Source: Betaproteobacteria bacterium (GTDB lineage: Bacteria > Pseudomonadota > Gammaproteobacteria > Burkholderiales > JAHFQX01). From it: 42,111 nucleotides of DNA. Each line of letters opens with the position of its first letter. Position 1 is the first letter of the stretch. This document shows positions 1-42,111 of the stretch, piece after piece. Under the pieces are notes generated by a model. It was not told the DNA's origin. It ran no database searches and was given only the letters and a program-made list of their open reading frames with translations. The DNA is taken from contig JAHFQX010000024.1 of the NCBI GenBank assembly GCA_023259135.1, positions 1-42,111 on the forward strand, written 5' to 3'. Position numbers and translations under genes: made by a program.

Positions 1-703
1 TCGGATGCTCGAGAGCATCTGGCGCCGCAGTAAAGCCCGCGGCGGCCAGGCGGCAGGCCAGAACTCCAGCTTGGGCGGCACGTCCGGCGTGAAGGCTTTT
101 GGTCATGCTGCCGAAATTGGCTACCAGCCCGCCAGCCTCGGAAGCCGCGATGCCGAGCGCATGGGTCGCCTGCTCCGCACCGAGGCCTCGCAATGCCGCG
201 CAAGCCGCGGCCGCGCCGATGACCCCGAAAGCCGAGGTAGGATGCCACCCTTTCATGTGATGGGGGTGCCGGTCCCGCCCGGCGAGTTCCGCCCACGCCT
301 CGTAACCCGTCACGTAAGCCCGCACCATATCCCGACCCTTGACCCCGGGCAGCGCGTCCGCCTCCGCCAGAATAGCCGGCGCCAGCACCGTGCTCGGATG
401 GCCCCCCAGCGGCTCCGCAACGTCGTCATAATCCAGAACATGGGCCGCGACGCCATTGACCAACGCCGCGAGGGGAGCGCTGACTCGCTCGCCGGTCAAG
501 AACAGGCGCGATTCCGGAGCTTCCGGGATGTGCCGAAAGCATCGGTCGACGATGGCCACGTTCGGCTCGCGGCAACCGGCCACCATCACGCCGATGCAGT
601 CGATCATCCCGGTTTTGACCGTCGCTATCGCGTCTTCCGGAATGGCATCGAAAGCCAGGTCGGCAATAAAAGAACCCAGTTGGCGAGTCAGCGCCGCTGC
701 CAT
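1..703 (-). CDS. MmgE/PrpD family protein, 3' part cut by window edge
   Basis: The 234 visible codons are the N-terminal half of an MmgE/PrpD protein. This family contains 2-methylcitrate dehydratase (PrpD), cis-aconitate decarboxylase and related dehydratases that work without an Fe-S cluster. Family marks in order are an N-terminal segment with DCIGVMVAG, then HVLDYDDV, then GGHPSTVLAPA, then MKGWHPTSAFGVIGAA. The last visible block, SMTKSLHAGRAAQAG, is the most diagnostic one. The start is ATG at 703, with GGAGG seven bases upstream. The gene is divergent from the ferredoxin oxidoreductase gene at 920 across a 216-bp gap. Substrate cannot be assigned: no methylcitrate synthase or prpB-like gene is visible, and the neighbour on the left is outside the window. 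Confidence 0.9.
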   Translation of the reverse strand, partial: MAAALTRQLGSFIADLAFDAIPEDAIATVKTGMIDCIGVMVAGCREPNVAIVDRCFRHIPEAPESRLFLTGERVSAPLAALVNGVAAHVLDYDDVAEPLGGHPSTVLAPAILAEADALPGVKGRDMVRAYVTGYEAWAELAGRDRHPHHMKGWHPTSAFGVIGAAAACAALRGLGAEQATHALGIAASEAGGLVANFGSMTKSLHAGRAAQAGVLACRLAAAGFTAAPDALEHP

Positions 704-836
704 CTGTCACCCTCCTCAAGAAATCGGCCGGATACTTCGTTCGTCGCCTTTAGGTTTCATGGCTTTTGCCTGACAGGGTTGCCAAGCCCTACGGCGATCC
801 GTTTTCTGGAGACAGCCCCCTACTGGCAATTTGGGC

Positions 837-866
837 TTGACACCACGATGAAACGTTTCCAATATA
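837..866 (+). promoter_or_regulatory. Sigma-70-like promoter for the ferredoxin oxidoreductase gene
   Basis: A perfect -35 hexamer TTGACA (837-842) is followed after 18 bases by AATATA (861-866), or after 17 bases by CAATAT. The start codon lies at 920, leaving a leader of about 45 bases. The whole 704-919 divergent gap holds no gene; this is the best promoter match in it. Confidence 0.5.
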
Positions 867-919
867 GGAGGAGGGTGGGAAGCTGTCAAGATCGACATGA
901 TTGAGAGGGGGTTGAGCCC

Positions 920-3900
920 ATGAAATACAAGGCCGGGACGCTCGATGACAAATACACGCTTGAGGATGGGCGTGTGTATATAACCGGGATTCAAGCACTG
1001 GTGCGCTTGCCGATCATGCAGCGGCGCCGCGATTTGGCCGCCGGGTTGAACACCGCCGGCTTTGTCTCCGGCTACCGGGGGTCGCCGGTCGCCGCCTATG
1101 ACCTGGAACTCTGGCACGCCAAGAATTTCCTCGAAGCCAACCACGTCAAATTCGAACCGGGCCTCAATGAGGACATTGCGGCCACCGCCATATGGGGCAC
1201 CCAGCAAGTGCCGCTGTCCGGCAAAGGCAAATACGACGGAGTATTCGGCATCTGGTACGGCAAAAATCCGGGACTCGACCGGTGCGGCGACGCCTTCAAG
1301 CATGCCAATCTGTCCGGAACCTCGCCAAACGGAGGGGCGCTTGCCGTCGCCGGCGACGATCACGGCGGGCTATCCTCCAGCATGCCGAACCAGAGCGATC
1401 AGGCCTTGATCGCCTCGATGATTCCCATCCTTTACCCGGCAAACGTTCAGGAATATCTGAATTTCGGGCTTATCGGCTTTGGCATGTCCCGCTTTGCCGG
1501 GTTGTGGGTGGGATTCAAGGCCGTGACCGAAATTATCGAAAGCGCTGGGTCGATTTACGTAAACCGGGACGACCCCAAGCTTATTCTCCCAGAAGACGCG
1601 GTCATCCCAAAAGGCGGCCTGCACATTCGCTGGCCCGACTCCCGCTTTGACCAAGAGGACAGGCACATCAATTACAAATTGCCGGCCGCCGTGGCATACG
1701 CGCGAGCCAATTCCGTGGACCGCATTGTCTTCGATTCGCCCCAGCCGCGGATCGGCATCGCCACCTCGGGTAAAGCCTATCTGGATGTGCGGCACGCGCT
1801 GGACTGCCTCGGCATCGACGACAAGGTCGCCGCCCGCATCGGACTGCGCCTTTACAAGGTGGGGATGGTGTGGCCGCTTGAGCCGGAAGGGGCGCGAAGA
1901 TTCGCCGAAGGCTTGCAGGAGATCCTCGTCATCGAGGAAAAGCGGCCCATCATCGAGCCCGGATTGAGCTCCTTGCTATACAACCTCGGCGGGTCGTCGC
2001 GGCCGCGGATCGTCGGCAAAGCCGACCCTGCCGGAAGGCCGCTGCTGCCGTCCCATGGCGAAACCAACCCGAACATGGTCGCCAAGATCATCGCCGGCCG
2101 GCTCGCCAATTTCGACCACATGCCCGATTTCGCCGGCCCCCTCGCGGAGATAGCGGCGCAAGAGCGGTCCGCCCACGCGGAGCACTCCAATATCGTTCGG
2201 ATCCCATTCTTCTGCGCCGGCTGCCCGCACAACACCGGCGTCAAGACCCCATCCGATAGCCGTGTTTTCGGTGGCGTCGGCTGCCATGCGATGGCCGTAT
2301 GGATACCGGAATCGGGGGTTAAGTTCTTTACCCACATGGGAGGGGAAGGAGCCACTTGGATCGGGGAAGCGCCCTTCACCCACCAAAAGCACGCCTTTCA
2401 GAATCTCGGCGACGGCACCTACTACCACTCCGGGCTGCTGGCGATACGCGCCAGTATCGCGGCCAAGACCACCATCACCTACAAACTCTTGTTTAACGAC
2501 GCCGTCGCCATGACGGGCGGACAACCGTTGGATGCCGGCCTTAACGTTCCTCAAATTGCCCAACAGGTCTATCACGAGGGCGTCAGGCGCATCGCCGTCG
2601 TCACCGACGAACCGGATAAATACGGGCCTCGACCCGGCTTTCCGCCCGGCACGACGATTCACCATCGCGACGAAATGGAAACGGTTCAGCGCGAATTGCG
2701 GGAAACGCCGGGGGTGACCCTTTTGATTTACGATCAGACTTGCGCCGCGGAAAAACGGCGCCGGCGCAAACGCGGCGCCTTCCCCGATCCGGCCAAACGG
2801 GCCTTTATCAATGACCTCGTCTGCGAGGGGTGCGGCGACTGCGGCGTGAAGTCGAATTGCGTCGCCATCGCCCCCATGAAAACCGAATTCGGCCGCAAGC
2901 GCGCTATCGACCAGTCGGTTTGCAACAAAGACTTCTCCTGCGTCAAGGGCTTCTGCCCCAGCTTCGTGACGGTTCACGGCGGAGGCGTGCGCAAGCTCAA
3001 GGGAACGGCGCAAGATCTCGACGCCTTGTTCCGCGATCTTCCGGAACCCTCGATTCCAGAACTTGCCGGGCCTTATGAGATTTTCGTGGGCGGCATCGGC
3101 GGCACGGGAGTGCTGACCGTTGGCGCGCTGCTCGGAATGGCCGCCCATCTCGAAGGGCTGGGTTGCTCGGTACTGGATTTCACGGGCTTGTCGCAGAAGA
3201 ACGGAGAGGTGCTCAGCGAAGTACGCATCGCCCCCAAGCCGGAGGATCTCCATACTTTGCGCATCGGCAACGGCAATGCCGATCTGCTCATCGGCTGCGA
3301 TCTGGTCGTGTCCTCCGGCGCCGAATCCTTGAGGCGAACCCGGCACGGCAGAACCCGTGCCGTGGTCAATACCCATCTGGTGGCGACGGCCGAATTCATC
3401 AACAAGCCCAGCATGGACCTCGATGCGAAGCGGCTAGAAAATATCATCGTCAATGCGCTGGGCAGTGAGAACACGACGTTTCTCAATGCCAACGCCCTGC
3501 TTACGGCTTTGATGGGAGATAGCATTACCGGCAACCTGTTCCTGCTGGGAGTGGCCTATCAAAAAGGCCTCATCCCGATCATGCGGGACTCCCTAGAGCG
3601 GGCCATCGAGCTTAACGGCGTGGCGATCGCGGATAATCTCCGGGCCTTTTCCTGGGGCCGTCTTGCCGCCCATAATCGCGCCGTCATCGAAGCAGCCGCG
3701 GCGCCCTATCTGGCCAGCAAAGCGGGGGCGGAAAAGGTTCTGGATTCGGCCGAGGACATCATCGCCTTCAGAATGAAGGAACTAACCCACTACCAGAATG
3801 CCGATTACGCCGCCCGCTACCAAAAACTCGTGCGCCGCGTTCAGCAAGCCGAATCGGAGAAGATCAAGGGCCGTTTCGATCTGACCCAGGCGGTAGCCCG

Positions 3901-4405
3901 CAACTTCCACCGGCTCATGGCCTACAAGGACGAATACGAGGTGGCGCGCCTGTTCACCGATGGGCGCTTCCAGGAAAAGCTGAATTCCCAGTTCGAGGGG
4001 TTCTCGACGCTGCGCTTTTATTTGGCGCCGCCGCTGTTCGCCAAACGCGATCCGAATACCGGCGAACTTATCAAGAAAGAGTACGGCCCCTGGGTATTCA
4101 AGGCGATGCGGCTGCTGGCGAAACTCAAGTTCCTCCGCGGGACGGCCTTCGACCCATTCAGCTATACCGAAGAACGCCGCACCGAAAGGCAATTGATAGA
4201 GGATTACGAAACCGTCGTGACCGGCTTGCTGGACCGCGTGACTCCGGAAAACTACCCGGTTGCGGTGGAGATCGCCAGCATTCCGGAGGAAATTTATGGT
4301 TTCGGCCACATCAAGGCGCGGCAAATCCCTCTGGCCAAAAAGAAAGAAGCCTCGCTGCGCGCCGCATTCGACAATGGCGGGACCCTCCAAAAGGTCGCGG
4401 CATAA
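920..4405 (+). CDS. Indolepyruvate ferredoxin oxidoreductase family protein (fused alpha-gamma type)
   Basis: This 1161-residue protein belongs to the long fused 2-oxoacid:ferredoxin oxidoreductases that oxidatively decarboxylate aryl- or branched 2-oxoacids to acyl-CoA, with thiamine diphosphate and Fe-S clusters. Order of domains: a pyrimidine-binding domain (about 1-400); a cysteine-bearing block FFCAGCPHNTG near 430, followed by the ThDP-binding domain with HMGGEGATWIGEAPF and LFNDAVAMTGGQP; a ferredoxin-like cysteine cluster near 634 (CEGCGDCGVKSNC, then CNKDFSCVKGFCP); the gamma domain from about 720 (GGIGGTGVLT, GLSQKNGEV); and a family-specific C-terminal extension from about 940. The length is usual for aerobic proteobacterial members. 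ATG at 920 follows a GAGGGGG ribosome site. No ferredoxin gene lies next to it. A role in aromatic or branched-chain amino acid breakdown is inferred from the family only. Confidence 0.9.
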   Translation: MKYKAGTLDDKYTLEDGRVYITGIQALVRLPIMQRRRDLAAGLNTAGFVSGYRGSPVAAYDLELWHAKNFLEANHVKFEPGLNEDIAATAIWGTQQVPLSGKGKYDGVFGIWYGKNPGLDRCGDAFKHANLSGTSPNGGALAVAGDDHGGLSSSMPNQSDQALIASMIPILYPANVQEYLNFGLIGFGMSRFAGLWVGFKAVTEIIESAGSIYVNRDDPKLILPEDAVIPKGGLHIRWPDSRFDQEDRHINYKLPAAVAYARANSVDRIVFDSPQPRIGIATSGKAYLDVRHALDCLGIDDKVAARIGLRLYKVGMVWPLEPEGARRFAEGLQEILVIEEKRPIIEPGLSSLLYNLGGSSRPRIVGKADPAGRPLLPSHGETNPNMVAKIIAGRLANFDHMPDFAGPLAEIAAQERSAHAEHSNIVRIPFFCAGCPHNTGVKTPSDSRVFGGVGCHAMAVWIPESGVKFFTHMGGEGATWIGEAPFTHQKHAFQNLGDGTYYHSGLLAIRASIAAKTTITYKLLFNDAVAMTGGQPLDAGLNVPQIAQQVYHEGVRRIAVVTDEPDKYGPRPGFPPGTTIHHRDEMETVQRELRETPGVTLLIYDQTCAAEKRRRRKRGAFPDPAKRAFINDLVCEGCGDCGVKSNCVAIAPMKTEFGRKRAIDQSVCNKDFSCVKGFCPSFVTVHGGGVRKLKGTAQDLDALFRDLPEPSIPELAGPYEIFVGGIGGTGVLTVGALLGMAAHLEGLGCSVLDFTGLSQKNGEVLSEVRIAPKPEDLHTLRIGNGNADLLIGCDLVVSSGAESLRRTRHGRTRAVVNTHLVATAEFINKPSMDLDAKRLENIIVNALGSENTTFLNANALLTALMGDSITGNLFLLGVAYQKGLIPIMRDSLERAIELNGVAIADNLRAFSWGRLAAHNRAVIEAAAAPYLASKAGAEKVLDSAEDIIAFRMKELTHYQNADYAARYQKLVRRVQQAESEKIKGRFDLTQAVARNFHRLMAYKDEYEVARLFTDGRFQEKLNSQFEGFSTLRFYLAPPLFAKRDPNTGELIKKEYGPWVFKAMRLLAKLKFLRGTAFDPFSYTEERRTERQLIEDYETVVTGLLDRVTPENYPVAVEIASIPEEIYGFGHIKARQIPLAKKKEASLRAAFDNGGTLQKVAA

Positions 4406-4450
4406 TGGCGTGCACGACGGACCTTCCTCGGCCGGGAAGGAAATAACCCA

Positions 4451-5062
4451 GTGTCAACGGTGAGCGCCGGCCGGAATGGGCCCCTGGTCGTCTATATTCA
4501 CGGCTTCAAGAGTTCCCCGGCCTCTATCAAGGCCGGCCTCGTCCGGCAATGGTTGGAAAGTCGGGGCCAGGAGAGCCGGTTCCGCTGCCCTGCCCTGCCC
4601 TATGGCCCTGCCGCGGCGGCCAAGCTCCTGGAAGCCGAAATTCAACGGCTATTGGAGCAGCGTGAACAACCCTTCCTGATCGGCAGTTCCCTGGGGGGGT
4701 ATTACGCCACCTGGCTGGCGGAACGCCACAACCTCAAGGCGGTAGTGATAAACCCCGCAATACGTCCCTACGAATTTTCCGCGGAGATCATCGGGTCCCA
4801 GCAAAATCTCTACACCGCCGAGGAATTCGTCTTCACCGAGGCCCATCTGGAGGAGCTGCGCCGCCTGGAGGTGGAACCCATCACCCCGTCCCGCTACTTG
4901 CTGATGGTGACCACCGGGGATGAGGTCATAGACTACCGGCGGGCGGTAGACCGCTACAGGGGCGCAAAAACGCGGATAGTGGAAGGGTCGGACCACGGCT
5001 TTTCCGACTTTGCCGCTTATCTTCCCGAGGCGATGGAGTTCTGCGGGTTTGGGAAAACCTAG
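4451..5062 (+). CDS. YqiA/YcfP-family alpha/beta-hydrolase (esterase)
   Basis: A 203-residue alpha/beta-hydrolase of the YqiA/UPF0227 group, cytosolic esterases of unknown physiological substrate. It opens with VYIHGFKSSPAS, the family's oxyanion-side motif. The nucleophile elbow is GSSLGG (Ser80), the acid is probably Asp157 in TTGDEVIDY, and the base is His182 in GSDHGFSDF, giving a full triad. The start is GTG at 4451 with AAGGAA upstream; no ATG fits. It follows the oxidoreductase gene by 45 bp on the same strand and may be cotranscribed, although a functional link is not evident. In many proteobacteria yqiA-like genes sit near housekeeping genes, so the neighbour could be incidental. Confidence 0.85.
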   Translation: MSTVSAGRNGPLVVYIHGFKSSPASIKAGLVRQWLESRGQESRFRCPALPYGPAAAAKLLEAEIQRLLEQREQPFLIGSSLGGYYATWLAERHNLKAVVINPAIRPYEFSAEIIGSQQNLYTAEEFVFTEAHLEELRRLEVEPITPSRYLLMVTTGDEVIDYRRAVDRYRGAKTRIVEGSDHGFSDFAAYLPEAMEFCGFGKT

Positions 5063-5231
5063 CCGCGGGGCCTGTCCTTAGAGCTTGTCCGTAAATCCCG
5101 GCAAACTCGAAGGGGTGCCCCAGGCCCGACAACCGCGCCTTAGCAACGGCGAGGGAACAACCCCGCGGCAGGTGGCCGGCGACAGTGGTTTTTCAATAGC
5201 CCGTCGGGATCGAACTGCGCGGTCGCTGGGT

Positions 5232-5237
5232 TATAAT
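5232..5237 (+). promoter_or_regulatory. Consensus -10 box upstream of the RNB gene
   Basis: A perfect TATAAT lies 30 bases before the ATG at 5268. No good -35 is seen 17 bases upstream. A start near 5244 would give a leader of about 24 bases without a clear Shine-Dalgarno sequence. The rest of the 5063-5231 gap shows no gene or convincing structure. Confidence 0.45.
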
Positions 5238-5267
5238 CCCTGCCCTTGCTTTTCCCTCCCCGTTTTC

Positions 5268-7139
5268 ATGCACATCTTCTACGAAGAAGAGGGCAGCCTC
5301 AAGGCCGGCACCGTGCTGGCCGATCAGACCACTTCGCTCCAGGTGGAAGCCCTCCATGGCAAGCGCGGCAAGCTCAAGGCTCAAGCGGTGCTGCTGCGCT
5401 TCGAGCGGCCCACGCCGGCGGAACTGACGGTTCAAGCCCAGGCCCTGGCCGCTTCCTTGGATGCCGATTTTCTTTGGGAAGTCTGCCCCCAGGAGGAATT
5501 TGCCTACGAGGATCTGGCGCGGGAATATTTCGGCCAGGCTCCGGACCCGGTGCAAGCGGCGGGATTGCTGCTCAAGCTGCACGGCTGCCCGATGCACTTT
5601 TACAAAAAGGGCCGGGGCCGCTACAAATCCGCGCCCGCCGATGCCCTCAAGGCCGCCCTGGCCAGCGTGGAGCGCAAGCGCCTGCAAGCCGAAGCCCAAC
5701 GAGTCTACGTGGAACAGCTCACCGCCTTCGCTCTGCCCGAGGATTTCCGCCCGCTGCTGCCGCGCCTGCTCTACAAGCCCGACAAGGCCGGCATCGAGTG
5801 GAAGGCGCTGGAAGCCGCTTGCCACGCCGCCAAACTGTCGCCGGCCCATCTGCTGGAAAAATGCGGCGGCATTCCCTCTTCCCGGGATTATCACCTGCAG
5901 CGCTTCCTGCTGGAGCACTTCCCGGAAGGAACCGCCTTCCCCGAGTTGCCGGCGCCGGCCGACGCGGACTTGCTCGATGCCGGAGTGCAGGCCTTCAGCA
6001 TCGACGACGTCACCACCACCGAGATCGACGATGCCTTCTCGGTGGCGTCCCTGCCCGGCGGCGGCTGGCGGGTGGGCATCCACATCGCCGCGCCGGCCCT
6101 GGGCGTGCATTCCGGCGACGGCTTGGATGCCGTCGCCCGGCGGCGGCTGTCCACGGTCTACATGCCGGGAGACAAGATCACCATGCTGCCCGAGGCGGTG
6201 ATCCATCGCTACACCTTGGGAGAAAGCCTGCCACGCCCCGCCTGCTCCCTCTATCTCACCCTGTCCCCCGAGCTGGACATCACGGATCGGGAAACCCGCC
6301 TGGAGCAGGTCACCATCGCCGCCAATCTGCGCCACGACGCGCTAGAGCCGGTGTTCAACGAGGCCACCCTGGCCCAGGGCAAGATCGACCATCCGTTCGG
6401 CCCCGAGCTCAAGCTGCTGTGGCAACTGGCGCAGCGCCTGGAGGCGGGGCGGGGCAAGGCCAACGAAGCGCAGCGGGGCCTGGATTACAACTTCTACGTC
6501 GAGGCGGAGCGCATCCGCATCGCGCCTCGACGCCGCGGCAGCCCCCTGGACAAGCTGGTGGCGGAACTGATGATCCACGCCAATGCGGAATGGGGGCGGC
6601 AACTGGCGGAACACGGCATTCCCGGCATTTACCGGGTGCAGAGCAACGGCAAGGTGAAGATGAGCACGGTGCCCGCCCCCCACCAGGGCCTGGGAGTGGC
6701 CCAATATCTCTGGGCCAGCTCGCCGTTGCGGCGCTATGTGGACCTTCTTAACCAGCGGCAGATCATCGCCATGATCCGCGGCGATGCCCCGGCTTACGAG
6801 CCGGGCTCGGAAATCCTCATGGCGGCGATGCGGGAATTCGAATTGGCCTACGAGGTCTACGGAGATTTTCAGCGCACCATGGAGCGCTACTGGTGTTTGC
6901 GCTGGCTGCTCCAGGAAAACGTCCGCGAGATCGGCGCGGAAGTGGTTCGGGAAAGCTTGGTCCGCCTGGAAGGCTTGCCCCTGGTGACCAAGGCGCTGGG
7001 CATGACGGCCCTCGCGGAGGGTAGTGCGGTACGAGTGGCCGTCGGCTCCATTGATTTGCTGGATCTCACCTTGCAGTGCCGCTATGTGGAAAACCGCGAT
7101 AGATTTTCCCATCCGTTTTTTGATCTAGATCAAAAATGA
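5268..7139 (+). CDS. RNase II-like RNB-domain ribonuclease
   Basis: A 623-residue protein with the RNB catalytic fold of RNase II/R exoribonucleases, which degrade single-stranded RNA 3' to 5'. The N-terminal half is a poorly conserved RNA-binding part beginning HIFYEEEGSLKAGTV. The active-site block is AFSIDDVTTTEIDDAFSV (about 243-260). In E. coli RNase II this block has four Asp; here the second is Glu, and the other three are present. Later RNB motifs include STVYMPGDKITMLPEAV and ASSPLRRYVDLLNQRQI. No classical C-terminal S1 domain is obvious. The N-terminal start was set at ATG 5268 because an upstream extension would cover the TATAAT box and is low-complexity. A separate true RNase R lies at 20476-22674, so this is a second, more divergent family member, of the kind found beside TonB and aroE in some methylotroph-like genomes. 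Confidence 0.85.
   Translation: MHIFYEEEGSLKAGTVLADQTTSLQVEALHGKRGKLKAQAVLLRFERPTPAELTVQAQALAASLDADFLWEVCPQEEFAYEDLAREYFGQAPDPVQAAGLLLKLHGCPMHFYKKGRGRYKSAPADALKAALASVERKRLQAEAQRVYVEQLTAFALPEDFRPLLPRLLYKPDKAGIEWKALEAACHAAKLSPAHLLEKCGGIPSSRDYHLQRFLLEHFPEGTAFPELPAPADADLLDAGVQAFSIDDVTTTEIDDAFSVASLPGGGWRVGIHIAAPALGVHSGDGLDAVARRRLSTVYMPGDKITMLPEAVIHRYTLGESLPRPACSLYLTLSPELDITDRETRLEQVTIAANLRHDALEPVFNEATLAQGKIDHPFGPELKLLWQLAQRLEAGRGKANEAQRGLDYNFYVEAERIRIAPRRRGSPLDKLVAELMIHANAEWGRQLAEHGIPGIYRVQSNGKVKMSTVPAPHQGLGVAQYLWASSPLRRYVDLLNQRQIIAMIRGDAPAYEPGSEILMAAMREFELAYEVYGDFQRTMERYWCLRWLLQENVREIGAEVVRESLVRLEGLPLVTKALGMTALAEGSAVRVAVGSIDLLDLTLQCRYVENRDRFSHPFFDLDQK
7117..7136. promoter_or_regulatory. Perfect 20-bp palindrome containing an FNR/ANR-type box
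   Basis: The centre is TTGATCTAGATCAA (7120-7133), matching the FNR consensus TTGAT-N4-ATCAA in all ten specified bases. The symmetry extends to 20 bp and ends at the stop codon of the RNB gene. It lies about 110 bases before the preferred start of the membrane-protein gene. If the box sits at -41.5, transcription would start near 7168. The -10 there is weak (TAGGTT), as is common at activated promoters. No fnr gene is visible in the window. Confidence 0.5.
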
Positions 7140-7244
7140 CCTATGATGAAACGGTTAGGTTTAGGGCTTGGAAGCAGTGGCCCCGTACAAAGAGGCGTTT
7201 TGAGCGGGGCATTTGTTAACGCATTTTGGCGAAAGGGAAATCCC

Positions 7245-7727
7245 GTGAGAAGATTTGCTATCCCGGTCATGCTGGCCGGATTGTGCGGCGGATTGGCGGA
7301 AGTCGTTTGGGTTGCCCTGTACAGTTCCTTCACGCAAGCGAGCGGCGTGGAGGTGGCCCGCCAGGTTACGGCCACCCTGTTCCCGTCGTCGGCGGCTTCT
7401 GCGCTCGCCCCTGCGTTTGGCATCGTCATCCATCTCCTGCTTTCGCTTGCGCTGGGTTTTGCCTTTGCCTGGTTGGTTTGGATACCCTTCTCCAGGCAGA
7501 TGAGGGCTGCGACCGCCATGATCATCGCAGTCGCGACGCTGACATTCGTCTGGGCGGCCAACTTCTTTGTAATACTGCCGGCACTCAATCCCGTATTTGT
7601 CACCCTGATGCCTTACGGCGCGACCCTGCTTTCCAAGGCATTATTCGGAATCGCGATGGCATGGGGCCTGCAGCGGGGGCCTGAGCTGGAAATGGAACCA
7701 GCCGCCTCTTGGGCTCGCCAACCCTGA
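7245..7727 (+). CDS. Small integral membrane protein, function unknown
   Basis: A 160-residue protein that I do not recognise. Four hydrophobic helices are visible, roughly at residues 5-27, 54-77, 85-106 and 113-140, with short polar loops and a hydrophilic tail of about 15 residues. GTG 7245 is preferred as start because AGGGA precedes it by seven bases. An upstream ATG at 7143 in frame would lie before the transcription start predicted from the FNR-like box. The gene directly follows the RNB gene but probably has its own promoter. Downstream, at 7741, a decayed transposase fragment abuts the C-terminus, so the last residues (after about 145) may derive from the insertion junction. An oxygen-responsive role is inferred from the upstream box only. 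Confidence 0.6.
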   Translation: MRRFAIPVMLAGLCGGLAEVVWVALYSSFTQASGVEVARQVTATLFPSSAASALAPAFGIVIHLLLSLALGFAFAWLVWIPFSRQMRAATAMIIAVATLTFVWAANFFVILPALNPVFVTLMPYGATLLSKALFGIAMAWGLQRGPELEMEPAASWARQP

Positions 7728-7740
7728 GTGTCGACCGAAT

Positions 7741-7908
7741 TGTCGCTTTTTTCAGGATTTCGTTCTCCAGCTTCAGGCGGGCAACTTCATCCAGGTGCCC
7801 AGGGTCTGTTCCACCAGACTCAGTTCCCTCGCCCACCCGCTTGACCGCCTGCTCTTCGAACTCGGCGGTGCATTCCTGCCCCGGTATCTTGATCCTCTTC
7901 GTCTCCAA
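7741..7908 (-). pseudogene. IS3-type transposase orfA remnant
   Basis: Read on the minus strand from a TTG at 7908, the sequence gives METKRIKIPGQECTAEF and EEQAVKRVGEG. This matches the start of the helix-turn-helix OrfA of a subgroup of IS3-family elements. The part that should hold the rest of the HTH is missing. The frame then continues directly into RLKLENEILKKAT, the leucine-zipper end of OrfA. The usual tail and all of orfB are absent, and no terminal inverted repeats were found. It is therefore an internally deleted, dead fragment. The adjoining 7909-8042 stretch has no recognisable gene and may be further debris. Confidence 0.6.
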
Positions 7909-8042
7909 GGTCGCGTCTATCTTACGTCACCCTTGGAAGACGAAATTTCGGGGGAAGCTCAGGGTCGCAGACGCTGCCCAGTGATCTCACGCCCATCAGG
8001 CATCGCCAGATGGGCTGCATCAATAATCCGTCTTTTCCGTCT

Positions 8043-8071
8043 TCGACATAGGGCGTGGGCTCGCATACAAT
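8043..8071 (+). promoter_or_regulatory. Sigma-70-like promoter upstream of tonB
   Basis: TCGACA (8043-8048) and TACAAT (8066-8071) are separated by exactly 17 bases, each one mismatch from consensus. Transcription would start near 8078. If so, translation would have to begin at ATG 8106 rather than ATG 8070, because the -10 box overlaps the upstream ATG. Confidence 0.5.
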
Positions 8072-9056
8072 GAACCGCGTGAGTCCCGCGTCCTTGACGG
8101 CCCTTATGCAAAAGCTCGGCGCCGCCTTGCCGGCCGGCCGGCCGACCCGTTTCTGGTGGCCCTTCTGGTGGCCCTTTAGCGGCCATAGCGGCCATTTGCT
8201 GCCCCGCTCCCCCCGGCAGGCGCTGTGGATCGCCTTGAGCTGCTCCCTGGCGCTGCACGGGGCGGCGGTGGCATTGCGCTTCCGGCTGCCGGCGCCGGAT
8301 TTCTCCAAGGCCGCGTCCTCCCTGGACGTGGTGCTGGTCAACAGCAAAAGCCGCTCCCGTCCCCACAAGGCCGATGCCTTGGCGCAAGCCAATCTGGACG
8401 GCGGCGGCAACACCGACGCCCCGCAACGCGCCCGGACCCCCCTGCCACCGGCGCCCCGTTCCACCCAGGACCCCCAGTTCCGGCAAGCCGAAAAACAAGT
8501 AGCTCAATTGGAACAGCGCGCCCAAAAGCTCCTGACTCAATTGCAACCCTCTGCGTCGATGCAATCCTCCCCGGTACAGTCGGCGCCCCAGACCCGTCAA
8601 CAGGACACCCCGCGGGGAGCCGAACTGGCTCAGCGCAGCCTCGATCTGGCTCGCCTGGAAGGCCGCATCGCCCAGCAATGGAACGAATATCAGCAGCGGC
8701 CCCGGCGCAAATTCATCGGCGCTCGCACCGAGGAATTCCGCTTCGCTCAATACGTCGAGGACTGGCGCCAGAAGATCGAGCGGATCGGCAATCTCAACTA
8801 TCCGGATGCGGCGCGCCAGCAAAAAATTTACGGCAGCCTGCGGGTCACCGTCTCCATCCGGGCCGACGGCAGCATGGAAAGCGCGGAGATCAACTGGCCT
8901 TCCGGCCACAAGATCCTGGACGCCGCGGTACTGCGAATTCTGCAATTGGCCGCCCCCTTCGCACCGTTCCCGCCGGAACTGCGGCGCGACACCGATATCC
9001 TGAGCATCACTCGCACCTGGACTTTTACCCGCTCCGATCAGCTCACCGGAGAATGA
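8070..9056 (+). CDS. TonB-family energy transducer
   Basis: This protein of up to 328 residues has a short cytoplasmic head, one membrane helix (ALWIALSCSLALHGAAVAL, about 50-68) and a long polar, Gln/Pro-rich periplasmic region with predicted helix around 130-160. A C-terminal TonB domain covers about 230-325. Its hallmarks are NLNYPDAARQQKIYGSLRVTVSI followed by ADGSMESAEI, the YP and G-x-h-x-h pattern shared by TonB C-termini. Such proteins couple the proton gradient to outer-membrane receptors. No exbB, exbD or receptor gene is nearby, so it is an orphan. The head contains duplicated FWWP and SGH units. ATG 8070 is the longest sensible start; ATG 8106 is favoured if the promoter at 8043-8071 is real. 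It lies 13 bp before aroE and is probably cotranscribed with it. Confidence 0.85.
   Translation: MNRVSPASLTALMQKLGAALPAGRPTRFWWPFWWPFSGHSGHLLPRSPRQALWIALSCSLALHGAAVALRFRLPAPDFSKAASSLDVVLVNSKSRSRPHKADALAQANLDGGGNTDAPQRARTPLPPAPRSTQDPQFRQAEKQVAQLEQRAQKLLTQLQPSASMQSSPVQSAPQTRQQDTPRGAELAQRSLDLARLEGRIAQQWNEYQQRPRRKFIGARTEEFRFAQYVEDWRQKIERIGNLNYPDAARQQKIYGSLRVTVSIRADGSMESAEINWPSGHKILDAAVLRILQLAAPFAPFPPELRRDTDILSITRTWTFTRSDQLTGE
8151..8195 (+). repeat. Two short tandem duplications inside tonB
   Basis: A 12-bp unit (TTCTGGTGGCCC) is repeated perfectly at 8151-8162 and 8163-8174. A 9-bp unit (AGCGGCCAT) follows, repeated at 8178-8186 and 8187-8195. Both preserve the frame and encode duplicated FWWP-like and SGH units in the cytoplasmic head of the TonB protein. 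Confidence 0.9.
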
Positions 9057-9069
9057 TCCGCTCCCTATC

Positions 9070-9885
9070 ATGACCGATCGCTACGCGGTCATCGGCAACC
9101 CGGTGGCCCAATCCCAATCCCCGCAAATTCACGCCGCCTTCGCCCGGGCCACCGGCCAGGATATGAGCTACACCGCGCTGCTGGCCCCACTGGATGGTTT
9201 CGCCGAAACACTGCGGCAATTCAAGGCCGGCGGCGGCAAGGGCGCCAACGTGACGGTACCCTTCAAGCAGCAGGCCTACCGCTTGAGCACCCGGACCACC
9301 GAACGGGCGCGGCTGGCCGAGGCCGTCAATACGCTGAAATTCGACGGTCCGGAAATCCTCGGCGACAACACCGACGGCGCGGGATTGATTCGCGACCTCA
9401 CCCGCAACCTGGGCTGCGCCGTGGCCTGCCGGCAGGTATTGCTGATGGGAGCCGGGGGGGCCGCCCAAGGAGTGCTGGGCCCGCTGCTGGCGGAAGCTCC
9501 CGGGGCGCTGGTCATCGCCAACCGGACCGCGGACAAGGCCCGCGCCCTGGCCGCCCGCTTCGCTCCCCTGGGCCCGGTATCGGCCTGCGCCTATGCCGAG
9601 CTGGCCGGCAGCCAATTTGACCTCGTCATCAACGCCACCTCGGCGGGCTTGGCCGGAGAGGTCCCCCCCCTGCCGCCGGGACTGTTCGCTGCCGGAGCGC
9701 TGGCCTACGACATGATCTATGGCGATCGGGAAACCGCTTTCCTGGGCTATGCCCGCCAAGCCGGAGCGAGCCGTTTTGCCGACGGCCTGGGAATGCTGGT
9801 GGAGCAAGCCGCCGAAGCCTTTTGGCTATGGCGGGGCATCACCCCCGATACCGCCCCCCTGCTGGCAGCGCTGCACCGATGCTGA
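9070..9885 (+). CDS. aroE: Shikimate 5-dehydrogenase
   Basis: AroE reduces 3-dehydroshikimate to shikimate with NADPH in the common aromatic pathway, in the cytosol. The 271 residues match the usual length. The N-terminal substrate domain has YAVIGNPVAQSQSPQIH and NVTVPFK with catalytic Lys66, and the second catalytic residue is Asp102 in DNTDGAG. The Rossmann glycine loop is LLMGAGGAAQGV (about 126-137), followed by ANRTADKA, whose Asn-Arg-Thr prefers NADPH. The C-terminus has DGLGMLVEQAAEAFWLWRG. It starts at ATG 9070, 13 bp after tonB, and its end overlaps the start of mtgA by seven bases, so the two are probably translationally coupled. Confidence 0.96.
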   Translation: MTDRYAVIGNPVAQSQSPQIHAAFARATGQDMSYTALLAPLDGFAETLRQFKAGGGKGANVTVPFKQQAYRLSTRTTERARLAEAVNTLKFDGPEILGDNTDGAGLIRDLTRNLGCAVACRQVLLMGAGGAAQGVLGPLLAEAPGALVIANRTADKARALAARFAPLGPVSACAYAELAGSQFDLVINATSAGLAGEVPPLPPGLFAAGALAYDMIYGDRETAFLGYARQAGASRFADGLGMLVEQAAEAFWLWRGITPDTAPLLAALHRC

Positions 9886-10598
9886 AATGGCTGTGGCGCT
9901 GGACTTGGCGGGTGATAGCCGGCGCCGGTGCGCTGCTGGTCGCCTATGAGTTATGGATCCTGGGTCACATCGGGTATTGGGTGAATCACAACCCGCCCAG
10001 CAGCGCCTTCATGGAGCAGCGGCTGGAGGCGCTGCAAGAACGCAGACCCGAGGCCCAACTACGGCACCAATGGACACCCTACCCGCGCATTTCGATGCAC
10101 CTGAAGCGCGCCATCATCGCCGCTGAAGACGCCAAATTCCTGGATCACGAAGGCTTCGACTGGGAAGGCATCCAGAAGGCCTACGAGAAAAACCTGAAAA
10201 AAGGCCGCATCGTCGCCGGCGGCTCCACCATCAGCCAGCAGCTCGCCAAAAATCTGTTTCTTTCCGGCCGGCGCACTCCATGGCGCAAGGGCCAGGAGGC
10301 CGTTATCACCCTGATGCTGGAGCAGACGATGAGCAAGCGCCGGATCCTGGAAATCTATCTCAACGTCATCGAATGGGGCAACGGGGTATTCGGCGCGGAA
10401 GCCGCGGCCCGCCATTATTTCGGGGTAACGGCCGCCACCTTGAGCGCCGAACAGGCCGCCCGCCTGGCGGCCATGGTCCCCAACCCCCGCTACTTCGACC
10501 GCAGGCCCGACTCCCCTTATCTCGCCCGGCGCACCGCCTCCATCCTGGCGCGGATGAATTCCGCGGTCGTCCCCGATTCTTCCGTCGCCTCCCGCTGA
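9879..10598 (+). CDS. mtgA: Monofunctional biosynthetic peptidoglycan transglycosylase
   Basis: MtgA polymerises lipid II into glycan strands at the outer face of the inner membrane and lacks a transpeptidase domain. The 239 residues comprise an N-terminal membrane anchor (WTWRVIAGAGALLVAYELWI, about 8-27) and one GT51 domain. Visible GT51 motifs are AIIAAEDAKFLDHEGFDW with the catalytic Glu83, GGSTISQQLAKNLFLS, the RKGQEAVITLMLEQTMSKRR block, and EIYLNVIEWGNGVFGAEAAA. The ATG at 9879 lies inside the end of aroE in another frame. The aroE-mtgA pairing is common in methylotroph-like proteobacteria. A GC-rich hairpin follows the stop. Confidence 0.95.
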   Translation: MLKWLWRWTWRVIAGAGALLVAYELWILGHIGYWVNHNPPSSAFMEQRLEALQERRPEAQLRHQWTPYPRISMHLKRAIIAAEDAKFLDHEGFDWEGIQKAYEKNLKKGRIVAGGSTISQQLAKNLFLSGRRTPWRKGQEAVITLMLEQTMSKRRILEIYLNVIEWGNGVFGAEAAARHYFGVTAATLSAEQAARLAAMVPNPRYFDRRPDSPYLARRTASILARMNSAVVPDSSVASR

Positions 10599-10600
10599 CC

Positions 10601-10627
10601 CCCGCCGGCCGGTTTCCGGCAGGGTTT
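10601..10627 (+). terminator. Possible weak terminator after mtgA
   Basis: CCCGCCGG pairs with CCGGCAGGG (one bulged A) and is followed by only three T residues. It begins three bases after the mtgA stop. Confidence 0.35.
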
Positions 10628-10662
10628 CACAAAACGGTTACCCGGGGTTGGGCGATATCCCC

Positions 10663-10668
10663 TAAAAT
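10663..10668 (+). promoter_or_regulatory. Possible -10 box for mgtE
   Basis: TAAAAT lies 37 bases before the mgtE start codon. The -35 region is poor (TTACCC, with long spacing), so this is only a candidate. Confidence 0.3.
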
Positions 10669-10704
10669 GGCGCCTTTCCAAGGCATCCCCCACCCCGCCT
10701 GGCC

Positions 10705-12135
10705 ATGGCCCAGACCGAAAACAGCACCCTGCAAGAGAGCCTGAAGCAAGTCAGCGAGCTCTTGCACCGGCATCAGTTGGTGGAGACCCTCATCCACCGG
10801 CAGGACATGCCGCGCCACGATCTGGTGGAATCCCTGGTCCACAAGCAGCACCTGGCGGAGCTGCAAAATAAGCTGGATCAGCTCCATCCGGCCGACGTCG
10901 CCTACATTCTGGAGACCCTGCCGCCGGACCAACGGCTGATGGTCTGGGATTTGGTCAAGGCGGAGCGGGACGGCGAAATCCTGCTGGAAGTGTCCGATGC
11001 GGTGCGGGAAGCCCTCATCGCCCACATGGACAGCCACGAGCTGGTGGCGGCAGCGGAGCAACTGGACACCGACGAAATCGCCGACCTGGCTCCGGACTTG
11101 CCCCGGGAGGTGATGGCCGACGTGTTCCGCTCCTTGAGCGCCGAGGAACGGGAACAACTGCGGGCCGCCATCTCCTATCCCGAGGACGCCGTCGGGGCGC
11201 TGATGGATTTCGAGATGGTGACGGTGCGGGAAGACGTCACCCTTGAAGTGGTGCTGCGCTATCTGCGCCGCTTCGACGAGCTGCCCGACCACACCGATGC
11301 CCTGTTCGTGGTGGATCGGGAGGGCCGGGTCCATGGTCTGCTGCCTCTCAATCGCGTGCTGGTCAGCGACCCGAAAACCCCGGTAGCGCAAGTGATGAAT
11401 CCGCAGCCTACCGTCTTCCACCCCGAAGACAAGGCCGACGCCGCGGCCACCGCCTTCGACCGCTACGACCTGGTTTCCGCCCCGGTGGTGGACGCCACCC
11501 AAAAACTGGTGGGGCGCCTCACCGTCGCCGCGGTGGTGGACTACATCCGCGAGGCAACCGACGCCGAAATGCTCAACCTCGCCGGCCTGCGGGAAGAGGA
11601 AGATATTTTCTCCTCGGTCTGGAAAAGCGCCCGCAACCGCTGGCTGTGGCTGGCGGTCAATCTGGTGACCGCCTTCGTCGCCTCCAGGGTGATCGGCCTG
11701 TTCGAGGGCACCATCGAGAAAATCGTAGCGCTGGCCACCCTGATGCCCATCATCGCCGGTATCGGCGGCAACTCGGGCAATCAGACCACCACCCTCATCA
11801 TCCGTAGCCTGGCCCTGGGCCAGATCACCGCCGCCAATGCCGGCAAGCTGGTCACCAAGGAACTGGGCATCAGCCTGCTCAACGGCGTGGTCTGGGGAAC
11901 GGTAGTCGGATTGTTCGCCTTCCTGCTCTACCGCAACGTCAACCTCGGCCTGGTCATGACCGGAGCCATGGTGCTGAACCTGCTGGTCGCCGCCCTGGCG
12001 GGAATCTTCATCCCTCTGGTGATGTACAAGCTCGGGCGAGACCCCGCCCTGGGCTCCAGCGTGCTGCTCACCGCCACCACCGACAGCATGGGATTCTTCA
12101 TCTTCCTCGGGCTGGCGACGGTGTTCCTGCTCTAA
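10705..12135 (+). CDS. mgtE: Magnesium transporter MgtE
   Basis: MgtE is a homodimeric inner-membrane Mg2+ channel gated by cytosolic Mg2+. The 476 residues show the full family layout. A helical N domain (about 35-140) has repeated units such as LHPADVAYILETLPPDQR and ADLAPDLPREVMADVFRSL. A pair of CBS domains (about 150-275) starts at AVGALMDFEMVTV, with VAQVMNPQPTVF at their junction. A linking helix is followed by five membrane helices (about 300-476) carrying the signature MPIIAGIGGNSGNQTTTL in the second helix. Start ATG 10705 is supported by the alignment of the N domain. It has no obvious partner gene and is followed by two hairpins. No Mg-sensing riboswitch is recognisable in the 106-bp leader gap. 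Confidence 0.96.
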   Translation: MAQTENSTLQESLKQVSELLHRHQLVETLIHRQDMPRHDLVESLVHKQHLAELQNKLDQLHPADVAYILETLPPDQRLMVWDLVKAERDGEILLEVSDAVREALIAHMDSHELVAAAEQLDTDEIADLAPDLPREVMADVFRSLSAEEREQLRAAISYPEDAVGALMDFEMVTVREDVTLEVVLRYLRRFDELPDHTDALFVVDREGRVHGLLPLNRVLVSDPKTPVAQVMNPQPTVFHPEDKADAAATAFDRYDLVSAPVVDATQKLVGRLTVAAVVDYIREATDAEMLNLAGLREEEDIFSSVWKSARNRWLWLAVNLVTAFVASRVIGLFEGTIEKIVALATLMPIIAGIGGNSGNQTTTLIIRSLALGQITAANAGKLVTKELGISLLNGVVWGTVVGLFAFLLYRNVNLGLVMTGAMVLNLLVAALAGIFIPLVMYKLGRDPALGSSVLLTATTDSMGFFIFLGLATVFLL

Positions 12136-12164
12136 GCGCGCAACAAACGGGGCACATCATGCCC

Positions 12165-12190
12165 TCTCCCGCCCCCATTGAAGCGGGAGA
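12165..12190. terminator. Perfect 8-bp stem hairpin after mgtE
   Basis: TCTCCCGC (12165-12172) pairs with GCGGGAGA (12183-12190) across a 10-base loop. There is no T-run, so it may act with the second hairpin or serve RNA stability. Confidence 0.4.
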
Positions 12191-12202
12191 CAGAGTCATG
12201 AC

Positions 12203-12227
12203 CCCCTCTTTACGAGCAGGGGCTTTT
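12203..12227 (+). terminator. Candidate intrinsic terminator for mgtE
   Basis: CCCCT (12203-12207) pairs with AGGGG (12218-12222), followed by CTTTT. It lies in the convergent gap between mgtE and the minus-strand gene at 12241, and read backward it could also end that transcript. Confidence 0.45.
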
Positions 12228-12240
12228 CCCACCCCGCGAC

Positions 12241-12489
12241 TTATTGCACATTCAGGATCTTCATCGCCTTCGCTAGGGTGTCGACGGATTCCTGGTGCTT
12301 GCTGGCTTTGTGCATCGCCTCACCGTCGGCCCGCAACTTCTTCACTTCGCTCATCTGGGCGGCGGTGAGCTGAGGATTTTTAGCCAAAGCCGCGTCGATC
12401 TTTTTCATGTCCGCCGGGCAGTGGAAGGCAAGGGCGGCACCGCTCACGGCAAAGAAAGCGACGCCCAGCAGCAGTTTGTGCATCTTCAT
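12241..12489 (-). CDS. Small exported protein, function unknown
   Basis: An 82-residue protein with a clear Sec signal peptide (KMHKLLLGVAFFAVSGAALA, cut probably after ALA at about residue 20). The mature part is about 60 residues, begins FHCPADMKKIDAAL and is predicted all-helical, with two amphipathic helices: QMSEVKKLRADGEAMHKASK and the end ESVDTLAKAMKIL. It has a single Cys near the mature N-terminus. I have an impression of similar short periplasmic proteins in other proteobacteria but know of no function. Start ATG 12489 has a strong AAGGAG eight bases upstream; the ATG six bases later is less well placed. It is convergent with mgtE. Confidence 0.75.
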   Translation of the reverse strand: MKMHKLLLGVAFFAVSGAALAFHCPADMKKIDAALAKNPQLTAAQMSEVKKLRADGEAMHKASKHQESVDTLAKAMKILNVQ

Positions 12490-12602
12490 ACCAGTATCTC
12501 CTTTTGTGGGCCAATAAGAGGTATTGCACTCCCATGGACAAGTATAAGGCCAGACTCGTTCCACCCAAGACTGGCCCTTTTTGCTTTTTTCTGGGCCCGT
12601 GA

Positions 12603-12725
12603 CGGGCACGGAATTCGGCCAACACTTCCTCGAATAAAGAAACGGGCCGGTTCCACAGCCAGTTGCTCGCTGATGTCTTTGCCGATCTTGACTTCGGCTT
12701 TGACGGCAGCCGATCGCTGCGCCAA
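12603..12725 (-). pseudogene. Possible IS66-type transposase scar
   Basis: On the minus strand, a short reading frame contains IGKDISEQLAVEPARFFI, which resembles the segment of IS66 TnpC proteins usually read as IGEDVSEQLDxxPAxFxV. The sequence before and after does not continue the resemblance in any frame, and no inverted repeats were found. If real it is a very short vestige. The rest of the 12490-12774 gap between the small exported protein and mtnA holds nothing else I can support. Confidence 0.3.
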
Positions 12726-12774
12726 GTTTCCTGGAATAGATCACGCTCTCGCAATGGCGGGGGCGAGGACGCCA

Positions 12775-13839
12775 TCAGCGTCCGGCAAAAAGCTCCGCTA
12801 CCCTGGCGCGGTCAGGCTGAGGAACCACCCCTCTCTCCGTGATCAATGCGGTAACCAATTCGGCGGGGGTAACGTCAAACGCCGGGTTGCGCACCGAAAC
12901 CCCGGATGCCGCCCATTGGTATTCACGGAATCCCGTCACCTCCTCCGCCGCGCGCTCCTCGATCGGAATCCCCGTCCCATCCGGAATGCCAAGATCAATC
13001 GTCGACAACGGACAGGCCACGTAAAACGGAATCCCGTGACGTCTTGCCAGAACCGCTACCATGTAAGTGCCGATCTTGTTGGCTACATCCCCATTGGCGG
13101 CAACGCGGTCGGCACCCACCACCACCGCATCAATCTCGCCGCGGCTCATCATGAATCCCGCCATGTTGTCGGTGATCAGCGTAACGGGAATGTTCTCCTG
13201 CACCATTTCCCAGGCGGTAAGTCGGGCACCTTGCAGAAATGGGCGGGTCTCGTCCGCAATCACCGAAATCCGCTTGCCGGCTTCGACGGCGGAGCGAATC
13301 ACGCCCAGCGCCGTGCCGTGCCCCGCGGTTGCCAGCGCCCCGGCATTGCAATGGGTAAGCACCCGAGCCCCATCTGGCAGCAAGGCCGCGCCAAAACTCC
13401 CCATCGCCCGGTTAATGCGGATGTCCTCCGCCAGCACCTCGTGCGCTTCGGCAAGCAGCGTATCGGCAATCTCATCGACAGCGCGATCCCCGACGCCTCC
13501 CCATTTGGCGCGCATCCGCTTCAGCGCCCAGAAGAGGTTCACCGCCGTGGGACGGCTGGCCGCCAGCACGTCGAAAGCGCCGCTCATCGCGGCAGAAAAC
13601 TCCCCGCTGGCCGCCGCTCTCCACCGCAATGCCTCCAGCGCCACGCCGTAGGCGGCAGCACAGCCAATGGCCGGGGCTCCGCGAACCACCATCGAACGGA
13701 TGCCTTCGGCAACCTCTGCCGCAGAGCCATATCCTAGATATTCGAACCGGATCGGCAGTATCCGCTGGTCGATCATTTCCAGGCGGCCGTTGCGCCATCG
13801 CAGGGTTTCCACCACCTGATTTCCATTACTCGCCACCAT
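12775..13839 (-). CDS. mtnA: Methylthioribose-1-phosphate isomerase
   Basis: MtnA converts the aldose 5-methylthioribose-1-phosphate (and in some organisms 5-deoxyribose-1-phosphate) to the ketose 1-phosphate. The 354 residues belong to the eIF2B-related isomerase fold. Signatures are RGAPAIGCAAAYGV near the N-terminus, THCNAGALATAGHGTALGV with catalytic Cys164, ETRPFLQGARLTAWE, VVGADRVAANGDVANKIGTY with catalytic Asp244, and PFYVACPLSTID. Start ATG 13839 follows GAGGGCGG. It is the second gene of a unit, 72 bp after the aldolase/dehydrogenase fusion on the same strand. None of the other enzymes of the classical methionine salvage pathway (mtnB, mtnC, mtnD, mtnK, mtnP) is in the window, which favours the aldolase route. 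The name is safe; the true substrate is open. Confidence 0.95.
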   Translation of the reverse strand: MVASNGNQVVETLRWRNGRLEMIDQRILPIRFEYLGYGSAAEVAEGIRSMVVRGAPAIGCAAAYGVALEALRWRAAASGEFSAAMSGAFDVLAASRPTAVNLFWALKRMRAKWGGVGDRAVDEIADTLLAEAHEVLAEDIRINRAMGSFGAALLPDGARVLTHCNAGALATAGHGTALGVIRSAVEAGKRISVIADETRPFLQGARLTAWEMVQENIPVTLITDNMAGFMMSRGEIDAVVVGADRVAANGDVANKIGTYMVAVLARRHGIPFYVACPLSTIDLGIPDGTGIPIEERAAEEVTGFREYQWAASGVSVRNPAFDVTPAELVTALITERGVVPQPDRARVAELFAGR

Positions 13840-13911
13840 GGTTAACCGCCCTCGAACTGGGAAAGCGCAAGCACTTCCTGGCCATGCTTCTCAAGCCTTG
13901 AGCGCAGGCCA

Positions 13912-15882
13912 TCAAATTACCCGATCATTACCCCCGTCCACCGGAATCTGGGCCCCCGTCGTCTTGGCGAACAGAGGGCCGCACAGCTCCGCTGCCAGTT
14001 CCGCCACGTCGCGACTGGTCACCTCGGTCTTGAGAACATTGTTCCTCTTGTATTCATCCACGGTAAGACCGTAATGCTTGGCGCGGGAGGCGAGCACCTC
14101 TTCCGTCCATAGGCCGGTGTCGAAAACGGCGTTCGGATGCAGACTGTTGATCCGAATGTTGTCGCTTCCCCATTCCAGGGCCGCCACCCGGGCCAACTGA
14201 TTAAGCGCCGCCTTGGATGCCGAGTAAGCCGCCGCGCCAGGCCCCGGCGCAAGGACGTTCTTGGAGCCGATTACCACCACCCTCCCGCCGCGCGGCGCAA
14301 GCTTGAGCAGCGGGTGGAATTCCCGCATCAGGGATTGATTAACATCCAGATTGATTGTCATCACACGCCGCCATTCGTCCGACGCAAGACTCTCGATCCG
14401 GCAACCGCCCGGGAAGATACCGGCGTTTAGCACCAGCATGTCGAGCCCGCCAAAACGGTCTGCTGTTCGCTCCAGAACTTGCGTCATGGCCTCGGGACTC
14501 GTGAGATCACAAGTGACAGCCAGGTAATCCGGGCGACGGTAAAGGGTCTCGATGGCTGGGTTTAGGTCGACACCGACCACCGCGGCCCCTCTCGCCAGCA
14601 AAGACTCGACACAGGCCTTGCCGATACCCGAGGCCGCGCCTGTAACCAGCGCCACCTCCCCCGCGAACGCGGCCGGCTTGCCGCCCTTCTTCAGCTTGGC
14701 CTGCTCCAGATCCCAATACTCGACATCGAAGATGTCCTGTGCCGGTAGCGCCCGGTAACCGCCAAGCGCCGTTGCCCGGCGGATAATATCCATCGTGTGC
14801 TCATAAATCTCGGCCACGATGGCTGCATCCTTCGCCGTACGGCCGACCGCGCACATGCCCAGTTCCGGATCCAGCACCACGCGAGGCGCGGGATCGAGCA
14901 TCGTCTTGCGCTCCTGCGCCTTCGGCTCGTGCTCGGCAAAATAGGCCCGGTACTCTTCCGCGTAGGCCTTCACGTCACGGCCAACCATGGGCAGACGCTT
15001 GGTGCGGATCACATGGTCCGGCGTAGCCGGACCCTGGCGAGCCACCACAGCCAGGTCGGAACGCCTCGCGAAACTCAGGCAGTTATGATCCGCGTGCCGC
15101 GAAAGGATTACCGGAGCGCCGGCCACACCCGAGATCTCCTGCCGCAAACGGGCCATATCCATGACCGCCGGCGCGGCAACCGGGGTGGGCGGCTCCCGCG
15201 CATCCCAGGCATCGTGTCTGCGAAGGTAGTCCTCGGCCAAGCCGACGAGATGGATCATTCGTTCGTAAGATTCCTTGGCGGCCTCTCCGAAAGAAAAGAT
15301 GCCATGATTGAGCAGCACCATGCCGATGGTGCCCGGCCCAGACTCGGCGGCGAACCGCTCGGCGCACAGGCGGGCCAGATCAAACCCCGGCATGACATAG
15401 GGAATCACGACGACCTGCTCGCCATAGATCTCGCGAATGCGCGCCTCGCCGTCCACGCCGTTGGTCACCGTCACGACCGCGTCGGCATGGGTATGGTCGA
15501 CAAATTTGTAGGGCAGGATGGCGTGGAGAATGGCCTCCACCGACGGCACGGGCGCCGAAGCGCGCGTTAGCTGAGTAACCAGTTCGTTGACCATCTGGGG
15601 ATCGGAAAGCGCCGGCAGCTTTGCCAAGCGGCGCAGGTGCTCCGCCCGCAAGGGCGAGAAACCGGTTGCCTCGATTTTCTCCAAATCCCAGCCACTGCCC
15701 TTGACATAAAGAATCTCCTCGTCTTCGCCGAAGGCATTTTTCTCGACCACCTTGACCGAGGTATTGCCGCCTCCGTGCAGCACAAGCGACTTGTCCCTTC
15801 CGAGAAGGCGGGACGTATAGACACGCAAAGCGACATCGCCTACATGTCGGTGTGACTCTTCTTCATTCCATAGGTTGTTCAT
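13912..15882 (-). CDS. Bifunctional class II aldolase / short-chain dehydrogenase
   Basis: A 656-residue fusion. The N-terminal part (about 1-400) is a class II aldolase/adducin domain: LHGGGNTSVK, KGSGWDL, VDHTHADAVV with the metal-binding HTH, and a further ligand in LLNHGIFSFG. The C-terminal part (from about 415) is an SDR with ALVTGAASGIGKACVE, the NAG motif LVLNAGIF, and the catalytic Ser of VIGSKN and YSASK. Fusions of this kind are often named rhamnulose-1-phosphate aldolase/lactaldehyde dehydrogenase after B. subtilis YuxG relatives. No rhamnose gene is here; instead the neighbour is mtnA. That suggests cleavage of 5-methylthio- or 5-deoxy-ribulose-1-phosphate to DHAP and an aldehyde, with the SDR half acting on the aldehyde. 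ATG 15882 (MNNLWNEEE) resembles family starts; ATG 15906 is an alternative eight codons earlier. Confidence 0.88.
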   Translation of the reverse strand: MNNLWNEEESHRHVGDVALRVYTSRLLGRDKSLVLHGGGNTSVKVVEKNAFGEDEEILYVKGSGWDLEKIEATGFSPLRAEHLRRLAKLPALSDPQMVNELVTQLTRASAPVPSVEAILHAILPYKFVDHTHADAVVTVTNGVDGEARIREIYGEQVVVIPYVMPGFDLARLCAERFAAESGPGTIGMVLLNHGIFSFGEAAKESYERMIHLVGLAEDYLRRHDAWDAREPPTPVAAPAVMDMARLRQEISGVAGAPVILSRHADHNCLSFARRSDLAVVARQGPATPDHVIRTKRLPMVGRDVKAYAEEYRAYFAEHEPKAQERKTMLDPAPRVVLDPELGMCAVGRTAKDAAIVAEIYEHTMDIIRRATALGGYRALPAQDIFDVEYWDLEQAKLKKGGKPAAFAGEVALVTGAASGIGKACVESLLARGAAVVGVDLNPAIETLYRRPDYLAVTCDLTSPEAMTQVLERTADRFGGLDMLVLNAGIFPGGCRIESLASDEWRRVMTINLDVNQSLMREFHPLLKLAPRGGRVVVIGSKNVLAPGPGAAAYSASKAALNQLARVAALEWGSDNIRINSLHPNAVFDTGLWTEEVLASRAKHYGLTVDEYKRNNVLKTEVTSRDVAELAAELCGPLFAKTTGAQIPVDGGNDRVI

Positions 15883-16019
15883 GTCGGTTCTCACTAATAA
15901 CGCCATGTCAACGCATCATGGAATTGCCGGATATGACCGAGCGGGCGACGGCCGCCAAAACCGAGCCCGGCGGGATCGAGGAACTGGACGCCGAATTCTG
16001 AAGCCAGCTGGCCCGGCGC

Positions 16020-16655
16020 TCAGGAAGCGCGCTCCACCCACTCCAGCAACGGCGCCCATTCCTGGACGTCCCGCTCCCCCAGGTGGGGCGGCAAATCAAA
16101 GACGGACAGACCATTGAAAGCGGCGTTGGCATAGGTCTGGGTATCCCGTAAAGTGGCCACCACCGGGAGGTCGAATTGCTTGAGGAATTCCACCAAAGTC
16201 ACCGCCGCCCTGGTGCGGAAGTCCACCCGTACCCCCACCACCCCGACATCGGCCCGATGCTTGCGGATCGCCTTCTCTTCGGCCAGCACCGCGAGAAAAT
16301 CCCGGGTCGCCGCCATGTCGAACACCGACGGCTGCAACGGCACCAAGACTTTTTGCGCCAGCTTCAAGGCATGGGCGAGATTCTTGCCGTGCAAGCCGGC
16401 CGGGGTGTCCAGCACCACCCATGGCTCTCCCGCCGGCTCCTTGCCCGGCAAGCCGTCCGGCGTTTTATTGTCCAGGCGCTCGATCCGGATCGCGGCGGGA
16501 GGACGGATCGCCAGCCATTGCAAGGACGAGCGCTGCCGGTCCAGATCCCACAACTTTACGCTGTGCCGGCGGTGGGCCAGGCCGGCGGCCAAGTTGACCG
16601 CCACGGTGGTCTTGCCGCAGCCGCCCTTCGGATTGACGATCAACACGGTGCGCAT
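16020..16655 (-). CDS. ParA/MinD-family ATPase
   Basis: A 211-residue ParA-type ATPase. The deviant Walker A motif is NPKGGCGKTTVAVNLAAGLA (about 8-27) with the signature lysine. Other nucleotide-binding marks are WDLDRQRSS (Walker A') and WVVLDTPAGLHG (Walker B-like). The protein is short, lacks the DNA-binding N-terminus of plasmid ParA, and has no ParB neighbour. It therefore resembles the orphan chromosomal ParA-like proteins that position cellular cargo rather than a plasmid partition system. ATG 16655 with GGGGG upstream is clear. It starts 11 bp after scpB on the same strand, so it is probably the third gene of the scpA-scpB unit. The 16003-15907 stretch after it shows no gene. Confidence 0.88.
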   Translation of the reverse strand: MRTVLIVNPKGGCGKTTVAVNLAAGLAHRRHSVKLWDLDRQRSSLQWLAIRPPAAIRIERLDNKTPDGLPGKEPAGEPWVVLDTPAGLHGKNLAHALKLAQKVLVPLQPSVFDMAATRDFLAVLAEEKAIRKHRADVGVVGVRVDFRTRAAVTLVEFLKQFDLPVVATLRDTQTYANAAFNGLSVFDLPPHLGERDVQEWAPLLEWVERAS

Positions 16656-16666
16656 GGCATCCCCCC

Positions 16667-17278
16667 TCAATCGGCCCTGGCGGCAGTTTCCGCGGTCGCC
16701 TCTTGCAAGCCCTCCCGCTCCTCGACGAGACTACCCAAATCGTCGAGGGGCGGCAGTTCCTCCAAAGAGCGCAGATTGAGGTCGTCCAGAAATGCCGGGG
16801 TGGTGGCGTAGAGCGCCGGGCGCCCGGGGACTTCCCGGTGGCCCACCACTTCGATCCAGCCGCGGGTTTCCAGGACCTTGAGAATATTTCCGGAAACGCT
16901 CACGCCGCGCACCTCCTCGATGTCACCGCGGGACACTGGCTGCCGGTAGGCGATGATGGCCAGGGTTTCCAGCACGGCCCGAGAGTAGCGGGGCGGCTTC
17001 TGGGGCTGCAAGCGCTCCAGGTATTTCTGGAACTCCGGCTTGGCGCGAAACCGCCAGCCGCTGGCGACGCTCACCAGTTCTACCGAGCGCCCTTCCCAAT
17101 CAGTCCGCAACTCTTCCAGCAGTTTGCGCAACGGCTCGTTGCCCACGTCGTGGTCGAACAATTTTTTCAGATCCCCCAGGGCCAAGGGCTCGGAGCTGGT
17201 GAGCAGCGCGGCTTCCAGCACCCGCTTCAGAGTGGGCAGGTCAAGGTCAGGCGGGGAGGGGGATAAGGTCGGATCCAT
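16667..17278 (-). CDS. scpB: Segregation and condensation protein B
   Basis: ScpB is the winged-helix kite subunit that, with ScpA, bridges the SMC heads in bacterial condensin. The 203 residues contain two winged-helix domains: [20 protein letters not shown] at the start of the first, and [20 protein letters not shown] plus the diagnostic [20 protein letters not shown] in the second. After [13 protein letters not shown] comes an acidic tail. The start chosen is ATG 17278, which overlaps the end of scpA by 32 bp; there is no clear ribosome site, so translation is probably coupled. An smc gene is not in the window. Confidence 0.94.
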
Positions 17279-18092
17279 GGGCAAGACGCACGTAAATCGG
17301 CAGATAAGGGGCTTCCTGGGCAACCTGGATGAGTCCTTCCCGGGACAATTCGAGGATGGCCAGAAAAGTCACCACCAGCTCGGGCACTCCCCGGACCGGC
17401 TCGAACAGTTCGATAAAGGGCAGGAAACCCTCCCCCCGCAGGCGGCGCAGCACCTGGCTCATGCGTTCCCGCACGGAAAGCTGCTCCCGGCTGACCCGGT
17501 GATGCTGAAACGCCCGCGCCCGCACTATGAGGGCCAGCCAGGCCTGGCGCAAATCCTCGGGATGCACGTCGGGCAACCGGGGAGCCGCCGCTCGATCCAC
17601 CCAGACCAGGACCGGCAGAAAGTCCCGGCCCAACTGGGGCAATTGGTTCAAATTCTGAGCCGCCTGCTTCATGCGCTCGTATTCCAGCAAACGCCGCACC
17701 AGTTCGGCCCGAGGATCCCGGTCTTCTTCTTCCCGGCTCGAAACGGGAAGGGGGAGCAGCATCCGGGATTTGATCTCCACCAGCAGCGCCGCCATAAGCA
17801 GGTACTCCGCCGCCAATTCCAGCCTGCCGGAGCGCATGGCCTCCACGTATTCCGCGTACTGACGGGTCAGCTCCGCCATGGGGATGTTGAGCACATCCAG
17901 GTTGTTCTTGCGAATCAGATAGAGCAGCAGATCCAGCGGACCTTCGAAAGCCTCCAGGAAAACTTCCAGGGCTTCCGGGGGAATGTAGAGATCCCGAGGC
18001 AACTCGAACAAGGGCTCGCCGCGGAACCGGGCGAGGGGAGGGAGCGGCGAGACGGGAACAGTTTCTTGGGGGGCCTGGGCGGCAGAATTCAT
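17247..18092 (-). CDS. scpA: Segregation and condensation protein A
   Basis: ScpA is the kleisin subunit of the SMC-ScpAB complex that compacts and segregates the chromosome. Of its 281 residues, the first 35 or so are a variable, proline-rich lead. The kleisin N domain then has [20 protein letters not shown] and [17 protein letters not shown], followed by [20 protein letters not shown]. The C-terminal winged helix (about 230-281) ends [20 protein letters not shown]. It is the first gene of scpA-scpB-parA. Start ATG 18092 is the only good one. A TATAAT lies about 60 bases upstream. Confidence 0.95.
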
Positions 18093-18152
18093 CGGGGTCT
18101 CTGATCGGAAACTCGCACCCGCCCCATAACAATCATGGGGTTAATTGGGAAT

Positions 18153-18158
18153 ATTATA
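18153..18158 (-). promoter_or_regulatory. Consensus -10 box for scpA-scpB-parA
   Basis: On the minus strand a perfect TATAAT lies 60 bases before the scpA start. No good -35 is seen. It sits in the 100-bp gap between scpA and the EAL-like gene. Confidence 0.45.
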
Positions 18159-18192
18159 CCCAGAAAGCCACCCGGAGGAGGGCGGACTTCCC

Positions 18193-19710
18193 TCAAGCCG
18201 AAGATTCCAGCAGCCCCTCCAGCGGGGCCGGCAAAGCCACCCCGAAACCCTGCACGTAATCCACTCCTATCTCCTTCAGGGCATTAAGGATGGCATCGTC
18301 CTCCACGAATTCGGCGATGGTGCGGATGCCCAGGGTCTGGGCCACCCGGTGAATGGCCCTGATCTTGGACAGAGCGGCGGGGGAGCGCAGCATGCCCAGA
18401 ATCAGGCTGCCGTCGATCTTGATGTGGGAAGTATGCAATTCCTTGATGGTATCGAAAGGAGTCCATTCCTCTCCGAAGCCGCACAAGATCGTCCCGCTGC
18501 CCATCTCCCCCAGGGCGGCGATAGCGCGGGCCGCGGCCTTGGGTTGGGCTAAGCAATCCCGGACGCCCATTTCAAAACAGAGATTCGCCGCAGACAGTCC
18601 CATGGATTCGGCCTCCCTGGACACGAACCGGGGAAACTCAGCGTCCGCTAAGGAACTTGCGCACAGGTTGATGCCGCAAATGGGCAGGGCTTGCCCGCGC
18701 TTTCCATGGAGGCGGAGCAACCGGAAAACCCGGGTGACCACCCAACGATCCAGCAGCGCTGTCAGGTTGTACTGTTCCAGCAAGGGGATGAAAGCCCCCG
18801 GCGGTTCCAGCGAATCTTCTTCCTCCTTGAGGCGAATCAACACTTCCACCAGGGACGGCAGAGCGGCCACACCCAACACTCGGATAGATTGCCCATAGAG
18901 CAAAAACTCATCGTTGCTGAAAGCCGTGGTCAGCCGCTCCCGGGGATTCTGCCATCCGCTCAAATCCTCGGTGATCGCCTCCACATAGAGTCGCGTCCTA
19001 GGATCGGTCAGCGGCTTGAGTCCGGCCCCATCAACCGCCCCGGTGACAGGGCTGTTGGGGAGGGTCAGGCATTCCACTTCCGCCAATATCCCGTAACCAT
19101 GGAGTTGGCCTTGACCATCCTGACCGGGCAGAAAACATCCCCACCATTGGCACCCTCGCTTGTCCCCATGGAGTGGCAAGATTCCCCCAAGCATCTCCCC
19201 GCCTAGCGCCCTGCTCAGTCCCTCCCGGATAGGGCGTCCGACATCGTCGCTCGCGAACACCTCTTCCAGCAAACGGCCCTCGGGAGCAACCCCGGGAATG
19301 AGAAACCGACGAAATGCGTCGCTCGCGTAGCGGCAGCGCCCTTCCCGATCCACCACTATCACGACCGCCGGAATTCTGCCCAGCCAATCGAGCCGCGCCT
19401 GCATGCCGGCGAGGATTTTTTCCAGTCCCTCTCGCCGGCTGCGCTCTTCCATCAGCCTTGCCCGGGTTTGATTCAACTGCGCCGAGCGCCGCATATTACG
19501 CCACTCGGCGCCGGAAGCCAGACTGGACAAAGCCAACAGGGCCGCCAACAGAATTCCGGAAAGAAAGGCGGTCCACTGCCACTGGCTGAAAGTCAGCAGT
19601 ATCGTTCCCGTCAGAAAAATGCCCAGCCCCAAACTCAGCAGCACGGGAAACGCTAGCCGGAACCAACCGTGGCGCGTCGCTTTCCGCAATCGGACCAAAA
19701 TCTTCTTCAT
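18193..19710 (-). CDS. Membrane PAS protein with degenerate EAL domain
   Basis: A 505-residue protein in three parts. Two membrane helices lie at about 17-38 and 43-65 (AFPVLLSLGLGIFLTGTILL, then AFLSGILLAALLALSSLASG). A coiled stretch leads to a PAS domain (about 105-215, IPAVVIVVDREGRCRYASDA). An EAL-type domain fills about 245-500. Compared with active c-di-GMP phosphodiesterases, the EAL motif is EVL, and the Asn (GINLCASS), Glu (CFEMG), Lys (IKIDGSL), late Glu (IAEFVED) and Gln (DYVQGF) positions are kept. The DDFGTG loop reads CGFGEE, so both metal-binding Asp are lost. It is therefore more likely a c-di-GMP sensor or scaffold than an enzyme. ATG 19710 is used; GTG 19728 is possible and would lie four bases after rlmB. 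Confidence 0.8.
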   Translation of the reverse strand: MKKILVRLRKATRHGWFRLAFPVLLSLGLGIFLTGTILLTFSQWQWTAFLSGILLAALLALSSLASGAEWRNMRRSAQLNQTRARLMEERSRREGLEKILAGMQARLDWLGRIPAVVIVVDREGRCRYASDAFRRFLIPGVAPEGRLLEEVFASDDVGRPIREGLSRALGGEMLGGILPLHGDKRGCQWWGCFLPGQDGQGQLHGYGILAEVECLTLPNSPVTGAVDGAGLKPLTDPRTRLYVEAITEDLSGWQNPRERLTTAFSNDEFLLYGQSIRVLGVAALPSLVEVLIRLKEEEDSLEPPGAFIPLLEQYNLTALLDRWVVTRVFRLLRLHGKRGQALPICGINLCASSLADAEFPRFVSREAESMGLSAANLCFEMGVRDCLAQPKAAARAIAALGEMGSGTILCGFGEEWTPFDTIKELHTSHIKIDGSLILGMLRSPAALSKIRAIHRVAQTLGIRTIAEFVEDDAILNALKEIGVDYVQGFGVALPAPLEGLLESSA

Positions 19711-19732
19711 CTTCGACACTGTTTTCACGCCT

Positions 19733-20479
19733 TCACATCCGAGATTGGGCGACCCGCTGGCGCCGCGTTTCGAACAGACAAACCGCCGCCGCGGTGGCCA
19801 CATTGAGGCTGGCCACCGTCCCCGCCATGGGAATCCGCACCAAACGGTCGCAGGTTTCCCTGGTCAGGCGGCGCAAGCCCTGACCCTCGGCGCCCAGCAC
19901 CCAGGCTACCGGACCTTCGATTTCCATGTCGTAAATCTCCTCCGCGCCTTCCTCGTGGGCCCCCAGCACCGCCACCTCCCGGTCCTGCATCTCGCGCAAG
20001 GCCCGAGCCAAGTTGGTCACCGGAAACAAGGGCACGCTCTCCGCCGCGCCGCTGGCGACCTTGGAAACCACGGCGGTTAGCCTGGCCGAGCGATCCTTGG
20101 GAACCACCACCCCATGAACGCCGAAAGCATCCGCCAGCCGCAGGCAAGCTCCTAGGTTGTGGGGATCCTGCACCCCGTCCAGCACCAGCAGCAAGATCGG
20201 TTCCGTCCCATCGTCCAACAGGTCTTCCCAATGCCGGGCCAGATCGGGCGCATCCCCCAGCCGGGCCACTACCCCTTGGTGGGCCGCCCGTCCGGTCAAG
20301 CCGTCGAGCCGTTGCCGGTTGACCCGAAACACCCGTACCCCGGCGCGATGGGCCGCCTCCAGCAAATCCGCCATGCGGGCATCGCGGCGCTCCTGCTCGG
20401 CATACAGTTCCTCGACGCTGTCAGGCGCGCTTCGCAAACGCGCCTGCACCGCGTGGAAGCCGAACAGCAACCGGCTCAC
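19733..20479 (-). CDS. rlmB: 23S rRNA (guanosine-2'-O-)-methyltransferase RlmB
   Basis: RlmB uses SAM to 2'-O-methylate G2251 (E. coli numbering) in the peptidyl-transferase loop of 23S rRNA. The 248 residues match the family. An N-terminal substrate-binding domain has LLFGFHAVQARL and QGVVARL. A trefoil-knot SPOUT domain carries the three motifs: LVLDGVQDPHNLGACLR, AWVLGAEGQGLRRLT, and RIPMAGTVASLNVATAAAVC. The start is GTG 20479, overlapping the rnr stop by four bases (GTGA), a sign of translational coupling. The rnr-rlmB pair is the usual gammaproteobacterial order. Confidence 0.96.
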   Translation of the reverse strand: MSRLLFGFHAVQARLRSAPDSVEELYAEQERRDARMADLLEAAHRAGVRVFRVNRQRLDGLTGRAAHQGVVARLGDAPDLARHWEDLLDDGTEPILLLVLDGVQDPHNLGACLRLADAFGVHGVVVPKDRSARLTAVVSKVASGAAESVPLFPVTNLARALREMQDREVAVLGAHEEGAEEIYDMEIEGPVAWVLGAEGQGLRRLTRETCDRLVRIPMAGTVASLNVATAAAVCLFETRRQRVAQSRM

Positions 20480-22674
20480 TTTTTCTTGCCTCCTTTTCCG
20501 GAGCGCCCCGTTCTTCCCGATTCGGCCAGGGTAAAGTCGATACGGGCGGTTTCCAAATCCACCCGCGCCACTCTCACCCGGATTCGGTCTCCCAAGCGAT
20601 AACGGGCCCCGGTGCGCTCCCCCAGCAGCCGGTGCTTGGCGGCGTCGAAATGGAAATAATCGCTACCCAGCTCCGAGACATGCACCAGGCCTTCCACATA
20701 GACTCCATCCAGGGCGACGAACAGACCGAAACCGGTGACCCCGCTCACCGTGCCCTCGAAGCTCTGGTTCACCTTGTCCTGCATGAAATAGCACTTGAGC
20801 CAGGCCACCACGTCGCGGGTGGCGTCGTCGGCCCGCCGTTCGGTCATCGAGCAATGAACCCCCAGCCCCCCCCAATCTCCAGGGGTATAAACCGCATCTT
20901 GGAGGCAGCTCTTTATAGCCCGATGCACCAAAAGATCGGGATAACGGCGGATCGGCGAGGTGAAATGGGTATAGGACTCGTAGGCCAGGCCGAAATGGCC
21001 GGCATTGTCGGGGCTGTACACCGCCTGCCGCAAGGAACGCAGCATCACGGTCTGCAGCAGTTGGGCATCGGGCCGGCCCTTGATGCGCCCCAGCAATTGG
21101 GCATAGTCCTTGGCCTGGGGATCGTCGCCGCCGGACAACTGCAAGCCGAATTCCTTGAGGAATTCCCGCAGCGCCTCGAGTTTTTCCGGAGTCGGCCCCT
21201 CGTGGATGCGGTACAGCGTGGGGTGGCCCCGGCTTTGCAGAAAATCGGAGGCGCATACGTTGGCGGCCAGCATGCACTCCTCGATGATGCGATGGGCTTG
21301 GTTGCGCAACGCCGGCACGATATTCTCGATCTTCCCCTGATCGTTGAAGATCATTTCGCTTTCCACCGTCTCGAAGTCGATGGCCCCGCGCTTTTCGCGG
21401 GATTGGGCCAGCGCCTGGTAGATGCGGCGCAGATTCTTCAGATGCGGCAGCAGCTCCGGGAGGCTTGGCCCCGTCTCCTCCAGCGCCCCGGCCACGGCGG
21501 TGTAAGTCAGCCGGGATCGAGAATGCATCACCGCCGGATAAAACTCGTAGCCACGGATTTCGCCCCGCGGGTCCACTTCCATTTCACAGGCCATGCACAA
21601 CCGATCCACCTGGGGGTTCAAGGAGCATAGGCCGTTGGAAAGCACCTCCGGCAGCATCGGGATCACCCGCCGCGGGAAATACACCGAGTTGCCCCGCAGC
21701 AAAGCCTCCCGATCCAGGGGATCCCCCGGCCGCACATAATGGCTGACATCGGCGATGCATACCCACAGCTTGAAAGCTTTGCCCTTCGGCTCGCAGTACA
21801 CCGCATCGTCGAAGTCCTTGGCGGTTTCCCCGTCGATGGTCACCAGCGGCAAATCCCGCAGATCCCGCCGGTCTTTCAAGTCCTTGGCAGTCACTCCCTC
21901 GGGAAACCGGGCGCAAGCCTTTTCCACCTCTGGGGAAAATTCATGGGGGAGATCGTGCTTGCGCAGCGCGATTTCGATCTCCATGCCGGGATCGGCGTAG
22001 CTGCCGAGGATTTCCACCACCCGGCCGATGGCTTGGTTGTGGGAGGTGGGCTGCTGCACGATCTCCACCATGACCACCTGGCCCGGCTGGGCGCCATGCT
22101 CTCCGCCGGCCGGAATCAGAATGTCCTGGCTGATGCGCCGGTTCTCGGCTTCCGCGAAGCTCACCCCCTGCTCCCGGTAGAAGCGCGCCACCAGCCGCTG
22201 GTTGGCCCGCTCCAGCACTTCCACCACGCTGCCCTCGCGGCGTCCCCGGCGATCCACGCCGGTCTCCCGGACCACTACCCGGTCGCCGTGCAGCACCTTA
22301 TGCATTTCCCGGGGGCTGAGCGTCAGGTCGGGGCTGCCGTCATCCGGCAGCAGAAAACCGAAGCCGTCCGGATGGCCCTGCACCTTCCCCGTAATCAGAT
22401 CCATCTTGCGCAGCACGCCCAAGGCGCCCCGGCGGTTGCGGATGATCTGGCCGTCCCGCTCCATGGCGGCGATCCGGCGGGAAAATGTCTCCTCCTCTTC
22501 GGGGGTGATTTCCAGACGGGCCGCCAACTGATCCAGCGGCAAGGGCGCGCCGGCTTCTTCCAGGACTTGCAGAATGAATTCCCGGCTGGGCAACGGGTGG
22601 GGATAGCTTTCCCGTTCCCGCTCCAGGAATGGGTCCTGCCCTCTTACGCCGCGGGGCCTACGGGGTTTTGCCAT
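20476..22674 (-). CDS. rnr: Ribonuclease R
   Basis: RNase R is a processive 3'-5' exoribonuclease that degrades structured RNA and takes part in rRNA quality control. The 732 residues show the full domain order. A helix-turn-helix head (about 30-95) is followed by two cold-shock domains; GHPDGFGFLLPDDGSPDLTL marks the first. The RNB domain has all four catalytic Asp (TIDGETAKDFDDAVY, about 288-302), then GNSVYFPRRVIPMLPEVLSN and SPIRRYPDLLVHRAI. A C-terminal S1 domain contains GTVSGVTGFGLFVALDGVYV. It ends in a short basic tail (SGKGGKKK), shorter than in E. coli. ATG 22674 has AAGGA nine bases upstream. The tRNA-Leu promoter on the other strand overlaps its leader. Confidence 0.97.
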   Translation of the reverse strand: MAKPRRPRGVRGQDPFLERERESYPHPLPSREFILQVLEEAGAPLPLDQLAARLEITPEEEETFSRRIAAMERDGQIIRNRRGALGVLRKMDLITGKVQGHPDGFGFLLPDDGSPDLTLSPREMHKVLHGDRVVVRETGVDRRGRREGSVVEVLERANQRLVARFYREQGVSFAEAENRRISQDILIPAGGEHGAQPGQVVMVEIVQQPTSHNQAIGRVVEILGSYADPGMEIEIALRKHDLPHEFSPEVEKACARFPEGVTAKDLKDRRDLRDLPLVTIDGETAKDFDDAVYCEPKGKAFKLWVCIADVSHYVRPGDPLDREALLRGNSVYFPRRVIPMLPEVLSNGLCSLNPQVDRLCMACEMEVDPRGEIRGYEFYPAVMHSRSRLTYTAVAGALEETGPSLPELLPHLKNLRRIYQALAQSREKRGAIDFETVESEMIFNDQGKIENIVPALRNQAHRIIEECMLAANVCASDFLQSRGHPTLYRIHEGPTPEKLEALREFLKEFGLQLSGGDDPQAKDYAQLLGRIKGRPDAQLLQTVMLRSLRQAVYSPDNAGHFGLAYESYTHFTSPIRRYPDLLVHRAIKSCLQDAVYTPGDWGGLGVHCSMTERRADDATRDVVAWLKCYFMQDKVNQSFEGTVSGVTGFGLFVALDGVYVEGLVHVSELGSDYFHFDAAKHRLLGERTGARYRLGDRIRVRVARVDLETARIDFTLAESGRTGRSGKGGKKK

Positions 22675-22697
22675 AAAATCGGATCCTTTTCGGAAGT

Positions 22698-22727
22698 TTG
22701 ACAACCCAAGGGGATTGCGATTACAGT
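22698..22727 (+). promoter_or_regulatory. Promoter of tRNA-Leu
   Basis: Perfect TTGACA (22698-22703) and TACAGT (22722-22727) with 18-base spacing. The tRNA 5' end is 15 bases further on. It faces away from rnr, within the rnr upstream region. Confidence 0.55.
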
Positions 22728-22741
22728 GCCATCCCTCTCGT

Positions 22742-22828
22742 GCCGAGATGGCGGAATTGGTAGACGCACTAGGTTCAGGTCCTAGCGGGGGCAACCCTGT
22801 GGAGGTTCGAGTCCTCTTCTCGGCACCA
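22742..22828 (+). tRNA. tRNA-Leu (anticodon CAG)
   Basis: This 87-base class II tRNA has acceptor GCCGAGA pairing with TCTCGGC, an encoded CCA end, and discriminator A. The D arm is GCG..CGC, and the anticodon arm CTAGG-TTCAGGT-CCTAG gives anticodon CAG, reading CUG. The long variable arm around CGGGGGCAACCCTG and the T arm GAGG-TTCGAGT-CCTC are intact. CUG is the commonest Leu codon in these genes. It is the only plus-strand gene between 12,136 and the right end. Confidence 0.97.
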
Positions 22829-22858
22829 GACTCCCTGACTTTTTCCCGTTTTTCCCCG

Positions 22859-25340
<2,482 letters not shown>

Positions 25341-25391
25341 GACGGGTAAAGTTTAGGCCCCGGGGGGTTCGGGCGAGGTATTGTAAGGCGT

Positions 25392-25586
25392 CTAGCCGAC
25401 CAAGACGAGGAGGGCCAACCCCACCAGCACGGAAACCAGCCCCACGAAACGAATCTGTCCATCCCGGAACCTGGTCAAGCGCCGGAACATTTCCCTCCAC
25501 GCGCTAGGGGCGAGCAAGGGCAGCAACCCCTCCAGCACCAGCATCAGGGCGAAAGCCAGCAGCAGATTAGAAGAACCGGATTCCAC
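25392..25586 (-). CDS. DUF2065 (YjeT-like) small membrane protein
   Basis: A 64-residue protein with two membrane helices (LLLAFALMLVLEGLLPLLAP, then IRFVGLVSVLVGLALLVLV) around a basic loop, WREMFRRLTRFRDGQIR. This is the standard DUF2065/YjeT layout, always found between hflC and purA or hisZ. Its function is unknown; a role near the HflKC complex is suggested by location only. The start is GTG 25586, with no good ribosome site. A 111-bp gap to hflC contains a GC-rich inverted repeat but no other gene. Confidence 0.85.
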   Translation of the reverse strand: MESGSSNLLLAFALMLVLEGLLPLLAPSAWREMFRRLTRFRDGQIRFVGLVSVLVGLALLVLVG

Positions 25587-25697
25587 CGAATGCGGCGAGA
25601 GCGAAAAAGCGATGCCGAGAGCCGAACCGTCTCATTCACCCGGCTGGTGCAGGCCGCCCTCAGCGATCCCGGCCGGGGGCGAAAATCCCGGCTTGGA

Positions 25698-26576
25698 TCA
25701 CTTCCCGCCCTTTCCGGAGTTGCGGAAATACCTGAAGAACTCGGAGTTAGGGTCCAGCACCAGCACATCGCTCTTGCCTTTGAAACTCTGCCGGTAAGCC
25801 TCCAAGCTGCGATAGAAGGCATAGAATTCCGGGTTCGCCTCGAACGCCTTGGCATAAATAGCGGCCGCCTTGGCATCCCCTTCCCCTTTGATGCGCTGGG
25901 CATCCCGGTAGGCCTCGGCCAAAATCACCTCCCGTTGCCGGTCGGCGTCGGCGCGAATCTTTTCCCCTTCCGCGGCCCCTTCGGAGCGCAGCTCGTTGGC
26001 CACCCGCTTGCGCTCGGCATCCATCCGGCGATACACCGACTCACTCACCTCTTGGGTCAAATCCACCCGCTTGAGCCGGACATCCAGCACCTGGACGCCG
26101 ATCTTGCGGGCGTCGGCATCGGCCTTCTCCCGCATCAGCTCCATGATCTTGTCGCGCTCCCCGGAAATCACCTCATGCACGGTGCGCTTGCCGAACTCCG
26201 CCCGCAGGCTGTCATTCACCGTCTGGGTCAGCCGTGTCTGGGCCCGCATCTCGTCCCCGCCGACGCTGATGTAATACTGCTTGACGTCGACGATGCGCCA
26301 TTTCATGAAGGAGTCCACCAGCACGTTCTTCTTTTCCGACGTGATAAAACGCTCAGGCTCCATCGAATCCAAGGCCAAGTTCCGGGTATCGAAATACCGC
26401 ACGTTGTCCAGCATGGGCAACTTAAGATACAAGCCCGGCTCTTTCTTGATGGCGACGATTTCTCCCAGCCGCAGCACGATGGCGTTCTGCCGCTGATCCA
26501 CGGTGAACAGCGCCGAGGACAACAGCACCAGCACGACGATGGTGGCGGCGATGGCCCCGCCCAAATTCATTTTCAT
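25698..26576 (-). CDS. hflC: HflC, FtsH-associated SPFH protein
   Basis: HflC pairs with HflK in a large inner-membrane cage that surrounds and modulates the FtsH protease. The 292 residues start with one membrane helix (GAIAATIVVLVLLSSALFTV), followed by the SPFH/band 7 domain (FTVDQRQNAIVLRLGEI, SFMKWRIVDVKQYY) and a long helical region rich in Ala, Glu and Arg (YRRMDAERKRVANELRSEG, EAYRDAQRIKGEGDAKAAA). The typical C-terminus FFRYFRN is present. Its ATG overlaps the hflK stop by four bases, so translation is coupled. Confidence 0.96.
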   Translation of the reverse strand: MKMNLGGAIAATIVVLVLLSSALFTVDQRQNAIVLRLGEIVAIKKEPGLYLKLPMLDNVRYFDTRNLALDSMEPERFITSEKKNVLVDSFMKWRIVDVKQYYISVGGDEMRAQTRLTQTVNDSLRAEFGKRTVHEVISGERDKIMELMREKADADARKIGVQVLDVRLKRVDLTQEVSESVYRRMDAERKRVANELRSEGAAEGEKIRADADRQREVILAEAYRDAQRIKGEGDAKAAAIYAKAFEANPEFYAFYRSLEAYRQSFKGKSDVLVLDPNSEFFRYFRNSGKGGK

Positions 26577-27754
26577 GGGCGCGGCTCCCGTTCGCGGCTG
26601 CGGAAGGTATCCCGGGAGCGGGGTCCGTTTTCCGAGGATTCCTGGGGCGCCGGCTTGGGAGCCGGTTCGGCGGCCGCGGCAGCCGGCGGAGCGGCGGAAC
26701 CGCTCGCCTGCATCAATTTATCCAAAGGCAGGTACAGCAGGCTATTGCCGCCTTTCTGATCCACCACCACTTTGCTGACGCTGCTGAATATCTGCTGCAT
26801 GGTCTCCAAGTACAAGCGCTCCCGGGTCACGCCGGGGGCCTTGTTGTATTCCGTCATCAATTGCTTGAAGCGGCTGGCGTCGCCTTCGGCCATGGCCACC
26901 AGCCGCTGGCGGTAGCCGTTGGCTTCCTCCATCAAGCGAGACGCGTTGCCCCGCGCCCTGGGAATCACATCGTTGGCGTAGGCCTGGCCCTCGTTCTTCT
27001 GCCGCTCCCGGTCCTGGCCCGCCTTGACGGCATCGTCGAAAGCCGCTTGCACCTGCTCCGGGGGCTGGGCATTCTGCATGGTGACCTTGCTGATGCTGAT
27101 GCCGGTATTGTAACGATCCAGGATTTCCTGCATGACGCGGTGGGCGTCCGCCGCCACCTGGGATCGCCCCTCGTACAGCACGAAATCCATCTTGTTCTTG
27201 CCCACCACTTCGCGGATGGCCGTTTCCGCGGCCTGCATCACGGTGCCGTCCGGGCCGCGGTTGTTGAACAAGTAATCTTCCGGGCTCTTGAGAATGTATT
27301 GGACGGCGAACTGGATGTCGATGATGTTCTCGTCATCGGTGATCATCAGCGATTCCTTGGGCACCTTGCTGCGCACGTTGTTGCGGTACCCGACTTCCAC
27401 GGTCCGCACCTGGGACAGGTTTACCACCTCCACCGACTCGAAGGGATAAGGCAGGTGCCAGCGAGGGCCCGGCTGGGTGGTTTCGACATACCTGCCGAAA
27501 CGCAGCACCACCCCCCGCTGGCTGGCATCGACGATATAAAAACCGCTGGCCAGCCAGAGTAGCGCCAGCACCCCGCCCACCAGCGCGAATGCCGCCCACG
27601 GAACGGAAGTGTTACCGCCGCCGGAGCCGGAGCCGCCGCCCCGGCCGCCGCGCTTGAACATCCCCCCCAGCTTCTCGTTGAACTGGCGCCACAGCTTATC
27701 CAGATCGGGAGGGCCGTCACCCTTCTGGCCCCATTGCGGGTCGTTCAAGGACAT
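26573..27754 (-). CDS. hflK: HflK, FtsH-associated SPFH protein
   Basis: Partner of HflC. The 393 residues begin MSLNDPQWGQKGDGPPDLD, then a glycine-rich stretch typical of HflK (RGGRGGGSGSGGG). A membrane helix (AFALVGGVLALLWLASGFYI) leads into the SPFH domain with IVDASQRGVVLRFGRY and PGPRWHLPYPFESVEVVN. The long helix region follows, and the tail is Ala/Pro rich. The ATG at 27754 is preferred over an upstream extension that covers the intergenic gap to hflX. It is 31 bp after hflX. The last four bases overlap hflC. Confidence 0.96.
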   Translation of the reverse strand: MSLNDPQWGQKGDGPPDLDKLWRQFNEKLGGMFKRGGRGGGSGSGGGNTSVPWAAFALVGGVLALLWLASGFYIVDASQRGVVLRFGRYVETTQPGPRWHLPYPFESVEVVNLSQVRTVEVGYRNNVRSKVPKESLMITDDENIIDIQFAVQYILKSPEDYLFNNRGPDGTVMQAAETAIREVVGKNKMDFVLYEGRSQVAADAHRVMQEILDRYNTGISISKVTMQNAQPPEQVQAAFDDAVKAGQDRERQKNEGQAYANDVIPRARGNASRLMEEANGYRQRLVAMAEGDASRFKQLMTEYNKAPGVTRERLYLETMQQIFSSVSKVVVDQKGGNSLLYLPLDKLMQASGSAAPPAAAAAEPAPKPAPQESSENGPRSRDTFRSREREPRP

Positions 27755-27785
27755 GATGGAAACTGTTCTTAAAAGTTGTATGCGT

Positions 27786-28934
27786 TTATCGACCCGCTGC
27801 CGCCCAGACCGGTTCGGCGAAGGCATCCGCGAGCGCCCCGTCGTCCCCCAGGGCCTGTTCGCGCAACGCTTGCCGCAGCAAATCCAGGCCTTCCTGGGTC
27901 CGGGCGCTTATCCGAACCCGCGGGATTTTACCATAGGCATCCCGCTCCAGCCCGGCGGGGATTCCGGTCAAATCGGTCTTGTTCCACACCAGCAGTTGCG
28001 GAATATGCTTCGCCCCGATCTCCTCCAAAACCCGATTGACCTCGGCAATTTGGGCATCCCGCTGGGGGTGATGGGCATCCACCACGTGCAGCAACAAATC
28101 GGCCTCCGCCGTTTCCTCCAGGGTGGCGCGAAACGCCGCCACCAGGGTATGGGGCAACTCCCGGATGAATCCCACCGTGTCGGACAGCACCGCGAACCGA
28201 CCCTCGCCCAGATAAACCCGGCGGCTGGTGGTATCCAAGGTGGCGAACAACTGATCGGCGACATAGCCCTTGGCGTTGGCCAAGGCATTGAACAACGTGG
28301 TCTTGCCGGCATTGGTGTAGCCCACCAGGGACACCCGCAGCACGTCCCGCCGCTCCCGGGCCCGGCGCCGCACTTTGCGCTGCCGTTGCAGCCGGGCCAG
28401 CCGATCCTTGAGCAGCTTCACCCGCTTGGCCAACAGCCGCCGGTCGCTCTCCAACTGGGTTTCACCGGGACCGCCGCGCAGGCCGATGCCCCCCTTCTGC
28501 CGTTCCAGGTGAGTCCAGCCCCGCACCAGGCGGGTGGCCCTATGCTGCAAGCGGGCCAGTTCCACTTGCAGCTTGCCCTCGTGGCTCACCGCCCGCTGCG
28601 CGAAGATTTCCAGGATCAGGCCGGTACGATCCAGCACCCAGCAATCCAGGCGCCGCTCCAGGTTACGCTGCTGCACCGGGGAAAGGTTGTGATTGAAAAT
28701 GACCAACCCGGCCCCGGTGGCGGCCACCGCGGCGGCCAGCTCGTCCGTCTTGCCCGTGCCGGCGAACAAGGCCGGATCGGGCTTGGCCCGGCGACCCGAC
28801 ACCACGCCGCAAGGCGCGATTCGGGCGCTCACCGCCAGTTGTCTGAGTTCTTCGAGGCTATCGACGTAATCCGGATCGCCGAAGTCCAGGCCGACCAGAA
28901 CGGCGCTGTCGCCGCGCTCCGGGAACTCTAACAT
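27786..28934 (-). CDS. hflX: GTPase HflX
   Basis: HflX is a ribosome-splitting GTPase of the translation stress response. The 382 residues have an N-terminal HflX domain (about 1-195) with GTGKTDEL and the glycine-rich linker GIGLRGGPGETQLESDRRLL. The G domain follows: P-loop VGYTNAGKTTLFNAL, switch II DTVGFIRELPHTLV, NKTD, and a C-terminal region. The ATG overlaps the hfq stop by one base (TGATG), implying coupled translation. The hfq-hflX-hflK-hflC order is classical for gammaproteobacteria. Confidence 0.96.
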   Translation of the reverse strand: MLEFPERGDSAVLVGLDFGDPDYVDSLEELRQLAVSARIAPCGVVSGRRAKPDPALFAGTGKTDELAAAVAATGAGLVIFNHNLSPVQQRNLERRLDCWVLDRTGLILEIFAQRAVSHEGKLQVELARLQHRATRLVRGWTHLERQKGGIGLRGGPGETQLESDRRLLAKRVKLLKDRLARLQRQRKVRRRARERRDVLRVSLVGYTNAGKTTLFNALANAKGYVADQLFATLDTTSRRVYLGEGRFAVLSDTVGFIRELPHTLVAAFRATLEETAEADLLLHVVDAHHPQRDAQIAEVNRVLEEIGAKHIPQLLVWNKTDLTGIPAGLERDAYGKIPRVRISARTQEGLDLLRQALREQALGDDGALADAFAEPVWAAAGR

Positions 28935-29170
28935 CAATTGCCGGGCGCCGCTTCCGAGGGGAAGTTGACGGGGCGGTTGGGCACTACCGTGGAAATGGCG
29001 TGCTTGTACACCATCTGAGTCACGGCATTGCGCAACAGCACCACATACTGATCGAAGGATTCGATATGGCCCTGGAGCTTGATGCCGTTCACCAAATAAA
29101 TCGAAACGGGAACATGTTCCTTGCGCAGCGTGTTCAGGAACGGGTCTTGTAACAATTGCCCTTTATTCAT
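28934..29170 (-). CDS. hfq: RNA chaperone Hfq
   Basis: Hfq forms a hexameric ring that pairs small RNAs with mRNAs. The 78 residues hold the whole Sm fold: [20 protein letters not shown], the Sm1 block [20 protein letters not shown] and the Sm2 block with [10 protein letters not shown]. The C-terminal tail is very short ([13 protein letters not shown]), unlike the long disordered tail of E. coli Hfq. Start ATG 29170 matches the family N-terminus; an upstream ATG at 29182 adds four residues without a ribosome site. It is the first gene of the hfq-to-purA unit, 92 bp after der. Confidence 0.97.
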
Positions 29171-29262
29171 CTTAAGCCCCATGAAGGTTGATTTGACACG
29201 GTCCACACTGTAGCGGATTTTTCCGGACGATACCAGCGCGGCGGCCAGGCGCGGCAGCCGCT

Positions 29263-30594
29263 TCAGGACTTCCGGGCGCGCGCCGCGTAGGGGTTGCGTC
29301 CCTGCCGATACTCCACCCGCAACGGGGTTCCGCGCAACTCGAAAGCCTCCCGGAAAACCCGCTCCAAATAGCGCCAATAACTGGCGGGAACCTGCTCCAG
29401 GGCGTTGCCGTGAACCACCACCACCGGCGGATTGTTGCCGCCTTGATGGGCGTAGCGCAATTTGGGGCGAACCAAGCCCGAGCGGGGCGGGGTTTGCCGG
29501 GCCACGGCTTCCAGCAGCAGCCGGGTCAGCCTGGGGGTGGGCAGCTTGGCCATGGCCGCCCGATAGGCGCCATCCACCGATTCCATCAAGCTCTTGAGGC
29601 CGGTGCCGTGGAGCGCGGAGATGTAATGCACCCGGGCGAACTCAAGAAAATTGAGCTTGCGGGCCAAATTGCGCTTGACGCCTTCCCGCTGCTCGGCGGA
29701 CAGATCGTCCCACTTGTTGACCGCCAGCACCAAGGCCCGCCCCGCCTCCACGACGAAGCTGGCCACGTGGGCATCCTGCTCGGCCACATCCTGGCGGGCG
29801 TCCAGCACCAGCACCACCACGTTGGCATCCTCCACGGCTTGCAAGGTTTTGATCACCGAAAATTTCTCGGCGACGTCGCTCACCTTGCCGCGGCGGCGGA
29901 CTCCGGCGGTGTCGATGAGGGTATAGCGGCGCCCATCCCGCTGAAAGTCCACATGGATGCTGTCGCGGGTGGTGCCGGGTGCGTCGAACACGATGACCCG
30001 CTCCTCCCCCAGCAACGCGTTCACCAAAGTGGATTTGCCCACATTGGGGCGGCCCACCACGGCAATCCGGGGATGGGATTCCTCCGGCTGCTCCTCCGGT
30101 TCCTCGGCAACGCCGGCAAGAGCCGCCTCCAGCAGATCCCCCACCCCGTCGCCGTGGGCCGAGGAAATGGCGTAGGGCCGGCCCAGTCCCAGCTCATGGA
30201 ATTCGGCGGCGGCCACTTCCCGGTTCATGCCCTCGGCCTTGTTCACCGCCAACCAGACTCGACGCCCGGCGCGGCGCAGCCCGTCGGCAATGGCGCGATC
30301 CTGGAGGCCGAGCCCCTCCCGACCGTCCACCAGAAAAATCACCTCATCGGCCTCATCCACCGCCTGCCAGGCTTGCCGAGCCATCTGCTTGAGAATGCCT
30401 CCCTCGTCCGGCTCCAGGCCGCCAGTATCCACCACGATGAACGGCTTGCCGCCGAAATGGCCGTGACCGTAGTGGCGATCCCGGGTGAGCCCCGGAACAT
30501 CCGCCACCAGCGCGGCCCGGCTGCGGGTCAGCCGATTGAAGAGCGTGGACTTGCCGACGTTGGGACGGCCCACGATCACGAGGGTCGGTTTCAT
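29263..30594 (-). CDS. der: GTPase Der (EngA)
   Basis: Der is an essential GTPase with two tandem G domains that acts in maturation of the 50S ribosomal subunit. Of the 443 residues, G1 starts at [16 protein letters not shown] (about 7-22) with DTGGL and NKAE. G2 starts at [17 protein letters not shown] near 178, with [11 protein letters not shown] and NKWD. The C-terminal KH-like domain ends YAARARKS. Start ATG 30594 is supported by the alignment of the P-loop. It follows bamB by 20 bp and is the last gene of the hisS-yfgM-bamB-der run. Confidence 0.97.
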
Positions 30595-30614
30595 CGAAGG
30601 TTGATCTGGAAAAA

Positions 30615-31769
30615 CTAGCGAACCGCCAGCGCCGCCAGCGTGCCATTCCGGGTTTGGACCAGCACCCCGCCCTCGATGGGCTGCGGGGGCGCCGTCACCG
30701 GGCTGCCGTCGGTAGGCACGCGGGCCGCGAAAGCTCCGTCCTCGCGGCGCAGAAAATGCACGAAGCCTTGCCCATCCGCCACCGCCAAGTAGTCCCCCGC
30801 CACCGCCGGGGCGGTGAGCTGGCGTCCGGCCAGCTGGGTCTGCTTCCAAACGCTGGCGCCGCTGCGCCAGTCCAAGGCCAGCACCGCGTCCCGGTCGTCG
30901 GTGACGTATAGATGGCCGCCGGCCCCGACCAGTCCGGCCGTGCTGGAAATATCCCGGGACCATTGCTGGGCTCCGCTGCGCGGATCGAAACAAGCCACCC
31001 GCCCCTGGTACGCCACCGCGCAGACCTCGGTATCCCTCACCACCGGCAACCCCACCACGTCGGTAACCCGCTCCAATTCGGTGGCCCCCTTGGGCAAAGC
31101 CACCGTCGCTTCCCAGCCGATCAGGCCGGATTGCAAATCCAAGGCCACTAATTTGCCCCCGGGAAATCCGGCGAACACCCCGCCGCGATCCATCACCACT
31201 CCCGCCACCGAGCGGATCGTCAAAGCCGGGCTGGAAGGCCGCTGGTAAACCCACTTGCGCTTGCCGTCGGCGGCATTCAAGCCAAAAATCCGCCCATCGC
31301 CCGAGCGGACCACCACGATCCCTTCGGCGATTTGCGGCGGGCTCAACACCTCGCTGGACACCGCGGTTTTCCATTTCAAGGCGCCGCCGGCGTCGAAAGC
31401 CAGCACTTCCCCCTTGGGAGTGCCCACCACCACCCGCTCGCGATCCGCCCCCACTCCCGCCGACAGCCGCTGTTGGGCCTCGATCCGGCGACTCGACTGC
31501 CCCCCGCCCAGCTCGAAACGGACGATCTGCCCGGCCTCCCCGGCCGCCCAGACGCCGTCGCCGGCGACGGCGGGGACGAAAACATAGCGGCCGGCGACGC
31601 CCACCTGGCCCTGCCAGATCACGCGGGCCGCCGCCAAGGGCTGGAAATCCGGCAGCGGCGCAACCTTGGGACGGGGTCCCGCCACCCGCTCGTAAACGTC
31701 GGATACCGTGGAACATCCGGCCAGCGCCAAAATCGCCGCCCACGCCACGCCCCACGCACGAATCTTCAC
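30615..31769 (-). CDS. bamB: Outer-membrane assembly lipoprotein BamB
   Basis: BamB is a beta-propeller lipoprotein of the BAM complex that inserts beta-barrel proteins into the outer membrane. The 384 residues open with a lipoprotein signal peptide ending in the lipobox LALAGC (Cys at about 19). The rest is a repeated PQQ-like WD pattern with units such as [40 protein letters not shown] and [20 protein letters not shown]. The start is GTG 31769 and overlaps the yfgM stop (GTGA), so the two are translationally coupled. Confidence 0.95.
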
Positions 31770-32403
31770 GATGCCTCTCCCAATGCGTCCAGCTTCATTT
31801 CCACCAAGCCCCGCAGCGGATTGTTGGATTCGATCCGCTCCAAGGCCACGCGATAAGCCGCCCGGGCCTCGGCCACGTTGCCTTGGGCGAATAAGATATC
31901 TCCCTTCAAATCCGCGTAACGCCCGGCGAAGGCTTCACCGTGTTTTTGCTCAAGCAAGGTCAAGGCCTCCGGATACCGCTTCTGATCCAGCAGCAAACCC
32001 GCCAGCCGCAACCGAGCGAAGTCGGTCGTTTCCGGGTCCCGGTTGCGCTCCAGAACCCAGCGCAGCCGGGCTTCGGCGCTCTTCGCGTCGTCCGCCTCGA
32101 AACTCAGCCGGGCCGCCAGCAGCGCCGCCATGGAAGCATAGGCGGTGGAAGGGTATTGCTCCATGAGGCGAGCGGCCGACTCCTGGGCCGCCGCGGTATC
32201 GCTTTTCTCGACCGCCTGCTCCAGGGCGTGATACAGCTCCGAGGCCTGGGCCGCCTGCCGGTCGTGATAATAACGCCAGCCTTGCACCGCGGCGATGCTC
32301 AAGACCACCGCCGCCGCCAGCCCCAGCACCAGCCTGCCGTATTGCCGCCACCAGGCCTTGATGGCAGAAATTTGCTCTTGTTCTTCCAGGTCGAAATACG
32401 CCA

Positions 32404-32404
<1 letters not shown>
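31766..32404 (-). CDS. yfgM: YfgM-type membrane-anchored TPR protein
   Basis: YfgM is an inner-membrane protein with a periplasmic TPR domain, which in E. coli works with PpiD near the Sec translocon. The 212 residues have a cytoplasmic start ([19 protein letters not shown]), one membrane helix ([19 protein letters not shown]) and periplasmic helical repeats up to [13 protein letters not shown]. The length is typical. The ATG overlaps the hisS stop by one base (TAATG). It lies between hisS and bamB as in many gammaproteobacteria. Confidence 0.92.
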
Positions 32405-33696
<1,292 letters not shown>

Positions 33697-33721
33697 TCCC
33701 CGGCCCTCGGGAAAGCCTGCC

Positions 33722-35008
<1,287 letters not shown>

Positions 35009-35024
35009 GATCGTTTCCTCGCGC

Positions 35025-35852
35025 TCATTCCAAAGTCAGCCGCGCCACTTCCACCTTGGTATAGGGCGCCAAGTCCACCGGCCGGCCCCGGTATTCGAGC
35101 CGCACCTGGGCGGCATTGCCCACCACGATGGCAAACGGCGGCTCTCCCTCCACCCGCTGCTCGGTGCCCGCCGCGCTCAACTGGGAAAAAATCACCCGCC
35201 CGAACTTATCCCGCACCTCCACCCAGGCATCCTTGACGAAGCTGAAGCGCAAGCGGCCCGTGCCGGCGCTGGGAGCCGGCGGTGCGGGAGGCGAGGCCGG
35301 AGCGGCGGCCGGCGGCGAGACCGGCGTCTCGGGAACGGGCACCGGATTCAAAGGCAGCTCCGTCCGGCCGAGCGGCGCAGGCTCCGCCGCGGGAGCCGGA
35401 ACAGGCGCCACGGGGAGCGGGGCCGGCTGCCGCGCCGGCTCCGCCTCGGCCGGCCTGGGACGCTCTTCCAGCAGCACCCACGCCGCCACTCCCAAGGCCA
35501 GCAGGGCCACCGCGGCGTAGATCGGCCAGCCCCGGCCGCGTCCCGACGGAAAAGGGATATTGCTGGATTTCGGAGTCAACAAGCGCGATTCGGCCGCGGG
35601 CAGCAAGCCGCCGGCGGCCTCGAGCAGCGGTTCCGGGTCCACGCCCAGCAGCCGAGCATAGCTGCGAATGAATCCCCGGGTGAACAGCGCCCCCGGCAGC
35701 GCCGAATAGTCGTCCGCTTCCAAGGCTTCGATCTGGCGGGGAGCGAGTTTCAGCTTGGCGGAAACGTCGGTCACGCTCAGCCCGCGGGCACGCCGCGCCT
35801 CCGCCAGGGTCTGGCCGGGGAGCGCCGTCGCGGGGGCCGCCACTTCGGTCAT
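35025..35852 (-). CDS. rodZ: RodZ-like cytoskeletal protein (HTH, TM, DUF4115)
   Basis: RodZ links the MreB cytoskeleton to the membrane and helps set rod shape. The 275 residues have a HTH_25 domain (about 12-78) with [20 protein letters not shown] and [18 protein letters not shown] membrane helix follows near 110-130 ([18 protein letters not shown]), then a proline/alanine-rich linker (about 135-200) and a C-terminal DUF4115 beta domain with [20 protein letters not shown]. Length and layout fit the family. Its ATG overlaps the pilW stop by four bases. Confidence 0.92.
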
Positions 35853-36643
35853 TCGTAGCGCCCGCTCTGAAAAATCCCGGCTTCCTGGGAATCCGGAAAA
35901 CGCCGGCGCAATTGCAAGCCGTAGCTGGCCTCGGCCTCCCGATCCCCCAGCCGCCGCTCGATGCGGACGCCCATCCACAGCGCCTCCGCGCTGGGGGTAG
36001 CCACTTGCATGAAACGGGTGAGATAGCTTTTGGCTTCCACATAGCGGCCCTTGGCGAAACTCAGCTCCGCCATTTGATACAGCGCTTGCGGCTGATTGGG
36101 CCGCAGCCTCAAGGCCTTTTGAAAATAATCTTCCGCGGCGGCGGCGTCCCCCGTGCGCCGAATGCAGATTCCGGCATTGACGTAGGATTTGTCGGGTTGG
36201 TTGTAGAGCGGATTCTTGATCGCCGCCAGAAAATAACGGATGGCTTCCTGCTCCCGTTTGCGCTGACACAGAAACGAGCCGTAATTATGGTTCACATCCG
36301 CATCCAAGGGGTTGATCCGCAGCGCCCGCTCGAAGTTCTGCTGGGCCGCCGCGTCTTCCTTGAGCTCCATGTACACCAGCCCCAGCATGTTGTAAGCCGG
36401 CGCATAGTTGGAGTCGGATTTCAGGGCTTCGCCCAATTCTTCCAGGGCCACGCCCAGACTGCCGATTTCGTAATAGCCCGACGCCAATTCGGTGTGGGCC
36501 CGGGCCCGAGCGCGAGCGTCGGTGGATTCCGGGGTAGGCGTGGCCTGCTGCATTCCCGGCTGGAGCGGCTGCTCGGCGCAACCCCACAATGCTCCCGCCA
36601 ACAACAACAGCGGCAACGTCCGCTTGCGACCCATCCGGCTCAT
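35849..36643 (-). CDS. pilW: Type IV pilus biogenesis/stability lipoprotein PilW (PilF)
   Basis: PilW is an outer-membrane lipoprotein with TPR repeats that helps assemble the type IV pilus secretin. The 264 residues start with a lipoprotein signal (LPLLLLAGALWGC, Cys at about 22). At least five TPR-like helices follow: HTELASGYYEIGSLGVALEE, APAYNMLGLVYMELKED, ADVNHNYGSFLCQRKREQEA, NAGICIRRTGDAAAAEDYF and ALYQMAELSFAKGRYVEA. Its place between rlmN and rodZ is the standard gammaproteobacterial position. No other pilus gene is in the window. Confidence 0.93.
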   Translation of the reverse strand: MSRMGRKRTLPLLLLAGALWGCAEQPLQPGMQQATPTPESTDARARARAHTELASGYYEIGSLGVALEELGEALKSDSNYAPAYNMLGLVYMELKEDAAAQQNFERALRINPLDADVNHNYGSFLCQRKREQEAIRYFLAAIKNPLYNQPDKSYVNAGICIRRTGDAAAAEDYFQKALRLRPNQPQALYQMAELSFAKGRYVEAKSYLTRFMQVATPSAEALWMGVRIERRLGDREAEASYGLQLRRRFPDSQEAGIFQSGRYE

Positions 36644-36662
36644 GATCCTCTCCCCCAGCTTG

Positions 36663-37754
36663 TCACGGCGCCACCGCAGCCAGCCGGCGCGCCCGCAGCC
36701 GGGTCCGATCCTCCACCTGGCCCGCCAACTGGCCGCAAGCCGCGTCGATATCGTCCCCTCGGGTTTTGCGCACCGTCGCCACCCTTCCGCCTTCCGCCAA
36801 TATTTCCTGAAAAGCTCCCACGGCGGCCGGGGAAGAACGGCGGTAGTCGGTTCCGGGAAAAGGGTTGAAGGGGATTAGATTGAACTTGCACGGCACCTCC
36901 GCCACCCGTTTCAGCAGCGCCTTGGCATGGCGGGGACTGTCGTTGACCCCCTCCAGCATAACGTACTCGAAAGTGATGAAATCCCGGGGCGCATTTTCCA
37001 GATAGCGCAGGCAAGCCGCCAGCAACTCCCGCAACGGATATTTCTTGTTGATCGGCACCAGCACGTCCCGCAGGGCGTCGTCGGGAGCGTGCAGCGAGAC
37101 CGCCAAAGCCACCGGGCAGCGCTCCCGCAACCGATCCATGGCCGGGACGATGCCCGAAGTGCTCACCGTCACCCGGCGCCGGGACAGCCCGTAAGCCGCG
37201 TCGTCCAGCATGATCTCCAGCGCCGCCGCCACGTTCTCGAAATTCAGCAGCGGCTCGCCCATGCCCATCAGCACCACGTTGGTGACAGCCCGCTCCCTGG
37301 AAACGCCCCCGCTCAGGAAGCGGTTCGCCCACCACAACTGGCCGACCATCTCGGCCACCGTCAAATTGCGGTTGAAGCCCTGCCGGCCGGTGGAGCAGAA
37401 GCCGCACTTCAAGGCACAACCCACCTGGCTGGAGACGCACAGCGTCCCCCGCCGCGGCTCGGGGATGAACACCGTCTCCACGGCATTGCCCGTTCCGGTG
37501 GCGAACAACCATTTGCGCGTGCCGTCGGCGCTGGCATGCTCTCCCGCCACCCGGGGCGGCAGGATGGCCGCGGCGCTGCCCAGCTTATCCCGCAGCGATT
37601 GGGCCAGATCGGTCATGGCGGCGAAATTCCCCTCGCCGCGCTGGTGGATCCAACGGAACACCTGACGGGCGCGAAAAGGCTTTTCGCCCCACTCGGCGAA
37701 CAGCCCGGTCATGCCCTCCAGGGTGTAATCCAGCAAGTTGGGAGAAATCGGCAT
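36663..37754 (-). CDS. rlmN: 23S rRNA (adenine-2503-C2)/tRNA methyltransferase RlmN
   Basis: RlmN is a radical-SAM enzyme that methylates A2503 of 23S rRNA and A37 of some tRNAs. The 363 residues include the N-terminal accessory domain ([20 protein letters not shown]), then [20 protein letters not shown], whose Cys113, Cys117 and Cys120 bind the cluster. [20 protein letters not shown]-like [11 protein letters not shown] and SLHAPDD follow. The conserved methyl-carrying Cys near the end is in [12 protein letters not shown]. It starts at ATG 37754, 20 bp after ndk. The enzyme's radical-SAM chemistry uses SAM. Confidence 0.96.
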
Positions 37755-37774
37755 AAGGGGTTGCGGCGCTCCAC

Positions 37775-38200
37775 TCAGCGGGAGTGGATCTCCAGGGCCG
37801 GAAAGAAATAGGCGATTTCCACGGCCGCCGTCTCGGGGCTGTCGGAACCATGCACCGCGTTGGCGTCGATGCTGTCGGCGAAGTCGGCGCGGATAGTGCC
37901 CCGCTCGGCTTTTTTCGGGTCGGTGGCCCCCATGAGATCGCGGTTTTTCTGGATGGCGTTCTCGCCCTCCAGCACCTGCACCATCACCGGCCCGGAAATC
38001 ATGAACTTCACCAAGTCGCCGAAAAACGGCCGGCTGCGATGCACAGCGTAAAAGCCCTCGGCCTGCTCCCGGGAGAGATGCGTCATCCGGGCGGCGACGA
38101 TCTTCAAGCCATTGGTTTCGAAGCGGGAATAAATTTTGCCGATGACATGCTTCGCCACGGCATCGGGCTTGATAATGGAAAGTGTCCGTTCAACAGCCAT
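37775..38200 (-). CDS. ndk: Nucleoside diphosphate kinase
   Basis: Ndk transfers the gamma phosphate from ATP to other nucleoside diphosphates through a phosphohistidine. The 141 residues are full length: [20 protein letters not shown] at the start, [36 protein letters not shown] and the active-site block [20 protein letters not shown] with catalytic His117. The ATG at 38200 is preceded by GGAGA ten bases away. It is the first gene of the ndk-rlmN-pilW-rodZ-ispG-hisS-yfgM-bamB-der run. Confidence 0.97.
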
Positions 38201-38229
38201 CTACAGAATCTCCGAATAAATAATAACCA

Positions 38230-38247
38230 ATGGGGCCACGCCCCCAT
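38230..38247. other. Hairpin in the ndk leader
   Basis: ATGGGG (38230-38235) pairs with CCCCAT (38242-38247), and the stem can extend by one pair. Read on the minus strand it is followed by an AU-rich run (GGTTATTATTTATT). It could attenuate or terminate transcription from the upstream serS-iscX unit, or be an element of the ndk 5' leader. Confidence 0.4.
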
Positions 38248-38258
38248 GAAAAAGCGCA

Positions 38259-38287
38259 AGCATACCACGAGCGCGCCGCAACAACAA
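38259..38287 (-). promoter_or_regulatory. Extended -10 promoter candidate for ndk
   Basis: On the minus strand TGGTATGCT carries an extended -10 (TATGCT at 38264-38259). Seventeen bases upstream lies TTGTTG. Before it, at about 38288-38315, is a run of A+T-rich sequence unusual for this genome, like an UP element. The leader to the ndk ATG would be about 50 bases and would contain the 38230-38247 hairpin. Confidence 0.4.
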
Positions 38288-38344
38288 AGAAAAACTAATA
38301 AAATTAATACGTTGCGGAACTTGGCGCGGCATCCGGCCGCCCCC

Positions 38345-38535
38345 TCAAGACTCCCCGATCCAAGCCGTCTGGATGGCTTCCAAAATCTGCTCCCCGCAGC
38401 GCTTGGGAGCGTCATCGAAACCCTCCAATTCCAGTACCCAGGCCATCAGATCGGTGAACCGCGCCGGCGGGGATCCGCGTCGGGATGCCGATCCGCCAGG
38501 GCGATGGCGATTTCCAGGTTGTCGGTCCATTTCAT
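38345..38535 (-). pseudogene. iscX: IscX (Fe-S assembly) with one-base frameshift
   Basis: IscX is a small acidic protein that binds IscS and iron and modulates Fe-S cluster assembly. From ATG 38535, 22 codons read MKWTDNLEIAIALADRHPDA then DP. The frame then meets a run of four C (plus-strand G 38468-38471), after which the minus-strand frame ends quickly in TGA. One base further on, the other frame continues PARFTDLMAWVLELEGFDD, then ILEAIQTAWIGES, the conserved C-terminal two-thirds of IscX. Adding one C restores a 63- to 64-residue protein, very close to the 66 residues usual for the family. So the gene is either disrupted or the C-run was misread. It starts one base after the serS stop, suggesting coupling. 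No isc operon is in the window. Confidence 0.8.
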
Positions 38536-38536
38536 C

Positions 38537-41180
<2,644 letters not shown>

Positions 41181-41204
41181 GGCCCAGCCGACTCAAGGAA
41201 ACGA

Positions 41205-42111
41205 TTAACCCAAATGATCCAGCGGGCTCACCACGCCCCGCCCGCCGCGATTCAGCACATGGGTGTAAATCATGGTGGTGCTCACGTCCGAATGGCCCAG
41301 CAACTCCTGCACCGTGCGGATGTCATACCCGGATTGCAACAGGTGCGTGGCGAAGGAATGGCGCAATGAATGGGTGGTTGCAGGCTTTCCGATGCCGGCG
41401 GCCATAACGGATTTTTTTATCGCCCGCTGCAGGGCCTGTTCATGGGCATGGTGGCGACGCTCAATGTCGGTACGCGGATCAACCGAACACCGCTTGGACG
41501 GAAAAATCCAGAACCAGCCCCACTCTTTGCCGGCATTGGGATATTTCTTTTCCAGGGCATCGGGCAGATACACCCCGGCACGACCCGCATCGCGGTCCTG
41601 CTGCCACAGATTACGGATCCGCGCCAGATGGGCGCGTAAATCCGCCACTAGACCGGCGGGCAACATAGTCACCCGATCTTTGCCTCCCTTACCCTCGCGC
41701 ACGACGATTTCGCGCCGATCGAAATCCACATCCTTCACTCGCAAGCGCACCGCTTCCATCAACCGCATTCCCGTGCCATACAACAGCCGCGCCATCAATT
41801 GATGCATGCCTTCCAACTGCTCCAACAATCGTCTGATCTCCGCCTGCGTCAACACAACGGGGAGGCGCTTGGGCTTTTGGGGTCTGGAAAGATTGTCCAG
41901 CCAAGGCAAAGCCACACCCAGCACCTCCTTGTAGAGGAACAGCAAGGCCGACAACGCCTGATTCTGCGTCGCGCCGGCCACATTGCCCGCAACCGCCAGA
42001 TGCGTCAAAAACGCCTCCACCTCCGTCGCCCCCATTTCGCCTGGGTGCCGCTTCCCATGGAACAAGATATAACGCCTGATCCAATCCACATAGGCTCGCT
42101 CGGTGCGGATG
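41205..42111 (-). CDS. intI: Integron-type tyrosine recombinase (IntI), 5' end cut by window edge
   Basis: The 301 visible residues are most of an integron integrase. The first visible ones, [20 protein letters not shown], match the N-terminal SAM-like domain. The catalytic Arg lies in [19 protein letters not shown], the H-x-x-R in [16 protein letters not shown], and the His/Tyr in [16 protein letters not shown]. The decisive mark is the insertion [20 protein letters not shown], then [20 protein letters not shown]. This is the extra helix found only in IntI and needed for folded attC sites. The stop at 41205 is intact, and the frame is open to the edge, so the gene may be functional. In integrons attI and the cassettes lie upstream of intI, so they would be beyond base 42111. 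No attC-like repeat is visible inside the window. Confidence 0.93.

Follow-up and report, generated by a model that had tools for sequence, protein, structure and literature searches.

In Escherichia coli, 19 of the 23 promoters of known start that are directly activated by FNR have the site at -41.5 ± 4, according to PMC3688515. The motif TTGATnnnnATCAA found at the locus described here is also that of the ANR regulon of Pseudomonas (PMC6588701) and of the DNR regulons of denitrifying beta-proteobacteria (PMC1274295). In the accessible parts of these two sources, no four-helix protein of the kind encoded at this locus is named as a target.

The locus lies in a stretch of 42,111 nt with a G+C content of 63.7%, referred to as the window, and its features are collected in Table 1. 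A first-pass annotation of this DNA had pointed to a perfect 20-bp palindrome with an FNR box adjoining the stop codon of an RNB-domain gene, and to a match at all ten specified bases of the FNR motif. Both observations were confirmed: the last base of the palindrome directly precedes the TGA stop of the RNB frame (7137–7139), and the box inside the palindrome agrees with TTGATnnnnATCAA at 10/10 specified bases.

Table 1. Features of the locus, with positions in the window.
Feature	Position	Strand	Sequence or property	Basis
RNB-domain gene	5085–7139	+	non-conserved tail overlapping the box	open reading frame, domain match, tail comparison
Perfect 20-bp palindrome	7117–7136	.	TTTTTGATCTAGATCAAAAA	equal to its own reverse complement
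Exact FNR-type box	7120–7133, centre 7126.5	.	TTGATCTAGATCAA	consensus match and family comparison
Alternative sigma-70-like promoter	7120–7147	+	TTGATC-16-TATGAT, overlaps the box	consensus scan, 9/12
Candidate -10 element	7156–7161	+	TAGGTT, 3/6 with TATAAT, 22 bp after the box	family-wide -10 peak
Candidate ribosome-binding sequence	7234–7240	+	AAGGGAA	by eye
Small membrane protein gene	7245–7727	+	160 amino acids from GTG 7245	open reading frame and starts of relatives

The site had further been described as unlikely to arise by chance, which stands for the box; the length of the palindrome is weaker evidence than had been claimed. In dinucleotide shuffles, the exact box occurs on average 0.02 times per window. 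FNR-like sites with at most two mismatches, of which the window has 16, average 7.6 in shuffled sequence, the count of 16 being attained in 1 of 100 shuffles. Perfect 20-bp palindromes number two in the window versus a mean of 0.16 in the shuffles. The palindrome alone is mildly unusual and the exact box is rare; the length of the palindrome was rejected as proof of function because at least one such palindrome occurs in 30 of 200 shuffled windows. The second perfect palindrome of the window (31553–31572, CGCCGTCGCCGGCGACGGCG) is G+C-rich. Two one-mismatch FNR-like sites, TTGATTAACATCCA and TTGATTGTCATCAC, are arranged nearly in tandem at 14335–14364. A reading of the palindrome as an intrinsic terminator of the RNB gene was also rejected, since a search for a G+C-rich stem followed by a T run gave no match at 7117–7136 and the local RNA fold is unexceptional (z -1.8).

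The overlap with the RNB frame had been taken to give the site a double function, constrained both as a binding site and by the last codons of the gene. The comparison of 29 RNB loci (L012–L040), with ends listed for 25, leaves this claim unsupported. In these 25 loci the common core ends near IDLLDLTL-CRF, short of the segment with the box, and is followed by tails of varying length and sequence. None of the 29 loci contains a match to TTGA-N6-TCAA. The tail in which the box sits is thus free, and a coding constraint on it was rejected.

The gene downstream, which stands between the RNB gene and a TonB-type gene, had been read as encoding a small membrane protein of four helices, and this was borne out. 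Its reading frame is open from ATG 7143 (7143–7727), a codon upstream of the predicted transcription start; GTG 7245 comes after the AAGGGAA sequence and agrees with where the relatives start, a ribosome-binding sequence being visible by eye at that place in most of them. The AlphaFold2 model, computed with 15 sequences, has a mean pLDDT of 91.3 and consists of long helices at residues 2–29, 55–82, 88–114 and 124–143, all four with a positive mean hydropathy. Among the residues identical in all 15 aligned members are E19, W22, H63, W103, N106, P112, S130 and K131. Neither Pfam nor NCBIfam gives the protein a match above the curated cut-offs, and a comparison of six family members with Pfam gave one chance-level match. 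A profile search of solved structures returned nothing up to E 1, and Foldseek against solved folds gave a best E of 1.4; the best VIA-align Z of 5.0 is equalled by unrelated helical proteins, and no function was drawn from it. No paper title on this family, which is nameless and so poorly searchable, appeared among the literature matches listed, and the accessible part of PMC8475189 holds nothing on it. Just past the gene, the minus strand at 7603–7908 carries what appears by eye to be an insertion-sequence OrfA remnant (no Pfam match), and a promoter-like TCGACA-17-TACAAT (8043–8071) spans the first start codon of the TonB-type frame.

The search for relatives of the small protein used the protein sequence alone, without reference to the box, and covered genomes that all lie outside the genus and family of the host. 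The protein search returned none in 40 other genomes of the same order, a single convincing relative (genome G351) in 368 other genomes of the same class, and four loci in a species collection. A six-member profile detected the family in 2 of 398 other genomes of the same order, in 0 of 397 others in a phylum sample, and in 8 of 57 genomes of the order of G351 (G351 counted); a 15-member profile run on the class sample gave no further relatives. The four-helix family is rare and patchy, and many of its carrier genomes are drafts in many contigs. The set used to count boxes comprised 16 distinct members including the window, that is, 15 relatives. Dropped from it were L051–L057, seven weaker rows of the class search (E 5e-4 to 0.009, several with internal stops or inside larger other frames), a 45-residue fragment (L075), entries at the same places as the window or L050 (L062, L066, L076, L077), and L065, which is the other part, across a run of N, of the G487 gene already represented by L064. 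L064 itself, with a gap within the gene, was kept in the count and left out of the alignment and the tree. The predicted frame of L074 is cut by an in-frame TGA near its start, before the conserved part, and its first open-frame codon was therefore taken as the start.

A box with at most one mismatch is located within 250 bp upstream of the start in 8 of the 16 members, or in 7 of the 15 relatives when the window is left out; the boxes were also placed by their distance to a conserved motif. The box is exact in five of the 16 (window, L058, L060, L069 and L074; 4/15 without the window) and has one mismatch in L050, L068 and L070. Its distance to the start is 69–106 bp in the seven boxed relatives and 69–125 bp in all eight boxed genes, the 93 bp of L074 depending on the start chosen at the first open-frame codon. 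Dinucleotide shuffles of the 16 upstream regions (400 rounds) yielded 0.10 boxed genes on average and 2 at most, versus the 8 observed. Among crude control genes, 5 of 227 have a box, and three of these five are boxes common to target genes (L058 minus; L081 plus and minus). The background rate is 4 in 52,829 positions in the 15 member loci outside the upstream stretch, and 4 in 42,098 positions in the window; the higher of the two, that of the window, gives a binomial value of 7e-8 for 7 of 15 members boxed within 300 bp, which overstates independence. The genes upstream of the boxed members are an RNB gene in the window, a DUF302 gene at L050, a YHS protein gene at L068 and, by eye, an ABC-2-type transporter frame at L058 and an FtsH-like frame at L060. 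Because these genes differ, the box goes with the small gene and not with RNB.

The expectation that relatives keeping the gene also keep the palindrome holds in part: the box is retained in those seven relatives and absent from the other eight (L059, L061, L063, L064, L067, L071, L072 and L073), among which is the nearest relative in the tree, L063, from the same order. Since these eight, the nearest included, lack it, control by the box appears to be common in the four-helix family, not universal. The stretches of L059, L061, L063, L064 and L071 contain no box with at most one mismatch anywhere; farther-off one-mismatch sites occur in those of L073 (one), L072 (one) and L067 (two). The tree requires four changes of the box label, which shows no clustering, 108 of 500 shuffles giving a count as low, and five of the eight boxed genes come from the order of G351 and are therefore not independent. 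The unboxed L059 and L061 stand directly after [NiFe] hydrogenase and maturation protease genes (by Pfam for L059, by eye for L061), and a gap of about 33 bp separates L071, in a cluster that includes a FixS gene, from the frame before it; these three genes may be read from an upstream promoter. A glycogen phosphorylase-like frame follows next downstream of L059 and L061 (by eye), and the genome that carries L071 as its second, unboxed copy is that of L074, which has an exact box.

The promoter geometry was analyzed by scoring, downstream of the eight boxes, the similarity to TATAAT at each spacing between 5 and 54 bp. The mean similarity peaks 21–22 bp after the box (3.75/6), and the highest mean outside 20–23 bp is 2.5. 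Shuffles equalled this peak at 22 bp in 0 of 2000 cases and anywhere in 2 of 2000; with the window left out, the count is 0 of 2000 for both. A spacing of 21–22 bp is what class II FNR promoters should show when their box is centred at -41.5. For the window, it predicts a transcription start near 7168, inside the interval 7140–7240.

FNR regulators are recognized by N-terminal cysteines and an E-SR recognition helix, and proteins with this signature are encoded in the host genome. A search with HTH_Crp_2 gave six places over the cut-off. Three FNR-type proteins have clustered cysteines towards their N-terminal end, together with an ETVSR recognition helix, and score 266.3, 245.9 and 216.9 bits with the NCBIfam Fnr model (cut-off 228), two over the threshold and one just below. 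A fourth protein (L043) is DNR-like by similarity alone, its best solved relative being the DNR protein 3dkw (E 1.1e-33). The core of the motif alone cannot separate FNR from DNR. Proteins over the Fnr cut-off are present in 12 of 15 carrier genomes versus 1 of 14 control genomes, and matches to the model at E 0.001 in 15 of 15 and 10 of 14, respectively; in the genome with the boxed L060, the best protein reaches 93.6 bits and so stays below the cut-off.

The whole assembly (2.58 Mb, 86 contigs) contains nine exact FNR boxes and no occurrence of the reversed control pattern. With genes assigned by Pfam, one exact box directly precedes hemN and another nirS, both named targets in the ANR and DNR regulons as given in the available text of PMC6588701 and PMC1274295. 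A further exact box is found 865 bp upstream of a COX1-type oxidase gene, the interval holding smaller frames, and the other five exact-box places outside the window have no Pfam-tested gene downstream. Given the boxes before hemN and nirS and these five places, an ordinary FNR-type regulon is visible in part, not whole, from the nine exact boxes. Two of them stand 291 bp apart on one contig (C53), the second about 100 bp before nirS. An HSP20 gene near another (L002) was dropped as an FNR target, as the box sits past its 3' end and therefore gives no evidence for one.

Taken together, the palindrome is probably a class II site for an activator of the CRP/FNR family, most likely FNR/ANR, which would activate the small membrane protein gene. 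The reading as a low-oxygen, FNR-type site is preferred because the site recurs, at the promoter spacing seen here, in about half of the relatives found; the low-oxygen induction suggested in the first-pass annotation would thus be the best reading, given boxes in 7/15 relatives, different gene settings and class II spacing. As read from the sequence, binding, its activating direction, oxygen as the signal and the start site would combine as follows: at low oxygen the FNR dimer would bind the box and, from its centre at 7126.5, help RNA polymerase to start near 7168 through the weak -10 TAGGTT, and the transcript would be translated from GTG 7245 into the membrane protein of four long helices. 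Class II activation from the same site by the DNR-like, nitric oxide-responsive protein, with nitrogen oxides rather than low oxygen itself as the signal, is unlikely. Such a regulator (L043) is encoded in the genome, nirS is preceded by an exact box, one boxed relative (L068) lies near a NorB-like gene, and the DNR motif in the accessible part of PMC1274295 is close to the FNR box. However, the consensus given there, CTTGATnnnnATCAAG, agrees with the window in its core and departs from it at the T before and the A after the core; three FNR-type genes are present; and the boxed L058, L060 and L069 have, by eye, no denitrification gene within a few kilobases.

The box might also serve repression, with TTGATC (7120) and TATGAT (7142) forming the promoter and FNR, bound across its -35, blocking it in low oxygen. 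TATGAT, 8 bp after the box, has 5/6 of the -10 consensus, better than the hexamer at 22 bp, and the combined elements reach 9/12 in the consensus scan; yet the other seven boxed genes have at most 3/6 at the 8-bp spacing and the family-wide peak lies at 21–22 bp, which makes repression very unlikely. Finally, the palindrome might lack any regulatory role, having arisen by chance in AT-rich tail codons or belonging to the end of the RNB transcript. The frequency of 20-bp palindromes in shuffled windows and the unboxed nearest relative fit this explanation, but the exact box is rare and recurs before relatives at promoter spacing, and the site has neither a terminator-like match nor a notable RNA fold, so that this explanation is highly improbable.

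If FNR-type activation is correct, a conserved membrane protein family that matches neither Pfam nor NCBIfam gains a low-oxygen regulatory context, and eight genomes each offer a promoter that can be tested. As to the function of the protein, the neighbours in some relatives allow a guess at respiration-linked handling of metal (copper) or redox. Four relatives in all adjoin metal-ATPase or copper-type genes: the boxed L050 (P-type ATPase with HMA domain, HMA protein, MerR regulator, cupredoxin and multicopper oxidase), the boxed L068 (HMA, YHS and a NorB cytochrome-like frame), the unboxed L073 (two metal-type ATPases with HMA or YHS, HMA protein and cytochrome c) and the unboxed L071 (FixS and P-type ATPases). 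No metal or copper-type genes were seen by eye in the stretches of L058, L060, L069 and L074. A tentative and unlikely extension is that the family is a dedicated low-oxygen factor for the handling of copper or heme-copper enzymes, FNR-controlled in several proteobacterial lineages, with the invariant E19, H63, N106 and K131 as a buried polar site in the bundle. Such a factor might, for instance, supply metal to cbb3 oxidase, nitric oxide reductase or nitrite reductase, or protect these enzymes; should the link to metal or oxidase hold, it would suggest that low-oxygen respiration has an assembly or protection factor so far unrecognised.

A comparison with CcoS/FixS and other genes of cbb3 oxidase maturation and copper handling reveals a likeness in gene context, with a FixS/CcoS gene in the cluster of L071 and copper genes (metal-type P-ATPase, HMA, YHS or multicopper oxidase) around L050, L068 and L073. 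By contrast, no relation of the small protein to any known family was found in sequence or solved fold. The promoter resembles the class II FNR-activated promoters of E. coli dmsABC, narGHJI and ydfZ, as far as these are described in the available part of PMC3688515, in its consensus box and in a -10 spacing that would place the box centre at -41.5. It differs from them in that the start is a predicted one, the target family is uncharacterised, and the box overlaps the end of the upstream coding region. On the FNR reading, a well-known regulator gains a further target, the small membrane protein gene, and the system itself is of a familiar kind.
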